In this document: piece by piece, positions 1-64,000 of the stretch
Numbering within the stretch: the stretch's first letter is position 1
Layout of the letters: each line of letters starts with the position of its first letter
From: Phycisphaeraceae bacterium
GTDB taxonomy: Bacteria > Planctomycetota > Phycisphaerae > Phycisphaerales > UBA1924
Assembly: GCA_019636625.1 (NCBI GenBank)
Contig: JAHBXE010000003.1
Span: 62,001 to 126,000, forward strand
Direction: 5' to 3'
DNA length: 64,000 nucleotides
Made by a program: the position numbers and the translations under genes
The notes under the pieces: model-generated
Databases searched by the model: none
The model's input: only the letters and a program-made list of their open reading frames with translations
Told to the model about the DNA's origin: nothing

Positions 1-874
1 TCCGGACCGAGGGAGATGGCTGGATTGCGGTGATGAAAGGCTGCCCGCGGCGGGAGTGGGCCGCAAGGATGCGCTTGAGTCCGCGGCTTGTCGTCTGCAG
101 AAGCATGGGCCAGGCGATGAACCAGGCCAGCATCGCGAGGCCGAGCGTGGTCACCATCACGTTGCGGACGGGGTTCGGAATGCCAAGAACGCCCGCGTAG
201 TGAGCCCCGCAGAGGCCTCCGACCAGGCCGAGAACCGCCGCGCCGATCTGGAACACCGGGGCGACGGCGGCAAGCCGGGGCATGTTGGACACCTGGGCGA
301 TGGCACGCACGTGCGCGAGGATGATGAGGTTTCGTGCGCACCAGGCGAGGCCGGCCATCATCGCGACGACCGTCAACCACTTCTCGCGAACGGGGGATGA
401 TGCGGTCATGCTCATGCTCAAGATCACGACCATCCCCATGAAGCTCGCCGCGAACGCGATGGAAAGAACGTGTGCATACGGATTCAACGAGGTCGACCAC
501 AATCTCTTGGCTGCCGGATGACCCATGAACTGGTACATCCCGATCCATGCCAGCACCGGCCCCGCCATTGAGGTCAACACAAAGCATGGGAGCGGATCCC
601 AGTCTGGACTGCGGAGGGCCACGACCCAGAGGAGGATCACCGCATACACGCCCGGCCCGATGAAGGAAGCGAGAGTCAGCAGCGAAAGGCCGCGGCGGAG
701 GCTCCGGATGAAGTCCACCCCTTCGAGCCAGAGGGAATCCCGCGATCGTGCCACGGGCGTGCCGCACTCCGGGCACACACCATCCAAGGAGCAGCGATCG
801 AGGTCGTACGCGCAGCGGATGCAGGGGAGAGAGCCGGAAACGACCAGCTCGTGCGGGGGATGGTCGGCGGGCAT
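1..874 (-). CDS. Partial polytopic membrane protein with N-terminal zinc ribbon (C-terminus beyond left edge)
   Basis: The reverse-strand frame opens at the ATG ending at 874 and has no stop before base 1, so at least 291 codons are present and the C-terminus is missing. Residues 18-37 hold two metal-ligand pairs, CIRC and CPEC, spaced as in a rubredoxin-like zinc ribbon. After this come several hydrophobic stretches that look like membrane helices. The architecture (short zinc ribbon, then membrane helices) matches the proteins at 52789-53274 and 60692-62633, so this is a member of a local paralogous family. Known families of this kind in planctomycetes have no assigned function. The ribbon is probably cytoplasmic at the membrane surface (inference). 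I do not propose a function. Confidence 0.8.
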   Translation of the reverse strand, partial: MPADHPPHELVVSGSLPCIRCAYDLDRCSLDGVCPECGTPVARSRDSLWLEGVDFIRSLRRGLSLLTLASFIGPGVYAVILLWVVALRSPDWDPLPCFVLTSMAGPVLAWIGMYQFMGHPAAKRLWSTSLNPYAHVLSIAFAASFMGMVVILSMSMTASSPVREKWLTVVAMMAGLAWCARNLIILAHVRAIAQVSNMPRLAAVAPVFQIGAAVLGLVGGLCGAHYAGVLGIPNPVRNVMVTTLGLAMLAWFIAWPMLLQTTSRGLKRILAAHSRRGQPFITAIQPSPSVR

Positions 875-1065
875 CACGGGTGCAGCCTAGCGGAGAACGC
901 GGGTCATGGCCTCGCTCCAGAGCCCTTGGGCGAGGAACACCTCCCCCACATATTGCGGAGAAGGGATGTTTCCCCGATCTCTGGGCCGCGCCGGCACGGA
1001 ACAGATCGGGCAGGCACCGGGGCGGTATGCTTGGATGGAACGCAGCGTCGTTCCGGGAGGTGTGT

Positions 1066-1386
1066 ATGGTGGCGACCAAGGCTGATCTGCGTCGGGATCT
1101 GGATTCGATCAAGTCGGACATTGCCACGCTGCAGTCCGACCTTTCGGCCGCGCTCAAGGACTTGGTGTCCGTGAGCAAGAGCGAGGCGGGTGAAGTCAAG
1201 GACAGGCTGGAAACCCAGGTCCGCGAACGGCTGTCGAAACTGTCGGACAAGGCGGAGGACCTGGCGCAGCGGGGTCGTCGCGCCATGGAAGGGCTCGAGG
1301 GGGCCATCGAGGAAAAGCCGCTTCAATCGGTCGGGATCGCCCTGGGCATCGGCGTGCTCATCGGCGTGCTCCTGTCGCGAAAGTAA
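1066..1386 (+). CDS. DUF883/ElaB-YqjD-type membrane-anchored helical protein
   Basis: This 106-residue protein starts at the ATG at 1066, with a GGGAGG ribosome-binding site 5 nt upstream; an open frame continues upstream but contains no family-like sequence. The body is a long charged amphipathic helix (many Lys, Glu, Asp and Ser), followed near the C-terminus by a glycine-rich hydrophobic segment and a terminal RK. That is the layout of the DUF883 (ElaB/YqjD) family, C-tail-anchored inner-membrane proteins that in E. coli associate with ribosomes in stationary phase. The next two genes encode small membrane proteins, as in the yqjD-yqjE-yqjK cluster of enterobacteria, which supports the call. 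The role here is inferred only from family and context. Confidence 0.8.
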   Translation: MVATKADLRRDLDSIKSDIATLQSDLSAALKDLVSVSKSEAGEVKDRLETQVRERLSKLSDKAEDLAQRGRRAMEGLEGAIEEKPLQSVGIALGIGVLIGVLLSRK

Positions 1387-1393
1387 GTGAGCC

Positions 1394-1693
1394 GTGAAAC
1401 CCATCGCGAACTTCATCATCAAACTCGCGGACCTTCTTGAAGCGGAGGGCCGGGCCCTGCGTCAGTCATCCGTCAGCGTCGGGCTGGCGATCGCCCTCGC
1501 GATCGGCGCCGCCTTGGTGGGCGTCGGCGGGCTCGGGATGGTCGCGTGGGGGATTTTCGAGGCGCTGCGGTCGGCGACCAATGTGATCGGCGCGGCGTTC
1601 ATCAGCGGCGTATTCCTGCTGATCTGTTCGGTCGTGCTGGTGGTCGTGGTGCTGAAGCTCGGGCGCGGCGGCTCCGGGAAGGGAAGCGAGTGA
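1394..1693 (+). CDS. YqjE-like (phage holin superfamily III) small membrane protein
   Basis: This 99-residue protein starts with GTG at 1394, 7 nt after the DUF883 gene. After a short amphipathic N-terminus it has two strongly hydrophobic segments (about residues 27-52 and 60-86) separated by a short polar stretch, and ends in a Gly/Lys-rich tail. This two-helix topology and the position after a DUF883 gene match YqjE-type proteins of the holin-X family. The stop codon overlaps the next start (GTGA), so the two are probably translationally coupled. Family members are not proven holins; the name reflects similarity only. Confidence 0.7.
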   Translation: MKPIANFIIKLADLLEAEGRALRQSSVSVGLAIALAIGAALVGVGGLGMVAWGIFEALRSATNVIGAAFISGVFLLICSVVLVVVVLKLGRGGSGKGSE

Positions 1694-1905
1694 AGCCGAC
1701 GGTCGCCCAGGCCAAGCGGTCCCTGCTGGAGGCGGTCCCGGAACCGGCGGACTTCGTGCCCGCGCGGCTCGAGTTTGTCCGCAAGCACCCGAAGGAAGCG
1801 ATGGCCGCCGCGGCGGTAATCGGGGCCGTCATCGGCCTTTCGCCGAGGCTGCGCCGAGCGGTGATCGATGTCGCGGTCGGGGTGGCGCGCGTGCTGCTCA
1901 GGTAG
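1690..1905 (+). CDS. Small hypothetical membrane-associated protein, third gene of the DUF883 cluster
   Basis: A GTG start at 1690 overlaps the TGA of the preceding gene in a GTGA junction and gives a 71-residue product. It has a polar N-terminal half containing a PARLEFVRKHPKEA stretch, one hydrophobic glycine-containing segment near residues 37-49, and a basic C-terminus. Its size and place correspond to the third gene of yqjD-yqjE-yqjK-like clusters, but I see no motif that identifies a family. Coupling to the upstream gene suggests that it is co-produced. Confidence 0.6.
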   Translation: MKPTVAQAKRSLLEAVPEPADFVPARLEFVRKHPKEAMAAAAVIGAVIGLSPRLRRAVIDVAVGVARVLLR

Positions 1906-1914
1906 GCAACGCGG

Positions 1915-2355
1915 TTACTGTGTCTTCTCCTCGAACGTCGCGCCGTCGAGAACGTCAAAACTGATGAACTGCCCAGGCTGAAAGTCCGCCGCCTTCTGGC
2001 GCGGATCCGTCGGCGTGATGTGGATCGGCACGCCGGCGTTCACGAGGACTTCGCCCCCCGAAACAGAAACCACCGTGCCCTGAACGCGCCGGGGACGGCC
2101 GAACACCGGTTCGACGTACCGCCCGCCGGTCTGCACGGTGTCGATGCGCCGGGCCTTGGCACGAATCAAGCCGTGGATCTTCTTCCCGACCGGCGTACGC
2201 GGCGGGACGACGGGGAGAAGGTGGAGTTCGTAACTCGTGTTGGGGAAGGTGATCTTGAGAAAGCCGGGCTTGGTGGCGGTCGGCGCGACGATCTCCGTCA
2301 GCGTGCCGCGGGCGAGGGAGGGGTCGATCTTCGTGGTCGGGGCCGGAGTGATCAT
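1915..2355 (-). CDS. Conserved hypothetical protein coupled to trpG
   Basis: The ATG at 2355 overlaps the trpG stop by 4 bases (ATGA), giving a 146-residue product that is probably coupled to trpG. The protein is soluble and rich in beta-forming segments: Val/Thr/Pro-rich strands near residues 20-50 and a VQGTVVSVSGGEVLVNAG segment near residue 92 that resembles a small barrel. No signal peptide or membrane helix is visible. I do not recognise the family. Its coupling to an amidotransferase subunit is the only hint of a role and does not establish one. Confidence 0.7.
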   Translation of the reverse strand: MITPAPTTKIDPSLARGTLTEIVAPTATKPGFLKITFPNTSYELHLLPVVPPRTPVGKKIHGLIRAKARRIDTVQTGGRYVEPVFGRPRRVQGTVVSVSGGEVLVNAGVPIHITPTDPRQKAADFQPGQFISFDVLDGATFEEKTQ

Positions 2356-2996
2356 GGCGGGGAGTGTATTGCGGGAAGACCGAGAAAGTTCGCGAGCAGT
2401 TGCGGCCCACAGGGCGTCAGGAAACTCTCCGGGTGGAACTGAACCCCTTCGAGGGGAGCACGCCCGCCTGCCCCTTCCCTCCCCCACTTCCGCCGAAGGC
2501 CCATGACGAGGCGCTCGCCCCTCTCCTCGGTCCATGCCGAGACCTCCCAGTCGGGCGGCACCGATTCCGCATTGACGATCAGGGAGTGATACCGCATCGC
2601 CTCGAAGGGTGAAGGAACGCCGGCGAACACGCCGCGCCCGTCGTGGTGGATCAGGCTGGTCTTTCCGTGCATCGGCGGGTGGCGGGTGATGGTCATGCCA
2701 TGGACGGCGCCGAGGCACTGGTGACCGAGACAGACGCCGAGGATGGGAACCCGCCCGGCAAACGCCTCGATGATCGCGGTCGAGACGCCGGACTCGCGCG
2801 GTGAACAGGGGCCGGGGGAGATGATGATGTGGGTCGGGCCACGCCCGGAATCCAGCCGGTCAACATCTCCCACTGTGATCTGGTCATTCCGAACGACCAA
2901 CAGCCCCCGCCCGAGTTCGATGGAGGGATCGACCTCGCCGACGCTCTGAACGAGGTTCCAGGTGAAGGAGTCGTAGTTGTCGAGGAGGAGGATCAT
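2352..2996 (-). CDS. trpG: Anthranilate/aminodeoxychorismate synthase glutaminase component (TrpG/PabA)
   Basis: The protein starts at 2996 with MILLLDNYDSFTWNLVQ, the canonical N-terminus of TrpG/PabA class-I glutamine amidotransferases. The oxyanion SPGPCSPRESG, the nucleophile elbow GVCLGHQCLG and the catalytic His/Glu in GVQFHPES are all present. It releases ammonia from glutamine for anthranilate (tryptophan) or aminodeoxychorismate (folate) synthesis; the synthase subunit is not in the window, so the two roles cannot be separated. A Gly/Arg-rich insertion of about a dozen residues lies just before the GVQFHPES motif and is encoded by a purine-rich run. The gene overlaps its downstream partner by 4 bases. 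It follows a palindromic repeat element that fills the upstream gap. Confidence 0.93.
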   Translation of the reverse strand: MILLLDNYDSFTWNLVQSVGEVDPSIELGRGLLVVRNDQITVGDVDRLDSGRGPTHIIISPGPCSPRESGVSTAIIEAFAGRVPILGVCLGHQCLGAVHGMTITRHPPMHGKTSLIHHDGRGVFAGVPSPFEAMRYHSLIVNAESVPPDWEVSAWTEERGERLVMGLRRKWGREGAGGRAPLEGVQFHPESFLTPCGPQLLANFLGLPAIHSPP

Positions 2997-3033
2997 GGAT
3001 TGCCGGAGCGGTGCCGTCGAGTGGCCTTTGGTG

Positions 3034-3194
3034 CCCCAACGGGGCGAAGGAATGTAGCGGGGGAGTCGGATGCGGATCTTCCTGCCCCAACCGCCAGCCT
3101 CCCTGCCCCAACGGGGCACAGGAATGTAGCCACGGGTTCCGTCGGCGAAGCGCCGAGTCCACCCGTGGATACAGCCCCTCGCCCCTTTGGGGCG
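3034..3194. repeat. Multi-hairpin palindromic repeat element, one and a half copies
   Basis: The gap upstream of trpG holds two copies of a motif that begins with the palindrome GCCCCAACGGGGC (3034-3046 and 3106-3118) followed by a near-identical GGAATGTAGC. The second copy is complete: it continues with an inverted repeat CCACGGGT (3131-3138) / ACCCGTGG (3162-3169) and ends with a second palindrome, GCCCCTTTGGGGC (3182-3194). The first copy lacks the distal part. This layout is that of a dispersed extragenic palindromic element. It could also form stable RNA structure upstream of trpG. Confidence 0.8.
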
Positions 3195-3241
3195 ACATCG
3201 ATGATCAGTCGGAGAGCGACAGATATGCCTGAAAGAAGAAC

Positions 3242-4033
3242 CTACGCCGCCTTGGTTCCCGCGACGCCGTCGGGCGTGACGAGGAACAGGTCCTCGCAGA
3301 TGGGGTAGGGCAGTCGCTTGTAGTCGTGCGTGACGCGGCCTTGGAGTCGGCGTACGAACGGGTCGGGATCGGGTGAGAGCGCGATGAACATGTCGCGGGC
3401 GGGCAGGGCGACGTAGAAGTTGCCGCCGAGCCTGGGCGCGAGCTTGCGGTACAGATTTGACATGAGGAGCCGGGCGGCGTCGTAGCCGTCCTGCTCGGAG
3501 AAGATCGCCGCGCGTCCGCCTTCCTTGGATTCGACGATCTGCATTTCAACGCTCGGGGCGTACTGGTCGAGGTTCTTGCGTGCGATGTCCTCGAGGTCCT
3601 CCGCGCCGAGGCCCCAGCGGATCATCTGCTCGGTGGTGATGCTCACGGTCATCTGCGGCAGATCGATCACGAACACGATCACCGTGTCGTTGACGAACGG
3701 CACGTGGGCGACCATCTCCCGCGAGAGGTGGTTGAAGATGGACTCGGGCTGAATCCGCGGCATGATCCGTGGGCGGGCGAAGTCCAGCGACATGTGCCCG
3801 AGGTTCGCGGCATCGCCGGCAAAGAGCTGGTCCAGGTAGTGCTCGACGATTTCGTCGCCTCGCTCCGGCTCGTGGTTGACCATCCGGTAGAGATTCTCGA
3901 GGTCCAGCCGCCGGCCGTTGATGACCAGCTCGCGCGGGCCGGTGAGTTCAACCTTGTACGCGGGTTGCAGCCGCTTCAGCAGCGCGGCGACCTGTTCGGC
4001 GAATGCCTCTGGCTCGTGCGAATAGCCCGACAT
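3242..4033 (-). CDS. DUF1444 (YtpQ/UPF0354) family protein
   Basis: This 263-residue soluble protein starts at the ATG at 4033. Its sequence, including the segments ENLYRMVNHEPERGDEIVEHYL and IVESKEGGRAAIFSEQDGYDA separated by SREMVAHVPFVND, follows the DUF1444/YtpQ family, whose members have about this length. There is no signal peptide or membrane segment. The molecular function of the family is unknown. The gene stands alone between the palindromic element and acpP, and points away from acpP, so it is probably transcribed from its own promoter in the 4034-4260 gap. Confidence 0.8.
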   Translation of the reverse strand: MSGYSHEPEAFAEQVAALLKRLQPAYKVELTGPRELVINGRRLDLENLYRMVNHEPERGDEIVEHYLDQLFAGDAANLGHMSLDFARPRIMPRIQPESIFNHLSREMVAHVPFVNDTVIVFVIDLPQMTVSITTEQMIRWGLGAEDLEDIARKNLDQYAPSVEMQIVESKEGGRAAIFSEQDGYDAARLLMSNLYRKLAPRLGGNFYVALPARDMFIALSPDPDPFVRRLQGRVTHDYKRLPYPICEDLFLVTPDGVAGTKAA

Positions 4034-4260
4034 GAACCTAGTCCCCCCTGACTAACCACTCCACCGCCCCCAGCCTCACGCCTCGAACCGGCCGGGGCGA
4101 TGTTCCCCGACCGGTGCTGGGAGCGGCTGTCCTATCGTCCAGTCGATACGAGCGGTCAACCCTCCGGTTCGAGAGGTCCGAAGCCGGGGCCGTCAGAATC
4201 CACCCTTCCGGACGAGACGGCCCAGCCGGCCGGCTCGGGGTCCGGGAACGTCCCCCCGGG

Positions 4261-4290
4261 TTGGCGCAGGACCGGGAATACGGCTAGAAT
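4261..4290 (+). promoter_or_regulatory. Candidate sigma-70-type promoter of acpP
   Basis: TTGGCG (4261-4266) and TAGAAT (4285-4290) are separated by 18 nt and lie 38 nt before the acpP start codon. The expected transcript leader contains a direct heptamer repeat, GCTCAAG at 4295-4301 and 4302-4308. Identification is by consensus match only. Confidence 0.5.
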
Positions 4291-4328
4291 CGACGCTCAA
4301 GGCTCAAGGGCCTCCATGGAGATTCGAC

Positions 4329-4577
4329 GTGACCGAACAGGAAATCGAAAGCAAGGTGATCAAGATCGTGGCCGAGCAGCTCGGGGCCGATACGGCCAAG
4401 ATCTCGCGGAGCACGAGCTTCGTGGACGACCTCAACGCCGATAGCCTGGACCAGGTCGAACTGGTCATGGAGTTCGAGGACGAGTTCGAAACCTCGATCC
4501 CGGATGAGCAGGCCGAGAAGATCAAGACCGTCGGCCAGGCCATCGACTTCATCAAGCAGGCCCACGGCGTCGAATAA
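4329..4577 (+). CDS. acpP: Acyl carrier protein
   Basis: This 82-residue acidic protein has the invariant [14 protein letters not shown] segment in which the serine carries 4'-phosphopantetheine. The four-helix ACP pattern, including [10 protein letters not shown] and the C-terminal AIDFIKQ, is complete. Translation starts at GTG 4329. It carries the growing acyl chain in type II fatty acid synthesis. fabF follows after 81 nt on the same strand, so the two genes probably form a small fatty-acid operon; fabD, fabG and fabH are not in the window. There is also an upstream promoter-like pair. Confidence 0.95.
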
Positions 4578-4658
4578 CGCGCGGCCCCGCGCCGTCTTCC
4601 TCGGCGTGGCGGGGCGTGCTGTTCGCCGCGCGGGCACGGTGGGAGTCCGAGAACGACC

Positions 4659-5933
4659 ATGACCGGCCACAATCGCATCGTCGTCACGGGCTTTGGCGCC
4701 ATCACCAATCTGGGGCTGGACGCCGCTTCCACCTGGGCCGCGATGCGTGAGGGCCGCAGCGGCATCACCACGATCGAGAGCGAGCTCTTCGCGCGGTACA
4801 AGGACACCTGGACCTGCCGCATCGGCGGGCAGATCAAGGCCTTCGAACCCACCAAGCGCATCGAGCACCGGGAGGCCAAGCGGCTCGACCGCTTCACGCA
4901 GCTCGGCGTGTCGGCCGCGGCAGAAGCCGTCGAGCACTCCGGCATCAACTTCGCCTCGTGCGACCTCGAACGGTGCGGCGTGGTGGTCGGCTCGGGCATC
5001 GGCGGGATCATCACGATCGAAGAAGGCCTGCAGACCATGCTGGACCGGTCCCCAGACCGGCTCAGCCCGTTCACCGTGCCCCGCCTGATGGTCAACGCGG
5101 CGACGGGGAACATCTCCATCCGCTTCGGGCTCCAGGGTCCGGCCTCGGCCCATGCCACGGCCTGCGCCAGCTCGGGGCACGCCATCGGCGATGCGATGCA
5201 CTACCTGCAGAGGGGCCTCGCGGATGTCATGGTCGTCGGCGGGGCGGAGGCGGCGGTGTCACCCCTGTGCATCGGCGCGTTCATGACCATGAAGGCCCTG
5301 TCCACCCGCAACGACGCCCCGTCCAAGGCGAGCCGCCCCTTCGACAAGGACCGCGACGGCTTCGTGCTGGCCGAGGGCGCGGCGATGATGGTGCTGGAGA
5401 CCGAGGCGCACGCGAAGAAGCGCGGCGCCACCATCCACGCGGAGTTGCTCGGCTTCGGCAACAGCTCCGACGCCGCGCACATCACCGCGCCGGATGAAGC
5501 CGGCAAGGGCGCCGCCCGGGCGATGAAGGCGGCACTGGCGGATGCCAGGCTGAACCCCTCGCAGATCGACTACATCAACGCGCACGGCACCTCGACGCCC
5601 CTGGGCGACAAGGCCGAGGTCGCGGCGGTGACCAACCTCTTCGGCGACCACGCCCGAGCCAGCCGCGGCGGGAAGCTGCTGATGAGCTCGACCAAGTCCA
5701 TGCACGGGCACACGCTCGGGGCCTCCGGCGCGGTGGAGATGATCGCCTGCATCCACGCGGTGCGCGACGGCATCATCCCCCCCACCATCAACCTCGACCA
5801 CCCGGACGAAGGCTTCGACATGGACTTCGTCGCCCACCACGCCCGTGAGCGCCGCATCGCCTACGCCATGAACAACACCTTCGGCTTCGGCGGGCACAAC
5901 GTGACGTTGATCGTGGGTCGGTACCAGGGCTGA
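4659..5933 (+). CDS. fabF: 3-oxoacyl-[acyl-carrier-protein] synthase II (KAS II)
   Basis: This 424-residue thiolase-fold enzyme begins at ATG 4659 with MTGHNRIVVTGFGAITNLG. The catalytic triad is visible: Cys in ATACASSGHAIG, His in NAHGTSTPLGD and His in STKSMHGHTLGASGA; the C-terminal NNTFGFGGHN loop is also typical. It condenses malonyl-ACP with acyl-ACP to elongate fatty acids and would use the acyl carrier protein encoded just upstream. Length and motifs match FabF rather than FabH. No anomaly is seen. Confidence 0.95.
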   Translation: MTGHNRIVVTGFGAITNLGLDAASTWAAMREGRSGITTIESELFARYKDTWTCRIGGQIKAFEPTKRIEHREAKRLDRFTQLGVSAAAEAVEHSGINFASCDLERCGVVVGSGIGGIITIEEGLQTMLDRSPDRLSPFTVPRLMVNAATGNISIRFGLQGPASAHATACASSGHAIGDAMHYLQRGLADVMVVGGAEAAVSPLCIGAFMTMKALSTRNDAPSKASRPFDKDRDGFVLAEGAAMMVLETEAHAKKRGATIHAELLGFGNSSDAAHITAPDEAGKGAARAMKAALADARLNPSQIDYINAHGTSTPLGDKAEVAAVTNLFGDHARASRGGKLLMSSTKSMHGHTLGASGAVEMIACIHAVRDGIIPPTINLDHPDEGFDMDFVAHHARERRIAYAMNNTFGFGGHNVTLIVGRYQG

Positions 5934-6076
5934 CACCTCGCCATCTCGCTCCACCTGCCCCCTCGGCACCACGCCACCTGCACGGCCGGGGAAGTCCGGC
6001 CCTCCGCTCCACCGCTGGGATGCCCGATTTGGCCGTGCGCTGCTGAGGCCGCATCCTCCCGGCCGATATACCGGGC

Positions 6077-6385
6077 ATGTCCGATCTTTCCTCCATCCTG
6101 CGGCTGGAAGTCCCGGTCATTGTTCAGCTCGGGCAGCGGTCGATGACGATGAACGAGGTGCTCAGCCTCGTGCCCGGGGCGATCATCGAGCTTCCCAAGA
6201 GCGCGGATGAAGAGCTCGACCTGCTGGTCAACAACAAGCAGATCGGCGTTGGCACGGCCGTCAAGGTCGTCGAGAACTTCGGGATCCGGATCTCCTACAT
6301 CGGCGACCTCAAGCAGCGCATCCAGGCCATGGGCGGGACGCTCACGCCGTCAGGTTCGGACGCCGAGGTCGACGCCGCGGCCTAG
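6077..6385 (+). CDS. fliN: Flagellar motor switch protein FliN (SpoA/surface-presentation domain)
   Basis: This 102-residue protein consists almost entirely of a FliN/SpoA C-terminal domain: LRLEVPVIVQLGQRSMTMNE, then VPGAIIELPKSADEELDLLVNNK and a GTAVKVVENFGIRI strand. That is the standard sequence of the FliN half of the switch complex, which forms the cytoplasmic C-ring of the flagellar motor. It lacks a long N-terminal extension, so it is a minimal FliN. No other flagellar gene lies within the window, which is unusual because fliN normally sits with fliM or fliO-P-Q-R. A TATACC element ends only 4 nt before the ATG. Its 3' end overlaps the convergent hydrolase gene by 4 bases. Confidence 0.85.
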   Translation: MSDLSSILRLEVPVIVQLGQRSMTMNEVLSLVPGAIIELPKSADEELDLLVNNKQIGVGTAVKVVENFGIRISYIGDLKQRIQAMGGTLTPSGSDAEVDAAA

Positions 6386-7809
6386 CGCGACCGCCGCAGC
6401 AGCCACCCCACCGCCCCCGGCAGTTCCTCGCCCACCAGCAGCGTGTGCCCGCGGTCCTTGAGCATCCGGAGCTCGACGGGAAGCCCCGCCTCCTTGGCAC
6501 GGGCCACGCCCGCCTCGACCTGCCGCGCCGAGAAGAGCGGATCGAGTTCGCCGGCCACGATCAGCGTCGGCGGCATCGAGCCACGCGCGGGGAACCGGCC
6601 CATCCCGGCGAAGAGACAGACCGCCGCGATCGAGTCCGCCCGCTGCGACGCGATCCCGGTGGAGGCCATCGCGCCGAGGGAATGGCCCATCAGGTACACG
6701 CGGGCGCGGTCGATCGGGTACAGATCAGCGGTCGTCTTGAACACCGCGTCGAAGAGCGCGGAGTTCCCGATCAGCAGCTCTGTCCTCGGGCACACGGCAA
6801 TGAACTTGTGCTTCTCGACAAGCGCGGCGAGCTGACCGCCGCCGTATCCCTCGGCCCACATGCTCTCATCGCCGCCGGCGCCGTGCAGAGCGAAGATCAC
6901 CGGGAACGGGCCCTGCCCCGTCGACGGCGCCAACACGCGGGCCGGGACCTCCGCCCCGCGGAACGTGAACACCCGCCAGTAGTCGCCCCGCCTGTCGCGG
7001 TACGGGTCCTTCCCCGCGCGGAGCGCCTCAATCTCTCGCTCAACTTCGCGCCGAAGGGCGATGGGGTCCGCCATGAACTGGGCCGAGTTGTCCTTCGATG
7101 GAGTGTCAGTCAGCAACTGAATCCGCGCCCGGCACGCGGCGACGGACTCGGCGGCGATCGGGCCGCCTTCCTCCGGCTCGCCAATGGTCGCGAGCTCCTT
7201 GAGCAGCTCATCGCGGACGGCGTTGAGCGGCCGCTCGGTCACGACAAGCCGCGCCGTGAATCTCGGGGCCTGGCCGCTCAGGAGCTCCACGCGGTAGGTG
7301 CCCACACCGAACTTCCCGGCTTCGATCCGGAACTCCGCCCGCGCCTCAGTCACCGCCGAATCGAGCACAACCTTGCCGGAGGGTGCCATGACCCGCACGC
7401 CAACCGCGCCCACGGGCGGCACGTCGTACATCGGCTCGACCCGGATGGTCACATCCTCCGGCCGCTCCAGGCACATCACCGCGGGTGAAGCGGACACGCG
7501 GAGCGACGAGGCGAACGCGTGGTTGGGCGTCACCTCGTCGCCGAACCGAACGCGGTCCGCGACCTCGCGGATCGATTCCGCAACGTTCATGCCCCCGAAG
7601 AAACGGAGCGTCGCCTGATCGAACAGACGGTTGATCTCCGCCGCGCCGGGGGGCGTCGGGTTGGCGCGGAGCGCTCGCTCCACGTCCAGGTAGAGATCCG
7701 CCAGGTCGGCCCGGCTCAGGCGAGCCGGGGGCTGACGTTCCGCCGGGGCCTGGCCCCACGCAACAGGGACGATCGCCAGCAGCGCCCACACCAGGTTCGG
7801 TCGTTTCAT
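6382..7809 (-). CDS. Exported alpha/beta-hydrolase (PHB depolymerase/esterase-like)
   Basis: This 475-residue protein has an N-terminal signal peptide (MKRPNLVWALLAIVPVAWGQA). The first half (about residues 20-290) is of unknown fold. The C-terminal half is an alpha/beta hydrolase: the oxyanion region FALHGAGGDESMW, the nucleophile elbow YLMGHSLGAMAS, an acid in VAGELDPLFSA and a histidine in KDRGHTLLV. It therefore probably hydrolyses an ester or peptide bond outside the cytoplasm. It is the last gene of the efflux operon: its start overlaps the TolC gene stop in an ATGA. This coupling of an exported hydrolase to an efflux system is unusual and suggests a shared substrate, which is not identified. 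Confidence 0.75.
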   Translation of the reverse strand: MKRPNLVWALLAIVPVAWGQAPAERQPPARLSRADLADLYLDVERALRANPTPPGAAEINRLFDQATLRFFGGMNVAESIREVADRVRFGDEVTPNHAFASSLRVSASPAVMCLERPEDVTIRVEPMYDVPPVGAVGVRVMAPSGKVVLDSAVTEARAEFRIEAGKFGVGTYRVELLSGQAPRFTARLVVTERPLNAVRDELLKELATIGEPEEGGPIAAESVAACRARIQLLTDTPSKDNSAQFMADPIALRREVEREIEALRAGKDPYRDRRGDYWRVFTFRGAEVPARVLAPSTGQGPFPVIFALHGAGGDESMWAEGYGGGQLAALVEKHKFIAVCPRTELLIGNSALFDAVFKTTADLYPIDRARVYLMGHSLGAMASTGIASQRADSIAAVCLFAGMGRFPARGSMPPTLIVAGELDPLFSARQVEAGVARAKEAGLPVELRMLKDRGHTLLVGEELPGAVGWLLRRSR

Positions 7810-9470
7810 CGCGCCATCTCCGCTTCGGGTTCATCGGGAATCGCCCGCCGCGCCGGTTCCCAGCGGACCTTGGAAGCGCCGAGCAGCGTGCCCGTCGCCG
7901 AGGCAAGATCCACCTGAGCGACTTCGTACTCCGTCACCGCCAGGATTTCTGCCAGTTGGGCCTCGGCGAGGCGCGTCGCGGCGTCGAGCACGTTGGTGCT
8001 GGTGGAGTTGCCGACGTCGAACTGGCGCTGCTCCGCCGCGAGGGTTCGGGCGGAGAGAATGGTGGCCTGGCGGGTGGCGAGGATGCGCTGCCACCCCGCT
8101 TCGATGGCGTCCACCGCGTCGAGCACCTCCTGCCGGATGGTCTGCTTCCTCGCTTCACGGGTGCCCAGGCGTTGAAGCCGCGTGAGCATCGCCTGGCGGA
8201 AGCGGGCGCGGGGGCCCTCGTTCCCGATCGGAGTGCTGAAGGTCGCACCGACCGACCAGTCCTCGAACCGGTTCCGCTCCAGCATGTCCCAACTTCGGTT
8301 GAACGAGCCCCCCAGGCCGTTGATCGTGTAGGTCGCGTTCAGATCAAGTTGCGGGAGCATCTGGTTCTGCGCCAGCCGCATGTTCGCCGAATCGGAGAGC
8401 AGCCGCAGCTCGATCTCGAGCATCTCCATCCGGTTCTGCTCCGCGACGTTGGCAAGAAGGGTGCCGTCGAAGAGGTACTGCACGGGACAGGGATCGGTTT
8501 TCGTCACCAGCCGCGATGTGTTGTCGACCTCGAGCCCCGGCATGTTGATGAGACGCTTGAACTCCCGCTGGCGACGCAGCAGCGTATTCTGCGCCACGAT
8601 GATCGCATCCAGCCGATCCGCCACGCCCGACTGCGCCCGGACCAGCTCGATCTCCGCCCGCCGGCCGGAGTTCACCAGCCGCTCCGCCCGCTCGAGCTGC
8701 GCCTGGGCCAGCTCGTATTGCTGCTGGCGCACTTCCAGGTCCCGCCCGGCCTGATAGAGCCGCCAGTACGCGCGGTCCACAGCGGCCAACTGGTTGATCA
8801 CCGCCAGCTTTGTCTGCCCTTCGGAAATCTGCCGGTTGTACGACGCGATCAGGATCGGTGTCGTGGTCACCTCGCGCCCCGCGTTGCGGAGCAGCGGGTG
8901 GCTGATCGAGAAGGCCAGGTCCGAGGTGTACGCCGGGTTGAGCGTCGAGAAGGTGTTGTTCGTCTCGACACGGGAAATCGGCAGGCTCACGCTCGCCGTG
9001 CCGCCCGTGCGCAGAGGGATCGACACCCCCGGCTCGATCAGGCCAAAGTCCTCCTGCGCGCTGTTCAGCGTCGAGGCCGTAGGAGAGTCCGTCTGCCGCC
9101 ACAGCGCCCGCGTCGAGAACACCGCCTCGAACGCCGCTTCTTCTGCGCTCAGCGCCTCGCCCGCGATCGAAGGGTTCATCAGGGCCACGCGAAGATCCAG
9201 GTTGTGCTCCAGCGCCGAGGCGCGGGCCTGCTCGATCGTCATGGGCACTTCCGGCATGGCGGCGAAACGTTCCTTCGCCGCGCGGGCGGCCTCGTCGGGC
9301 TTCTCTTCCGGCGCGGGCGGCCTCGCGTACTGCTCCAGCGGGAGCCGCTCCACCTCGCGCAACCGGTCCGCCGGGGTCAGGCGCCCGTAATCCGCCGGCG
9401 ACCGGCCAAACGGCGAAGAGCAGCCGACCAGCAGGCCCAGCACGACCACGCCGCACGGCACACGACACAT
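7806..9470 (-). CDS. TolC-family outer-membrane efflux lipoprotein
   Basis: The product (554 residues from the ATG at 9470) has a lipoprotein-type signal, MCRVPCGVVVLGLLVGCSS, with the lipobox cysteine at residue 17. The body carries the two-fold repeated long coiled-coil helices typical of outer-membrane efflux proteins (for example RQQQYELAQAQLERAERLVNS and its counterpart near the C-terminus). It would form the outer-membrane channel for the MacAB-like pump encoded upstream. A nearby GTG two codons upstream is an alternative start with better spacing from an AGGA sequence; the open frame extends further but without plausible signal-peptide sequence. The stop overlaps the hydrolase start. 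Confidence 0.85.
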   Translation of the reverse strand: MCRVPCGVVVLGLLVGCSSPFGRSPADYGRLTPADRLREVERLPLEQYARPPAPEEKPDEAARAAKERFAAMPEVPMTIEQARASALEHNLDLRVALMNPSIAGEALSAEEAAFEAVFSTRALWRQTDSPTASTLNSAQEDFGLIEPGVSIPLRTGGTASVSLPISRVETNNTFSTLNPAYTSDLAFSISHPLLRNAGREVTTTPILIASYNRQISEGQTKLAVINQLAAVDRAYWRLYQAGRDLEVRQQQYELAQAQLERAERLVNSGRRAEIELVRAQSGVADRLDAIIVAQNTLLRRQREFKRLINMPGLEVDNTSRLVTKTDPCPVQYLFDGTLLANVAEQNRMEMLEIELRLLSDSANMRLAQNQMLPQLDLNATYTINGLGGSFNRSWDMLERNRFEDWSVGATFSTPIGNEGPRARFRQAMLTRLQRLGTREARKQTIRQEVLDAVDAIEAGWQRILATRQATILSARTLAAEQRQFDVGNSTSTNVLDAATRLAEAQLAEILAVTEYEVAQVDLASATGTLLGASKVRWEPARRAIPDEPEAEMAR

Positions 9471-9588
9471 TGCAGCCACGCCCACGTCCTTCCCCGTTCC
9501 CACGATACGCGCTCGATCGATCACTGGTCCTGCTCCTGCCCAACACCCGCGAAATGTCCGCTCCACCGCATCCCCACGCCGCGAGGGG

Positions 9589-10827
9589 CTAGTCGTGCCG
9601 CAACGCGACGATCGGGTCGAGCATCGCCGCCTTGATCGCCGGAACCATGCCCGAGACCACGCCCGTGAACGCCGACACGAGCACCGACACCGCGATCGCC
9701 CACCAGGGCACCGAGGCCTCGCTCATGAACTGCGGCGCCGCGGCCTTCGCGGCCAGGATCAGCGACTGCCCGACGAGGATGCCGATCGCCCCGCCGACCA
9801 GGCAGAGCGTGACGGCCTCGACCAGAAACTGCATCAGGATCACGGCGGGCTTGGCCCCCACCGCCTTGCGCAGGCCGATCTCCCGCGTGCGCTCCGACAC
9901 CGACGCCAGCATGATGTTCATGATCCCGATCCCGCCGACGATCAGCGAGATCGCCACCATGAACGCCATGAACAACTGGATGATCATCGCCACGTAGTTG
10001 AACCGCTGGATCATCTGCTCCAGCGCCTCGACCCCGAACGTGTCCGGCTCCTCGGGCTTCAGGTTCCGCATCTGGCGCATGTAGAACCGGATCTCGGCCT
10101 TCGCGTCGTCGTACAGCTCCGGGCTCCGGGTTTCCGCGATGATGTACATCCGCGGCTCGCTGCGGAGCATTTCCCCCGTCCGGAACGGAATGAACACCTC
10201 GCTCTTGGCCTCGTCCCCGCCGAAGGCGGCGAAGACCGTTTTCGTCTCCACCACGCCGACGATGGTGAACTTCCGGTCCGAGAGCATGATCTCCTGTCCG
10301 ATCGGCTCCCGGTCCAGCCCCAGCTCGTCGATCGCCTTGTCGTTGACGATGCACACCGGCAGCCGCTCTTCCTCATCGATGCGGGTGAACGGCCGCCCCT
10401 GCAGGATCGCGCGGTTCTCGATCTCGTTCCACTCGGGACGGATCGCCGCCACCGGGACCGTGCCCTTGAACTCCTCGCCGAAGGCCACGGTCATCGACAT
10501 GTCCATCACCGGCGTCAGCCGCGCCAGCGACGGGCACTTCTCGAGCATCCCGTCCACTTCGCGCGTCGTGACGCGGATCTGCCGCCACGAATACCGCCCG
10601 CGCATCTCCCGCGACATCCGCGGGAAGACCCAGACCTTGCTCGCCCCCACCGAGGCAAACTCCTTCAGGATCGACTTCTGCAGGCCGCCCGTCGCCGTCA
10701 CCACCGTGATCACCGCCCCCACGCCGATGACAATCCCCAGCGTCGTCAGCAGCGCCCGCGCCTTGTTCGCCCATATTTGCCCCAGCGCCAGCACCACCGT
10801 CTGCATCAGCACACGAAGAAAAATCAT
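9589..10827 (-). CDS. MacB/FtsX-type ABC transporter permease
   Basis: This 412-residue protein begins with a cytoplasmic amphipathic segment and one membrane helix ([19 protein letters not shown]). A large extracytoplasmic MacB-PCD-like domain follows (about residues 45-280), then three C-terminal helices of the FtsX domain, with the typical [21 protein letters not shown] segment and a final [17 protein letters not shown]. This is the mechanotransmission-type permease that works with a separate ATPase, an adaptor and TolC. Its start overlaps the ATPase stop by 4 bases, so the two are translationally coupled. Confidence 0.9.
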
Positions 10828-11600
10828 CGCGACACCCCCGCCCGCTCCGCCGCGGCCTGTTCCGCCGCCGCCTGCGCCGCCTGCACCGCGCGGTTCAGGA
10901 ACTCGCGGTGGATGGGGTCCGAGTCCGTCGGATGGTCCGACACGATCTTCCCGTCCTTGAGGCGGATGATCCGGTCCGCGTACCCCGCGATGTCCTCCTC
11001 GTGGGTCACGATGATGATCGTCTGCCCCTCGGCGTGGAGCTGCTGAAACAGCGCGATGATCTCCTCGCTGGTCTTGCTGTCGAGATTACCCGTCGGTTCA
11101 TCCGCGAGCAGAATGCTCGGCTCGTTCACCAGGGCGCGGGCGATCGCCACGCGCTGGCGCTGACCGCCGGAAAGCTGGCTCGGCCGGTGACGCATCCGGT
11201 CCCCCAGCCCCACGCGCTCCAGGGCTCGCCGGGCGCGGGCCTTGGCCCCCCACCAGTGCCGGCTGGAGTAGATCAGGGGCAGCATCACGTTCTTGAGCGC
11301 CGTGGCGCGGGGAAGAAGTTCGAACGACTGGAACACAAACCCGATCTCGCGGTTGCGGACGTCCGACAGCCGCGTCGCGGACATCTTGTGCGTCGGCACG
11401 CCCGAGAGTTCGTAGGTGCCCGCCGTAGGCCGGTCCAGGCACCCCAGTATGTTCATGAGCGTGCTCTTGCCCGAACCCGAAGCGCCCATGATCGCGACAA
11501 ACTCGTTCCGGTTGATGTCCAGGTCGATCCCGCGCAGCGCGTTCACACGCTCTTCGCCGATCTTGTACACCTTCTCGAGATTTCGGATCCTGATCGTCAT
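10824..11600 (-). CDS. MacB/LolD-type ABC transporter ATP-binding protein
   Basis: From the ATG at 11600 the product is 258 residues. Walker A is GASGSGKST, the Q-loop lies in [11 protein letters not shown], the signature is [15 protein letters not shown], Walker B is [13 protein letters not shown], and the switch histidine is in IIVTHEED. The sequence is typical of the o228/MacB-LolD ATPase class that powers FtsX-type permeases. The frame stays open to 11672 but that part is a Gly-rich, non-homologous stretch, so the later ATG is preferred. The C-terminal 30 residues form an Ala/Glu/Gln-rich extension. It sits between the adaptor and permease genes in the operon. Confidence 0.92.
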
Positions 11601-11678
11601 CGGCTGTCCACGCCCCCCACGCCCCCCCACGCCCCCCACTCCCATCCCCACACCTTCGTCTCCCACCGACACGCGGCG

Positions 11679-12986
11679 TCAGCCGCCGCGGGTCCCGTTC
11701 CCGCCGGCGCCCTTGGCCTGGGCCGGGCCGTCCTTCTTGGCGGCGCTCTCCTCCATCACCGTCTGGTCGGCTTTGAGGGTGGTGAGCACCTTGAACGGCC
11801 CGGTGATGATCCTCTCCCCTCCATCCAGGCCCGACACGATGATCGTGTGCGTCACATCGCTCGAGCCGATGCTCACCGGGATCGGCTTGGCTTTGCCGTC
11901 CTCGTACCGGAACACCACGCGGGCGAACGTCTTGTTCTTGTCCACGTTCGGGTTGTTGGCCAGTTCCTTGGGCAGTTCATCCAGCCTCCGGTCCACCACC
12001 GCCTGGCTCGGAATCTTCAGCACGTTCGCGAACGTCTGCACCTTGATATCCGCGTTCGCGGCGTATCCCGACCGCAGCCGGTCGCCCCTGGGCAGGTCCT
12101 CCGGCTTGTCCACCTTCACCAGGATCTCGCACTGGAAGTACCCCGTGCCGTCGCGGTCGGTGAGCTTCTTGAGGCCCACGAGGTCCACTTCACCGGCAAA
12201 CTCGCGGTCCGGATAGGCGTTGATCCGGATGATCGCTGGCTGCCCCCGCTTGACCGGCGCGATGTTCGCCTCATCCACCTTCGCCCGCAGCACCATCACC
12301 GAGAGGTCCGCCAGCTCCATGATGACCGAGCCCGCGTTGTTGAACGTGCCCAGCACCTGCTCGCCGACCTCGGAGTTCCGCTGCACGATCGTCCCGTCGA
12401 TCGGGGAGACGATCGTGCACAGATCGAGGTTCTTCTGCGCCCGCGCAATGTTCGCCCGGGCGATGTCGATCGAATGCTCCCCCGCCTCGACCGCCGCGAG
12501 CGCCCTCAGGTAACTGGCCTCCGCCGAGTCCAGCTCCGACTGCGCCACATCTTTGGTCTCGAACAGGCCTCGGACCCGGTTCCGCTCGCTCGTCGCCTCG
12601 ATCAGGGCCGCTTTCAGACCCTTGAGCCGGGCCTCCTCGCCCTTGAGCGCCGCCTGCGCCGACTCGAGCGAAGCGATGTAGTCGTCCGAGTCGAGCCGGA
12701 CCAGCACATCCCCCTTCTTCACATCGTCGCCCTCGCGAAAGGGGAGCGCGATGATCCTGGCTGAGACCTGGGCGCTGATCTGGACCTTCTTGAGCGGCTC
12801 GACCGTCCCGGGCGCGCTCACCACGCGGATCAGGTCGCCGCGGGCCACCGTGTCGACCCGGACCTCCGTCTGACGGTTCTTCCCGCTGAGAAGCTTCTTG
12901 CCGGCTTCCGACCGGGCAAACAGGAACCCGCCCCCGCCGCACAGCAGCACGAGGACCAGGAACGTCGCGAGTATCCACTTCCACAC
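11679..12986 (-). CDS. MacA-like periplasmic adaptor (membrane fusion protein)
   Basis: This 435-residue protein starts with GTG at 12986, preceded by a GGAGG site at 8 nt. It has one N-terminal membrane anchor (WILATFLVLVLLCGGGGFLF). It then shows the split lipoyl/biotinyl domain (VEPLKKVQISAQVSARI...FREGDDVKKGDVLVRLD, rejoined at IVSPIDGTIVQR), a long alpha-helical hairpin between them, and beta-barrel and membrane-proximal domains. This is the adaptor that links an inner-membrane ABC pump to TolC. It is the first gene of the operon adaptor-ATPase-permease-TolC-hydrolase, and it faces the divergent TetR gene. Confidence 0.9.
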   Translation of the reverse strand: MWKWILATFLVLVLLCGGGGFLFARSEAGKKLLSGKNRQTEVRVDTVARGDLIRVVSAPGTVEPLKKVQISAQVSARIIALPFREGDDVKKGDVLVRLDSDDYIASLESAQAALKGEEARLKGLKAALIEATSERNRVRGLFETKDVAQSELDSAEASYLRALAAVEAGEHSIDIARANIARAQKNLDLCTIVSPIDGTIVQRNSEVGEQVLGTFNNAGSVIMELADLSVMVLRAKVDEANIAPVKRGQPAIIRINAYPDREFAGEVDLVGLKKLTDRDGTGYFQCEILVKVDKPEDLPRGDRLRSGYAANADIKVQTFANVLKIPSQAVVDRRLDELPKELANNPNVDKNKTFARVVFRYEDGKAKPIPVSIGSSDVTHTIIVSGLDGGERIITGPFKVLTTLKADQTVMEESAAKKDGPAQAKGAGGNGTRGG

Positions 12987-13076
12987 GGTCAGAACCTCCG
13001 CAGCTTGACCCCACCCCGATGCGCTCGTCGCCCGTGTGGTTCGGAATCAAAGGCTGAGCGTTACCTGAAAACTTGT

Positions 13077-13105
13077 TTGACTTTTGTACGGCTTGTTTGT
13101 ATTCT
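13077..13105 (+). promoter_or_regulatory. Candidate promoter of the TetR gene in the divergent efflux control region
   Basis: TTGACT (13077-13082) and TATTCT (13100-13105) are 17 nt apart and lie 36 nt before the TetR start. The octamer CTTGTTTG occurs twice, at 13072-13079 and 13092-13099, overlapping the -35 region and the spacer, about two helical turns apart; these are candidate repressor contacts. This 155-nt gap is A+T-richer than its surroundings and also separates the efflux operon start, so it is the likely shared control region. Confidence 0.5.
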
Positions 13106-13141
13106 GATCGGATATGCAGATTCGCATTGACAAGAAGTTGA

Positions 13142-13804
13142 ATGAACGATCAACTATGCCTTGAACGATCAATCAAGGAAGACCGCATTCCTCCTTCAGA
13201 TACCAAGACGCGCATCCTCGACGTGGCCTTCAGGCTCTTTCACGAGCAAGGGTACCACGCCACCGGCATCGCCACCATTCTTCGCGAGGCCGACGTCAAC
13301 AGTGGCAGCCTCTACCACTTCTTCCCCAGCAAGGAAGCCCTGCTCATCGGCGTGCTGGAGTACGCAACACAGATCATGCACCCGGTCGTCATGGCCCCGG
13401 CCGAGGCCGCGGCGGAGGACGGCATCGAGCGCATCTTTGCCCTCCTGGCCAACTACCGCACCGGAATGGAGATGTTCCAGTGCAAGATGGGATGCCCGAT
13501 CGGCAACCTGGCTTTGGAAGTCGCGGATGATCACCCCCCGGCCCGGGCTCTGATCGACCAGAACTTCCGTAACTGGGCCGCCGTGATCGAAGGGTGGCTC
13601 CGGAGCGTGGGCGACCGGCTCCCTCCTTCGGCCGACCTTGGCCAGTTGTCCCGGTTCATCCTCACGGTGATGGAGGGCGGCATCATGCAGGCTCGAGCGG
13701 CGGGAAACCTGGTCCCCTTTGACGAGTCTGTGGCCCAGTTGCGGGCGTACTTCAACCTTCTTCAGGAACAGGCACGGGCCGCCCGGGAGGTTGGGAAGCA
13801 GTGA
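13142..13804 (+). CDS. TetR/AcrR-family transcriptional regulator (LmrA/YxaF-like)
   Basis: This 220-residue protein has the N-terminal TetR helix-turn-helix (about residues 22-68: TKTRILDVAFRLFHEQGYHA followed by INSG-type SGSLYHFFPSKEAL). The ligand domain contains FQCKMGCPIGNLALEVAD, a signature of the LmrA/YxaF/QacR-like branch, with two cysteines near residues 118 and 122. It is divergent from the efflux operon, so it probably represses that operon and itself until a pump substrate binds (inference). Its start was taken at the first ATG after the promoter; a 16-codon frame (13115-13165) overlaps the start and may be chance. Confidence 0.85.
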   Translation: MNDQLCLERSIKEDRIPPSDTKTRILDVAFRLFHEQGYHATGIATILREADVNSGSLYHFFPSKEALLIGVLEYATQIMHPVVMAPAEAAAEDGIERIFALLANYRTGMEMFQCKMGCPIGNLALEVADDHPPARALIDQNFRNWAAVIEGWLRSVGDRLPPSADLGQLSRFILTVMEGGIMQARAAGNLVPFDESVAQLRAYFNLLQEQARAAREVGKQ

Positions 13805-13885
13805 CTTGTCTTGATCCGCGTCGTCCTTGTCGGCCGGCGCTCCGGCGGAGTGTGGTGGGTTCTGTATTTCGCAAAGGAGATTCGC

Positions 13886-14260
13886 ATGCCAGCACCGGTG
13901 GTCCACTTCGAGATCGGCGTCAAGGACCTCGAAAAAGCCCAGAAGTTCTACGGCACCCTCTTCGGCTGGGAGTTCCAGGGCTTTGGCCCGCAGACGGCCA
14001 TGGTCATGAACCTCGGCCAGCACGTCGAGAAGAAGACCGACGGCATTGGCGGGCATCTCAACAGCCTCGGCCACCCGCCGCACCAGTACGTCACGTTCTA
14101 CGCCATGGTGGACAACCTCGAGTCCACGCTCGCGCAAATCAACAAGCTTGGCGGCAAGACCGTCGTCCCGCCGCAGGAAGTTCCCGGCATGGGCCACTTC
14201 GCGTGGTTCCAGGATCCCGAGGGCAACTGCATCGGCCTCTGGAAACCCATGAGCTGTTGA
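13886..14260 (+). CDS. VOC (glyoxalase/bleomycin-resistance fold) family protein
   Basis: From the ATG at 13886, which has an AAGGAG site 7-8 nt upstream, the product is 124 residues. It has the paired beta-alpha-beta-beta-beta modules of the VOC superfamily: VVHFEIGVKDLEKAQKFYG in the first and VTFYAMVDNLESTLAQI in the second, ending WFQDPEGNCIGLWKP. Putative metal ligands are the His near the N-terminus and the Glu in the DPEGN segment. Such single-module proteins act on varied small molecules. It lies 82 nt after the TetR gene on the same strand, so it may be co-transcribed. The substrate is unknown. Confidence 0.8.
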   Translation: MPAPVVHFEIGVKDLEKAQKFYGTLFGWEFQGFGPQTAMVMNLGQHVEKKTDGIGGHLNSLGHPPHQYVTFYAMVDNLESTLAQINKLGGKTVVPPQEVPGMGHFAWFQDPEGNCIGLWKPMSC

Positions 14261-14438
14261 TTCGAGCCCGTCGCATTCACGTCCCGCGGCCGATCGCGGG
14301 TGGGCACGGGTCCCTTTGGCTCTCCGCTGCTGAAGTGTGGCCTTGCCCATCCGCGACGCCGCGGCGGTTGATTCCACGTACCGCCCTCTGCTCTTCCCGA
14401 TCGATCCCATCCCCCGCTTTCCCCACTGAGGTGCCGTC

Positions 14439-15515
14439 ATGTTTCGACTGATTGTGTGTCTCGCGGTCTCCACCGCTGCGTTGGCCCAGGACAAGCACAT
14501 CCCCCAGCCGGCAAGCGCCGCAGCGCCCGCGGCGGTCAACACCAGCCCGTTGACGCACGAGATCGACCTGAACGTTCCCGTGTCCGTGGTCTGGGACCTT
14601 TTCTCCACCGATGAAGGCTTCAAGAAGTTCGGCGTGGCCAAGGCCAAGGTCGATTGCCGCATCGGCGGGAAGATCCTCAGCCACTACGACCCCGCGGGCG
14701 AACTCGGGGATGAAGGAACCATCGAGAACACCATCCTTGCCTTCGAACCAATGAGGATGATGGCCTTCCGCATCACCAAGGCGCCCAAGGGGTTCCCGTT
14801 CATGAACGCCTACAAGTCCACCTGGTCGGTGGCAACGATGACCGACCTCGGCGGCGGCCGAACGCGCCTTCGACTCACGGGTCTCGGGTACACCGCGGAT
14901 GAAGAATCACAGCGGATGCGGGCCTTCTTTGACCAGGGCAACGCCTACACGCTCGATCGTCTCAAGCAGAACCTCGAAGGATCCAGTGAAACAGCGCGGA
15001 TGTCACCCGCTGCCCCGGCGGACGATCCGCTCGGCCCGATCACGGTTGAGGCAACCGTCAACGCGATGCCGCGCGACGTCTGGAAGAACTGGACCACCTC
15101 CGACGGCTTCAAGTCCTTCCTGAAGACGGAGAACAGGATCGACCTCCGCCTGGGCGGCCCCTTCGAAGTCTACTTCAGCATGGAGGCGCCCGCGGGTTCG
15201 CGTGGAAGCGAGGGCTGCACCATCCTCAGCTTCGATCCCGAACGCATGCTCAGCTTCTCGTGGAACGCCCCGCCGAAGTTCGCCCACGCCCGCGGCAAGC
15301 ACACATGGGTCGTCGTCCACTTCCTCCCCCACGGCGCCCACGGGACCAAGGTCGTCCTTCGACACAACGGTTTCGCCGAGAACGCCGCGGCGAACCCGGA
15401 CCACGAGGCGGAGTGGAAGGAAGTCCGCGCGTACTTCACCAACGCGTGGCCCCGCGTGCTGGCCAGTTTGAGCGACCACTACAAGCCAAAGACGGCGACA
15501 GTGCCGCCGAAGTAG
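14439..15515 (+). CDS. Secreted protein with two tandem SRPBCC (AHSA1-like) domains
   Basis: This 358-residue protein begins with a signal peptide (MFRLIVCLAVSTAALAQ). Two START/AHSA1-like modules follow. The first covers about residues 38-175 (EIDLNVPVSVVWDLFSTDEG onwards). The second covers about residues 198-345 (VEATVNAMPRDVWKNWTTSD onwards). Both share the W-x-x-(F/W)-(S/T)-(T/S) pattern, a glycine-rich strand (RIGGKI, RLGGPF) and the EPMRMMAF/DPERMLSF strand. AHSA1-like proteins are normally cytoplasmic and bind hydrophobic ligands, so the export signal is notable. It faces the convergent methyltransferase gene with only 9 nt between stops. Confidence 0.78.
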   Translation: MFRLIVCLAVSTAALAQDKHIPQPASAAAPAAVNTSPLTHEIDLNVPVSVVWDLFSTDEGFKKFGVAKAKVDCRIGGKILSHYDPAGELGDEGTIENTILAFEPMRMMAFRITKAPKGFPFMNAYKSTWSVATMTDLGGGRTRLRLTGLGYTADEESQRMRAFFDQGNAYTLDRLKQNLEGSSETARMSPAAPADDPLGPITVEATVNAMPRDVWKNWTTSDGFKSFLKTENRIDLRLGGPFEVYFSMEAPAGSRGSEGCTILSFDPERMLSFSWNAPPKFAHARGKHTWVVVHFLPHGAHGTKVVLRHNGFAENAAANPDHEAEWKEVRAYFTNAWPRVLASLSDHYKPKTATVPPK

Positions 15516-15524
15516 CGTGAGCGA

Positions 15525-17009
15525 TCAGGAGAGAATATCGAGGCATCCCGATTGGACCATGCCCTGGAGCATGGCGGCCGTCTCGGGATGGTCGGGCTGG
15601 ACATTCAGACGACCCGAGGCACGGATCTGGGCAAGCGTCTCCCGGGCGGTGGCGCCACCGTCGAAGGCGGTCAACACCGGCTCCCAGCGCGCCTGGTTGG
15701 GCACGGGCAGCGCCAGGCCTCGGCTCACACCCAAGGGCGTTGACTTGGGCGTCCCCTGCGCAGGATCGAAACGCCACCCCGCGGCGAACCGGAGTTTGCG
15801 GTCCAACAGGTCCACCGGCCCCCACATGTTCTGCATGGCCGTCTGCGAGGCGAAGTAGGCCTTGATCTGTTCCCCCGCCGCGCCCGTGCGCGCGAAGATG
15901 GGCGTGGAGAGCGTCGCCAGCCAGTTCTGCCCCGCGCGCTTGCGGACGATCACGGCGCCGTAGGTCACCGCACCGATCCGCCTCTTCTCGCACAGCGCCC
16001 TCCACCCCGGCTCGATCCCCACGCGGACCTCCGGCGGGAACCACGCCGTCAGGTATTCCTCCGGCAGGTACGTCTGGAACTGCAGCACCAGCGCATCGCA
16101 CCCCGCCTCCGCCAGCCACTCGCGCACGCGCGCCGACCAGTCCCGCGGCTCCGCGTTCTCCCACAGGCCGCTCATCACGCCCCAGGCCCCCTCCCGCAGC
16201 ATCCTCGGCAGGCCACGCACCAGGCCCTCCACCATCCCATCGCCCTCGGTCGGGCTGACGGCGGAGGTAATGTGCGCCCCCGGCTGCATCACAAACGGCG
16301 GGTTGCACGTCAACAGGTCCACCTTGCCCACCACGTCCGCCACCGGCTCGAAGAAACTGCCCTGGCGGATGTCGATCCGGTCCGAGGCGCCCAGGAGCGA
16401 CGCGTTGGCACGCGCAAAGTCCAGCGCCCGCGCGTTGATGTCCGTCGCGATGCACCGCTTCGCGTGCGTCATGCTCCGCAGCGCGTGGAACCCCTGCCCG
16501 CAGGCAAGATCGATCACCAGGTCGCAAGGCTCCCGCGGAGTCAGATCGTCCACACCCCGGGCCGCCCCCGAAACGGGGATCACGTAGTCGTCCGGCGGGT
16601 TGGCGGAGGCCGGGTCGTCGATGGCGTCGCTCAGCACGAGCACGCCCGCGGCGGGTGTGAGCTGGAACGGGCAGCGAACCATCCCCCCGCTCTCGCCCAC
16701 GAGGATGCCGGACTTGACCAGCGCCGTGAGCACCTCGCCCCCGCCCACCGCGCCGGCCGCGATCGTCTCCGGCACCGGATCCCGAACGATGAACAGGCGA
16801 ACCAGCGTGCCGCAGTCGAACGTGACCATCTTCGGCCACTTCTCGCGCATCGAAGCACGCCAGCCGGGCGAGCCGATCACGCCGAGGTACCGGAAGATCT
16901 GGCCGTCGAACTCCGCCCGTGCCGCGGCGTCGCGGAGGCGACGGGCGGTGTCGGCATCGACGGGCCGCGGCGCGGGCGGCAGGGAAGATGGGAGGGACGT
17001 TGACGACAT
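15525..17009 (-). CDS. Class I SAM-dependent methyltransferase (NPPF motif)
   Basis: This 494-residue protein has an N-terminal non-catalytic region of about 170 residues. It is followed by a Rossmann methyltransferase core: SAM-binding motif I is DLVIDLACGQGFHALRSM, an acidic strand-2 end is in CIATDINARALD, and DLLTCNPPF is the substrate-loop (N/D)PP(Y/F) motif of methylases that modify amide or exocyclic amino nitrogens. About 200 residues follow without a clear family match. The NPPF motif points to a nucleic acid or protein-glutamine target; the exact target is unknown. It starts 2 nt after the glyQS stop, so it is probably co-transcribed with glyQS. Confidence 0.75.
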   Translation of the reverse strand: MSSTSLPSSLPPAPRPVDADTARRLRDAAARAEFDGQIFRYLGVIGSPGWRASMREKWPKMVTFDCGTLVRLFIVRDPVPETIAAGAVGGGEVLTALVKSGILVGESGGMVRCPFQLTPAAGVLVLSDAIDDPASANPPDDYVIPVSGAARGVDDLTPREPCDLVIDLACGQGFHALRSMTHAKRCIATDINARALDFARANASLLGASDRIDIRQGSFFEPVADVVGKVDLLTCNPPFVMQPGAHITSAVSPTEGDGMVEGLVRGLPRMLREGAWGVMSGLWENAEPRDWSARVREWLAEAGCDALVLQFQTYLPEEYLTAWFPPEVRVGIEPGWRALCEKRRIGAVTYGAVIVRKRAGQNWLATLSTPIFARTGAAGEQIKAYFASQTAMQNMWGPVDLLDRKLRFAAGWRFDPAQGTPKSTPLGVSRGLALPVPNQARWEPVLTAFDGGATARETLAQIRASGRLNVQPDHPETAAMLQGMVQSGCLDILS

Positions 17010-17011
17010 AC

Positions 17012-18568
17012 TCAGACTCCCAGCTTCTTCTTGACGTATTCGCTGACGGCGTTGATGGCGATGCGCTCCTGCCCCCCGGTGTCGCGGTCGCGGACGGTGA
17101 CGGTCTGGTTGGTCAGCGTCTCGCCATCGATGGTGAAGCAGAAGGGGCAGCCGGCCTCATCCATCCGGGCGTAGCGCTTCCCGATGGACTGCTTGGCGTC
17201 GGTCTCGATGAACCCCGTGCGCCCGAACTTCGCGTTCAACTCGTCGTAGAGCCTCTCCGCCACCTCGGGCATCCCGTCCTTGTTCACCAGCGGGAACACC
17301 GCGGCCTTGATCGGCGCGATCCGCGGGTGGAACTTCATGATCTCCGGCGAGGGACGCGACGGGTCCTTCGTGTACGCCTCGCACATGATCGCCAGCGCCC
17401 CGCGATCCAGCCCCGCGGCGGGTTCGATGCAGTGCGGCATGTAGCGCTCGCCCTTGGTGCTGCCGTTGGGGAGTTTCTCGCCGCGCTCCTGGTCGAAGTA
17501 CTCGAGTTTGACCTTGCTGTGCTCCTGGTGCTGCGTCAGATCGAAACATCCGCGATGGGCGATGCCCTCGAGTTCCCCGAAGCCGGGCGCGGTGAACGGG
17601 AAGCGGTACTCGACGTCGGACGTGCCCTGCGAATAGTGCGAGAGCTCATCCTTCTCGTGCTCGCGGAGGATCAGGTTCTCCCCCTTGAGACCGATGGACT
17701 GCCACCACTCCATGCGGAAGTCTCGCCAGAACTTGTACCAGTCCTGTGATTCGGAGGGATGGCAGAAAAACTCGAGCTCGGCCTGTTCGAACTCGCGGGA
17801 GCGGAAAGTAAAGTTGCGGGGAGTGACCTCGTTGCGGAAGGACGTTCCTGTGTTCCCGATGCCGAAGGGCACCTTGACGCGCGTCGTGTCCACCACATTC
17901 TTGAACTGGACAAAGATGCCCTGCGCGGTCTCCGGCCGGAGGTAGGCCTTGTCGTCCTCGGTCGCGGTGGCACCGATGTAAGTCTTGAACATCAGGTTAA
18001 ACTGGCGCGGCTCGGTCAGGGTACCGACCTTCTCCGCATCCGGCCCCAGAACCTTGGCGAACTGTTCGACCGGAATGCTCGTCAACGGAACGACCTTTAC
18101 AGCTCCGAACGCCCTTTCCGCCTTCTTCTGCTGCTTCGCCTCGCTGGGCGAATCCTTCATGAACGCAAAGAGTGGCCTTTCCCCCGCATCACCGCTGGCC
18201 GGGACAAACACACTCACGTGATCGAAGCGGTAGCGGGCCTTTGTCTCGCGGCAATCCACCATCGGATCGTTGAACCCCCCTACGTGCCCGCTCGCTTCCC
18301 ACACCTTCGGGTGCTGGATGATGCGCGTCTCGAGCGGCACGCAGCGCACCCGCTCCCCGTTGGGCCCCTTGCGCCCCCAGCACGGGTTCATGATCATGTC
18401 CTGCCACCACGCATCCCGCAGGTTCTTCTTGAGCTGCGCCCCCAGCGGGCCGTAATCCCAGAAGCCGTTGATGCCCCCGTAGATCTCGCTGGCCTGGTAG
18501 ACAAAGCCCCGGCGCTTGCACAGGGCCATGATCTCATCCATCGACTTGGCGGGGGTCGCCTCGGACAT
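17012..18568 (-). CDS. glyQS: Glycyl-tRNA synthetase, alpha2 (single-chain) type
   Basis: This 518-residue class II synthetase starts at ATG 18568. Motif-like regions are clear: the N-terminal KRRGFVYQASEIYGGINGFW and DYGPLGAQLKKNL, motif 2 around SFRNEVTPRNFTFRSREFEQ, and motif 3 in PHCIEPAAGLDRGALAIM. The C-terminal anticodon-binding domain follows (KFHPRIAPIKAAVFPLVNK onwards). It charges tRNA-Gly. This is the eukaryote/archaeal-like alpha2 enzyme rather than the GlyQ/GlyS heterotetramer. A methyltransferase gene follows immediately on the same strand; dps is divergent. Confidence 0.95.
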   Translation of the reverse strand: MSEATPAKSMDEIMALCKRRGFVYQASEIYGGINGFWDYGPLGAQLKKNLRDAWWQDMIMNPCWGRKGPNGERVRCVPLETRIIQHPKVWEASGHVGGFNDPMVDCRETKARYRFDHVSVFVPASGDAGERPLFAFMKDSPSEAKQQKKAERAFGAVKVVPLTSIPVEQFAKVLGPDAEKVGTLTEPRQFNLMFKTYIGATATEDDKAYLRPETAQGIFVQFKNVVDTTRVKVPFGIGNTGTSFRNEVTPRNFTFRSREFEQAELEFFCHPSESQDWYKFWRDFRMEWWQSIGLKGENLILREHEKDELSHYSQGTSDVEYRFPFTAPGFGELEGIAHRGCFDLTQHQEHSKVKLEYFDQERGEKLPNGSTKGERYMPHCIEPAAGLDRGALAIMCEAYTKDPSRPSPEIMKFHPRIAPIKAAVFPLVNKDGMPEVAERLYDELNAKFGRTGFIETDAKQSIGKRYARMDEAGCPFCFTIDGETLTNQTVTVRDRDTGGQERIAINAVSEYVKKKLGV

Positions 18569-18696
18569 GCATCGCTCCGGTACGGGGAGGGGGGGACGGG
18601 GACATGGGGGTTGGGGGCAACTATAGGGGAACGCGGCCCATGGCCGGGCCCTTCCACCGACCCTCTCCTATGCTGCATGCATCCGGAGGCCCATCG

Positions 18697-19173
18697 ATGA
18701 ACCCCACACGAAATGACCTCCCCGAATCCACCCGGGCCAAGGTCGCCGCGCTTCTCAACGACCGCCTCGCCGATCTGCTCGACCTGCACTCGCAGGTCAA
18801 GCAGGCGCACTGGAACATCAAGGGACCGTCGTTCATCGCCCTGCATGAGTTGTTCGACGAGATCGCCGGCTCGCTCGCTGAGCACGCCGACACAACCGCC
18901 GAGCGGGCGGTTCAACTCGGGGCAACCGCACGAGGAACCGTGCGACTCGCCGCCGCGGCATCCAGCCTGCCGGAGTACCCGCAGGCCGCCACCAATCAGG
19001 GTGCGCACTTGACGGCCCTGGCCGACCGCCTCGCCGCCGTGGGACGATCGGCCCAAGCGGCCATCGAAACGGCGGCCAAGCTGGGCGACACCGACACGGC
19101 CGACCTCTTCACGGCCGTGTCCCGCTCACTGGACAAGCACCTGTGGTTCGTGGAGTCGCACCTGCAGGGTTGA
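18697..19173 (+). CDS. dps: Dps/ferritin-like DNA-protection protein
   Basis: From the ATG at 18697, with a GGAGG site 8 nt upstream, the product is 158 residues. It is a four-helix ferritin-like protein with the Dps ferroxidase ligands in SQVKQAHWNIKGPSF, LHELFDEIAGSLAEHADTTAERA. The His, Asp and Glu residues are those that form the inter-subunit iron site. It would oxidise and store iron using peroxide and may bind DNA. The N-terminus is short, with few lysines, so DNA binding is not assured. It is divergent from glyQS. Confidence 0.88.
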   Translation: MNPTRNDLPESTRAKVAALLNDRLADLLDLHSQVKQAHWNIKGPSFIALHELFDEIAGSLAEHADTTAERAVQLGATARGTVRLAAAASSLPEYPQAATNQGAHLTALADRLAAVGRSAQAAIETAAKLGDTDTADLFTAVSRSLDKHLWFVESHLQG

Positions 19174-19254
19174 ACCGTGGAGTCCTGCTGAAGCCGAGCG
19201 GGCGGATCTGCCTTGCACGTGGGCCACGCCTCGACGGAGCGATCAGTCGGCGTC

Positions 19255-19283
19255 TTGGATCCCCCGCCGCCAACCGATATACT
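19255..19283 (+). promoter_or_regulatory. Leaderless-type promoter driving the leuS leader peptide
   Basis: TTGGAT (19255-19260) and TATACT (19278-19283) are separated by exactly 17 nt. TATACT is followed by 6 nt and then the ATG of the leader peptide at 19290. A transcript beginning 7 nt after the -10 box would start on the A of this ATG, so the leader peptide would be translated without a Shine-Dalgarno sequence. The same spacing of -10 box to start codon occurs before purB and the FAD oxidase. Confidence 0.6.
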
Positions 19284-19289
19284 TGCCCC

Positions 19290-19346
19290 ATGAAGACCTC
19301 CCGCCCCGCCATGGTGCTCTCGCTGCTTTCGAGGACACACACGTAA
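19290..19346 (+). CDS. Candidate leuS leader peptide (18 aa)
   Basis: The short frame encodes MKTSRPAMVLSLLSRTHT and stops at TAA 19344-19346. Three of the residues at positions 10-13 are leucine, with codons CTC, CTG and CTT, so scarcity of charged tRNA-Leu would stall a ribosome there. It lies directly downstream of a strong -10 box and directly upstream of two mutually exclusive hairpins and of leuS. This is the arrangement of translational attenuation leaders known from amino-acid biosynthetic operons. Three leucines are fewer than in classical leu leaders, so the assignment is good but not certain. Confidence 0.55.
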   Translation: MKTSRPAMVLSLLSRTHT

Positions 19347-19404
19347 CGCGTGCGCGGCATGGTTTGACCCCCTCAAGGCCCCGCACGCGGGGCCTTGTTC
19401 GTTT
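19347..19404 (+). terminator. Attenuator: terminator hairpin and competing antiterminator before leuS
   Basis: AAGGCCCCG (19375-19383) pairs with CGGGGCCTT (19388-19396) around a 4-nt loop, followed by a U-rich tract, which is a standard intrinsic terminator. CGCGTGCG (19347-19354), directly after the leader stop codon, is perfectly complementary to CGCACGCG (19382-19389), which includes the terminator's loop and part of both arms. So the two structures exclude each other. A ribosome reaching the leader stop would cover the first segment and allow termination; one stalled on the leucine codons would leave it free and favour read-through into leuS at 19430. Confidence 0.6.
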
Positions 19405-19429
19405 GATACCCTCCCCACCGGTGTGACCC

Positions 19430-22400
19430 ATGACACAACCAGCCCCCAACCGCACGGACGACCAGCCCCCCCACCGCTACACCGCCGCGCTGGCCGACTC
19501 GATCGAGCGCCGGTGGCAGCAGGAATGGTCAAGCCGTGGAACGTTCGTGACACCAAACCCGGGTCAGCCCGGCTTTGACGCGAGCAAGCCCAAGTTCTAC
19601 TGCCTGGACATGTTCCCGTACCCCTCGGGCGCCGGCCTGCACGTGGGGCACCCGGAGGGGTACACCGCGACGGACATCATCTGCCGCTACCGGCGGATGA
19701 AGGGGTACAACGTGCTCCACCCGATGGGGTGGGACGCCTTCGGCCTCCCCGCCGAGCAGTACGCGATCCAGACGGGCGTGCACCCGGCGATCACCACGCG
19801 CAAGGCGATCGACACCTTCCGCCGACAGCTGCAGCGCTTTGGCTTCAGCTACGACTGGTCGCGCGAGTTCGCGACCATTGATGAGGACTACTACCGGTGG
19901 ACGCAGTGGATCTTCCTGCAGCTCTACAACGCCTGGTACGACCCCGCCGCCAACGAAGGCAAGGGCGCGGCGCGCCCCATCATCGAGCTGATCAAGGACC
20001 TGGAGCGGGGCGTGCACGGGATCTCCCCGATGGGCGACCTGGTCCCCGTCAAGGGCAGGCCGGGCGCTGGATTGGGCGCGATCACGGGCGAACCGGTTGG
20101 CGTGCGGATGTGGCACGAACTGTCGCAGGATGAACGCCGCGCGTTCATCGACGACCATCGCCTGGCCTACCTCGATGAGCAGACGGTGAACTGGTGCCCG
20201 AAACTGGGGACGGTGCTGGCCAACGAAGAAGTCATCGACGGCAAGAGCGAGCGCGGCGGCCACCCGGTGTACCGGCGGACGCTCAAGCAGTGGATGTTCC
20301 GCATCACGGCGTATGCGCAGCGCCTGCTGGATGACCTGGCCGGCCTGGACTGGCCCGAGTCCACCCGCACGATGCAGACGGAGTGGATCGGGCGGAGCGA
20401 AGGGGCGGAGGTGAACTTCCCGCTCCAGGGTGGCCTGCCGCTCCGCGGCGGGCGCAAGTCCGGATCGACGCAGGGTCCCGCTTCGGCATCCGTCGCCGAC
20501 GTCGTGCGAGCGCTCCATGAGCCTTCGCGGTACGCGTGCCATCCGATCGGGTTCGTCGGGCTCGATCCCTACCCGCCGGGAACGTACGGACCCGTACGCG
20601 AGCTGGTCGTCAAGCGTCGCGAACTCCCGCACCTGACATTGCCGGGCGCCACCTACTTTGTCACCTGGAACGCCGTCGACCACGAACACTTCACCGATCA
20701 CGAGCGCGACGTCATTCTCGACGCCCTGCTGCACTTCGACGGGGTCCGGTGCCGGGTGTACGCGGCGACGGTCATGTCCAACCACGTCCACTGGATCGTG
20801 CGGCCTTTCGACGGATTCACGCTCGACTCCCTCGTGTCGAGCATCAAGCACTTCGCCGCGACCACCATCAACAAGGGGAGGACTGTCAAGTCGCATGTGT
20901 GGCAGCGCGACCACTTTGACCACATCATCCGTGATCAGCAGTACTTTGATGAGTTTGTCCGGTACATCGTCTTCAACCCGGTTGAAGCGGGTGCGGTGCG
21001 TGAACCACACGAGTATCGCTGGACGTTCGTTCACGCGAGCACGATGGGGGCAGACGCTGAAGATGCGCCCGCCGCGGAGCGGCAGGCCACCCAAAGGCAG
21101 GAGTGGCCCGACTCCCTGACCATCTACACCACCCGGCCCGACACCATCTTCGGCGCCACGTACATGGTCATCGCGCCCGAGCACCCCCTGGTGGACCGGC
21201 TCCTGGCCGATCCCCGTCACCCGAACCTCGCGGAGATCGGGGCCTACGTCGCCGCGGCCCGCAACCGGTCGGACGTCGATCGCATGGCCGAAGGCAAGGA
21301 CAAGACGGGGGTGTTCAGCGGCCTGTACGCGACCAACCCGGCGACGGGGCATCACGTGCCGGTGTGGATCGCGGACTACGTGCTGATGGGCGTCGGACAC
21401 GGCGCGATCATGGCCGTCCCTGCCCACGATGAGCGCGACTTCGAGTTCGCGGTGAAGTTCGGGCTTCCGATCCGCGATGTGGTCTACCCGCGCGTCGTCG
21501 CGGCGATGCAGTACTTCACCCGGCACGCGCAGGATAATCAGAAACTGCCGGACACCTGGACGACCGTACTGGCGGACATGCTGGGCCTGGTCACCTCCAC
21601 CAACACCCCGCCGGAGAAGTTCGACGAGGTCCTGAAGATTGTCTCCTCGCGACGGCGCGGCGGAGAGACGCTGGCGGTGGACGTCAACCCGCGTATCGCC
21701 CGCGAGGAGCAGGAGCGGGAAGTCCACGAACGCCGCGGCGTGACACGTATGGCCTGGCTCGACTTCATCGAGGAGCAGGGCTTTACGACGTTCGAGGCGA
21801 TGCAGGAACGGTTCAACGCCGCGACGTTCCAGAAGCAGGAGGGGGCGGCGTTCACCGGCCCGGGGTTCGCCTCGAACTCCGCAAACAACGAGGTGTCGCT
21901 CAACGGGTTGACGACCGAGCAGGCCAAGGTACGCATTATTGAGTGGCTGGAGCGAAAGGGGATCGGCCGACGGAAGACCAACTTCAAGCTCCGGGACTGG
22001 CTCTTCTCACGCCAGCGGTACTGGGGCGAGCCGTTCCCCATCGTGTACGACGAGCGGGGGAACCATTACCCGGTTGATGAGCGTCACCTGCCCGTGAAGC
22101 TGCCGGAGGTCAAGGAGTACAGGCCCCCGGAATCGGACGATCCGGCGCCGATGCTGGCCGCCGCGGCCTCGTGGCTGCACACCACGGCGGGCCAGGCCGG
22201 CGTATCGCCCGGCGCCCTGCCGCCGGAGACCAAGGTCCGTCGCGAGGCGAACACGATGCCCAACTGGGCGGGCTCGTGCTGGTACTACCTGCGGTTCTGT
22301 GACCCGAAGAACGGCGGATCGTTCGTGGGGCGCGAGGCGGAGCGGTACTGGATGGGGCAGAGCGGCGTGGACCTGTACATCGGCGGGTCGGAGCACGCGG

Positions 22401-23320
22401 TGCTGCACCTGCTCTACGCCCGGTTCTGGCACAAGGTGCTCTTTGACCTCGGCCATGTCTCGACCTCGGAGCCGATGCGGAAGCTGTTCCACCAGGGCCT
22501 CATCACCAGCTTCTCGTACCAGCGCCCGGACAAGACGCTGTGCCCCAACGACACGGCCGAAGAAGTCTCCGACGGGAACTTCGTCGAGCGCGGCACGGGT
22601 GTCAAGCTCACACCCGTGATCGCGAAGATGTCCAAGACGCTCAAGAACGTGATCAACCCCGACGATGTGATCGCGGAATACGGCGCCGACACGATGCGGC
22701 TCTACGAGATGTACATGGGCCCACTCGACGCCAGCAAGCCCTGGAACCCGCGCGACATCACGGGGTGTTACCGCTTCCTGCAGCGTGCCTGGCGGCTGGT
22801 CGTCAACGAGGCGACAGGACAGACCAATCTCGTGGAGCAGCCCGATGACGCGATCGAGCGGGCCCTGCACCGGCTCATCGCCAAGGTCGGGCCGGACATC
22901 GACCGCCTGGCCTTCAACACGGCGATCGCGGCGATGATGGAGTTCGTGAAGAACGCCGGGGCGGGCGAAGGAAAGGCGGCGCTGACCCGTTCGCAGGCCG
23001 AGCGCTTCACGCTGGTCCTGGCGCCCTTTGTGCCCCACCTGGCGGAAGAGCTCTGGCAGAAGCTCGGCCACGCGGGGAGCCTGGCGTACGAACCCTGGCC
23101 GGCGCACGACCCGGCGATGCTGGTGGACTCGCACATCGAGATCCCCATCCAGATCATGGGCAAGGTCCGGGGCCACATCACCGTGCCCGCCGGCACCGAC
23201 GCGAAGGCGATCGAGGCCGCGGCTCTCGCCGAGCCGCGCGTGAAGGCGTTTACCGAGGGCAAGACGATCAAGAAGGTGATCGTGGTGCCGGGGAAGATGG
23301 TCAACATCGTGGCCGGGTGA
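19430..23320 (+). CDS. leuS: Leucyl-tRNA synthetase with in-frame REP-associated tyrosine transposase insertion
   Basis: This 1296-codon frame contains a complete LeuRS. The HIGH-type HVGH is at residues 71-74, the editing-domain TTRPDTIFGATYMV near 567, the editing aspartate segment VPAHDERDFEFAVKFG near 665, RDWLFSRQRYWGEP near 858 and KMSKT at 1066-1070. An anticodon domain and the C-terminal GKVRGHITVPAGTDA segment follow. Between residues 333 and 555, at the entry to the CP1 editing domain, about 221 residues are not LeuRS but a complete Y1/HUH transposase domain flanked by inverted repeats. Even without it, the protein would be about 1075 residues, longer than the roughly 860 of E. coli LeuRS. 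Two further lineage-type insertions lie near residues 165-225 and 690-800. No other leuS is visible, so the enzyme must work with the insertion unless it is removed at some level. Confidence 0.93.
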   Translation: MTQPAPNRTDDQPPHRYTAALADSIERRWQQEWSSRGTFVTPNPGQPGFDASKPKFYCLDMFPYPSGAGLHVGHPEGYTATDIICRYRRMKGYNVLHPMGWDAFGLPAEQYAIQTGVHPAITTRKAIDTFRRQLQRFGFSYDWSREFATIDEDYYRWTQWIFLQLYNAWYDPAANEGKGAARPIIELIKDLERGVHGISPMGDLVPVKGRPGAGLGAITGEPVGVRMWHELSQDERRAFIDDHRLAYLDEQTVNWCPKLGTVLANEEVIDGKSERGGHPVYRRTLKQWMFRITAYAQRLLDDLAGLDWPESTRTMQTEWIGRSEGAEVNFPLQGGLPLRGGRKSGSTQGPASASVADVVRALHEPSRYACHPIGFVGLDPYPPGTYGPVRELVVKRRELPHLTLPGATYFVTWNAVDHEHFTDHERDVILDALLHFDGVRCRVYAATVMSNHVHWIVRPFDGFTLDSLVSSIKHFAATTINKGRTVKSHVWQRDHFDHIIRDQQYFDEFVRYIVFNPVEAGAVREPHEYRWTFVHASTMGADAEDAPAAERQATQRQEWPDSLTIYTTRPDTIFGATYMVIAPEHPLVDRLLADPRHPNLAEIGAYVAAARNRSDVDRMAEGKDKTGVFSGLYATNPATGHHVPVWIADYVLMGVGHGAIMAVPAHDERDFEFAVKFGLPIRDVVYPRVVAAMQYFTRHAQDNQKLPDTWTTVLADMLGLVTSTNTPPEKFDEVLKIVSSRRRGGETLAVDVNPRIAREEQEREVHERRGVTRMAWLDFIEEQGFTTFEAMQERFNAATFQKQEGAAFTGPGFASNSANNEVSLNGLTTEQAKVRIIEWLERKGIGRRKTNFKLRDWLFSRQRYWGEPFPIVYDERGNHYPVDERHLPVKLPEVKEYRPPESDDPAPMLAAAASWLHTTAGQAGVSPGALPPETKVRREANTMPNWAGSCWYYLRFCDPKNGGSFVGREAERYWMGQSGVDLYIGGSEHAVLHLLYARFWHKVLFDLGHVSTSEPMRKLFHQGLITSFSYQRPDKTLCPNDTAEEVSDGNFVERGTGVKLTPVIAKMSKTLKNVINPDDVIAEYGADTMRLYEMYMGPLDASKPWNPRDITGCYRFLQRAWRLVVNEATGQTNLVEQPDDAIERALHRLIAKVGPDIDRLAFNTAIAAMMEFVKNAGAGEGKAALTRSQAERFTLVLAPFVPHLAEELWQKLGHAGSLAYEPWPAHDPAMLVDSHIEIPIQIMGKVRGHITVPAGTDAKAIEAAALAEPRVKAFTEGKTIKKVIVVPGKMVNIVAG
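20428..20456. repeat. Left terminal inverted repeat (REP-like) of the leuS insertion
   Basis: This 29-nt sequence begins GGGTGGCCTGCCGCTCCGCG and is the exact reverse complement of 21064-21092. Internally it forms a small hairpin, GCCGC-TCC-GCGGC, behind a GGGTGG head, the layout of a REP sequence recognised by a RAYT. Related palindromes with the same head and CGCTCCGCGG core occur at 37969-38029. Confidence 0.85.
20429..21091 (+). mobile_element. RAYT (REP-associated Y1/HUH transposase) element inserted in frame in leuS
   Basis: The element spans 663 nt (221 codons) between the LeuRS segments ending GAEVNFPLQ and starting QRQEWPDSLTIYTT. It encodes LPHLTLPGATYFVTWNAVDH, the HUH motif NHVHWIV (His at residues 452 and 454), VWQRDHFDHIIRD and YFDEFVRYIVFNPVEAG, whose Tyr at residue 512 is the likely nucleophile. 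These are the conserved blocks of IS200/IS605-type REP-associated tyrosine transposases. The ends are perfect inverted repeats that resemble REP palindromes. The whole element, including both ends, is open in the LeuRS frame; the transposase has no upstream in-frame ATG of its own, so it is made as part of LeuRS or from a GTG start. Confidence 0.9.
21064..21092. repeat. Right terminal inverted repeat (REP-like) of the leuS insertion
   Basis: The sequence is an uninterrupted 29-nt reverse complement of the left end at 20428-20456. In the LeuRS frame it reads ...APAAERQAT. Together the two ends form a REPIN-like pair with the transposase between them. Confidence 0.85.
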
Positions 23321-23427
23321 AAGGCCTTCGGACTCACGGTCGCACGTATCCGGAGCGCGGTGTCAACGGGCGCATAGGCGGTGGCGACGCCGCGGATCTG
23401 TGAACATCCTGTCGCGAGGCGACGTGG

Positions 23428-24678
23428 TCACTTCGGCTCGATGACCACCGGCACCTCGCCCCAGCTCGTCCAGCCCGCGGGCGGGTTGGACCACCAGAGC
23501 ACGGCCTGGGGCGTCAGCACGGGTGCGCCGCCCGGGCTCAGCGGCAGCGGCTCGTAACGCTCCTCGAAGACAACCTCGTCACGCCCGGCGCGTTCGAGCG
23601 AAGTCCGGAGCTGCGTCATGGTCGCCGCATCGAGACGGGCCTGCACCACGTACAGCGGCTGGGGCTCGGTTTCCTCGATCACCATCGCCTCGCGCGGGGC
23701 GGGCGGGCCGATGAACGGCGTCACGCTTTCCAGGCCCGCAAACGCGGGAGGCTCGGGCACGGCCGCGGGGGAGAGGCGCGGCACATCCAGGGGTCGAACA
23801 TCCAGAGCGACGGTCAACTCCGGCGGGACTTCGGCGGCGAGCTTGATCGCGGGGGAGTTCAACTCGTTCCGCACGCGGTCGCACACCCGGCGAGGGGCGA
23901 GGGCCGCTTCACGCGAGACCACACGCACCACCAGCTTGCGTTCGCGCGCCAGTTCGGCGGCGAGCGCGGCGTCCATCGCCGTGCGCACCGGGCCGATCAG
24001 CTCTTCTGCCGAGGCGACACGGGAAGCGGCTTCCTCTTCCTTGGCCGCGGCCGAATCAACGGCAGAGGCAACCATCGGGGTTGCTTCGGGAGCCGTCGCC
24101 TCCGCCGTCGCCAGAGCAGCCGAGGCTTCGGTCCCGGTCATGATCGCGTCGGGAGGTGAATCCGTGCTCAGCGACTTGGCGCGGGAACCATCGTTGAGGG
24201 CGATGGGCTTGATCGGGCTTGGCTTTCCGGTAAAGGAAACCGCGGCCCACCACGTGGCCCCGCCAATGAGCAGGAGCAACGAGGCCGCGAGGGCCATCCG
24301 CCGTCCGGCGCGATCGGCGAGGAAGGTCTGGAAGATGCCGCGCTTCTCCGGGCGGACCATGGACACGACGGGAACAGACTCCGCCGGTTCCGCGCTTTGA
24401 AGTCCCAGGAGAAGCTCCCGCTCGAGCACGGGCTGGAGCGCGGCCTCGACGCCCGCGACAAGGTCGCGCGGGGCGCGCTCGCGCGGCAGAGAGCACAGCA
24501 CTTCCCGGTCCCGGCGCATCAACTCCAGCCGCCGGGCCAGTGCAGGATCGGCCAGCAGGGCCCTCGCCACGGCGGCGTTGGCCTCGGGGCTGAGGGCTTC
24601 GCCCTCGACCCAGGCGAGCAAGTCGGCCTCATCCGGAAGCCCGGGGCTCGGCATGTTGTGAGGACCGGAGGGGTTCAT
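23428..24678 (-). CDS. Putative membrane-anchored anti-sigma factor
   Basis: This 416-residue protein has an N-terminal cytoplasmic region of about 135 residues, starting with a short acidic helix-rich segment (DEADLLAWVEGEALSPEANA), as in zinc-free anti-sigma domains. One membrane helix (MALAASLLLLIGGATWWAAV) follows, then a long extracytoplasmic Ala/Pro/Glu-rich region. No HxxxCxxC zinc site is seen. It starts 5 nt after the stop of the ECF sigma factor gene, so the pair is a sigma/anti-sigma operon by position. The periplasmic part is probably the sensor, but its ligand is unknown. Family identity is inferred from topology and context. Confidence 0.65.
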   Translation of the reverse strand: MNPSGPHNMPSPGLPDEADLLAWVEGEALSPEANAAVARALLADPALARRLELMRRDREVLCSLPRERAPRDLVAGVEAALQPVLERELLLGLQSAEPAESVPVVSMVRPEKRGIFQTFLADRAGRRMALAASLLLLIGGATWWAAVSFTGKPSPIKPIALNDGSRAKSLSTDSPPDAIMTGTEASAALATAEATAPEATPMVASAVDSAAAKEEEAASRVASAEELIGPVRTAMDAALAAELARERKLVVRVVSREAALAPRRVCDRVRNELNSPAIKLAAEVPPELTVALDVRPLDVPRLSPAAVPEPPAFAGLESVTPFIGPPAPREAMVIEETEPQPLYVVQARLDAATMTQLRTSLERAGRDEVVFEERYEPLPLSPGGAPVLTPQAVLWWSNPPAGWTSWGEVPVVIEPK

Positions 24679-24683
24679 GGTGG

Positions 24684-25421
24684 TTACACGCGATCCCAGG
24701 ACTTGCTCATCGACTCCAACACTTCACGGAGGGCTGATCGTGCTCGGAACAGGCGGCTCTTGACCGTCCCGACCGGCACACCCAGCACTTCCGCGATTTG
24801 CTCGTACTCCAAACCGTTCGAATCCCGCAGAACCAGAATGGCCCGCTGTTCCGGTAAGATCCGGTCCAGCGCCGCCGCCACGAGGCGACGGGTCTCTTCC
24901 CGTTCGACGCTCAACTCGGCGGCGGGTTCCCGACCCTGCTCATCCGGCACCCGTTCCGCACCTGTCCGACCCCTCTCCCCGGACGTACCGGACGAGGCAT
25001 TCCCCCCAGCTTCCAAGCCCGCATCGAGGCTGGCGTGCCGACGCAGCTTCTCGGAACGGAGCTTGGACAGGCAGACGTTCATCGTGACCCGGATCATCCA
25101 AGTCGAAAGCTTCGCCCGGCCGTCGTAGGTCTTGATCCCCTCGATGATCCGGACCATGGCATCCTGGGTCAGGTCCGCGGCCCGCTCGCGGTCCCCCACC
25201 ATCCGCATGCAGACACCAAAGAGGCGATCCTGGTAGGCCGTCAAAAGCCGCGTCCATGCGGATGAATCGCCGCCCTGGATCGCCTTGACGAGCGCGGCAT
25301 CTTCGGCGTCGGTGGTGCCGTTATCGGTGGGTCGGGGCCTGGGTCGCGGGTTGGCCAACGGCAAAGTGTATGGGGAGGGCGCCGGATCAACGCGGGGGGG
25401 TTGGCCGTGAATCCACGGCAC
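24684..25421 (-). CDS. ECF-type RNA polymerase sigma factor (RpoE-like)
   Basis: The product has sigma region 2 (LVKAIQGGDSSAWTRLLTAY through ADLTQDAMVRIIEG and LSTWMIRVTMNVCLSKLR). A Gly/Glu/Arg-rich linker of about 55 residues follows, and then region 4 (ILPEQRAILVLRDSNGLEYE followed by VLGVPVGTVKSRLFRAR). Regions 1.1 and 3 are absent, so it is an ECF factor. The ATG at 25421 lies inside the 3' end of the kinase gene; the first 35 residues are Pro/Arg-rich and not conserved in the family, so a downstream TTG near 25358 is a possible true start. The next gene encodes its probable anti-sigma factor. Confidence 0.85.
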   Translation of the reverse strand: MPWIHGQPPRVDPAPSPYTLPLANPRPRPRPTDNGTTDAEDAALVKAIQGGDSSAWTRLLTAYQDRLFGVCMRMVGDRERAADLTQDAMVRIIEGIKTYDGRAKLSTWMIRVTMNVCLSKLRSEKLRRHASLDAGLEAGGNASSGTSGERGRTGAERVPDEQGREPAAELSVEREETRRLVAAALDRILPEQRAILVLRDSNGLEYEQIAEVLGVPVGTVKSRLFRARSALREVLESMSKSWDRV

Positions 25422-28400
25422 TCAACTTCTCGACCCAATCCTTCGCCCGTCCAACCGTCTCTTCCCCGAGATCCGCCGCCAGTCGCCGGAGCTGCTCCTG
25501 CGCGTTGCCGCGGATGTGGCGGTCGAAGAACGTGGTATCCCAGATGGACACGCCGCGGAACTGGTGGCCGACCAGCACCCGCGTGGATCCCGGGATGAAG
25601 GCGACAGGCATGATCCAGCCGTGGCCGTCGTCCCGGAAGGTGGCCAGGCACACCCGGGAGGCAACATCCCAGAACTTCAGGGAGCCGGCGGCGGTGCAGG
25701 AAAGAAGCATGGTCCCATCCGGTGAGAACGCCAAGTTCCACGGCAACTCCGAGTGCCCCGTAAGGTCGGCCAGGTGCGTGCGCGTCGGGAGATCGAAGAG
25801 GCCGATGGCCCGCTTGCGGTAGCCGACGGCGACCGTCCGCCCGTCGGGGCTGACGTCGAGCGAGAACACATCGGCGTCGCCGATGGGGAGCGGCGGCAGC
25901 AATTCGCCCGTGCGTGCATCCCATACGTTGACGTGTCGTGCGGAAGTGGCCAGAACGACGCCCCCGGAGTCTCCGAATCGGACCCGGTTCAACCGCCCCC
26001 CCTGCCCGGCCAGTTCGTGCAGACGCTCCCCGGTCGCCGCGTTCCACAGGAACACCTTCCCGTCGTCGCCGCTGGAAGCGAGCACGTCTCCCGTCGGGGC
26101 AAATCGCACACAGTTGACGATCCCCCGGTGCCCCCGGAGTTCACGGAACGCCCGCCCCTCGGTTCCCGCCACCGAGCCATCGACGTTCCACACTCGGATC
26201 ACGCCGTCGTTGGCGGCGGCCGCGACGAGGTTCGCGGCCTGACTGATCGACACATCGTACTGGCCCAACTTTCCCGGGCCGGGCAGGTAACGGATGAAGT
26301 CGCCCTCTTTGCTCCAGATCTCAACGCCGCCGCTGCTGGAGACGGTGGCAAGCAGAGAGCCGTCGGCGCTGGGAGCGCCGATGTTGAGTTCGGTGTGGGC
26401 GGGAGCCTGATCGGTCTCGAGCCAGCGGGCGGGGCCATCGCTGGAGAAGTCCCACACCTTGACAAGCGAGTCGCGCGAGATGGAGACAAGCCGATCCCCG
26501 CCGCGGGCAACCTCCATCCGGACAACCGGCTCGCCGTGGTTGCCGAGGTCGCCCACATAGGCCAGGGTCGAGGCATCGTAGAGGGAAATGCCGTACTCCC
26601 CCATGGCGGCGATGAGCGACTCGCCCTTGACGTACGCCACGAACGGCACGACGCCCTGGTCATCGGCAAAGGTGCGGGCCGCGCCAGTCCGCAGGTCCCA
26701 CACGCTGGCCTTCCAGTTCGAACTGCCGCAGGCGAGCCGGCCCCCATCGCTGGAGAACATGAGCGAGGTGACCCATCCGCTCAGGCCCTTCGATTCGCCG
26801 CGGCGCTCGCCGGTGTCCACATCCCACAGCCGCGCGGCTCGGTCGCGCCCACCCGTGGCAACGGCCCGCCCGTCCGGGCTTAGGGCGACGGCCGTGATGC
26901 CGCCGGTGTGGCCGGTGGCGATGCTCCGGACCCTCCGCTGCGCCGGAAGATCCCAGAGGATCAACTCGCCCGCGGCGTTGCCGCTCGCGCCCAGCAACCC
27001 GTCCCGGCTGACCGCGATGACCGTGTCCGCCCCGGCCTCCGCAAGTTCGCCCCGCACCGAAGCTTCGCGGACGTCCCAGATCGTGACGGCGCCGGGACGG
27101 GAGCCCGTGACCATCAGGCCCGAGGGGATCAGCACGCCGCGCTGTGAGGCGGGCGGACCGGCGAACGCGTGCCGACGGACGCTCATCTCCAGATCCCACA
27201 CCTCCGTGCTGCCGTCCCAGCCCGTGATCACGAGTGCCTTGGCGTCGTCGCTGAGGGCCAGGGTCCGCACCACCTGGGGACCGGCTCGAAACGAGGACAG
27301 GCACGGCACGCCGGCGTAATACTCGCGCAGGGCCCAGTGCGAGAGCGCCGAGTCCGGCTTCTGCAGGTGGGCCCGCCACAGCAGCGCCTCGCCCTCCCCC
27401 GCGTCCCCGGACCGGCTCAGCAGCCGGCCCCGCTCGAGGTTGCTCAAGCGCAGTTCCTCGCGCCGCGCCGCTTCGGCGGCGGTCGCCCGATCCGCGGCGT
27501 TCTGGGCCTCGTTCTTGGCCTCGCGCTCCCGACCGGCCAGGACCTTCATGGCCTGGGCCTGCACAATGCTGTACACGGCGAAGGCCGAGACCACCGCAAT
27601 GAACGCCGCGCCCGCCCCCACCGCCCATCGGTACCGGCGCAGCTTCTTCTGGAGCACGTACAGCGCCGAGTCCTGGCGCGCCACGATCGGCTCGCCCGCG
27701 AGGTACCGCCGAATGTCCGCGGCGAGGTGCCGGGCGGTCTGGTACCGGCGGTCGGGGTCCTTCTCGAGCGCTTTGAGCGTGATCGTTTCGATATCGCCCC
27801 GGAGCACGCGGTTGATGCTGCCGGGTCGGGCGGGCTCATCCTCGCGGATGGCGCGAACGGACTCGGCCACCGCGTCGGGCCGGACGCGCACGGGGAGGCG
27901 ACCTGTGAGCGCTTCATAGAGGATCACGCCGATCGAATAGACATCCGACCTCGCATCGACCCGCGAGGGGTCCGCCCCCGCCTGCTCCGGGCTCATGTAC
28001 GCGAGCGTCCCGATCAACTGGCCGACGCTGGTGGCCAGGGTGGTGGTCGCGCCGATGGGCTCGCGTGCCACGCCGAAGTCGAGCACCTTGGGCTGACCGG
28101 ACTCCGACACGAGTATGTTCCCCGGCTTCAGGTCGCGGTGGATCAGGCCCCGGTCGTGCGCGTGCTCCACGGCGTCGCACACCTTGGCCACGACCTCCAG
28201 CCGCTCGCGGACGGACCGGCCCTGCACGTACGTGTTGAGCGTCGGTCCCGGCACGTACTCCATCGCGAGGTACGGCTGCCGGCCGCGCCCGACCTCGGCC
28301 TCGCCCGCCTCGAAGATCTGGACGATGCCCGGATGCTGCAGGCGGCCCATCAGGCCCGCTTCCCGCTGAAAGCGCCGGAGCACGGATGGAGAGGCGATGC

Positions 28401-28764
28401 CCGCGCGGACAACCTTCAGCGCCACATCCCGGCGCGGGTTCTCCTGCTCCGCCAGGTACACCACGCCCATCCCACCCTGGCCCAGCACCCGGCGCACGGT
28501 GTACATCCCGATGCGCGTCCCTTCGGGCAGAACATCCGAGGGGTCGGGCACAAGTTCGGGGCTGATGAGCGGCCCGGCCACCGGGCCCTGTTCCATGAAC
28601 CGCGGGTCGAGATACCCCAGCAGTTCCTCCACCTCGCGCCGCAGCGCCGCATCCCCCGCGCACTCCCGGTCAAGAAACGCGCCCCGCTCGTGCGCCGGCA
28701 GGCGCGACGCCGGCCCCACCAGGCGGGCCGCCGTCGGCGGATTGGTCCCGCCCACGCGCGTCAT
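25387..28764 (-). CDS. Hanks-type Ser/Thr protein kinase with C-terminal WD40 repeats
   Basis: The ATG at 28764 overlaps the upstream sigma-factor stop (ATGA) and gives 1125 residues. The kinase domain (about residues 85-355) has the Gly loop VLGQGGMGVVYLAEQ, the lysine in DVALKVV, the catalytic loop LIHRDLKPGN, DFGVA, and the activation-segment end YMSPEQAG. A membrane helix near residue 395 and a coiled coil follow, and then about 14 WD40 blades (repeated VWDLETG/IWDVREA-type ends) form one or two propellers outside the cytoplasm. It is coupled to an ECF sigma gene, a pairing typical of planctomycete signalling modules. It probably phosphorylates or controls that sigma factor; the propeller probably senses or scaffolds. 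Confidence 0.9.
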   Translation of the reverse strand: MTRVGGTNPPTAARLVGPASRLPAHERGAFLDRECAGDAALRREVEELLGYLDPRFMEQGPVAGPLISPELVPDPSDVLPEGTRIGMYTVRRVLGQGGMGVVYLAEQENPRRDVALKVVRAGIASPSVLRRFQREAGLMGRLQHPGIVQIFEAGEAEVGRGRQPYLAMEYVPGPTLNTYVQGRSVRERLEVVAKVCDAVEHAHDRGLIHRDLKPGNILVSESGQPKVLDFGVAREPIGATTTLATSVGQLIGTLAYMSPEQAGADPSRVDARSDVYSIGVILYEALTGRLPVRVRPDAVAESVRAIREDEPARPGSINRVLRGDIETITLKALEKDPDRRYQTARHLAADIRRYLAGEPIVARQDSALYVLQKKLRRYRWAVGAGAAFIAVVSAFAVYSIVQAQAMKVLAGREREAKNEAQNAADRATAAEAARREELRLSNLERGRLLSRSGDAGEGEALLWRAHLQKPDSALSHWALREYYAGVPCLSSFRAGPQVVRTLALSDDAKALVITGWDGSTEVWDLEMSVRRHAFAGPPASQRGVLIPSGLMVTGSRPGAVTIWDVREASVRGELAEAGADTVIAVSRDGLLGASGNAAGELILWDLPAQRRVRSIATGHTGGITAVALSPDGRAVATGGRDRAARLWDVDTGERRGESKGLSGWVTSLMFSSDGGRLACGSSNWKASVWDLRTGAARTFADDQGVVPFVAYVKGESLIAAMGEYGISLYDASTLAYVGDLGNHGEPVVRMEVARGGDRLVSISRDSLVKVWDFSSDGPARWLETDQAPAHTELNIGAPSADGSLLATVSSSGGVEIWSKEGDFIRYLPGPGKLGQYDVSISQAANLVAAAANDGVIRVWNVDGSVAGTEGRAFRELRGHRGIVNCVRFAPTGDVLASSGDDGKVFLWNAATGERLHELAGQGGRLNRVRFGDSGGVVLATSARHVNVWDARTGELLPPLPIGDADVFSLDVSPDGRTVAVGYRKRAIGLFDLPTRTHLADLTGHSELPWNLAFSPDGTMLLSCTAAGSLKFWDVASRVCLATFRDDGHGWIMPVAFIPGSTRVLVGHQFRGVSIWDTTFFDRHIRGNAQEQLRRLAADLGEETVGRAKDWVEKLSAVDSRPTPPR

Positions 28765-29336
28765 GCGGACTGCTCCATCGCCCGACGCAGCCACGCCCGG
28801 GCGTACGCCCAGTCGTCCTTCACCGTCGTCACCCCGACCCCGAGCGCCGCCGCCGTGTCCTCGATGCTCAGGCCCGCGAAGTACCGGAGCATCACGACAC
28901 GCCCGGCCTCCGCGTTGTGCGCCTCAAGCCGCGACAGCGCCTCATCGAGCGCCACCAGGTCGATCTCTTCCCCATCCGGCTCGGGCAGGTCATCCGTCAG
29001 TTCCTCTCGACGCGACCCTCCACCGTGCCGGACCCGTCCCTTCCGCCTCGCCCGCTCCACGAGGATGCGACGCATGGCCAGGGCCGCGGCACCGAAGAAG
29101 TGCGCCCGGCTGTTCCAGACGGGCGTGGCGTCGTTGCCGATCAGGCGCAGGTACGCCTCGTGGACCAGCGCCGTCGGCTGGAGCGTGTGCCCAGCGGGCT
29201 CGCGCTGCATCTGGCTGGCCGCCAGGCGTCGCAACTCGTCGTACACCAGGGGGAGCAACTCTTCCGAGGCGCTACCCCGGCCGGCCGCCGCGGCGTCGAG
29301 AAGCTGGGTTATCGGCCTTTGGGCGGGCTCGGCCAT
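28761..29336 (-). CDS. ECF sigma factor of the kinase-associated type
   Basis: From the ATG at 29336 the product is 191 residues. It has region 2 (LVYDELRRLAASQMQREPAG followed by TALVHEAYLRLIGND) and region 4 (VMLRYFAGLSIEDTAAALGV, then TTVKDDWAYARAWL), the typical sequence of sigma factors encoded next to Hanks kinases in planctomycetes. The upstream open frame carries no family sequence. Its stop overlaps the kinase start by 4 bases. A promoter with a -10 box 7 nt from the start codon suggests a leaderless mRNA. Confidence 0.88.
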   Translation of the reverse strand: MAEPAQRPITQLLDAAAAGRGSASEELLPLVYDELRRLAASQMQREPAGHTLQPTALVHEAYLRLIGNDATPVWNSRAHFFGAAALAMRRILVERARRKGRVRHGGGSRREELTDDLPEPDGEEIDLVALDEALSRLEAHNAEAGRVVMLRYFAGLSIEDTAAALGVGVTTVKDDWAYARAWLRRAMEQSA

Positions 29337-29343
29337 AAACGCG

Positions 29344-29372
29344 ATTGTGCCACACAAGTCCATCGGAGACAA
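29344..29372 (-). promoter_or_regulatory. Candidate leaderless promoter of the sigma factor-kinase operon
   Basis: On the reverse strand TTGTCT (29372-29367) and CACAAT (29349-29344) are 17 nt apart. CACAAT is followed by 7 nt and the ATG at 29336. No ribosome-binding site fits in that space, so transcription probably starts at or next to the start codon. Confidence 0.45.
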
Positions 29373-29488
29373 GACCCTGCGATGCGGAAACGCTCGGGAG
29401 AGAGGCGAGAGCCCGGAATTCCGCGCCCTCGGAACGCCGCGCCGTCGCACGGGGAGGGTGGAGCGGTTGCTCCCATGGAGTTTGCAGC

Positions 29489-31738
29489 ATGAAGACCCGT
29501 CCCGCCCGTTCATTGGCCGCCCTTGCCGGCACGCTCGTGCCCGGCGTGCTCGCCCACGCCCAGATCGACCGGATCATCGATACGGAAACGGGGTGGGCTT
29601 ACCTGTACGGGGCGACCTCCACGACGATCAACAGCCAGATCAGCGCCGGCATGAGGCCCTTCTGCTTCGAACGCATCGCCAGCGGGCAGTACGACACGGT
29701 GCTCGTCAGCAACAGCGGGTCGTACGCCATGCCCGGGGCCCAGGTGCTCTACGGGGCAACGCCGGCCTCGGTGACAACGTGGCTGAGCAACAACAACCTC
29801 CGCCTGCTGGAGCTGGAAACGTACGACTCGAGCGGGAGCACATTCATGACGGCGGTGGGCGTGCCCAACAGCGGGGCAACGGCGGCGCCGGGCTGGGGCT
29901 GGGTGTACAACGTCACGTGGGCGCAGATCGTCTCGTGGCTCAACGCCAACCCCACGTTGCGTCTGATCGACCTGGACGCGTACCGCATCGGCGGGACCCT
30001 GATGTACAGCGCCGTCGCGGTCCCCAACACGGGGGCCAACTTCCAGTCCGGGTGGTGGTACGGGACCAACATGACCGCGCAGGATGTGACCGATGCGCTC
30101 ACGAACAACTCGGCCCGGCTCATCTCCATCGAAGTTGAGCAGGTCGGCACGCTTCTGAACCCCAACCTCCGCTTCGCCTGCGTCATGGTCTCGCAGAACC
30201 CCGGCGGCGGGTGGTGGCATCACGCGGCGACGGCGGAGCAGGTCGCGGCGATGCTCGACGCAAACTCCGCCCGCCTCTCGTGCCTGAAGCGGTACACCAA
30301 TGTCGGGGGCCAGACGCGCTACGCCGTCGCGATGATCGACAACGGCAACGCGCAGACCCGCCGCATGCGCAGCTACCTGTGGAACGCCAACTCCGGAGGG
30401 TCAACGGGGTTCATGCTCAAGCAGGTGGGCGGCCCGGTGCTGGCGGCGAACAACGTGAACTTTCAGTGGGAGCCGTGCAGCACCGTCAAGCTGCTGCACG
30501 CCATTCATGCCATCGAGAAGTGCTCGAACAACCAGGACAACCTCGGCAACAACGTGTTGTACAAGAACTTGTGCGCTTCGTGCCCGTTCACATGGACGTG
30601 CATCGACCAGTACCGCACGCTCACGACCTCGCTGACCAACCTCCTCCAGCCCTCGGACAACTACGCCCTCATCGCCCTCGAGCGGCGCTTCGGGTACCAG
30701 GCACTCAGCGACTGGGCGATCGACAACGGCTTCCCGAACATCCAGATCAACCGCCTGAACTGCGACTGCGGCGTGGTCCTCAACACCGCGACGTGCGCCG
30801 ACTTCGCCGTCATGCTCGAGAAGGCCCACGACGGGACCTTCTTCGATTCAACGTGGGAGGGCGTGCTCCATGATCACATGAACAACCTGAGCACGCTCGG
30901 CTACAACAGCTACTCAACCCTCAGTTCAATCATCAACGCCGAATCGGCGTCCACCAACCTTACGGCTTCCGAAGTCAGCGCCTTCCGCGCCGCGGTGGAG
31001 TTCGTCAACAAGGGCGGCAGCTACTCGTGCTCCTCCGGCCTCCGCTGGCGCACCGAGGGGGGCTGGGCCAAGATCCCCTTCAAGGTCAACTCCGGCCCGT
31101 TTGGATGGTTGACCCTGCCCCGGGAGTACACCTTCACGCTCTTCGCGCACAACGCCACCAACGAGGCCGGCGCGGCCATGGTTCACCCCGGCAAGGAAGA
31201 GATCCTCCGCGAGCAGATCCGCGAAGCGCTCCAGTCCTGGGATGCGGCGTGCAGCACGCCCGGGTTCCTCTCCCAGCCCAGCCCCCAGCTCGTCGTCACC
31301 GGCGGGACCGCCCAGTTCTCGTGCGTCGCCCTCCCCAACCCCGCGACCGTCACCTTCCAGTGGTACCGCGGCCAACTCCCGCTCAGCAACGGCCCCACCG
31401 GCAATGGCTCGACCATCTCCGGCGCGACCAACGCCACCCTCACCATCAGCAACGCCCAGCCGGGCGACGCCGCGAGCTATTCCGTCCGCCTGACGACGGC
31501 CTGTGGGACCGCCACCTCCAACTCCGTTTCCTTGACGGTCACATCCGGGTCGTGCTACGCCAACTGCGACGGCTCCACCGGGTCCCCGATCTTGACGGCC
31601 AACGACTTCCAGTGTTTCCTCAACAAGTACGCCGCGAACAACACCTACGCCAACTGCGACGGCTCCACGGGGACCCCGCTCCTGACGGCCAACGACTTCC
31701 AGTGCTTCCTGAACAAGTACGCCGCGGGGTGCTCGTAA
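29489..31738 (+). CDS. Secreted polyglycine hydrolase-like serine hydrolase with Ig-like and dockerin-like domains
   Basis: This 749-residue protein has a signal peptide (ends ...GVLAHA). Residues ~30-300 hold about five ~50-residue repeats (TGWAYLYGATSTTINSQISA, later copies with similar W/Y, RLISIE and Y.VAM positions), as in the bacterial tandem repeat domain of polyglycine hydrolases. A beta-lactamase/class A-type domain follows, with CSTVKLLHAIHA (Ser-x-x-Lys) and PSDNYALIALERR (SDN motif). Next is an Ig-like domain (SQPSPQLVVTGGTAQFSC onwards). The C-terminus has two copies of YANCDGSTG(S/T)P(I/L)LTANDFQCFLNKYAA, a dockerin-like GC-type tail. It is probably an exported, surface-anchored serine hydrolase acting on protein or peptidoglycan; the substrate is not known. 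Confidence 0.8.
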   Translation: MKTRPARSLAALAGTLVPGVLAHAQIDRIIDTETGWAYLYGATSTTINSQISAGMRPFCFERIASGQYDTVLVSNSGSYAMPGAQVLYGATPASVTTWLSNNNLRLLELETYDSSGSTFMTAVGVPNSGATAAPGWGWVYNVTWAQIVSWLNANPTLRLIDLDAYRIGGTLMYSAVAVPNTGANFQSGWWYGTNMTAQDVTDALTNNSARLISIEVEQVGTLLNPNLRFACVMVSQNPGGGWWHHAATAEQVAAMLDANSARLSCLKRYTNVGGQTRYAVAMIDNGNAQTRRMRSYLWNANSGGSTGFMLKQVGGPVLAANNVNFQWEPCSTVKLLHAIHAIEKCSNNQDNLGNNVLYKNLCASCPFTWTCIDQYRTLTTSLTNLLQPSDNYALIALERRFGYQALSDWAIDNGFPNIQINRLNCDCGVVLNTATCADFAVMLEKAHDGTFFDSTWEGVLHDHMNNLSTLGYNSYSTLSSIINAESASTNLTASEVSAFRAAVEFVNKGGSYSCSSGLRWRTEGGWAKIPFKVNSGPFGWLTLPREYTFTLFAHNATNEAGAAMVHPGKEEILREQIREALQSWDAACSTPGFLSQPSPQLVVTGGTAQFSCVALPNPATVTFQWYRGQLPLSNGPTGNGSTISGATNATLTISNAQPGDAASYSVRLTTACGTATSNSVSLTVTSGSCYANCDGSTGSPILTANDFQCFLNKYAANNTYANCDGSTGTPLLTANDFQCFLNKYAAGCS

Positions 31739-31831
31739 CGATCCACGAGAGGGACCGGGAGGAGAGAGGAGGAGGGGGCCCTCCGGCCCGAAAAGCACGA
31801 AGATTGGCTTTCGGCGGAACCCCGCCGCGGC

Positions 31832-31837
31832 TAATCT
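31832..31837 (+). promoter_or_regulatory. Candidate -10 box of purB, leaderless spacing
   Basis: TAATCT lies exactly 6 nt before the purB ATG at 31844, so the transcript should begin at or within a base or two of the start codon. No convincing -35 box is present at 17 nt, which weakens the call. The arrangement matches the leuS leader and the FAD oxidase gene. Confidence 0.35.
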
Positions 31838-31843
31838 ATCCGC

Positions 31844-33322
31844 ATGGGTACCACGCACCCCGCGACCCACCACGACGACTCGTTCGACACCTTCATCAGC
31901 CCGCTCTCCCAGCGCAACGCCTCAAAGGAGATGCTGACGCTGTGGTCGCCGCGCCACCGGTTCACACTCTGGCGCAAGGTCTGGCTCGCGGCGGCGGAGG
32001 CCCAGATGGATGCGGGCCTCCCGATCTCGCGCGAGCAGGTCGAGGCCATCCGCAAACACATCGAGATCACGGACGATGACATCCGGCGCGCGTTCGAGCA
32101 TGAGAAGCGTCTCCGGCACGATGTCATGGCGCACGTGCACGCGCTGGCCGACGTCGCGCCCATCGCCAAGCCGATCCTGCACCTGGGCATGACCAGCCAG
32201 GACGTCGTCTGCAACGCCGACCTGCTGCAGCTCCGCGAGGCGCTGACGATTGTCGAGTTGAAGCTGGCGCGAACGATCGACGCGCTCGGAACATTCGCCG
32301 CGAAGTGGAAGAACCTCCCCGCGCTCGGGCACACGCACTTCCAGCCGGCCCAACCGACAACCGTGGGCCGCCGGGCCTCGCAGTGGGGCTACGACCTGTA
32401 CCTCTGCCTCGTTCGCATCGAGCACGACCTGCACAGCCTGAAGCTGCGCGGCCTCAAGGGAGCCACCGGCACGCAGGCGTCGTTCCTCCACTTGACGGAC
32501 AACAGGCCGACGCAGGTGGACGAGATCGAAACCGCTTTCGTGCGCCGGCTCGGCTGGGTGGCCAACCAGGTCCACGACATGACCTCGCAGACCTACCCCC
32601 GCGTCGTCGATGCGTGGATTCTCTCCGACCTTGCCGCGACCGCCTCGGTCATCCACAAGGTCTGCAACGACATCCGTCTCCTCTCGGGCCGCAAGGAACT
32701 CGACGAGCCCTGGGGCGAGGCGCAGATCGGGTCCTCCGCGATGCCGTACAAGCAGAACCCGATGCGCTGCGAGCGAGCGACGGGCCTGTGCCGGTTCGTG
32801 ATGAGCCTGGCCCAGGACGGGCTCGACACCGCCAGCACCCAATGGCTCGAACGCACGCTGGACGACTCCTCCAACCGCCGGCTCGTGCTCCCCGAAGCCT
32901 TCCTCGCCCTGGACGGCGCCCTCGACCTGCTCCACTCCGTCGCCTCGGGCATGGTCGTTCACGAGATGACCGTGCGTTCCAACCTCATGGCCGAACTGCC
33001 GTTCATGGCCCTCGAGAACATCATGATGGCCGCCGTCAAGAAGGGACGCGACCGGCAGGAAGTGCACGAGGCCCTCCGCAAGCACGCCCTCGCGGCGGGG
33101 CGGCGGGTCAAGGAACTGGGCCAATCCAACGACCTGATGGACCGCCTCCGCAGCGAACCCCAACTGGTCGGGCTGGATCTCGACCACTTCCTCGACCCGG
33201 CGGCGTACATCGGCCGGGCCCGGGAACAGGTGGACCACTTTGTCAACGGCATCGTGGCCTCCCTCCAGCGGGCCTACGCGACCCGATGGACGGTGCTTTC
33301 CTCGAGCGAACCGCGGGTCTGA
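31844..33322 (+). CDS. purB: Adenylosuccinate lyase
   Basis: This 492-residue fumarase/aspartase-superfamily enzyme has the signature GSSAMPYKQNPMRCE (the catalytic Ser loop), the His-bearing LGHTHFQPAQPTTVG and the TSQDVVCNADL loop. The N-terminal FDTFISPLSQRNASKEM and length match the PurB family of eukaryotic/bacterial long type. It cleaves SAICAR and adenylosuccinate to release fumarate in purine synthesis. The gene stands alone; it is followed by a 240-nt gap. Confidence 0.95.
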   Translation: MGTTHPATHHDDSFDTFISPLSQRNASKEMLTLWSPRHRFTLWRKVWLAAAEAQMDAGLPISREQVEAIRKHIEITDDDIRRAFEHEKRLRHDVMAHVHALADVAPIAKPILHLGMTSQDVVCNADLLQLREALTIVELKLARTIDALGTFAAKWKNLPALGHTHFQPAQPTTVGRRASQWGYDLYLCLVRIEHDLHSLKLRGLKGATGTQASFLHLTDNRPTQVDEIETAFVRRLGWVANQVHDMTSQTYPRVVDAWILSDLAATASVIHKVCNDIRLLSGRKELDEPWGEAQIGSSAMPYKQNPMRCERATGLCRFVMSLAQDGLDTASTQWLERTLDDSSNRRLVLPEAFLALDGALDLLHSVASGMVVHEMTVRSNLMAELPFMALENIMMAAVKKGRDRQEVHEALRKHALAAGRRVKELGQSNDLMDRLRSEPQLVGLDLDHFLDPAAYIGRAREQVDHFVNGIVASLQRAYATRWTVLSSSEPRV

Positions 33323-33402
33323 CGGCCCGGATCCAAAGCCCCCCAAATGGTGCAGGGCTGGCTTGACGGGAGGGCAAGAATCGAGGACACTACCGCCGCA
33401 TC

Positions 33403-33441
33403 CCCAGCCGGCGCCTGGGCGTATGGACACTGCCGGCTGGG
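33403..33441 (+). other. Inverted repeat downstream of purB
   Basis: CCCAGCCGGC (33403-33412) is the perfect reverse complement of GCCGGCTGGG (33432-33441), with a 19-nt loop. No T-run follows, so it is not a canonical intrinsic terminator. It sits in the 240-nt gap between purB and the next gene and could end purB transcription with a factor or stabilise its mRNA. Confidence 0.35.
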
Positions 33442-33563
33442 CCCTTCGGCACGCGAAGGAAACAGAGTCCGAACACTGGCCCGGATGCCCCGCCCCGGCC
33501 TAACGTCGGTTCCCTTTTTTCGCCCACCGGGCATGAAGCCCGGCGGCGTACCGGAGCGTTCTC

Positions 33564-34943
33564 ATGGCGTCTCGCAGCAGCGGCGGCAACGGTCCCCTCA
33601 TCTTCGTCGGCATCCTCGGTGTTGCCTGCCTGGCCTTGTTCATCCTCACGATCGTGTACCTGTCCAAGTTCCAGGCGGCGGACCGGAACCTGAAGCAGAT
33701 GCAGGCCGACGCGAACGAGATCGTCCGGCCCGACGAGCGCCGCAGCGACGCCGTGCTGCAGGTTACGAACAAGGCCAAGGCGGCCAACAAGTCCGTCGTC
33801 GGCTACCTCAACGATTCGCTCCGCGAGGTCATGACCCGCACGACCGGCGCCCCCGGCGACGGCCCGACCGAGCTGGCGAACAAGATGGACGCCGAGCGCA
33901 TCACCGGGCTCAACCTGCTCGGCGCCCTGCGTGACCGGCAGAACGAAATCAACGCGATGCGCGCCAAGGTCGAGCAGGCCGACGCCGCCCGCAACCGCGC
34001 CCTGGCCGACCTCGAGAACGAGGTCAACCGCACCAAGGCCCTCACTGAGTCGCACAACCGCACGGTTCAGGCGATGAACTCCGACATCGACAAGTACAAG
34101 GCCGAGGTCGAGACCTACCGCCAGTCCGTCACCCAGATGAACGGTTTCATGGAGCAGCAGATCGAGAAGACGCGGGAGGCCATGGCCACCATGCAGTCCA
34201 CCCTCGGCGAAGAGATCCGCCGCCTCCAGAACGAGAACCTCCGCCTGAAGGATGAAGTCAGCAAGATCCGCACCACCCAGTCCGACAGCATCCTCCGCCC
34301 CAAGGCCGAGGAGTCGCTCGTCGACGGCGAGATCATCGCCATCAACCAGGCCTCCAACACCGTCACCCTCAGCCGCGGCGCCAAGGACAAGGTCGTCCTG
34401 GGCATGTCGTTCTCCGTGTACCCAGACGCGACGGCCATCCGCGTCAACCCCACGACCGGCGAGTACCCGCGTCCCAAGGCCAAGCTCGAGGTCATCAGCG
34501 TCAGCGAAGCGACATCGACCGCCCGCGTCACCGAAGAGGTCAAGGGCAACCCGATCGTCCGGGGTGATGTGATCGCCAACGCCATCTACGACCCGGCCAA
34601 GGTGTACACCTTCGTGGTCTACGGCAACTTCGATACCAACGGCGACGGCGTCGCCACACCCGCCGAGGCCGGCGACATCAAGGCCCTTGTCTCCAGCTGG
34701 GGCGCCCGGGCGGTGGACGACATCTCCGGCAACGTGGACTTCCTCATCCTGGGCGAGCGGCCCCTGCTCCCCCCGCCCCCCGGTCTGAACGATTCGCCCG
34801 AAGTCGTCCAGTACTACATGCGGCTCCTCGAGAACGCCCAGCGGTACGACCGCCTCCTCGAACAGGCCACCGCGACTTCCATCCCCGTGCTCAATCAGAA
34901 CCGCTTCTACACCCTCACCGGTCGCCGAGCCGGCGCCCGTTGA
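33564..34943 (+). CDS. Membrane-anchored coiled-coil protein with EF-hand-like and BRCT-like C-terminus
   Basis: This 459-residue protein has one N-terminal membrane helix (LIFVGILGVACLALFILTIVYL), then a long coiled coil (about residues 35-245) rich in Lys/Glu/Gln. A beta-rich domain follows (DGEIIAINQASNTVTLSRGA). Near the C-terminus it has FDTNGDGVATPAEAGDI, which fits an EF-hand-type calcium loop, running into KALVSSWGARAVDDISGNVD, which resembles a BRCT fold (GA.V....D.lI.G). The bulk lies outside the cytoplasm if the helix is an uncleaved anchor. I do not recognise a named family. It ends before a strong terminator hairpin. Confidence 0.7.
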   Translation: MASRSSGGNGPLIFVGILGVACLALFILTIVYLSKFQAADRNLKQMQADANEIVRPDERRSDAVLQVTNKAKAANKSVVGYLNDSLREVMTRTTGAPGDGPTELANKMDAERITGLNLLGALRDRQNEINAMRAKVEQADAARNRALADLENEVNRTKALTESHNRTVQAMNSDIDKYKAEVETYRQSVTQMNGFMEQQIEKTREAMATMQSTLGEEIRRLQNENLRLKDEVSKIRTTQSDSILRPKAEESLVDGEIIAINQASNTVTLSRGAKDKVVLGMSFSVYPDATAIRVNPTTGEYPRPKAKLEVISVSEATSTARVTEEVKGNPIVRGDVIANAIYDPAKVYTFVVYGNFDTNGDGVATPAEAGDIKALVSSWGARAVDDISGNVDFLILGERPLLPPPPGLNDSPEVVQYYMRLLENAQRYDRLLEQATATSIPVLNQNRFYTLTGRRAGAR

Positions 34944-34969
34944 AACTCACTGGCCCGCGAATCTCATCC

Positions 34970-35004
34970 AAGGCCGGGTCGATCGCGACCCGGCCTTTGC
35001 TTTG
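34970..35004 (+). terminator. Intrinsic terminator after the coiled-coil gene
   Basis: AAGGCCGGGTCG (34970-34981) pairs perfectly with CGACCCGGCCTT (34986-34997) around the loop ATCG, giving a 12-bp stem followed by TTGCTTT. It lies 27 nt after the stop codon of the upstream gene and just before the acyltransferase gene. Confidence 0.85.
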
Positions 35005-35020
35005 ATCCGTGCCCTCATCC

Positions 35021-36100
35021 ATGGCCCAGCCCCGCTCCAGAACGCCCCGCCTCTTCCAGCCGGCGGTCTACTACGCCACCCGCTCCGTCATCGCCGCGGC
35101 GTGCGTGCCGCCCTTCCCGATCGCGCGGCACTGGGCCCAGGTCGTTGGCCGGTGGTACGCCACCTCCCGCATCAACCAGCGCCACTTCAAACGCGCGAAG
35201 GAGAACATCCACGTCGCCTTCCCGGACTGGGACGCCGACCGCGTCGCCCACACCGCCTTGCTCTCGCACGAGCATCTGACCACCTTCGGCGTTGAGCTGG
35301 CCTTCGTGCCCCGCCTGCTCACGGAGGACGGCTGGGTCCGGCACATCTCCTTCGGCAACATCGAGCCCGCGCTGCACGAGCTGGTCAAAGCCGGCCCGTG
35401 CATCCTCATCACCGGCCACTGCGGCAACTGGGAGTCTCTCGGCTACACCATGGCCCTGCTCGGCTTCCCCATGCACGCCGTGTACCGACCCCTCGACATC
35501 CCCTCCATGGACCGCTGGGTCCGGCGCACACGCTCACGCCGCGGCCTGGAGCTCGTGGACAAGTTCGGCGCCGTGCGCAAACTTCCGGCGCTCCTCCGGG
35601 CCGGCGCGCCCATCGGCCTCGTCGCCGACCAGAACGGCGGCGACCGCGGCGTCTTCGTCCCCTTCTTCAATCGCCTGACCTCGACCTACAAGTCCATCGG
35701 CCTGCTCGCCCTGCAGTTCAACGCCAAGATCATCTGCGGCTTTGCACGCCGAGAGCCGATCAAGAACCCCACCCTGCTGGGCCACCGCCTCGAAATGACC
35801 GACATCTTCGGCCCCGAGGAGTGGAACACACACCCGGACCCGCTCTTCTACCTTACCGCCCGCTTCCGCTACGCCATCGAGCGCATGGTCCGCAGCGCCC
35901 CGGACCAGTACCTCTGGATGCACCGCATCTGGCGCAGCCGCCCCCGGCACGAACGCCTGAACAAGCCTTTGCCCGACTCACTGCTGGACAAGATCCGCCT
36001 GCTGCCCTGGATGACCGACGCGGCCATCGAGCAGCTCAAGGAACACAGCGTGCGGGATGCCAGGACGCTGGCTGAAACCGGAAGGCACCGGCTGTCGTAA
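35021..36100 (+). CDS. Lysophospholipid/lipid A acyltransferase (LpxL/HtrB-like)
   Basis: This 359-residue protein belongs to the lipid A lauroyl/myristoyl acyltransferase family: the catalytic HxxxxE is in ITGHCGNWESLGY, and the substrate-binding segments are RPLDIPSMDRWVR and GLVADQNGGDRGVFVPFF. It would add a secondary acyl chain to lipid A (or a related glycolipid) on the inner face of the inner membrane, which suggests an LPS-type envelope. A GTG at 35009 is an alternative start; the ATG at 35021 is preferred. It follows a terminator, so it has its own promoter or starts the operon with the response regulator. Confidence 0.85.
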   Translation: MAQPRSRTPRLFQPAVYYATRSVIAAACVPPFPIARHWAQVVGRWYATSRINQRHFKRAKENIHVAFPDWDADRVAHTALLSHEHLTTFGVELAFVPRLLTEDGWVRHISFGNIEPALHELVKAGPCILITGHCGNWESLGYTMALLGFPMHAVYRPLDIPSMDRWVRRTRSRRGLELVDKFGAVRKLPALLRAGAPIGLVADQNGGDRGVFVPFFNRLTSTYKSIGLLALQFNAKIICGFARREPIKNPTLLGHRLEMTDIFGPEEWNTHPDPLFYLTARFRYAIERMVRSAPDQYLWMHRIWRSRPRHERLNKPLPDSLLDKIRLLPWMTDAAIEQLKEHSVRDARTLAETGRHRLS

Positions 36101-36157
36101 CCCACGTCCGGGCAGTACCCCAACGTCTACAGTTCCGAGCCTTCCCGGAGAGCCCTC

Positions 36158-36598
36158 ATGCCCGGCCGTCTTGAAGATGTCAAAGTCCTGATCGTCGACG
36201 ACGACCGCGATGTTCTGGAGTCCATGGACGCCGCCTTCCAGGCCGAGGGTGCGCTGACGCAACTGGCCACCAACGGGACCGATGCTGTCCGCATCTGTTT
36301 CGACGACCCGCCGGACCTGGTCGTGCTGGACATGATGCTCCCCGGCCGGTCGGGCTTCCTCGCCCTCGAGAAGATCAAGGGGCGCGAGGACAGTCCTCTG
36401 GTGATCATGGTCACAGCCAACGAGGGCAAACGCCACCAGGCCTACGCGGAATCGCTGGGCGTGGACGACTACTTGCTCAAGCCGGTCCCGCTGGGCCGCC
36501 TCGTCTCCGTCGCCGCGGACCTGATCGAGAAGGCCGACCGCGAGGATGAAGAGGCGGAGGCACAGGAAGAGAAGAAGGCCCGCAAGGACAAGAACTGA
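36158..36598 (+). CDS. Single-domain response regulator (REC) with charged tail
   Basis: The 146-residue product is a receiver domain. It begins VKVLIVDDDRDVLESMDAAF, with the phospho-acceptor Asp in DLVVLDMMLPG, the conserved Thr/Ser in VMVTAN and the Lys in DDYLLKPVPLG. No output domain follows, only a Glu/Lys-rich tail (about residues 125-146). It would act through protein contacts. GGAGAG lies 6 nt before the ATG. The partner kinase is not adjacent; the only histidine kinase in the window is the hybrid at 57054. Confidence 0.9.
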   Translation: MPGRLEDVKVLIVDDDRDVLESMDAAFQAEGALTQLATNGTDAVRICFDDPPDLVVLDMMLPGRSGFLALEKIKGREDSPLVIMVTANEGKRHQAYAESLGVDDYLLKPVPLGRLVSVAADLIEKADREDEEAEAQEEKKARKDKN

Positions 36599-36610
36599 GC
36601 CCCCGCGCCC

Positions 36611-36937
36611 ATGGCCAAGAAGCGTCAGTTCGTGCTCACCCGTCCACCGGCCGCCAAGGGCGATCCGACCGTGGTGCCCCTTGGCCCCAAGAAGGAAGTC
36701 CTCGCCGCGCTCGCCCCCTTCAACACCGCCCCTGACGGCTCCAAGCGAAACACCGGCATGGAAGTCCTCTGGGCACCCGGCATGGTGATGGAGTTCCCGG
36801 CCGCGGCGGACGAGGTCGGGCAGGTCATGATCTCCGTCAGCGATGAAGAGATCGCCTGGCCCGTGCTGCAACGCATGACCAAGGCCCTGGGCTGGATGCT
36901 CGTGGACCTGGAGACGGGGCGGTCGTTCGGAGGATGA
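36611..36937 (+). CDS. Conserved hypothetical protein
   Basis: This 108-residue soluble protein starts 12 nt after the response regulator on the same strand and is probably co-transcribed. It has a basic N-terminus (MAKKRQFVLTRPP), a central segment GMEVLWAPGMVMEFPAAADE and an acidic region. No signal peptide, membrane segment or known motif is visible. I do not recognise the family. Confidence 0.65.
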   Translation: MAKKRQFVLTRPPAAKGDPTVVPLGPKKEVLAALAPFNTAPDGSKRNTGMEVLWAPGMVMEFPAAADEVGQVMISVSDEEIAWPVLQRMTKALGWMLVDLETGRSFGG

Positions 36938-36950
36938 ATGAAAGCGCACA

Positions 36951-37026
36951 GTTCAAAGCTCAAATCGCAAGTCAACGACAGGCCAGTGCCTGTCCTGATT
37001 GGCGCTTTGAGCCTTGAGCTTTGAGT
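36951..37026. repeat. Inverted heptamer array with central hairpin
   Basis: The left side carries GTTCAAA and GCTCAAA (36951-36964, 7-bp period, with a degenerate third unit). The right side carries TTTGAGC, CTTGAGC and TTTGAGT (37006-37026), the reverse complement of the same heptamer. Between them GACAGGC (36977-36983) and GCCTGTC (36988-36994) form a perfect hairpin with loop CAGT. It fills the gap between two same-strand genes. It belongs to the family of short-period inverted arrays also seen near 44.1, 46.0 and 52.3 kb. Confidence 0.8.
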
Positions 37027-37032
37027 TCTGCC

Positions 37033-37323
37033 ATGCCCACCTACGTCTACGAAATCCTGGACAAGAAAGGCCAGCCCACCGGCCGCACGTTCGAGATCAC
37101 GCAGTCGATCAAGGACGATGCGCTCACCAAGCACCCCGAGACGGGCGAGCCCGTCCGGCGCGCCATCGTCGCCCCCAATCTCGGCCTGGCCCTCTCCGCC
37201 AACAAGTCGCGCCTGAGCAACAAGAACCTCGAGCGCCTCGGCTTCACGAAGTACGAGCGCAAGGGAAAGGGCTACATGGAACGGACGGCAGGAAAGCAGG
37301 GGCCGCGGGCGATCGGGGAGTGA
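37033..37323 (+). CDS. FmdB-like small protein lacking zinc-ribbon cysteines
   Basis: This 96-residue protein starts at the ATG at 37033 with MPTYVYEILDKKGQP. FmdB/CxxC_CXXC_SSSS-type proteins begin MPTY-Y-C--CG, but here the cysteines are absent and replaced by a Gly/Lys-rich turn. The following FEITQSIKDDALTKHPETGE and PVRRAIVAPN match the rest of that fold, with a basic C-terminal tail. The metal site is therefore lost. Role unknown. It lies after the heptamer array and converges on the O-antigen ligase gene. Confidence 0.7.
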   Translation: MPTYVYEILDKKGQPTGRTFEITQSIKDDALTKHPETGEPVRRAIVAPNLGLALSANKSRLSNKNLERLGFTKYERKGKGYMERTAGKQGPRAIGE

Positions 37324-37330
37324 GCCACCG

Positions 37331-38752
37331 CTATCGCGGGAACGGCTTCCCCCACGCGGCTCGATCCCACGCGGGCATCCGTCCCTCCGCCGGGCGGGGC
37401 CACAGATTCAGGCCCATCAGGACATACATCAACGCCACCGTCTGCACGTTCAGTTGAATCACATCAGTCATCCCCGCCAGCAGCAGGCCCAGCAGCGCAA
37501 AGCCGGGACCCGCGGCGTACGTCCCCATTCGTGCGCCAAGGCCCCGCAGCGCGCCGTACAAGCCCATCCCCATTGCCGTCAGGAACAGGCCCAGGCCCAC
37601 CAGCCCCGTCGTCGCCACGATGTGCAGGTACGTGTTGTGCGCGTGGACATGGATGTACCCTGCCTCGTCCGGCTTCCGGTGGTCGTTCCCCCACTTCTGG
37701 TACCCCCCGGCCCCCACGCCCCGCACCGGGTGCGCCGCCGCGGCACGCAAGGCGACCTTCGCCATCAGCACCCGCGCCCCGGTCCATGTCGTGTAATCGC
37801 GGTGGTCGATCACACGCCGGATCTCGTCGCGGGCGTTGTCGTACCGCCGCACGATCGCATCCCCGGCCGTCAACCAAAGCACAACCCCGGCCAGGGCAAC
37901 CAACGCGATCGGGAGCAGAGCGCGGCCGGGAAGTGCCCGCGCCTTGGATGATTTGAGGGGCTCTTCACGCACCGCGGAGCGGTGCTTCCACCCGGACCCA
38001 TTCGGCGCCGCGGAGCGGTGCTTCCACCCTTTGAACCACCAGACGACTCCGACGGCGATCACGATCAGGATCAACGCCGCGGACGCGAGCCACGCCCCGC
38101 GTGAACCCGTGACCAGGACGCCCGCCGTGGTAACCGCAGCGCCGAGCATCGCCAGCCATCGCGTTCGTCCCGATCCCATCACCGCCGCCGGCAGGTGCAG
38201 CCCCAGCGCCGCGGTCAACATCGACCCCGCCACCACCGGCTGCCACCAACCCGGGTTCCTGTCCGGGTTGCGATCGAGCACCATCCAGCCCACATTCAGC
38301 CGGTGGCCCGCGGCGTTGAGCACCTGCGCCCCGTTGGCCGCGAGGAACCCCAACACCAGCGCCGTGATCATCGCCCCCCGGTACGGCAGGATCGACCAGT
38401 TCAGCCACATCACGGCGATCCATCGCGATCGGCTGACCTCCACCCAGCCCTGCGCCCGGTCCGGGCTCCAGGCGATCGACGCCATCTGCCACAGCGCCCC
38501 GAGCAGGACCACCCACATCGTCGGGTGGCACCCAACGGACCTCCACGTCCGGTGGACGATGTACGCCCGCAGCACCCCAAGACCCCACAGCAACGCCACC
38601 GCGAACTCCACGACCGTCACCGGCCCCACGCTCAGGAACAACCACGTGAGACCGAGAATCACGTGGAGCCGATGCCCGAAGGGATCCCGTGCCGCGGCCT
38701 TGGCCATCTCGGCGTCGATCCAGCCCTGACGTGTGTAGGGAATGCCGAACAT
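37331..38752 (-). CDS. O-antigen ligase/polymerase (Wzy_C superfamily) membrane protein
   Basis: This 473-residue polytopic protein has about ten membrane helices and the periplasmic loop motif HPVRGVGAGGYQKWG followed by HVHAHNTYLHIVATTGL, the hallmark of O-antigen ligases (WaaL) and polymerases. It would join or extend polysaccharide chains at the periplasmic face. Between two central helices lies a 12-residue direct repeat, GWKHRSAAPNGS then GWKHRSAV, encoded by two REP-like palindromes of the kind that flank the leuS insertion. No glycosyltransferase cluster is visible nearby. It starts at ATG 38752 and is divergent from the next gene. Confidence 0.82.
   Translation of the reverse strand: MFGIPYTRQGWIDAEMAKAAARDPFGHRLHVILGLTWLFLSVGPVTVVEFAVALLWGLGVLRAYIVHRTWRSVGCHPTMWVVLLGALWQMASIAWSPDRAQGWVEVSRSRWIAVMWLNWSILPYRGAMITALVLGFLAANGAQVLNAAGHRLNVGWMVLDRNPDRNPGWWQPVVAGSMLTAALGLHLPAAVMGSGRTRWLAMLGAAVTTAGVLVTGSRGAWLASAALILIVIAVGVVWWFKGWKHRSAAPNGSGWKHRSAVREEPLKSSKARALPGRALLPIALVALAGVVLWLTAGDAIVRRYDNARDEIRRVIDHRDYTTWTGARVLMAKVALRAAAAHPVRGVGAGGYQKWGNDHRKPDEAGYIHVHAHNTYLHIVATTGLVGLGLFLTAMGMGLYGALRGLGARMGTYAAGPGFALLGLLLAGMTDVIQLNVQTVALMYVLMGLNLWPRPAEGRMPAWDRAAWGKPFPR
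37969..38029. repeat. Two direct REP-like palindromes inside the O-antigen ligase gene
   Basis: On the + strand the units are 37969-37993 and 38004-38029. Read on the coding (minus) strand each begins GGGTGGAAGCACCGCTCCGC, with hairpin ACCGC-TCC-GCGG(T/C). The repeat period is 36 nt, so the frame is kept. They share the GGGTGG head and CGCTCCGCGG core with the ends of the leuS element. They are in direct orientation and carry no transposase. Confidence 0.75.
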
Positions 38753-38892
38753 GAACGCCCCGAAACCGCCAATCCCTGATTCCGACCCGCCGATTCAACC
38801 GAACTAAACCCCATCATCCGGCGTCTAACCCGTGGAAGCAACCCGGAACGGGGGTTCCCGTACAATCCGGTGTCGAAACCGGGAGGTGGTGC

Positions 38893-40674
38893 GTGAACGA
38901 AATCCGTCGCGTCCTGAAGCTGGCGGCCTGGCGGCTCCTGGTCATCGACCTGTTCCACACCTTCGCCGTCATGCTCTCCGCCGCCATCGCGGCGTTGATC
39001 CTCACCCTCCTGGCGCAGCGTCTGTTCGGCTTGGCGATCGACTTCCCGCGAGATTGGGGCCTCCTCGGGCTCCTCGCGCTGGCGCTGGCGGTCCTTGGTT
39101 CGCTGACGTGGAGCCTCATCCGCCGGAGCCGGGGCGTGACCGTGGCGCGCGAGCTGGATGAACGGGCGGACCTGCGCGAATCGCTCAGCACGGCGCTCTG
39201 CGTGGAGCGGAGCCAGGATGCTTGGGCCCGGGCCGTGATCGAAACGGCTCGCGACAAGGCGATGCGGGTCGATGTCCGTCGCGCGATTCCGTTCGCCGCG
39301 CCGCGGGTGTGGCCCGTTCCGCTCGCCCTGGCGCTGGCGATGGTGGTCCTCTGGTTCGCGGTGCCGACGCTGGACCTCTTCGGCGCGCTCAAGACCCGCA
39401 CCGCCAAGCAGGAAGAAGAAAAGCGGATCATCGCCGTGCAGACCGAGGTGAAGGCCGACCAGCAGAAACTCGACGAACTCCTGCAGAAGGCCAGGGTCCA
39501 GCTCGACAACGACGACGCCTCCTCCGAAGCCACGGACCAGAAGGCCCCGCAAACCCCGGACGAAGTCCGGCGCGCCGCCGTCAAGAAACTCACCAACCAG
39601 GTGGACAAGCTCAACGAACTCCGCGGCGGCGAGAAGGCCAAGCAGCTCGAAGCCATCAAGCAGGCGATGAAGCAGCTCAAGCAACCAGGCCCCGGCCCCA
39701 TGGAGCAACTCTCCAAGGCGCTGCAGAAGGGCGACTTCGGCGCCGCCAAGGAACAGCTCGAAGAGCTCGCCAAGCAGATGGCGCAGAACTCCATGAGCCC
39801 CGAGGACAAGGCCAAGGCCCAGGAGCAGATGAAGAAGCTCGCGGCACAGCTCGACAAGCTGGCCAAGGACCGGCAGAACCTGGAGAAGCAGCTCCAGCAG
39901 GCGGGCCTCAGCAAGGAGCAGGCCCAGAAGGCCGCCTCCAACGCCCAGGAACTCAAGAAGGCGCTGGAAGAGAACAAGAACCTGAGCGAGAGCGAGAAGC
40001 AGGAGCTCATGAAGAACGCCCAGGCCCAGATGGCCGCGAGCGAGCAGTGCGACGGGATGGGCGAGAAGCTCGGCCAGATGGCTAAGAACATGGGTCAGGA
40101 GGGAATGAGTCAGGAAGGCCAGCAGGCGATGGAGTCACTCGCCGGTCAACTCTCCGACATGGAAATGATGGACAAGGAACTGGACGCGATGGACGCCGCC
40201 ATGGGCGAAGCCCGCCGGCAACTGGCCAAGATGGGCGGGCAGTGCGAGGGCAGTTGCAACGGCGACGGCGATGAGTTCGCCGAAGGCTCGCAGAAGCAGA
40301 GCCCCTGGAAGGCCGGCGAGAGCCAGAACAAGCAGGGCAATGGTCTGGGTGGGCCGGGCCAGGCCTGGGGCGGGCGCAACCGCGACGACACCGACGCTCC
40401 CGTCAGCATCGAGAAGGTCAAGAGCCCCACCAAGCAGGGCGGCGGCCCCATCATCGGCAGCCGCCTCGTGCAAGGCGACCAGGTCCGCGGCGAGTCCGTC
40501 GCCGAGTTCTCGCAGGCCGTCACCGCCGCCACCAAGGCCAACACCGAGAGCATGGACTTCACCCAGGTCTCCCGCGAACTCCAGGGCACCATCAAGCACT
40601 ACTTCGGCACGCTCGAATCCAAGTCCAAGGCCAAGTCCGCCGCCCCTGCCGAACCCGCCAAGGAATCCAAGTGA
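38893..40674 (+). CDS. Large membrane-anchored coiled-coil protein (DUF4175-like)
   Basis: This 593-residue protein starts with GTG at 38893 after a GGGAGG site. It has two or three N-terminal membrane helices (about residues 20-78 and 139-160). A very long Lys/Glu/Gln-rich coiled coil follows (about residues 175-440), and then a Gly/Ser/Asn/Gln-rich low-complexity region with CEGSCNGDGDE and a short C-terminal domain. The layout resembles DUF4175/BatD-neighbour proteins of planctomycetes, but MoxR and DUF58 partners are not seen here. The solute-binding protein gene overlaps its stop by 4 bases (GTGA), so it is translationally coupled to it. Confidence 0.7.
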   Translation: MNEIRRVLKLAAWRLLVIDLFHTFAVMLSAAIAALILTLLAQRLFGLAIDFPRDWGLLGLLALALAVLGSLTWSLIRRSRGVTVARELDERADLRESLSTALCVERSQDAWARAVIETARDKAMRVDVRRAIPFAAPRVWPVPLALALAMVVLWFAVPTLDLFGALKTRTAKQEEEKRIIAVQTEVKADQQKLDELLQKARVQLDNDDASSEATDQKAPQTPDEVRRAAVKKLTNQVDKLNELRGGEKAKQLEAIKQAMKQLKQPGPGPMEQLSKALQKGDFGAAKEQLEELAKQMAQNSMSPEDKAKAQEQMKKLAAQLDKLAKDRQNLEKQLQQAGLSKEQAQKAASNAQELKKALEENKNLSESEKQELMKNAQAQMAASEQCDGMGEKLGQMAKNMGQEGMSQEGQQAMESLAGQLSDMEMMDKELDAMDAAMGEARRQLAKMGGQCEGSCNGDGDEFAEGSQKQSPWKAGESQNKQGNGLGGPGQAWGGRNRDDTDAPVSIEKVKSPTKQGGGPIIGSRLVQGDQVRGESVAEFSQAVTAATKANTESMDFTQVSRELQGTIKHYFGTLESKSKAKSAAPAEPAKESK

Positions 40675-41717
40675 TCGGCCGCCTGGCCGCGGCATGCGCC
40701 GCCCTGCTCGCGCTCGCCGCCCTCCTGCCGGCTTGCTCCGGTGAGAAGAAGCCGGAGGTCGTCCTCTACACGAGCTGCGACGACTACCTGCTCCGCGAAA
40801 TCATCCCCGCCTTCGAAAGCGAAACCGGCATCAAGGTCCGCCTCGCCGGCGACACCGAGGCCACCAAGACCACGGGGCTCGTCCAGCGGATCATCGCCGA
40901 GCGCGACCAACCCCGCGCCGATGTCTGGTGGTCCAACGAGCCTTTCGGCACCATGCGTCTTGCCGATGAAGGCCTTCTCGCTCCCTTTACGCCCGCCGCC
41001 GCCGCCGACTTCGGCGGCGCCTGGCCCGAGGGCTTCGCCGCGCCGGACCAAACCTGGTACGGCTTCGCCCTCCGCGCCCGCGTGATCGCCTTCAACACCG
41101 AGCGAATCAAACCCGAAGATGCTCCTCTCACGCTCCGCGAGCTCGCCGACCCACGGTGGAAGGGCCGCATCGGCATGGCGCGCCCCCAGTTCGGCACCAC
41201 CCGCGGCCACATGGGCGCCATCGTTGCTCGCTGCGGCGAGGAAGCGCTCCGCGAGTGGCTCTCCGCCCTCAAGGCCAACGGCCTCCGCCTCTACAGCGGC
41301 AACTCCGCCGTCGTCCGCGGCGTCGCCCTCGGCGAGATCGACATCGGCCTCACCGACACGGACGATGTCATCGTCGGCCAGCGCGAGAAGTGGCCCGTGC
41401 GCATGGTCATCGAGGAACCCTCGCCCCCGGGCGAACGCTGCGCCGTCGGCGCGTGCCCCATCCCCAACACCGTCTCCATCCTGAAGAACGCGCCCAACCC
41501 CGCCGCCGCCGCCAAGCTGGCCGACTTCCTGCTCTCCGCTCGGGTCGAGCGGATCCTCGCCACCAGCGACTCCCGCAACATGCCCCTCCGACCGGGCCTG
41601 CTCGGCGAGCTTCGAGACACCTTGCCGCTCACCGCCGTGCAGCCGCCCGACCTTCCCGCCATCCACCGCGCCATCCCCCGCGCGATAAACATCTGCACGC
41701 AGGTTCTCGGGGATTGA
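40671..41717 (+). CDS. Fe(III)/spermidine-type ABC transporter substrate-binding lipoprotein
   Basis: This 348-residue protein has a lipoprotein signal (LLALAALLPACSG). The class II periplasmic-binding core has the FbpA-like start VVLYTSCDDYLLREIIPAFE, then DVWWSNEPFGTM and FALRARVIAFNTERI. This type binds iron or similar small oxyanion/cation complexes. The matching permease is probably that at 44259-45974, on the opposite strand 2.5 kb away; no ATPase is in the window. It is coupled to the coiled-coil gene upstream and is followed 11 nt later by the GH30 gene. Confidence 0.85.
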   Translation: MIGRLAAACAALLALAALLPACSGEKKPEVVLYTSCDDYLLREIIPAFESETGIKVRLAGDTEATKTTGLVQRIIAERDQPRADVWWSNEPFGTMRLADEGLLAPFTPAAAADFGGAWPEGFAAPDQTWYGFALRARVIAFNTERIKPEDAPLTLRELADPRWKGRIGMARPQFGTTRGHMGAIVARCGEEALREWLSALKANGLRLYSGNSAVVRGVALGEIDIGLTDTDDVIVGQREKWPVRMVIEEPSPPGERCAVGACPIPNTVSILKNAPNPAAAAKLADFLLSARVERILATSDSRNMPLRPGLLGELRDTLPLTAVQPPDLPAIHRAIPRAINICTQVLGD

Positions 41718-41728
41718 TACAGTCCGCC

Positions 41729-43069
41729 ATGCCGCGTAACCCCGGCGCCCTCCTCGCCACGCTCCTGTGCCTGCTGCTCTCCGCCTGCGGCCCGCGCGAG
41801 GAACCCATCACCGTCGATCTGTCCGCCCGTCGCCAGACCATCCAGGGGCTGGGCGTCACCGCGACCGGCACCTGGATCCCCGAGGTCGTCGCCCTGTACG
41901 GGCAGGATCCCTTCGCTCGCGCCATCCGCGAAGACCTCGGCGCCTCCATCATTCGGCTCGCCCTCCCTCCCGAGATCCAGCCCGTCGAGCACCTCGACCC
42001 ATCCACGCTCGCCCTCGACTCGTTCGACTTCACAACGTTCGAACCACCCGCCGCGTTCATCCGATCGATCCACGCGAGCGACCCATCCCTCAAGGTCATC
42101 CTCTCCGTCTGGAGCCCCCCGGCGTGGATGAAGACCAACGCCTCCACGAAGAACGGCGGCCGCCTCCGCCCCGACCGGCGCGAGCACTTCGCCCGATTCT
42201 GCGCCGCCGCCTGCCTTGGATTCGAGCGAGACTACGGCGTCCCCGTCTTCGCGCTCTCCATTCAGAACGAGCCCTTCTTCTCGGAAACCTACGACTCCTG
42301 CCTCTACTCCCCCGAAGAAATGCGCGACACCATCCGCGCCGTCGCCGACGCGTTCGCGAAGTTCCGCGTGCCGACACGCCTGATGGCCCCGGAAGACCAC
42401 GCGGACATCCCGCGATGGTTCACGTATATCGACGCCCTCGCCCCGACCGACGCCCAACGCCTCTTCGCCCTCAACGTGCACAACGAGCCCTCCCCCGCTC
42501 GCGCCTGGCCCCGATTCCACGCCGCGGCGAGAAAGGCCGGCCTCCCGCTCTGGATGACAGAAACCTCCGGCGAAGACCCAACCTGGCTGGGCACACCGCA
42601 CAAGCCCGGCGCCCTCGACCTCGCCCGCAAGATCCACGACGCCCTCGTCCACGGACAGTGCGAGGCCTGGGTCTACTGGGCCATCACCGACCCCGCCCCG
42701 TCCGAGTTCGCGCTCATGGCCCTGGACACGCCTACGCCCAAGTACCACGCCGCGCGGCACTACTTCCGGTTCATCCGCCCCGGCGCCGTTCGGATCGATA
42801 TCCCGCCCGGGCGCCCCTCCATCCTCGTCAGCGCTTTCCACCACGAGGCCAACCGCACGCTCACCATCGTCGCCCTCAACACCGGCGCGGCGGACGAACC
42901 CGTGACCGTCACGCTCACCAACGCCCCCGGCTTCCACGAGTTCGAAACGACCCGCTCATCCGAGACACAGCAAGACGCCCGACTCGGCACCGTTCACGCC
43001 GCGTCGGGATCACTGCGCATCACGCTCCCGGCCAGGAGCGTGACGACTCTCTTTGGTCATGGGAAGTGA
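41729..43069 (+). CDS. Glycoside hydrolase family 30-type (glucosylceramidase-like) lipoprotein
   Basis: From the ATG at 41729 the product is 446 residues, with a lipobox (LLCLLLSACGP). The TIM barrel carries DLSARRQTIQGLGVTATGTW near the start, the acid/base Glu in FALSIQNEPFFSE, and the nucleophile Glu in PLWMTETSGED, matching GH30. A small beta-sandwich ends the protein, as usual for this family. It would cleave beta-linked glucose or xylose or a related glycolipid or polysaccharide outside the cell. The frame stays open upstream but the ATG is at the right place for the signal peptide. It lies 11 nt after the binding-protein gene. Confidence 0.85.
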   Translation: MPRNPGALLATLLCLLLSACGPREEPITVDLSARRQTIQGLGVTATGTWIPEVVALYGQDPFARAIREDLGASIIRLALPPEIQPVEHLDPSTLALDSFDFTTFEPPAAFIRSIHASDPSLKVILSVWSPPAWMKTNASTKNGGRLRPDRREHFARFCAAACLGFERDYGVPVFALSIQNEPFFSETYDSCLYSPEEMRDTIRAVADAFAKFRVPTRLMAPEDHADIPRWFTYIDALAPTDAQRLFALNVHNEPSPARAWPRFHAAARKAGLPLWMTETSGEDPTWLGTPHKPGALDLARKIHDALVHGQCEAWVYWAITDPAPSEFALMALDTPTPKYHAARHYFRFIRPGAVRIDIPPGRPSILVSAFHHEANRTLTIVALNTGAADEPVTVTLTNAPGFHEFETTRSSETQQDARLGTVHAASGSLRITLPARSVTTLFGHGK

Positions 43070-43099
43070 GATGAGCGGGGGCGCCAACGCAAGCCCTCT

Positions 43100-44092
43100 T
43101 CACCTCTTCGGCTCTTCCTTCTTCGGCAACAGTCCCTTGAGTTTGTCCGTCGCCTTGTCGATCTGCTTGGTGACCTCTTCCTTCACCTTGTCCCCCGCCG
43201 GGCCGAGGTCCTTGGTGGCCTCCTCGACCGTTTTCTTCACGCCCGCCCCCGCGTCGGACACCGCCGCGCCGAACGAAGCGCCGAGTTCCTGCACGCTCCC
43301 GCTCTCGGTCACCATCTTGAGGTTGATCCCCTTGAGCCCACCCAGCGAACTCAGGCGGTTCTTGAGTTCGCCCAGCAGTTGATCCGGCAGGACGCCGCCC
43401 TTCTCCGCCGCCGCGGCCATGATCGTCTGCACGATGATCCCCGCCAGTTCCTCGATCGTCACGCCGCTCCCACCAACGCCCTCGCCCGTGTTGCCGACGT
43501 TGCTCAGGCGGATTTCCGGCACCGGTACGGTCACCTTGGCCAGCTCCGCCAGGCCCGGGGTGCTCGGGTCCACCATGTCCGCGTGGATCGTGATGTTCCT
43601 GAGGGTCAACTCCTTGACGACCAGTTTCTTCTCCGACCCGGACTTCTTCGGCTCCGCCGGCTTGCTCGGTTCTTTCGCGCCCCCGCCGAGCTTCTGCAGA
43701 TGGTCCAGGATCACGTCGTAGTTCGACTTCCCGGCGCGCCGTTCCAGCCGCACCGTCAGGCCATCCATCGTGAACTCCGGCACTTCGATGACGTCCTTTG
43801 TCAGCGAGACCAGCGACACGGCAACCCGCGCATCGCCGAGTTGAACAAAGTGCTGACTGGGGAAGCCCTGCGGGTTGGACACATCAAGGCCGTTCAACCC
43901 GAACTTCCCGGAGAACAGCCCGATGCTGGCGCTCTTGAGTTTCGTGTCCACGCCAAGGGCCGTCTTGCCCCCGACCTCGATGCCCTCCTTCGCCACCGCG
44001 TTGATCGTCAGCGTCAGGATCACCCCCGCCGCGACCACCAGCAGCACGACCGCCAGGAACCCGAAGAGAACGAGGCGCTTGATGAACTTCAT
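43100..44092 (-). CDS. AsmA-like inner-membrane-anchored protein
   Basis: From the ATG at 44092 the product is 330 residues. It has one N-terminal membrane helix (LVLFGFLAVVLLVVAAGVIL). It then has the AsmA-type pattern VDTKLKSASIGLFSGKFGLNG and LDVSNPQGF (beta-strand repeat beginning). A Lys/Pro-rich linker (EPSKPAEPKKSGSEKK) separates it from a second beta-strand segment, VKELTLRNITIHADM. The C-terminus is a Lys/Glu-rich helix. AsmA proteins are implicated in envelope lipid transport or assembly. It faces the octamer array at 44108. The role is inferred from family only. Confidence 0.72.
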   Translation of the reverse strand: MKFIKRLVLFGFLAVVLLVVAAGVILTLTINAVAKEGIEVGGKTALGVDTKLKSASIGLFSGKFGLNGLDVSNPQGFPSQHFVQLGDARVAVSLVSLTKDVIEVPEFTMDGLTVRLERRAGKSNYDVILDHLQKLGGGAKEPSKPAEPKKSGSEKKLVVKELTLRNITIHADMVDPSTPGLAELAKVTVPVPEIRLSNVGNTGEGVGGSGVTIEELAGIIVQTIMAAAAEKGGVLPDQLLGELKNRLSSLGGLKGINLKMVTESGSVQELGASFGAAVSDAGAGVKKTVEEATKDLGPAGDKVKEEVTKQIDKATDKLKGLLPKKEEPKR

Positions 44093-44107
44093 GGACAACT
44101 GTAGGAA

Positions 44108-44256
44108 GCAGTGACGCAGTAACGCAGTAACGCAGTGACGCAGTGAAGACTTGTCTAATCAGCGAAGTGGTGGCCGGAAGACCAAGGTCCGGGCCCCCAA
44201 CTCACTCCGTCACTCTGTCACTGTGTCGCTGTGTCGCTGCGTCACTGTGTCACTGC
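44108..44256. repeat. Inverted octamer array (period 8) between AsmA-like and permease genes
   Basis: Left: five units of GCAGTGAC (44108-44147, variants GCAGTAAC and GCAGTGAA). Right: seven units of GTCACTGT (44201-44256, variants GTCGCTGT, GTCGCTGC, CTCACTCC). The right unit is the reverse complement of ACAGTGAC, one base different from the left unit. A 53-nt unique centre separates them. The right array ends just before the permease stop codon (44259-44261). The whole 166-nt gap is used by it. Confidence 0.85.
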
Positions 44257-44258
44257 TC

Positions 44259-45974
44259 TCACACCCTGAAGATCGACCCCAGCTTCTTCCCCAGCATCGC
44301 CGACGCCCCCACCAGCGTCACGGTCAGCAGCGCCATCCCCCACACGCCCATCGCGCTGGCGATGTACGGCCCATCCCCCAGCCGGTCCATGAACCCGAAG
44401 ATCGCCCGCGTGATGGGGAAGTTCTTCTGCTGCTGCGCGAGGATCAGCGAATCGCTCACCTCCAGCATCGAGAAGCTGAACACGAGCAGTGCCCCTGCGA
44501 TCAGGTTCGCCAGGATCAGCGGCACGATGACCCGCCGCACCGCCGTGAACCGCGAAGCGCCGAGGTTCACCGCCGCTTCCTCCAGTTCGCCCGATGTCTG
44601 CTCCAGCCCCGCCACCGTGCTCCGCACGATGTACGGCAAACGCCGGATCGCGTACGCCACGATCAGGAACGGGATCGGGTTCGGGTCCGCCCCCAGCACG
44701 CTCGCAAAGCCGCCCAGCGGACCATCCTTGCCAAACGGCCACCGCAGGCTCATCGCCACGTACCCGAACGCCATCACCAACCCCGGCACCGCCAGCGGCA
44801 GCATGCACAGCGCATCGAGCAAACCCCGACCGCGAACCTTGGTCCGCACGATCATGTACGCCACCAGGATCCCCAGCCCCAGATCCACCACCACCGCCGC
44901 CGATGCGAACTTCAGACTGTTCACGATCGACCGGAACGAGTCCGGCTCGCCCAGCGCCGTCCCGTAGTGCGACAGCGTCAGCGACTCCGGCAGCACCGTC
45001 CCGTACCACCGCCCCGGCACCGTCACCGACGTCAGCACCACCCCAAGGTGCGGCAGGATCGCCAGCGTCGTCACCAGCCCGAACGCCCCGGCCGCGGCCC
45101 AGCCCGCGACACCACTCAGCGGCTTCTCGCCCCCCGCGCGCGACGCCTTCGAGTACATCGCGTACGCCTTGCCGCCAAAGACCATCTTCCCCAGCACGTA
45201 CATCCCCACCGCCGTCGCCAGCAGGACCAGCGTGAGCGCGTAGGGCTGCGCCGAGTTCTCCACCTCGCGCAGACCGAAGAAAATCTGCACCGGCGTCACC
45301 CGGTAGTAGTCAAACATCAACGGAGTCCCCAGCTCCGTGAACGACCAGATGAACACGATCGTCGCCCCGGCGAACAGTCCGGGCCGGATCAGCGGCAGCG
45401 TCACCCGGAACAGCCGCCGCCACGCCCCCGCCCCAAGGTTCTCCGCCGCTTCATCCAGCGCCGGGTCGAGGTTCGCCAGCGAGGCCGAAGCGTTCAGGTA
45501 AATGATCGGATAGAGCGACAGCGCCTGCACCACCACCACGCCGAAGAACTTCGCGTTCCCCAGGATGTCCCACTCCGTCCCCAGCAGCGCGTTGAGCGCC
45601 CCTTCGCGCCCGAGGATCGACCTCGCCCCGATCGCCCCCACAAATGGCGGCAGGATCAGCGGCACCAGGATCACCGCGTTCCACAGCCCCTTGAGCGGGT
45701 ACCGGTACTTCGCCGCCAGCAGCGCCAGCGGGAACGCGATCGCAATCGCCAGCGTCGTCGTTGTCGCCGCGATCTTCAGCGAGTTGAGCAGCCCCCCCAC
45801 CAGCACCGGGTCCTGAAAGACCATCCCCAGGTGCCGCAGCGTAAACCCCCGCCCCGTCGCCGGGTCATCCGCGAACCCGCCGCGGATCGTCAACGCGATC
45901 GGGTAGACAAGGAACACCGCGAGAATCGCGATGAGGCTCCAGAGGATGATGGCGTGCCAGGTCCTGCCGCGCAT
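44259..45974 (-). CDS. Fe(III)-type ABC transporter permease (FbpB-like, two fused permease halves)
   Basis: This 571-residue protein has about twelve membrane helices in two halves. Each half carries the EAA loop: LDEAAENLGAGAWRRLFRVTLP in the first, LEEAAVNLGASRFTAVRRVIVP in the second. This duplicated layout is that of FbpB/ThiP/SfuB-like permeases for iron or thiamin. It starts at ATG 45974; the open frame upstream is mostly octamer-array sequence. It is probably the partner of the binding protein at 40671. No ATP-binding subunit is visible in this window. Confidence 0.9.
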   Translation of the reverse strand: MRGRTWHAIILWSLIAILAVFLVYPIALTIRGGFADDPATGRGFTLRHLGMVFQDPVLVGGLLNSLKIAATTTTLAIAIAFPLALLAAKYRYPLKGLWNAVILVPLILPPFVGAIGARSILGREGALNALLGTEWDILGNAKFFGVVVVQALSLYPIIYLNASASLANLDPALDEAAENLGAGAWRRLFRVTLPLIRPGLFAGATIVFIWSFTELGTPLMFDYYRVTPVQIFFGLREVENSAQPYALTLVLLATAVGMYVLGKMVFGGKAYAMYSKASRAGGEKPLSGVAGWAAAGAFGLVTTLAILPHLGVVLTSVTVPGRWYGTVLPESLTLSHYGTALGEPDSFRSIVNSLKFASAAVVVDLGLGILVAYMIVRTKVRGRGLLDALCMLPLAVPGLVMAFGYVAMSLRWPFGKDGPLGGFASVLGADPNPIPFLIVAYAIRRLPYIVRSTVAGLEQTSGELEEAAVNLGASRFTAVRRVIVPLILANLIAGALLVFSFSMLEVSDSLILAQQQKNFPITRAIFGFMDRLGDGPYIASAMGVWGMALLTVTLVGASAMLGKKLGSIFRV

Positions 45975-46007
45975 GGGCGGGAGTGTACCGGCGGATTCCC
46001 CGACGCG

Positions 46008-46179
46008 GCCACAGGGGCGGATGCCCACAGAGCCACATTCACACATGTCCACATCACCAAAAGATTGGTTCGCACCGCCAGCACGTGGCGATGTGCTCCT
46101 GTGGCCCTGTGCTCATGTGGCCCTGTGCTCATGTGGCCCTGTGCTCATGCGGCCAAGTGCCCATGTGCCCACATGGCTC
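46008..46179. repeat. Inverted octamer array (period 8) upstream of the permease gene
   Basis: Right arm, 46084-46179: twelve units in exact 8-bp register, alternating TGTGGCCC and TGTGCTCA three times, with degenerate units at the ends. Left arm, 46008-46055: six looser units of the complementary type (GCCACAGG, CCCACAGA, GCCACATT). The centre is an A+T-richer ~28 nt. It lies between the permease start and the comEC stop. Confidence 0.8.
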
Positions 46180-46206
46180 TTTGCGCATCCGCCCCCTGGA
46201 CCTGCT

Positions 46207-48771
46207 TCACCGCCTCACCGCCCCGCTCCTCACCCCGCCATCCCGCAACACCTCCACCCATGCCGCGCCGTCTTCCGCCGTGCAATAGAACGCCGCCTGA
46301 TCCCGCACCGGGCCCCACTCCGCCACTCCCGCCCGGCCCGGGCCTGTCGACTGGAGCACCACCCGCGGCCCGAGCCCCATCACGAACCGCACCGCCTCCT
46401 CCCGCACACTGCCATGGTGCGGCGCCTCGACCACCTTCGCCCGCAGCCACGGATGCTCCGTCCCAATCGTCGCGATCGCGCCCCCCTGAATGTCCCCGGT
46501 CAGCAGCACCAGCGCCTCATGCCCCGTCGCGCTCCGCCCCGCGCTGTCCTGCGACACCACTCGCGCCACCAGCGACGCATCGTTGTCCGTGCCCCACGCC
46601 GTCCCCCGCGCCGGCGAAAGAAACTCCAGCCGCACCTCGCCCAGGTCGATCCAGTCACCCGCCGTGACCACCGCCACCTCCACGCCGCGCCGACGCAGCT
46701 CGCCCAGCAGAAACGCCTCCGCGCTGGCCGGCCTCTCCTCCGCCCGCCGCGCCACCGCCTCCCCCGTGATCACGCGGCGCACGCCCAGCGGACCCGCCGC
46801 ATCCAGCACGCCGTTGAAGTGATCCAGATTTGGGTGTGTCACCAGCACCACCGGCACGGCCCCGGACCCCAGCGCCCGCGCCGCCCGCGGCACCAGCCGC
46901 TCCCCCACGCCCGGCGTCAGCGACCCGCAATCCCACAGCATCGCCTCCCGCCCGCTGCGGATCAGATGGCACGTCCCATCCCCCACCGCCAGCGTGTCCA
47001 CCCGCACCAGCACATCACGCGCCAGCGCCCCGGACCACCGGAACTCCCCGATCGTCCACCCCGCCACCACCGCCAGCATCGCCCACCCCGCCCCGTCGCG
47101 CCACCGCCCACGCACAAACCAGTACACCGCCACCCCCGTCGCCGCCAGCGCCAACCCCAGCGAGATCCGCGGCACATCGACCGAAGTCCCCGGCACCGAG
47201 TCCATCCACCGCACCGCCCACGCCAGCCACTCCGCCATGGCTCCGAGCGCCTGCGACGCCACCCCCGCCAGCGGCGGCGCCACCACGCCCAGCAACAGCA
47301 CGATGTACCCCGCGATCAGCACGCCCGTGATCGGCGGCACCATCAGGATGCTGCTGAGCACCGCCGCGGGCGACACCAGCCCCGTGTGGTACGCGACCAC
47401 CGGCGTTGCCACGATCCCGCACAGAAGGCTCGTGCTCACCAGCCTTGTGAACGAACCCCGCACCCACGACCCCACCCCCTCCGGCCCGCGCACCACGCCC
47501 CGCAGCCGGACCCCGAAGAGCCGACCGTGGGTGAACTCCCCCAGCCACACGAGCAGGGCCACCAACCCGAAACTGAGTTGGAACCCGATCGACCACGCCT
47601 CCATCGGCCGGTACAGCAGGATCACCACCGCGATCCACGACAACACCGCCAGCCGGTCGTGCCTCCGCCCGAGCCCGTCCGCCGCGATCAGCCCCAGCAC
47701 CATCAGCCCCGACCGCCACACCGGCGCGTTGAACGGGAGTATCGCCAAGTACGCCAGGATCAGCGATGACGCGATCGCCGCCTCCCACCGCCCCAGGTCC
47801 CCGCCCAGCCGCAACACCACCAGCACCACGCCGCACATCACCGCCAGGTGAAATCCGGAAATCGTGAGCACATGCGTCAGGCCAAGACGGTTGAACGACG
47901 ACCGAACCTCCCGCAGCGCCCTGTCTTCTTCCCCCAGGATCAACGCCCCCAGCAGCGCCCGGCCTTCGCTCGACGCTCTTCCGTGCCCCGTACCGCCGGC
48001 ATCTGCCTTCACGGGCGACGGCGTTCCCCCCAGCAGAATCTCATGCGCCCGCTCGCTCATCGAGGCGCGAAAGGCCAACCACGCCGACTCGGCTCGGCCC
48101 AGCACCGTCCCCTCGCCCAAGGCCGGCCCGATCAAGTCCATCCGCGGCAGCCGCACCGTCCCGATCCGCCCCTCCTGCGCCGCCCACAACCGACCATCCC
48201 GCTCCCCCGGGTTCCTCTTCCCCTCCACCGCCTCCAGCCTCCCCATCACGCGGACACGCTCCCCCGCACGCGGCCGCGCATCGCTCTCCTTCACCCCCGC
48301 CACCACCACGCCCACCTTTCCCGAGGCCCGCTTCACCTCCTCGCCTTCCACCGCGCCCGTCAAGCGAAGGTCAAATCTCAACCGCGACCCATCGGACCCA
48401 AACGGCGCCATCACGCTCCGCTCGCGCCGCTCGATCCGCGGTGTGTCCAGCACCACGCCCTCCACCTGCACCAACTCCGACCTTCCCGCAAACCACGGCG
48501 CCGGCGCCTCCATCACCCGGAGCATGAAGTACCCGTATCCAAACAGCACGCACGCCGCGCCCATCACCCCGCGGCACGCCCACCCCTTCACCACCCCGCC
48601 CAGCACAGCCGCGACCCCCGCGAGCCCGAACGCCGCACCCGACGGCAACGCGGGGATCTCCCGCGCGATCACGAACCCCGCGGCCAGCAGCGCCAACGCG
48701 ATCATCGCCCGCGGCACCGGCCGCGCCGCCCGTGTCGGATCCGCCACACCACGAGTCAACAGCACCGCCAC
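46207..48771 (-). CDS. comEC: ComEC/Rec2-family DNA-uptake channel
   Basis: This 854-residue protein has the ComEC order: N-terminal helices and the DUF4131-type OB domain (VEGVVLDTPRIERRE near residue 103). The polytopic Competence domain follows, with FNRLGLTHVLTISGFHLAVM as its signature. A C-terminal metallo-beta-lactamase-like domain follows (LAVGDGTCHLIRSGREAMLWDCG and VLVTHPNLDHFNGVLDA; EAPHHGSVRE near the end). It forms the inner-membrane channel for single-stranded DNA in natural transformation. The two GTG codons at the start leave a possible downstream start (48765), 6 nt from a TAGTCT box. No other com genes are adjacent. Confidence 0.9.
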   Translation of the reverse strand: MAVLLTRGVADPTRAARPVPRAMIALALLAAGFVIAREIPALPSGAAFGLAGVAAVLGGVVKGWACRGVMGAACVLFGYGYFMLRVMEAPAPWFAGRSELVQVEGVVLDTPRIERRERSVMAPFGSDGSRLRFDLRLTGAVEGEEVKRASGKVGVVVAGVKESDARPRAGERVRVMGRLEAVEGKRNPGERDGRLWAAQEGRIGTVRLPRMDLIGPALGEGTVLGRAESAWLAFRASMSERAHEILLGGTPSPVKADAGGTGHGRASSEGRALLGALILGEEDRALREVRSSFNRLGLTHVLTISGFHLAVMCGVVLVVLRLGGDLGRWEAAIASSLILAYLAILPFNAPVWRSGLMVLGLIAADGLGRRHDRLAVLSWIAVVILLYRPMEAWSIGFQLSFGLVALLVWLGEFTHGRLFGVRLRGVVRGPEGVGSWVRGSFTRLVSTSLLCGIVATPVVAYHTGLVSPAAVLSSILMVPPITGVLIAGYIVLLLGVVAPPLAGVASQALGAMAEWLAWAVRWMDSVPGTSVDVPRISLGLALAATGVAVYWFVRGRWRDGAGWAMLAVVAGWTIGEFRWSGALARDVLVRVDTLAVGDGTCHLIRSGREAMLWDCGSLTPGVGERLVPRAARALGSGAVPVVLVTHPNLDHFNGVLDAAGPLGVRRVITGEAVARRAEERPASAEAFLLGELRRRGVEVAVVTAGDWIDLGEVRLEFLSPARGTAWGTDNDASLVARVVSQDSAGRSATGHEALVLLTGDIQGGAIATIGTEHPWLRAKVVEAPHHGSVREEAVRFVMGLGPRVVLQSTGPGRAGVAEWGPVRDQAAFYCTAEDGAAWVEVLRDGGVRSGAVRR

Positions 48772-48941
48772 AGACTACCGCACCGCGCGCCGCTCTTCAC
48801 CCGGCAGCTTGCTCAAGCCACCCCGAACCCAGAAAGACGATTGTGAAGGAGCGGAAGCACACAGCCCGGGCGCGGCCCGAACCACGCCTGAGTCCTTCAG
48901 TTCGAAGTCACCCGTTGAACCTGGGCCGCCCCGATCCCCGC

Positions 48942-50042
48942 TCAGCTCCCGCCGTACGAGAACAGATCGTCAAACGCCGCGAGCACGTCGATGTTCGTCG
49001 GCTTGCCGTTCTTGTCCACCCACTGGTTGGTCGGCCCGATCGGCTGCGTGATGTTCGGCGCAAAGTTCGTCCCGTAGGTCACGATGCCGCCCGTGAACTG
49101 CTTCGCGCCCTTGTCACGCCGGCCCAGGTAGTACCCGTCGATGCCCGCGGACTGAACCGTGAACGGCGCCCGCCCGGAGAGCGGAACCGTCGGCACCGCG
49201 TTCAGGTTCGCTGGATCACGCCACGGCGCGTTGGGATTCCCCAGCACGCCCGCCATCGACGTCGCCGTGTTCGCGTTCGGCTGGCTCAGCAGGCTCCCCG
49301 CGTTCGCGTCCGTCTGGTTCACCGACCGCTTGCTCGTCGCCGTCGCCGTGAGGAAACAGGCGTTCTGCGCCCAGTAATACTTCGCCCCGTTCGCGCCCGT
49401 CCCGGAGTTCAGCCGTGCGAACTCGTAGTTCGAGCTCCCCGTCCGCGGCTTGGTGATGTACGTGTCATCCTGAACCCACATCAGCAGCGGCGTCCCCCAC
49501 GCGTCCACCACATCCGGCAACTGCGCCGGGTCCCCCTCTACGCTCGCGTGCGGCGCCTCCGCCATCTGCCCCAGGCCCGCCACCTGCGCCACCCAGTACT
49601 TCTTGTCCGGCGTGAAGTACTGCCTCCCGCCCGCCCCCGGCACGCCGATCAGCGACGGGTCCACCTCGATCGTCGCGTTCGAACTCGGCCCGACCTGGAT
49701 GTTCGCCGAAGCGCTGCTGTTCCTCTGCCACCCCATCAGGCCCAGCATCACGTTCTCCGCCATCGACATCCCGCGCGTCACGTTGTCGCTCAGGCCCATC
49801 TGCCGCGCCGTGAACGGTCCCGGCATCTGCCCCGAGTTGTCGTTCGAGAACGTGGACACCGCGTTGCCGATGTCCTTCATCAGGCTCTGCGTCGCCGCCG
49901 CCCGTGCCGCGTTCCTGCTCCCGCCCAGCGCCGGAACGATCAACGCGATCACGATCGCGATGATCGCCATCACCACCAGCAACTCCGCCAGCGTAAACGC
50001 GCGGCGACCACTCTTGGGGGACTTGTTCGATTCGGGCTTCAT
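48942..50042 (-). CDS. Prepilin-like protein with type IV pilin N-terminal methylation motif
   Basis: From the ATG at 50042, with AGGAG 8 nt upstream, the product is 366 residues. Its N-terminus ends in SGRRAFTLAELLVVMAIIAI, the type III/IV prepilin cleavage site: cleavage after Ala, then N-methyl-Phe with Glu at position 5. A 20-residue hydrophobic helix follows, then a long variable exported domain rich in Asn, Ser and Gly. Such proteins are numerous in planctomycetes. It may form a pseudopilus or a surface structure. The main body has no recognisable domain. It is divergent from the DCC gene. Confidence 0.82.
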   Translation of the reverse strand: MKPESNKSPKSGRRAFTLAELLVVMAIIAIVIALIVPALGGSRNAARAAATQSLMKDIGNAVSTFSNDNSGQMPGPFTARQMGLSDNVTRGMSMAENVMLGLMGWQRNSSASANIQVGPSSNATIEVDPSLIGVPGAGGRQYFTPDKKYWVAQVAGLGQMAEAPHASVEGDPAQLPDVVDAWGTPLLMWVQDDTYITKPRTGSSNYEFARLNSGTGANGAKYYWAQNACFLTATATSKRSVNQTDANAGSLLSQPNANTATSMAGVLGNPNAPWRDPANLNAVPTVPLSGRAPFTVQSAGIDGYYLGRRDKGAKQFTGGIVTYGTNFAPNITQPIGPTNQWVDKNGKPTNIDVLAAFDDLFSYGGS

Positions 50043-50211
50043 CGCAACGCTCCTGGGTCTTTCGACCGCGTCCATAGGGCGACCGTTCTGGGGTCCAATC
50101 GGCCCGGACTTCGGAGCGAGCACGGGCCAATGGCCCGATGCCCTCCTGCACGAGGCGCGACCCCGGCGCCTCAGCCTTCTGTTCGCTTCCACCCCGGCCC
50201 GGTTCCACCCG

Positions 50212-50622
50212 ATGCCGGAATGCCCCCCGCCACCCTCATTCTACACCGCTTCCGTACCCTCCCCCGTGCCTCCCCTCCCACGCGACACCTGCTACTTCGA
50301 CGGCCACTGCGGTTTCTGCCGCCGCTCCACCCGCCTCCTCCAACGCCTCGACTGGTTCCACCGCCTCGCCTTCGAGGACCTGACCACCTCCCCCTCCCTC
50401 CCCGTCCCCCTCGAATCCGCCCTGGAAGGCATGCCCATGCGCACCCGACACGGCTCCACCCTCATCGGCTTCCCCGCCGTCCGCCGCGCCCTTCGACAGA
50501 CCCCTCTCGGCTTCCTCCCCGCCCTCCTCCTCTACCTCCCCCTTCTCAGCCACCTCGCCGCGGCCGCCTACCGCCACATCGCCCGCAACCGTTCCCGATC
50601 CTGCTCCGTCACCCACCCCTGA
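50212..50622 (+). CDS. DCC-family thiol-disulfide oxidoreductase (DUF393)
   Basis: The product contains TCYFDGHCGFCRRSTRLLQ, the DxxCxxC motif of the DCC/DUF393 family (thioredoxin-like). PALLLYLPLLSHLAAAAYRHIA near the C-terminus is also usual. Reactive cysteines are likely redox-active, but the partner is unknown. From the ATG at 50212 the length is 136 residues; a GTG at 50266 would give 118 and brings the start closer to the family's usual N-terminus. The first 18 residues are Pro-rich and not conserved, so the later start is quite possible. Confidence 0.78.
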   Translation: MPECPPPPSFYTASVPSPVPPLPRDTCYFDGHCGFCRRSTRLLQRLDWFHRLAFEDLTTSPSLPVPLESALEGMPMRTRHGSTLIGFPAVRRALRQTPLGFLPALLLYLPLLSHLAAAAYRHIARNRSRSCSVTHP

Positions 50623-50688
50623 CACCCCCGCCCCCGACCACTTCCTTCTCCATTTGCCCAATCCTCCGGTTTCCCGGATACTCCTCCC

Positions 50689-51813
50689 GTGTCCCGCCCC
50701 GCCCCATCCACCCTCACCGGCCGAAGCCGCGAACAGACCATCGCCGGCGCGGTCGGCGCGTTGGCCTCCGACCATCTGATCGTCTTCCCAACCGAGACCG
50801 TTTACGGCGTCGGCGCCAACGCCGCCTCCGCCGCCGCGCTCGCCACACTGGCCCGCATCGCCGGCCACACCCCGCCCACCGCCCCCACCGCCTGGCACGC
50901 CCCTTCGCGCGACGTTGCCACTTCCACCATCGACCCGCAACACCCCGTCCATCGCCGACTGTTCGCCAGGTTCCTTCCCGGCCCCATCACCTTCATCGTC
51001 GAACTCTCGGCCGACCGCCTCGCCGAAGTCCGCGCACGCACCCGCGCCCTGCCCGGGTCATTCGACGATGGCCGCGACCTGTGCGTGCGAGTCCCCGACC
51101 ACGAGGGCGCCCTGGCCTTGCTCGACGCCGCCTGGAACGAGGGCATCCCCGTCATCGCCGAGTCCATCGCCGCGGCGGGCTGGGCGTCTTCCGGCAACGC
51201 GTCCTCGCTCGGTACGTTCCCCGCCCAGGGCGAACCCGCGCTGGTCATCGACGACGGGCCGACACGCCTGGCCAAGCCATCCACACGCGTCCGCCTCAAC
51301 GCCGACGGCTCGTTCACGATCATCTCCATCGGCGCCATCGATGAGCGAACCGTCCGCAAGGCCCTGGAGCGAACCATCCTCTTTGTCTGCTCCGGCAACA
51401 CCTGCCGCAGCCCCATGGCCGCCGCCATCGCCCGCTCGCTCCTCCCTCCCGTCGAAGGGCTCACCACCCGCATCCGCTCCGCCGGCGCGTTCGCCAGCGA
51501 CGGCGAGCCCATCACGCGCGAATCCGTGGAAGCGCTCAAGGCCATCGGCGTGGACGCGAAGGAAGCCCAGAAACACCGCTCCCATGAGCTGACCCGGCAG
51601 ATGATCGCCGAGGCCGACGTGATCTACACCATGACCGCCGCGCACGCCCGCGAGGTCCGGCGCTTCGACCCGACCGCCTCGGACCGGATCCTGACCCTCG
51701 ACCCGGCCGGTGACGTCCCCGACCCCATCGGCGGGGCGCAGGAGGTCTACACTCGAACCGCCGGGCGACTCAAGGAGTTGATCGCCCAGCGCCTCAACGA
51801 ACTGGGTCCGTAG
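50689..51813 (+). CDS. Fusion of a TsaC/Sua5 (YrdC)-like domain and a low-molecular-weight protein phosphatase
   Basis: This 374-residue protein has an N-terminal YrdC-like domain (about residues 15-220): HLIVFPTETVYGVGANA. The expected K-x-R segment that contacts the nucleotide and the S-A-N motif are not in their usual form; TAWHAPS and VRVPDHEGAL remain. Residues ~230-370 are a LMW phosphatase: FVCSGNTCRSPMAAAIA (CX5R loop) and DVPDPIGGAQEVYTRT (general-acid Asp). The bacterial ywlC-ywlE-ywlF gene order (Sua5, arginine phosphatase, RpiB) is known, and rpiB follows here, so the fusion joins the first two. The first domain may have lost threonylcarbamoyl-AMP synthesis. The phosphatase may target phospho-Arg or phospho-Tyr. 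Confidence 0.85.
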   Translation: MSRPAPSTLTGRSREQTIAGAVGALASDHLIVFPTETVYGVGANAASAAALATLARIAGHTPPTAPTAWHAPSRDVATSTIDPQHPVHRRLFARFLPGPITFIVELSADRLAEVRARTRALPGSFDDGRDLCVRVPDHEGALALLDAAWNEGIPVIAESIAAAGWASSGNASSLGTFPAQGEPALVIDDGPTRLAKPSTRVRLNADGSFTIISIGAIDERTVRKALERTILFVCSGNTCRSPMAAAIARSLLPPVEGLTTRIRSAGAFASDGEPITRESVEALKAIGVDAKEAQKHRSHELTRQMIAEADVIYTMTAAHAREVRRFDPTASDRILTLDPAGDVPDPIGGAQEVYTRTAGRLKELIAQRLNELGP

Positions 51814-51880
51814 GTCCCGGAAAGCCCAGTTCTCTGGAGACCTTTCGCACACGCCCAAGGCCTTGGCTGGAAACCAACCC

Positions 51881-52345
51881 ATGCGCATCGCCATGTCAGC
51901 CGACCACCGTGGAGCCGCCGCCGCCAGGCAAGTCGCCGACCGCCTCCGATCCCAGGGCCACACCATCGAGATCGTGGGCGAGCTCGGCGGCCAGGTGGTG
52001 GATTACCCCGAACCCGCGTGGCAAGTCGGCAAAGCCGTCGCCGATGGCCGCGCCGACATGGGCCTGCTCATCTGCGGCACCGGCATCGGCATGTCCATCG
52101 CGGCCAACAAGGTCAAGGGCGTCCGCGCCGCCGTCGCCCACGATGAACTCACCGCCCAGATCAGCCGCTCCCACAACGACTCCAACGTCCTCTGCCTCTC
52201 CGCCGATCTGCTCGGCCAGCGTTTGATCGAGAACATCGTCGAGGTCTGGCTCAAAACCCCCTTCGAAGGCGGCCGCCACGCCCGCCGCCTCAACAAGATC
52301 ATCGCCATCGAGGAAGGCAAGGATCCAACGCGGATCACCGAATAA
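51881..52345 (+). CDS. rpiB: Ribose-5-phosphate isomerase B
   Basis: From the ATG at 51881 the product is 154 residues, with the RpiB/LacAB signatures MRIAMSADHRGAAAARQVAD, DMGLLICGTGIGMSIAANK (the active-site Cys and loop) and SRSHNDSNVLCLSADL. It interconverts ribose-5-phosphate and ribulose-5-phosphate. The gene lies 67 nt after the TsaC-phosphatase fusion, as in the ywlC-ywlE-ywlF neighbourhood. Its stop codon is directly followed by the GAGGCAGC array. Confidence 0.95.
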   Translation: MRIAMSADHRGAAAARQVADRLRSQGHTIEIVGELGGQVVDYPEPAWQVGKAVADGRADMGLLICGTGIGMSIAANKVKGVRAAVAHDELTAQISRSHNDSNVLCLSADLLGQRLIENIVEVWLKTPFEGGRHARRLNKIIAIEEGKDPTRITE

Positions 52346-52687
52346 GAGCAGCGAGGCAGCGAGGCAGCGAGGCAGCGAGGCAGCGAGGCAGCGAGGCAGC
52401 GAGGCAGCGAGGCAGCGAGGCAGCGAGGCAGCGAGGCAGCGAGGCAGCGAGGCAGCGAGGCAGCGAGGCAGCGAGGCAGCGAGGCAGCGAGGCAGCGAGG
52501 CAGCGAGGCAGCGAGGCAGCGAGGCAGCGAGGCAGCGAGGCAGCGGGCAGGCAGCGGGGGCAGCGAGGCAGCGGGCAGCGCAGCGAGGCAGAGGGCGGGC
52601 AGCGGGGCGAGGCAGCGAGGCAGCGAGGCAGCGAGGCAGCGAGGCAGCGAGGCAGCGAGGCAGCGAGGCAGCGAGGCAGCGAGGCAG
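52346..52687. repeat. GAGGCAGC octamer tandem array (~42 copies)
   Basis: Almost the whole interval consists of the octamer GAGGCAGC, perfect from 52352 to about 52540 and again from about 52610 to 52687, with a degenerate stretch between where units are lost or changed (for example GCAGCGGGGG). It begins at the rpiB stop codon. It has no unit-spacer alternation, so it is not CRISPR. Translations of it give repetitive peptides, but nothing suggests a gene. Confidence 0.95.
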
Positions 52688-52703
52688 ATCAAAATTATAG
52701 CAT

Positions 52704-52784
52704 CTGTCACTGTGTCACTGTGTCACTGTGTCACTGTGTCACTGTGTCACTGTGTCACTGTGTCGCTGTGTCGCTGTGTCGCTC
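52704..52784. repeat. TGTCACTG octamer tandem array (about 10 copies)
   Basis: Seven copies of TGTCACTG are followed by three with G for A (TGTCGCTG), all in exact 8-bp register. The reverse complement, CAGTGACA, shares CAG-GA positions with CAGCGAGG, the rotated unit of the preceding array, so the two arrays face each other around an A+T-rich centre (AAAATTATAGCAT, 52691-52703). It ends 4 nt before the stop codon of the zinc-ribbon gene. Confidence 0.9.
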
Positions 52785-52788
52785 CCCC

Positions 52789-53274
52789 TCACACCCACAT
52801 CAACACCAACCCCGCCACCTGCACCACCAGCACCAGTGCCGCTGTCCCGTCGCCCCACCGTTCCACAGGATCATGCCTGATCGGGTTGTACTTCGCGAAC
52901 ACCGCGATGTACTGCACCGTGAATGCGAAAGCGCCCAGCACCCCCGGCGCCAGCCAGCTCAGCACCGGCATCCGCCCCCCCATCGCCAGCGCCGAAGCAA
53001 GTATCCCCAGCGCCACCACCACGTTGACCCCAAAGAGCACCCGCAGCGCCGTCCATCCCCCCTTCCCGCCGCGGAGGTACCCCACCCCCAGCCACGGCGA
53101 CCGATACCACGGCCGTCGCATCAGCACCGACACCGTCAACTGCTTCCCGCATTCCGGACACACCTCGCCCTTCGTGCCCACCAGGCAATACCCACACGTC
53201 GGACAATCCGCCCCCGTCGCGGCCACGTACGCCCGAACCTGATCCGCATTCGTCAGTGGCCAGCGTGTCGCCAT
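52789..53274 (-). CDS. Small membrane protein with N-terminal zinc ribbon
   Basis: This 161-residue protein has a zinc ribbon at about residues 24-43 ([20 protein letters not shown]), then three hydrophobic helices. It matches the paralogues at 60692-62633 and the partial one at 1-874 in overall plan. It ends next to the TGTCACTG array and is divergent from the FAD oxidase, with 116 nt between the starts. The family has no assigned function. Confidence 0.75.
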
Positions 53275-53355
53275 GAACCCGCTCCGCGCCTCCCTCCAAC
53301 TTCCCCTCGCTCGACTTCCTTCCCTGTACCGCTACTCCCCCCTCCCGGTTGCCCC

Positions 53356-53384
53356 TTGCCCGGATCTGTATGTTAGTGTATACT
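53356..53384 (+). promoter_or_regulatory. Leaderless-type promoter of the FAD oxidase gene
   Basis: TTGCCC (53356-53361) and TATACT (53379-53384) are separated by 17 nt, and 6 nt lie between TATACT and the ATG at 53391. The spacing is identical to that of the leuS leader promoter, including the same -10 hexamer. No ribosome-binding site fits. This decides the start at 53391 rather than the earlier in-frame ATG. Confidence 0.55.
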
Positions 53385-53390
53385 ATCTTC

Positions 53391-54941
53391 ATGCCCGTGG
53401 TCAACGATGTCCATTCCAGGCTCAACCCCACCACCGTCCCCGAGGTGCTCCGCCCTGAAACCACGGAAGAACTCCGCGCGATCGTCGCCATGGCCGTAGC
53501 TCGCGGCCAGTCCCTCGCCGTCTGCGGTGGACGGCACGCCATGGGCGGACAGCAGTTCGCCTCCGGCCACGCCCTCATCGACACCTCTTCCCTCAACCGA
53601 CCCATCGCCCTCGACGCCCGCCGCGGCCTCCTCACCATCGAAGCCGGCGCCAACTGGCAGCAGATCATCCGCGCCACACACGATCTCCAGCCCGGCGGCA
53701 TCAGCTGGGCCGTCCGCCAGAAGCAGACCGGCGCCGACTCCCTCTCCCTCGGCGGCTCCATCGCCTGCAACGCCCACGGCCGCGGCCTGCGTTTCCCGCC
53801 CCTCATCAACGACATCGAATCTCTCGACCTCATCACCCCCGACGCTGACCTCATTTCCGTGTCGCGCACCAGCCACGCCGACCTCTTCCCCCTCGTCGTC
53901 GGCGGCTACGGCCTCTTCGGCATCATCGCCCGTGCCACACTCCGCCTGACGCCCCGCCGTAAACTCCGCCGTGTGGTGGACATCATCGACCTCGACGACG
54001 CCACCAGCGCCTTCTGGCGACGCATCGACCAGGGCTGCCTCTACGGCGACTTCCAGTACGCGATCGACCCGTCCGACGACTCCTTCCTCCGCCGCGGCGT
54101 CATGGCCTGCTACCAGCCCGTGCCCGACGACACCCCCATCGACTCCGCCGACGCCGGCCTGCCCAAGGACGCCTGGCTCGAACTCCTTACTCTCGCCCAC
54201 CGCGACCCGCGCGAAGCCTTCCGCCGCTACTCGCTCCACTACCTCGCATCCCACGGCCGCGTCTACTGGTCGGACACCATGCAACTCTCCACCTACATCC
54301 CCACCTACAGCTCCTGGGTGGAGGCATCGCTCCGCGACGCCGACCCGCATCCCCACGCCCCATCACACTCAATCGGAGCAGCGCGGCGGCGCAGCGTCCC
54401 CAGACCGCACCCCGACCGCTCCCTCATGATCACCGAGTTGTACGTGCCCCCCGGTGAACTCAACACGTTCATGGCTCACGCGCGACGGATCCTCCGCCAG
54501 TCCGGCGTGCAGGACATCTACGGCACGATCCGCGCGATCCGCAAGGACACCGAATCCTTCCTCCCCTGGGCCAAGGACGACTCCGCCTGCATCATCTTCA
54601 ACCTCCTGACCGAGCACACCTCCGCCGGGATCGAACGAACCCGGAAAGCCTGCCGCGCCCTCATCGACGCCGCGGCCGACCTGGGGGGCTCGTTCTACCT
54701 CACCTACCACCGCTGGGCCTCGCGCGAGCAACTGCTCCGTTGCCACCCTCGCCTGCCCGAGTTCCTCAAGCACAAGGAACGCCACGACCCGCGCCACGTT
54801 TTCGAAAGCGACTGGCACCGCCACCTGCGCCGAACGCTGCACGGAACGGGCCTGACTCCGCCCGGAACCCGATCCTGCTCTTCTTCTCTTCCTCGTCCGG
54901 CGGTTCCATCATTTCCCGGATCGCCTCGAACACAATCCTGA
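53391..54941 (+). CDS. FAD-linked oxidase (VAO/FAD_binding_4 family)
   Basis: The ATG at 53391 gives 516 residues. The FAD-binding domain (about residues 15-190) shows SLAVCGGRHAMGGQQFA and ADSLSLGGSIACNAHGRG, typical of the VAO/lactone-oxidase class, followed by DLFPLVVGGYGLFGIIARAT. The substrate domain ends around HDPRHVFESDWHRHLRRTL, where such proteins usually finish. The last ~35 residues (TPPGTRSCSSSLPRPAVPSF...) are low-complexity and run antisense through an ORF6N-family remnant, so the original 3' end was probably lost or altered. The substrate is not known. Confidence 0.82.
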   Translation: MPVVNDVHSRLNPTTVPEVLRPETTEELRAIVAMAVARGQSLAVCGGRHAMGGQQFASGHALIDTSSLNRPIALDARRGLLTIEAGANWQQIIRATHDLQPGGISWAVRQKQTGADSLSLGGSIACNAHGRGLRFPPLINDIESLDLITPDADLISVSRTSHADLFPLVVGGYGLFGIIARATLRLTPRRKLRRVVDIIDLDDATSAFWRRIDQGCLYGDFQYAIDPSDDSFLRRGVMACYQPVPDDTPIDSADAGLPKDAWLELLTLAHRDPREAFRRYSLHYLASHGRVYWSDTMQLSTYIPTYSSWVEASLRDADPHPHAPSHSIGAARRRSVPRPHPDRSLMITELYVPPGELNTFMAHARRILRQSGVQDIYGTIRAIRKDTESFLPWAKDDSACIIFNLLTEHTSAGIERTRKACRALIDAAADLGGSFYLTYHRWASREQLLRCHPRLPEFLKHKERHDPRHVFESDWHRHLRRTLHGTGLTPPGTRSCSSSLPRPAVPSFPGSPRTQS

Positions 54942-55005
54942 ACTGCCCGTCGTACTTCTTCTCCACCGCGCGGAGCTTCCGCGCCAGCTTCTCGTTGTCC
55001 GACAT
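54766..55005 (-). pseudogene. Remnant of an ORF6N (KilA-N-like) DNA-binding protein C-terminus
   Basis: On the reverse strand the segment beginning MSDNEKLARKLRAVEKKYDG and continuing with FRIVFEAIREMMEPPDE and RIGFRAE matches the C-terminal end of ORF6N-domain proteins (a phage- and mobile-element-associated family). The N-terminal ORF6N domain, which would be about 100-150 residues, is missing; upstream sequence (to 55185) is open but unrelated. The region is less G+C-rich than its neighbours. This is a truncated relic that overlaps the tail of the FAD oxidase gene. Confidence 0.65.
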
Positions 55006-55209
55006 TCCGCGAGCCCTGCCAGATGCCGTATCGCACTGCAACCGGGACTCTCTGAAGGTTCGTTTGCGGTGCCAAATTGGTGCCTCACAAAACCGAACTC
55101 GCTGGTTCTGGCCGGAATTCTTGCATCTCGGCTCTAGTTTGAGGTGACAGAATGAAACTTCAAACCGTATCGCCGGCTGCGACACGCCTCACCGCCCGCT
55201 CGCCGCCCC

Positions 55210-56778
55210 CTACCCCACCACGTGCGCCGGACCCGGCGTTTCGTCCGTGATCTTCTCCTTCTTCACATCCTTGCCCGCCTCCGCGCACGTGAAGAGCCAC
55301 ATGTCGTCGTTCACCCTCGCCTGCAGGTGCACCGGCCGGCCCCACAGGATCCGCAGGTTCTGCAGCACCGGCCCCGCCCGCGCGATCTCCACCTCCAGCC
55401 CCGTCCACTGGTGCGCCAGGTACAACTCCCCACGATTGAGGTAGTTCGCATCCGCCACGTACATGAACGGCTCGCCCCGGTTCGTCAGGTGGTGCAGCAG
55501 CGTCTGCTTCACCCGATCAAAGTCGCGGCTCACGATCTTGATCTCCCCCGTGTGCGGGTCGCGCTTGTGCTGGTACATCTTGTGCCGCTCGACGAACTCC
55601 GGCGTCAGGAACTCGTCGATGAAGCTCACATCGTTGTAGATCCGCCGAACTTCAAAGATCTTCTCCCGCCCCTTCATGCTCTTGTCGTCGTAGCGTTCCT
55701 TGGCGCCCACTCCCTCGAGCGCCTCCCACTCGGCCCCGTGCTGCCCCGTGTTCCACCGACGCTCGATGTCCTTGAACATCTCCACGCCGATCTTGTACGG
55801 GTTGAACCCGCCCGCGGGCATGTGCACCACGCCCGAGTGCTGGTCCGCGTAGTGCACGATCTCGCTGCTCTCCAGGAAGTGCGACGTCATCAGCTTGCTG
55901 TGCCAGTACGTCGCCCACCCCTCGTTCATGATCTTCGTCATCGCCTGCGGCGCGAAGTAGTACGCCTCATCCCGGATGATCCCCAGGACATCCTGCTGCC
56001 AGTCCTCCAGCGGCGCGTGCCGCAGAAGGAACTGCAGCACATCCCGCGTCGGACGGGCCGGAAACTTGCCCCGGCTGGCCTTCTCCTTCTCCTCGTGCTC
56101 GCGCTTCTGCCGTTCCATCTCGCGCTGAGGATTGATGAACGGATCCATGTAGTCCTTGGCCGCGAACTTCTCCGGCTCGAACGCGCCACGCCGCTCCTGC
56201 CCCTCGTATTCCGGCCCCGCCTGCGACCGGCTCCGCCGCGCTTCTTCCCGCTGCATGAAGACCGAGTGCGGATCGATCAGGTGCTCCACGCTCAGGCACA
56301 CATCGATGAACCGCTCCACCGTGCTCGTTCCGTGCCGCTCCATGTGCCGGCGCACCCGCGTCGCGTGGTTCGCCATCTCGTCCATCATCTTCCGGTTCGT
56401 CTTCCCGAACCAGAAGTTGTGCTTGAAGAAGTCCGCGTGCCCGTACACGTGCGCCATCACCAGTTTCTGGTCCGTGACGGCGTTGCTCTCCTGCAGGTAC
56501 GCGTAGCACGGGTCGTTGTTGATCACCATCTCGTAGATGCGACCAAGCCCGTACGCATCCCGCTTGCTGAGCTTCTCGTACTCCATCCCCCATCGCCAGT
56601 GCGGGTACCGCACCGGGAACCCACCGTACGCCGCGATCTGGTTCATCACCTCAAAGGGCAGAACCTCGAACACCACCTCAAAGAAGTCAAGGCCATACTC
56701 CATGGCCTTGGCCTTGATCCGGGCCATGTGTTCCCGAAGTTCCGGCGTCAGTTCCGTCCGCATCGTCGTCGCGGCCAT
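55210..56778 (-). CDS. spoVR: SpoVR family protein
   Basis: This 522-residue protein starts at ATG 56778 after GGAAGGAAG. It has the SpoVR features: FEVVFEVLPFEVMNQIAAYG and GGFPVRYPHWRWGMEYEKLS near the N-terminus, MAHVYGHADFFKHNFWF, and HSKLMTSHFLESSEIVHYAD in the middle. Length is as usual. SpoVR is commonly encoded with PrkA/YeaG and YeaH, which are not here. In E. coli and others it is linked to stress and nitrogen signalling; in Bacillus it affects spore cortex. The role here is unknown. It is divergent from the histidine kinase. Confidence 0.9.
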   Translation of the reverse strand: MAATTMRTELTPELREHMARIKAKAMEYGLDFFEVVFEVLPFEVMNQIAAYGGFPVRYPHWRWGMEYEKLSKRDAYGLGRIYEMVINNDPCYAYLQESNAVTDQKLVMAHVYGHADFFKHNFWFGKTNRKMMDEMANHATRVRRHMERHGTSTVERFIDVCLSVEHLIDPHSVFMQREEARRSRSQAGPEYEGQERRGAFEPEKFAAKDYMDPFINPQREMERQKREHEEKEKASRGKFPARPTRDVLQFLLRHAPLEDWQQDVLGIIRDEAYYFAPQAMTKIMNEGWATYWHSKLMTSHFLESSEIVHYADQHSGVVHMPAGGFNPYKIGVEMFKDIERRWNTGQHGAEWEALEGVGAKERYDDKSMKGREKIFEVRRIYNDVSFIDEFLTPEFVERHKMYQHKRDPHTGEIKIVSRDFDRVKQTLLHHLTNRGEPFMYVADANYLNRGELYLAHQWTGLEVEIARAGPVLQNLRILWGRPVHLQARVNDDMWLFTCAEAGKDVKKEKITDETPGPAHVVG

Positions 56779-57053
56779 GGTGCTTCCTTCCCCCTGCTCT
56801 ATCGGCGTTATCAGGACGCTGCTTCTCTTCGTACGAACGAACCCCAGCCACGGATCGCTCTCCCCGACTCCTCCCCACCGCCCCCCTCCAACCCTTTACG
56901 TCACATTCAACCCTGAAAACGCGACAATCCAATCCGCGGCCGCGCCACCGCCCGCGATCAAGCCGGTGCGACATGGCCCTACCCCGTCCAATAACCACGG
57001 CGGATTAATCGGCATAACCCTCAACCTCGCGCAATCCCGCGTCGATAACCGGA

Positions 57054-60000
57054 TTGAGGTCCCCCCTGTCTTCTATTCGACCCATCTCCCGCTTCGCCCT
57101 CGAGTCGGCCGCCGGCGTCAGCGCCGTCGTGATCGTCGCCACCGTCACCGTTTGGCACCGTGCATCCATGGCAGATCTGTGGACACGCCTGCTGCTCGTT
57201 GGCGGCCTCACCGTGTTGGTCGGCGGACCGTTCCTGTTCTGGCGCTTTCATTCCGCCGGCGGACGAGCGCCGTCACGCGGTTCCGCCGGCGCGTTCCGGC
57301 GGCTCTCATCGGTCGCGGGAGCGACGTTCGCGATCGGAACGGCCATCTCGCTCTCGCTCGCCGCGCACGAGCACCGCCGGCTCAACCGCGAGGCCGACGA
57401 GCGATTCAACCTCGTCGCGTCGCGCACCAGCCACCTCTTCGCCGAACGCATGCGCCAGCCCGCCGCCCTGATCGGGGCCAAGGGCCTCTACCACGCCAGC
57501 GCCCGGGTCGAACCCGCCGAGTTCCGCACGATCATCAACGGCTACAGCGAGATAGGCCACCTCTTTCCCGGCACACCCTTCATCGGCGTGCTCGATGTCG
57601 TGACCCCCGGCTGGGTGGACGCCCACCAGCGCGCCATGCACGCGCTCGGGGACGCCTCCTACGCGCCGCGCCCGGATCCAGCCGCACCCCTTCACCTGCT
57701 CGTTCGCCACGCCGAACCGTCGGAGATGGCGGGCCCGCTCGTCGGCGCCGACCTCTCTTGCTTCCCGGGGCTGCTGGCCGACCTCGACGCTTGCCTCGAG
57801 AACGGCGAGTCCCGTCTCACCGCATCGGGCCGGCTCACGCCAAGTGACCCCCGCACCTACCACCTCTGGATCCTCCCGGTCTACCGCCAAGGCCGGGCCA
57901 CCGGCACGCCGGAAGAACGCCGCGCCGCGCTCGATCTCGTCCTGTTCGCGCCCGTGTGCATGGAAACACTCGGCCGCCAGCTCATCTCCGAGCTCGAAGG
58001 CCTCGCGGACCTCGAAATCTTCGAAGGCCCGTCAAGAACACTCGACCACCTGCGTTTCGACGCCGATGGGCACCTGGCCTCTCACGTCGGTCCCGTCACG
58101 CCGGCCGCGTACGAAGAACGCAGCCAAGGTCGGTTCACACAGGTCCTCATCGGCGGACGCCTCTGGTCCCTCGCCATCACCTCCACCCCAACTTTCGAGT
58201 CCACCCTGGAGCGCGCCGTGCCCGCCGCCATCGCCATCTGCGGCTCCGCGCTGAGTCTCCTCCTCGCTGGGCTCCTCTGGTCCATGGGCTCCGCCCGCGA
58301 CCGCGCGGAGGAACTCCTCCGCGAATCCCGGGGCCTGCGCGACGCCATCCAGCACCGCACGATCTACTCCGAGGCCGACGCCCGAGGCCGCATCACCGCC
58401 GTCAACGACCTCTTCTGCGCCATCAGCGGTTATTCCCGCGAGGAACTCATCGGGCAGGACCACCGCATCGTCAACAGCGGCCACCACCCCAAGTCCTTCT
58501 GGGTCGATGCATGGAAGACCATCGCCTCCGGCCAGACCTGGCGCGGCGAGGTCTGCAACCGCGCCAAGGATGGCTCCCTCTTCTGGGTCGACACCGTCAT
58601 CGCGCCGTTCATGGACGCCAACGGCCGCATCGACCGCTACATCTCCCTCCGATTCGACATCACCCAGACCAAGCAGATCCAGTCCGCCATCGCCGCCAGC
58701 GAGGCCCGCTTCCGCACGCTCGTCGAAAGCGCCAACGCCATCGTCTGGGAGTTCGATTGCAAGGCAAACCGGTTCACGTACGTCTCGCCGCAGGCCGCCC
58801 GCCTCGGCTACCCCATCGAGGACTGGTTCCGGCCCAACTTCTGGCAGGACACCCTGCACGAGGACGACCGCGATCGCGCGATCGACTACTGCTTCCGGGA
58901 AACACTCGCCGGCCGCGCCCACCGTTTCCAGTACCGCATGCGCCGCGCCGATGGTTCCATCGTCCACATCGACGATGTCGTCACCGTCGAGATGACCCAA
59001 GGCAAGCCCTCGATCATGCGGGGCATCCTGGTTGACGTGTCCGAACAGATCGCCCAGCGCCAGATTCTCCGCGAGCAGGCCGAGCGGCTTGACCTCACCG
59101 TCCGATCCGCCCGCATCGGCACGTGGGACTGGGAAATCGACTCGGGCCGCGTCACCTTCAACGACGTCGCCCAGACCATGCACGGCTATAAGCCCGGTGA
59201 ATGGGAGCCCAACGTCGGCGCCTGGGGCCGCCTCATCCACCCCGACGACCTTCCCGAGGCCTGGCGCCGGCTCAACGAGCACCTCGAAGGCCGCACCGAA
59301 GAGTACCGCTTTGAACACCGCTTGCTCCGCAAGGACGGCACTTGGGCCTGGATCCTCGACGCCGGCCGCGTCACCGAGCGCGATGCCGACGGCCGCGCCC
59401 GGCGCGCCATGGGTGTCCACGTCGACATCACCAGCGTGAAGGCCGCCGCCGACGCCCTGGCCGAAGCCACCGCCCTCGCCGAATCCGCCAACCGCGCCAA
59501 GAGCGAGTTCCTCGCCAACATGTCCCACGAAATCCGCACGCCGATGACCGCCATCCTCGGCTACGCCGACCTCCTCTCCGATTGCTCCGAGGAGGAACGC
59601 GAAACCTACATCGACACCATCAAGCGCAACAGCGACCACCTCCTCTCCATCATCAACGACATCCTCGACGTCTCCAAGATCGAGGCCGGCAAGATGACCG
59701 TCGAGTCCGTCCCCGTCGATCCCGCCCTCGTGCTCGGCGACATCGCCTCCCTCATGGCCGTCAAAGCCCGCGCCCGCGGCATCAGCTTCTCCCTCGAACA
59801 CGACACCCCCCTCCCGCCCACCATCCGTACCGACCCCGTCCGCCTGCGCCAGATCCTCCTCAATCTCGTGGGCAACGCGATCAAGTTCACGGAGATCGGG
59901 GGCATCACCGTCCGCGCCGCCTTCGAGCCCGACGCACCGGCCGGCCCGCGCCTCCGCCTCACCATCTCCGACACCGGGATCGGAATGACCCGCGAGCAGG

Positions 60001-60677
60001 TCGATCGCCTCTTCGCCGCCTTCCAGCAGGCCGACTCCTCCACCACGCGCCGCTTCGGCGGATCCGGCCTCGGCCTCCGGATCTCCAGGTCCCTCGCCAA
60101 CCTCCTCGGGGGCGATATATCCGTCAGCTCCCAGCCCGGCCGCGGCAGCACGTTCACCGTCACCATCGCCGCCGCCCCCATCTCCGTGCCGTCCACATCA
60201 CTCCCCGCCGCCCCGCGCACCGACCACTCGATCTCCGCCGAGCCGCCCGCCGATCACGCCCCGCTCAAGGGCCGCCGGATCCTCCTCGCCGAGGACGGTC
60301 CCGACAACCAGCGCCTCATCGCCTTCCACCTCCGCAAGGCGGGCGCCACGGTCATTCCGTGCGACAACGGGCTCGCCGCGCTCAAGGCCCTCACCGCCGA
60401 CGGCTCCCACGCCGGCCCGCTCGCCCCGCCCGCCTTCGACCTCATCCTCACCGACATCCAGATGCCCGAAATGGACGGCTACACCTTCGCCCGCACGCTC
60501 CGCGACCGCGGCTGGACCCGCCCCATCATCGCCCTCACCGCCCACGCCATGGCCGGCGACGCCGACAAGTGCCTCAGCGCCGGCTGCAACGCCTACCTCA
60601 GCAAGCCCATCGACCGCGTCAGCCTCGTGGAACGCTGCCGCGAGTTCCTCGATCAACCCGTGACGCACGCGGCCTGA
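57054..60677 (+). CDS. Hybrid sensor histidine kinase (CHASE-PAS-PAS-PAS-HisKA-HATPase-REC)
   Basis: This 1207-residue protein begins with a TTG at 57054 as the longest frame. It has two membrane helices near residues 15-60 and one at 85-105, then a CHASE-type extracytoplasmic domain to ~380, and a helix near 385-405. Three PAS domains follow (about 415-545, 550-670, 680-795). The HisKA box is SEFLANMSHEIRTPMTAILG (His at ~826), and the ATPase has NLVGNAIKFTE and a GGSGLGLRISRSLANL G-box. The REC domain (about 1075-1195) has Asp in LILTDIQMPEMDG and Lys in YLSKPIDR. No adjacent regulator is present. The REC-only protein at 36158 is a possible, unproven partner. Confidence 0.88.
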   Translation: MRSPLSSIRPISRFALESAAGVSAVVIVATVTVWHRASMADLWTRLLLVGGLTVLVGGPFLFWRFHSAGGRAPSRGSAGAFRRLSSVAGATFAIGTAISLSLAAHEHRRLNREADERFNLVASRTSHLFAERMRQPAALIGAKGLYHASARVEPAEFRTIINGYSEIGHLFPGTPFIGVLDVVTPGWVDAHQRAMHALGDASYAPRPDPAAPLHLLVRHAEPSEMAGPLVGADLSCFPGLLADLDACLENGESRLTASGRLTPSDPRTYHLWILPVYRQGRATGTPEERRAALDLVLFAPVCMETLGRQLISELEGLADLEIFEGPSRTLDHLRFDADGHLASHVGPVTPAAYEERSQGRFTQVLIGGRLWSLAITSTPTFESTLERAVPAAIAICGSALSLLLAGLLWSMGSARDRAEELLRESRGLRDAIQHRTIYSEADARGRITAVNDLFCAISGYSREELIGQDHRIVNSGHHPKSFWVDAWKTIASGQTWRGEVCNRAKDGSLFWVDTVIAPFMDANGRIDRYISLRFDITQTKQIQSAIAASEARFRTLVESANAIVWEFDCKANRFTYVSPQAARLGYPIEDWFRPNFWQDTLHEDDRDRAIDYCFRETLAGRAHRFQYRMRRADGSIVHIDDVVTVEMTQGKPSIMRGILVDVSEQIAQRQILREQAERLDLTVRSARIGTWDWEIDSGRVTFNDVAQTMHGYKPGEWEPNVGAWGRLIHPDDLPEAWRRLNEHLEGRTEEYRFEHRLLRKDGTWAWILDAGRVTERDADGRARRAMGVHVDITSVKAAADALAEATALAESANRAKSEFLANMSHEIRTPMTAILGYADLLSDCSEEERETYIDTIKRNSDHLLSIINDILDVSKIEAGKMTVESVPVDPALVLGDIASLMAVKARARGISFSLEHDTPLPPTIRTDPVRLRQILLNLVGNAIKFTEIGGITVRAAFEPDAPAGPRLRLTISDTGIGMTREQVDRLFAAFQQADSSTTRRFGGSGLGLRISRSLANLLGGDISVSSQPGRGSTFTVTIAAAPISVPSTSLPAAPRTDHSISAEPPADHAPLKGRRILLAEDGPDNQRLIAFHLRKAGATVIPCDNGLAALKALTADGSHAGPLAPPAFDLILTDIQMPEMDGYTFARTLRDRGWTRPIIALTAHAMAGDADKCLSAGCNAYLSKPIDRVSLVERCREFLDQPVTHAA

Positions 60678-60691
60678 TTCGCCGACCTGCG

Positions 60692-61132
60692 CTATCCCAC
60701 GACGAACAACAGCAGCAGCCCAATCACAGAGGCCGAGCCCAATCCCCACGACACCACCGCATTGACCACGGCCCACGCCCGGCGTTTCCGCTTGAGGCAG
60801 GAATACACCGCCGCCCAAATCGACACCTGAACCCATGCGACTACCACCATCGCCCCCGGAACCCACAACGCAATGACCCACAACGGATCGCTCGCCATCG
60901 CCACAATCGCAACCACCCACGCCACCGCCGCGGCCACACAAAACGCGACTCCGCCCAGGAAGTACCTCTCCGCTGGATACAACCTCGATACCGCATTGCC
61001 CACCGGCTTGCCGCACTCCGGACATGCCAAGCCATTCAGCCCCCGCAGGTCGTACCCACAGACCGCGCACACCGAAACGCGCCCCGATGAACGAGGCGCC
61101 TTCCCAGCCGTCACCCCGCGGTACTTGCCCAC
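60692..61132 (-). CDS. Membrane protein with N-terminal zinc ribbon (paralogue 1)
   Basis: This 146-residue protein has CAVCGYDLRGLNGLACPECG at about residues 22-41. Then two to three hydrophobic helices follow (AAAVAWVVAIVAMA; LWVIALWVPGAMVVVAWVQV; LGSASVIGLLLLFVVG). It is one of four similar genes in a row on the same strand. It lies 60 nt downstream of the next paralogue and may share its transcript. Function unknown. Confidence 0.75.
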   Translation of the reverse strand: MGKYRGVTAGKAPRSSGRVSVCAVCGYDLRGLNGLACPECGKPVGNAVSRLYPAERYFLGGVAFCVAAAVAWVVAIVAMASDPLWVIALWVPGAMVVVAWVQVSIWAAVYSCLKRKRRAWAVVNAVVSWGLGSASVIGLLLLFVVG

Positions 61133-61191
61133 GCGAATCCTCCGCCCAGTTCACCGCGCCGAGAGTACCACCCGAGCACATCACCACAGCC

Positions 61192-61671
61192 TCACACCAC
61201 CACCGACACCACCCCCACCAGGTGAAACACGGTCAGCACCCAGCACCACGCGGCCAGCGCTTGCTGCACCTTGTACGACCGGTGGCTCGACAACTCCCAC
61301 GCCGCCCCCCACGCCACCAGGCTCGCCCCCAGCACGAACAGCAGCACCCCGGACACCGACCGCGGCCCCCGACCCAGGTTGAACACCTCCGCCGTGAACC
61401 AGCTCCCCTTCAGAAACCCCACCACCGCCACCGCCAGCACCATCACCAGCCCGCCGTTCACCACCATCGTCCCGATCAAACCCGCCACATCAAACACCCC
61501 CACCCGCCAGGGCAGCGCGTTCCGCGGCGTATCCACATCAATCCAGTTCAGCCTCCGCCCGCACTCCGGGCACACCACGGTCGGCAACCCCTTCATCGCG
61601 TACCCGCACCCCGGGCACGCGATGTCGCGCTGCCGCATGACCGCCAACACCTTCGCCTCGTGCGCCCTCAC
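61192..61671 (-). CDS. Membrane protein with N-terminal zinc ribbon (paralogue 2)
   Basis: Starting with GTG at 61671, the 159-residue product has CPGCGYAMKGLPTVVCPECG at residues 19-38. Three or four hydrophobic helices follow (IGTMVVNGGLVMVLAVAVVG; VSGVLLFVLGASLVAWGAAW; AAWCWVLTVFHLVGVVSVV). It lies 10 nt after the stop of the next paralogue (61682-62143), so the genes form a tandem operon. Function unknown. Confidence 0.75.
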   Translation of the reverse strand: MRAHEAKVLAVMRQRDIACPGCGYAMKGLPTVVCPECGRRLNWIDVDTPRNALPWRVGVFDVAGLIGTMVVNGGLVMVLAVAVVGFLKGSWFTAEVFNLGRGPRSVSGVLLFVLGASLVAWGAAWELSSHRSYKVQQALAAWCWVLTVFHLVGVVSVVV

Positions 61672-61681
61672 CGCCGTGCCC

Positions 61682-62143
61682 TCATCGCGCCACCGCGAAA
61701 AACCACGCCGCGAACCCGAAACTCAGCCCGTAACACAGCATCACCAGCACAACCCGCGCGCCGAACGTCTCCTGCCGGATCCGCCGCCTCGACTTCAACC
61801 ACCCCACCAGCGCCCCCGCCGTCATCACAAACCCAACAATGAGCGGCAGCATGATCTCCAGGCCCGGCCCCGACCGGGGACGAGCCAGCATCATCCACCC
61901 GATCCACGCCATCAGCAGCCCGTTGAACCCCAGCCCGATCGCCAGCCCCCCCACCCCCGCCACAAACGCCCCCATCCGCGGCTCCATCAGCCCCACCGTC
62001 ACCTCCACCTCCGACCCGCACTCCGGACACTGCCCGGCTTGCAGCGCCCGCAGGTTGTACCCGCACAGCGGGCACGGCATGTCCCGCTCCGCGAGGAACG
62101 TTCTCAGGAACTCCAGCCGCGCCGCCCTGTCCGCTTCATCCAT
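61682..62143 (-). CDS. Membrane protein with N-terminal zinc ribbon (paralogue 3)
   Basis: This 153-residue protein starts MDEADRAARLEFLRTFLAER, then CPLCGYNLRALQAGQCPECG at residues 24-43, then four hydrophobic helices. The N-terminal FLAERDMPCP is shared with the next gene (FLAERDAPCP), which shows recent duplication. It is 10 nt downstream of that gene. Function unknown. Confidence 0.78.
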   Translation of the reverse strand: MDEADRAARLEFLRTFLAERDMPCPLCGYNLRALQAGQCPECGSEVEVTVGLMEPRMGAFVAGVGGLAIGLGFNGLLMAWIGWMMLARPRSGPGLEIMLPLIVGFVMTAGALVGWLKSRRRIRQETFGARVVLVMLCYGLSFGFAAWFFAVAR

Positions 62144-62153
62144 CGCATCCCCT

Positions 62154-62633
62154 TCAGAACACCGCCTGCCACACGATCATCCCCACAATCGCCCCCGGAC
62201 CCCAGCACCACGCCAGCACCGCCAGCCACACCTTCCTTCGCCGCGGCCAGTCCTTCATCCCCGCCAACCCCCCCATCGACCGCCCAAGATACACCACCAC
62301 CAGCCCCACCTGCACCACGGCAATCAACGCCAAAAGCCCCAACCGCCTCGCATCCACGACCGTCGCATCCCGCAGCAACACACCAAGCACCAGCAGCGCC
62401 AGCGGCCACCCAAGACTCAGGATCGATCCGATCAGCCCCGCCGTCGTAATCGGGTCCCGCGGCATCCTCCTTTCACGCCACTCCCGGTGCTCCTCTTCCT
62501 CCTTCAGCCGCTCCACCGAAAGCGCCAGCCCGCACTCCGGGCACTCCACCCCCGCCAACCCCCGCAGGTTGTACCCGCACCGCGGACAGGGCGCATCCCT
62601 CTCCGCCAGAAACTCTCGCAGCGCTTCACCCAT
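62154..62633 (-). CDS. Membrane protein with N-terminal zinc ribbon (paralogue 4)
   Basis: From the ATG at 62633 the product is 159 residues. It begins MGEALREFLAERDAPCPRCG, followed by the second pair in CPECG, and three to four hydrophobic helices. The frame stays open to an ATG at 62723, but the start at 62633 aligns with the N-terminus of paralogue 3 and is preferred. It is the first of the four tandem genes. A promoter would be in the 62634-62800 gap. Function unknown. Confidence 0.75.
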   Translation of the reverse strand: MGEALREFLAERDAPCPRCGYNLRGLAGVECPECGLALSVERLKEEEEHREWRERRMPRDPITTAGLIGSILSLGWPLALLVLGVLLRDATVVDARRLGLLALIAVVQVGLVVVYLGRSMGGLAGMKDWPRRRKVWLAVLAWCWGPGAIVGMIVWQAVF

Positions 62634-62801
62634 AGGCAAAGTGCCCTTCCGCACTATCCCCGCCCCTGAACTCGCTGCCATCGCTTCCATCGCCGCGTCG
62701 GCGGACTTCGCTTTCGAAGTCACGTGCGACGACTGAAGCCGTCACCGGCAAATGCGCCACGGTCCTAAACCCTCAAACTCGACCCCTTGCTCACGGCACT
62801 T

Positions 62802-62841
62802 CTGCGTCACTGCGTCACTACGTTTCTGCGTCTCTGCTTCA
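62802..62841. repeat. Octamer array (period 8) at the pyrB stop
   Basis: Five units in exact register: CTGCGTCA, CTGCGTCA, CTACGTTT, CTGCGTCT, CTGCTTCA. The last unit contains the pyrB stop codon (62839-62841, read as TGA on the minus strand). The unit is close to the octamer of the arrays at 44201-44256 and 52704-52784. Only one arm is seen here. Confidence 0.7.
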
Positions 62842-63882
62842 CACCGTCCCAACGCCGCAAACCCCCAGCGCCGCCATCCGCACCGCCACCCCGTTGGCCA
62901 CCTGCCTCAGCACCACGCTCCGCTCCCCGTCCGCCACCTCCCCATCAATCTCGATCCCCCGGTTCATCGGCCCCGGGTGCATCACCACCGACCCCTTCTT
63001 CATCCGCCCCGCCCGCTCCCTCGTCAACCCGTACAACTCGCGGTACTCGTGCACCGACACGATCCCGGACATCCGCGCCTTCGCCTCCGGCCCCTTCCCT
63101 TCCGCCACGCCACCCTTCCCCTCTTCCTGCCTCTCAAACTGAATCCGCAGCATCATCACCACATCCGCGGCACCAATCACCGAATCAAAGTCGTTCGTCA
63201 CCGCGCACCCCAGGCTCGCCAGCGAGGCCGGCGCCATCCCCGGCGGACCCGAGCACACCACCCTCGCCCCCAGCGCCCCCAGCGCCGCGATCCCGCTCCG
63301 CGCCACCCGCGAACTCACCACATCCCCCACGATCGCCACCGTCAGGCCCGACAGATCAAAGTCCTCCAGCCGCCCGTGCGCCTCCGCGATCGTGTACGCA
63401 TCCAGCAACCCCTGCGTCGGGTGCTCGTGCTTTCCATCCCCCGCGTTGAACACCGCGCACTTCACCGCCCCCGCGATCATCTCCGCCGCCCCGCTCTGCC
63501 GCGCCCGCACCACCAGCGCCGACACCCCCATCGCCTCCACCGTCCGCGCCGTATCAACCAGCGTCTCCCCCTTGTTCACCGACGATGTCCCCATCGGCAG
63601 ATCGATCACCTCCGCCGACATCCGCCGCGCCGCCAGCGCAAAGCTCGTCTTCGTCCGCGTCGAATCCTCAAAGAAGAGCGTGGCCACCGTCCTCCCCGCC
63701 AACTCCCCCGTCCGCGTCTCCGGCCGATTCGCCACCGGCGACAGCGCCCGGGCCTTCTCCAGGATCAACCGAATCTCCCCCGCCGACACCCCCTGCAACC
63801 CCAGCATCCCCCGCCGCGTCCACACCACCCCGCGACGAGACTTCCCCGACACGCTTGTCTCCGCCGGCACCGTTGGCTTCAT
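62839..63882 (-). CDS. pyrB: Aspartate carbamoyltransferase catalytic subunit
   Basis: From the ATG at 63882 the product is 347 residues. It shows the carbamoyl-phosphate site FFEDSTRTKTSFALAARR, the NAGDGKHEHPTQGLLDAYT segment, and VMHPGPMNRGIEID, the standard signatures of aspartate transcarbamoylase. It commits aspartate and carbamoyl phosphate to pyrimidine synthesis. A Gly/Lys/Glu-rich insertion (EEGKGGVAEGKGPEAKARMS) follows MLRIQFERQ, where other ATCases have only a short loop; it is encoded by a purine-rich run. The first 25 residues are a lineage-type extension. pyrC or other pyr genes are not in the window. Confidence 0.93.
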   Translation of the reverse strand: MKPTVPAETSVSGKSRRGVVWTRRGMLGLQGVSAGEIRLILEKARALSPVANRPETRTGELAGRTVATLFFEDSTRTKTSFALAARRMSAEVIDLPMGTSSVNKGETLVDTARTVEAMGVSALVVRARQSGAAEMIAGAVKCAVFNAGDGKHEHPTQGLLDAYTIAEAHGRLEDFDLSGLTVAIVGDVVSSRVARSGIAALGALGARVVCSGPPGMAPASLASLGCAVTNDFDSVIGAADVVMMLRIQFERQEEGKGGVAEGKGPEAKARMSGIVSVHEYRELYGLTRERAGRMKKGSVVMHPGPMNRGIEIDGEVADGERSVVLRQVANGVAVRMAALGVCGVGTV

Positions 63883-63896
63883 GGTCGTCACCCCTG

Positions 63897-63902
63897 ATTC
63901 TA
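63897..63902 (-). promoter_or_regulatory. Candidate -10 box of pyrB
   Basis: On the reverse strand TAGAAT (63902-63897) lies 14 nt before the pyr[11 protein letters not shown] between them may serve as ribosome-binding site. No clear -35 element is visible at the expected distance. Confidence 0.35.
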
Positions 63903-63943
63903 CGGACAACAACCACCCTGCCATGACCGTGCCGTGACCGTGC

Positions 63944-63975
63944 CATCGAAGTCCCGGCTTGGCGGGACTTCGATG
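63944..63975. other. Perfect hairpin near the right edge
   Basis: CATCGAAGTCCCG (63944-63956) and CGGGACTTCGATG (63963-63975) form a 13-bp stem with a 6-nt loop. There is no T-run on either strand. It could be a terminator-like or regulatory structure upstream of pyrB, or belong to a gene beyond the edge. Confidence 0.55.
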
Positions 63976-64000
63976 CCCGATACCCCTTGACTCCACCCCC

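Follow-up and report, generated by a model that had tools for sequence, protein, structure and literature searches.

The window (the whole 64,000-nucleotide stretch of DNA analysed here) comes from a genome of 3.7 Mb in 41 contigs with 94% completeness, hereafter G000, and contains a leucyl-tRNA synthetase (LeuRS) gene within whose frame a REP-associated tyrosine transposase (RAYT) and its two flanking REPs are embedded, with the following features:

19430 to 23320, forward strand: leuS, one open frame of 1296 aa for leucyl-tRNA synthetase with an embedded RAYT, the sole leuS found in the genome
20428 to 20456, forward strand: left REP, a 29-nt inverted arm with GTGG foot and hairpin, translated GGLPLRGGR
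20534 to 20602, forward strand: N-terminal RAYT extension (ACHPIGFVGLDPYPPGTYGPVRE), of a type shared with LeuRS, MiaA, Kbl and some ValRS copies
20603 to 21031, forward strand: RAYT core, an HUH Y1 transposase domain
20783 to 20791, forward strand: HUH motif, His452-Val-His454
20963 to 20965, forward strand: Tyr512 in the YIVFNP motif, the putative catalytic tyrosine by homology
21064 to 21092, reverse strand: right REP, an inverted copy of the left REP, translated APAAERQAT in the leuS frame
21119 to 21145, forward strand: LeuRS resumes with TIYTTRPDT, the start of the CP1 editing domain (Thermus thermophilus 1h3n residue 243 onwards)

The initial annotation had described an in-frame block with perfect 29-nt inverted ends, intact HUH and tyrosine motifs and complete LeuRS motifs on both sides, all of which was borne out. 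The arms are 29 nt each and 100% complementary, His452-Val-His454 and Tyr512 are invariant across the 11 LeuRS fusions aligned, and the LeuRS motifs HVGH (71-74) and KMSK (1066-1069) are both present in the fusion. The 663 nt of 20429-21091, equal to 221 codons, are in frame with leuS as first given, with the correction that the repeats reach one base beyond each end (20428 and 21092). Each arm consists of a GTGG foot and a CCTGCCGC-TCC-GCGGCGGG stem-loop, and this 21-nt hairpin occurs only twice in the window with up to three mismatches allowed (0.06 occurrences expected). Pfam assigns the leuS product to LeuRS families and Y1_Tnp, and the insert is matched by the NCBIfam model for REP-associated tyrosine transposases (NF047646) at 89.8 bits against a cut-off of 80. 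The insertion point lies between residues 238 and 243 of T. thermophilus LeuRS (1h3n), in a short variable turn ahead of the TTRPDT of CP1; uninterrupted LeuRS relatives (22 measurable of 25) have a WIGRSEG-TTRPDT spacing of 28-42 aa, as against 234-328 aa in the 15 carriers with the insertion at this turn, two further carriers having the RAYT elsewhere. A second long stretch of the CP1 region without T. thermophilus counterpart was seen at 21490-21840, and a frame close to leuS on the other strand (17012-18568) presumably encodes a glycyl-tRNA synthetase, judging by eye. A second intact leuS, which had been envisaged as a counter-argument, was sought throughout the G000 genome and only the one leuS was found; because the genome holds this single copy, the fusion LeuRS should retain activity.

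A search of G000 for the element ends in coding genes, as had been suggested, found 16 REP units with at most three mismatches, ten of them exact and two of these exact units being the ends of the leuS element, while a control search with the reversed pattern returned none in the same genome. Fifteen of the 16 units are hairpins translated in frame within coding genes, as in intragenic REPs and REPINs, and are spread over 11 genes; the sole non-genic unit is close to the 5' end of an astA-like frame and probably precedes its start. Five of the 11 host genes encode tRNA synthetases (LeuRS, ValRS, TyrRS, ThrRS and MetRS), a striking share as a bare count, and the others encode MnmG (GidA family), a tRNA pseudouridine synthase, an asparagine synthase, a GH63-like hydrolase, an inositol monophosphatase family protein and an FtsX permease. 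A tRNA-related bias of these hosts was also observed at the ValRS, TyrRS, ThrRS, tRNA pseudouridine synthase, MetRS and MnmG loci (L003, L005, L010, L013, L019 and L038). Inverted REP pairs occur in three genes besides leuS. The 29-nt REP is stop-free in all six frames, the six sense units all share a single reading phase (GGLPLRGG), and six of the ten antisense units share one phase (PAAERQAT or a variant). The leuS element thus has the GTGG-footed flanking REPs, with copies elsewhere in the genome, that characterise a RAYT; the leuS insert departs from the usual arrangement, in which a RAYT forms a separate gene clear of other coding sequence. Four other RAYT matches of G000 (C1:437188, C1:582478, C5:1024 and C12:90704) occupy frames of 199-382 aa; no unit among the 16 lies on or near these sites.

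Across 61 searched genomes, leuS was present in all 61 and a RAYT match (E 1e-20) in 15, and 18 of the 19 RAYT matches of this first search lay inside the frame of another gene: LeuRS in five (G000, G025, G008, G012 and G033), ValRS in seven, RdgB in five and MiaA in one. NCBIfam confirmed the RAYT in the MiaA case and in one each of the ValRS and RdgB cases. A profile built from the 18 embedded copies (A1), every member of which matches NF047646 (18/18), was used for the order and class searches. In 400 genomes of the order it gave 86 matches in 73 genomes, of which 75 are in frame in housekeeping hosts, namely ValRS (37), RdgB (19), LeuRS (16), Kbl (1), HscA (1) and MiaA (1), a proportion that describes the A1 clade and not RAYTs overall; at a few of these loci (L218, L233 and L275) the contig ends and only one flank is visible. 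The tRNA synthetases account for 53 of the 75, and 14 of the 16 LeuRS copies are at the CP1 turn, the other two being at the loop preceding VDLYIGG. The remaining 11 matches are free-standing or unassigned; one of them sits at the end of a contig and another contains masked bases. In the G008 leuS (L052), an in-frame TAA lies upstream of the RAYT in a tandem REP-like repeat (GTSDLRAD), and this genome has a second leuS N-terminal fragment on contig C33, so that L052 is possibly broken or misassembled.

At the class level, 71 of 397 genomes were matched by A1; among 57 class loci, which overlap partly with the named-record set and from which ten weaker matches were left out, both flanks match a host reference in 27 and one flank in nine, mostly PurH, IleRS, LeuRS and ValRS. 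Pfam added glycine dehydrogenase (GcvP), RarA/MgsA, two helicases and DNA methylases as hosts, together with a C-terminal RAYT fusion to ThiD2-ThiE. Four loci (L315, L319, L322 and L325) have the RAYT at the C-terminus of a ThiE-type-looking protein, the ThiD2-ThiE assignment being confirmed by Pfam for L319 only. Among named records, embedded copies extend beyond the phylum to Verrucomicrobiota (RecG, MetH and AlaRS), Armatimonadota, Chlorobiota and Proteobacteria (methylases), and the named record closest to the window's element belongs to Phycisphaerae MAG 8_bin.68, with 59% identity. One Verrucomicrobiota RAYT lineage was observed in RecG, MetH and AlaRS (L145, L159, L162, L166, L178, L180 and L189). 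The insertion is not unique to this strain, a possibility that the initial annotation had raised, but is found in LeuRS, ValRS, RdgB, IleRS, PurH and other hosts in many genera. An assembly or binning artefact, to which the derivation of the window from a 41-contig genome might lend some credit, has a negligible probability: the arrangement was found again in dozens of separate assemblies, some with one or two contigs (G099, G326, G051 and G093), and this recurrence rules out an artefact for the class as a whole.

When the general family model NF047646 was run against 294 genomes of the phylum, seven of the best 150 matches, the window's copy among them, lay in frames of at least 400 aa. This count is taken from the best 150 of a larger number of matches, ending near 88 bits, and under-counts embedded copies because these score only approximately 69-93 bits, the list thereby favouring free-standing lineages. 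Since the best general-family matches are mostly outside long frames, embedding is a property of certain RAYT lineages. This bears on a neutral account of the data, namely that RAYTs insert at random, that the in-frame insertions in tolerant loops survive, and that the clade has no adaptation to protein interiors. The variable length of the turn at the first LeuRS site (28-42 aa spacing in empty proteins) would fit such an account, as would the sequence next to the element ends, where only a weak pyrimidine-rich signal is apparent upstream of the GT[AG]G foot and no target motif is claimed. It is nevertheless improbable given that 143 of those 150 phylum RAYTs are outside long frames under the same filter, that only one of the 16 REP units of G000 lies outside a coding gene, and that all six sense REPs share one reading phase. 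The initial annotation's proposal of an element suited to being inserted and read through within an essential enzyme, at the CP1 entrance, is supported.

The RAYT tree contains 97 embedded copies, defined as the rows not labelled free, with ten labels assigned by cluster or by eye and that of L143 doubtful; the tree omits four divergent loci (L239-L242) as well as the G029 match. The HUH motif and tyrosine are intact in 93 of the 97, the four exceptions comprising one copy at a contig end, one truncated in the match and two with substitutions. For 11 of 15 pairs with usable dS, embedded RAYTs gave dN/dS values of 0.067-0.203 (NG86, dS 0.06-1.7, rough), several pairs sharing a member; the omitted pairs were a free-standing pair (0.118), one with a dS of 0.01 and two with saturated dS. 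These comparisons demonstrate purifying selection, as read from substitution patterns, on the RAYTs embedded in relatives. Inverted arms (score of at least 18) flank 84 of the 97 embedded copies and are perfect in 37, many of these flanking REPs bearing a GT[AG]G foot, and the 13 copies without a clear inverted pair are mostly in DNA methylase genes. In 28 of the 97, no ATG, GTG or TTG intervenes between the 5' repeat and the conserved LPH motif, and therefore some embedded RAYTs can hardly be produced other than as a fusion. An ATG is present there in 32 of the 97, and some possible start codon in 69 of the 97 as against 19 of 22 free-standing copies; in the window's copy a single GTG is present, which lacks an SD-like sequence. 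The combination of an ATG with an SD-like sequence was found in two of the 97 embedded and two of the 22 free-standing copies, a measure that does not discriminate between them.

Structure prediction of the fusion had likewise been suggested at the outset: the LeuRS fusion model (11 sequences) was poor overall, with a mean pLDDT of 49.7, but all 14 ten-residue blocks of the RAYT at 401-540 reached 72-90. All 50 Foldseek matches listed for this model were LeuRS or LeuRS editing domains. In the model of a relative's RdgB fusion (five sequences, mean pLDDT 61.9), the RAYT is folded and tied to two long RdgB strands via low-confidence linkers (139-174 and 321-357) that include the REP-encoded peptides, and Foldseek matched this model to both RdgB (1k7k) and TnpArep (4er8, TM 0.67 by target). 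The same TnpArep structure, 4er8, is the top PDB sequence match of the clade profile (E 1.7e-10).

Comparisons within genera revealed different RAYTs in closely related host genes. The ValRS loci of G137 and G174 are 82% identical at the DNA level along 3.9 kb leading up to the element, and align again downstream, with RAYTs of different lineages that share 39.6% amino acid identity. Similarly, the insertions in the LeuRS genes of G351 and G217 begin at the same nucleotide, between flanks with 93% (upstream) and 89% (downstream) identity, but the RAYTs share 79 of 143 residues and the REPs differ, no inverted pair being detected for the G351 copy. A sister relation of these two RAYTs was not rejected by the AU test (p 0.192), and the argument for a swap at this site therefore rests on the contrast in identity. 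Identity between RAYTs hardly correlated with that of the N-terminal flanks, at r values of 0.20 for LeuRS (100 pairs), 0.24 for ValRS (630) and 0.33 for RdgB (171). On the RAYT tree, the copies sort by host gene (22 label changes, as against 73.9 in shuffles), with MiaA and Kbl RAYTs nested within the LeuRS RAYT lineage, and RAYT presence on the LeuRS host tree requires nine changes, at least six of which are forced by well-supported branches, compared with 13.6 when shuffled and a value as low in two of 500 shuffles. This clustering by host gene and on the host tree indicates that, as far as the trees reflect history, part of the distribution is inheritance, besides turnover. Taken at the level of alignments and phylogenies, the data demonstrate that elements have been gained, swapped and moved between hosts.

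The recurrence of different RAYTs at the same nucleotide position could reflect a homing-like element that spreads mainly by same-site gene conversion between strains, the RAYT nicking the empty allele, with rare jumps to new genes, likened to an intein endonuclease without protein splicing. The sorting of RAYT lineages by host gene points the same way. In the ValRS genes of G099 and G278, which are of the same genus, a segment of approximately 720 bp with one difference runs from the left REP to approximately 150 nt beyond the right REP, and other blocks align at 72-87%. This resembles a clean transfer of the element, but the whole ValRS locus is a mosaic (windows of 60 nt range from 0.39 to 1.00, and some distant blocks reach 0.90-1.00), and the segment fits element transfer or ordinary recombination alike. 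Further, scarcity of tolerated loops could by itself yield recurrence at a site. Homing of this kind is judged rather unlikely as the principal mode, and would be a sharper form of the explanation preferred below, compatible with it, and not its competitor.

The same turnover bears on possible functions for the host. The initial annotation had raised a new editing-domain function and a link between RAYT expression and leucine supply, both of which appear unlikely because the clade resides in unrelated hosts, is present in leuS in only five of the 61 genomes searched, and has been swapped for other RAYTs at the same site. More generally, a RAYT might have been co-opted as an accessory domain for a host function such as nucleic-acid binding, editing or regulation, with its mobility long lost. 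Purifying selection with conserved catalytic residues, the host specificity of RAYT lineages and the bias towards tRNA synthetases (53 of 75 embedded copies in the order, five of 11 REP host genes of G000) would all be compatible with such domestication, but the absence of the RAYT from leuS in most relatives searched, the diversity of unrelated hosts (e.g. RdgB, PurH, RecG and MetH), the RAYT swaps at one site and the perfect REP ends render it very improbable.

The explanation favoured with considerable confidence is a mobile REP-RAYT-REP element, belonging to a clade whose members reside inside housekeeping proteins as internal domains and whose niche is the variable loops of essential proteins. 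Under this explanation the RAYT would be synthesised within the LeuRS polypeptide, would fold into a distinct HUH domain on flexible REP-encoded linkers, and would cut REP hairpins in single-stranded DNA, guided by the GTGG foot, pasting copies of itself and of short REP units at other places. The insertions that survive would be only those that keep the frame, in tolerant loops, with the enzyme still working. Once in an essential gene, the element would be expressed with its host and be hard to lose, sheltered because frame-breaking deletions there would be lethal.

Inteins and homing endonucleases are mobile in-frame insertions in conserved essential genes that recur at particular sites and are protected from loss. 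The present element resembles them in being in frame, mobile, recurrent in its sites and presumably protected from loss, and differs in that the insert should stay in the mature protein and is an HUH transposase rather than a homing nuclease; Pfam found no splicing domain in the LeuRS fusion, only the tRNA synthetase families and Y1_Tnp.

Its affinities are with the REPtron/RAYT (TnpAREP) systems described in passages of PMC3733652, PMC6006769 and PMC8266576, with which it shares the HUH Y1 transposase (NF047646, with 4er8 as best PDB match) and flanking inverted REPs, although the RAYTs known from those passages are genes of their own and here the transposase is an internal domain of a housekeeping enzyme. 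Passages of PMC8266576 describe TnpAREP as recognising and cutting single-stranded REP, with the GTAG tetranucleotide helping to choose the cleavage site and GTGG tolerated in one case. REPs are mostly extragenic by the usual description, in contrast to the nearly all genic units of G000, and intragenic REPs, like Rickettsia palindromic elements, have been described as palindromes inserted into coding genes, those for tRNA synthetases and repair proteins among them; those are short palindromes, whereas here the transposase is inserted too, its ends being the genome's in-frame REP sequence, and the passages concerned mention no whole RAYT in a host frame (PMC3733652). According to PMC6006769, REPs have been found inserted in tnpAREP genes without disruption of the frame, and in at least this one survey unexpectedly long proteins of the transposase superfamily were discarded as fusions or annotation errors. 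Intragenic REPs are thus already known, and no paper on whole RAYTs as internal domains of host enzymes was found in the literature searched, which comprised titles and abstract starts of open-access papers without bioRxiv, subscription papers being mostly missing from it.

Transposons are expected to avoid essential coding sequence. The clade described here is a transposase clade found mostly in essential coding sequence, where it forms an additional domain in tRNA synthetases and further core enzymes, with cases in several phyla. It may tentatively be proposed, at somewhat less than an even chance, that it represents a class of transposable element whose normal habitat is the interior of essential proteins, translated only as a domain of the host enzyme, with stop-free hairpin ends, and propagated by same-site conversion and rare jumps, for which essential enzymes would serve both as expression platform and as shelter from deletion. 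The clade shows a possible route to expression and persistence for mobile DNA, may supply conserved enzymes with new insertion domains, and offers a testable parallel with inteins, minus the splicing.
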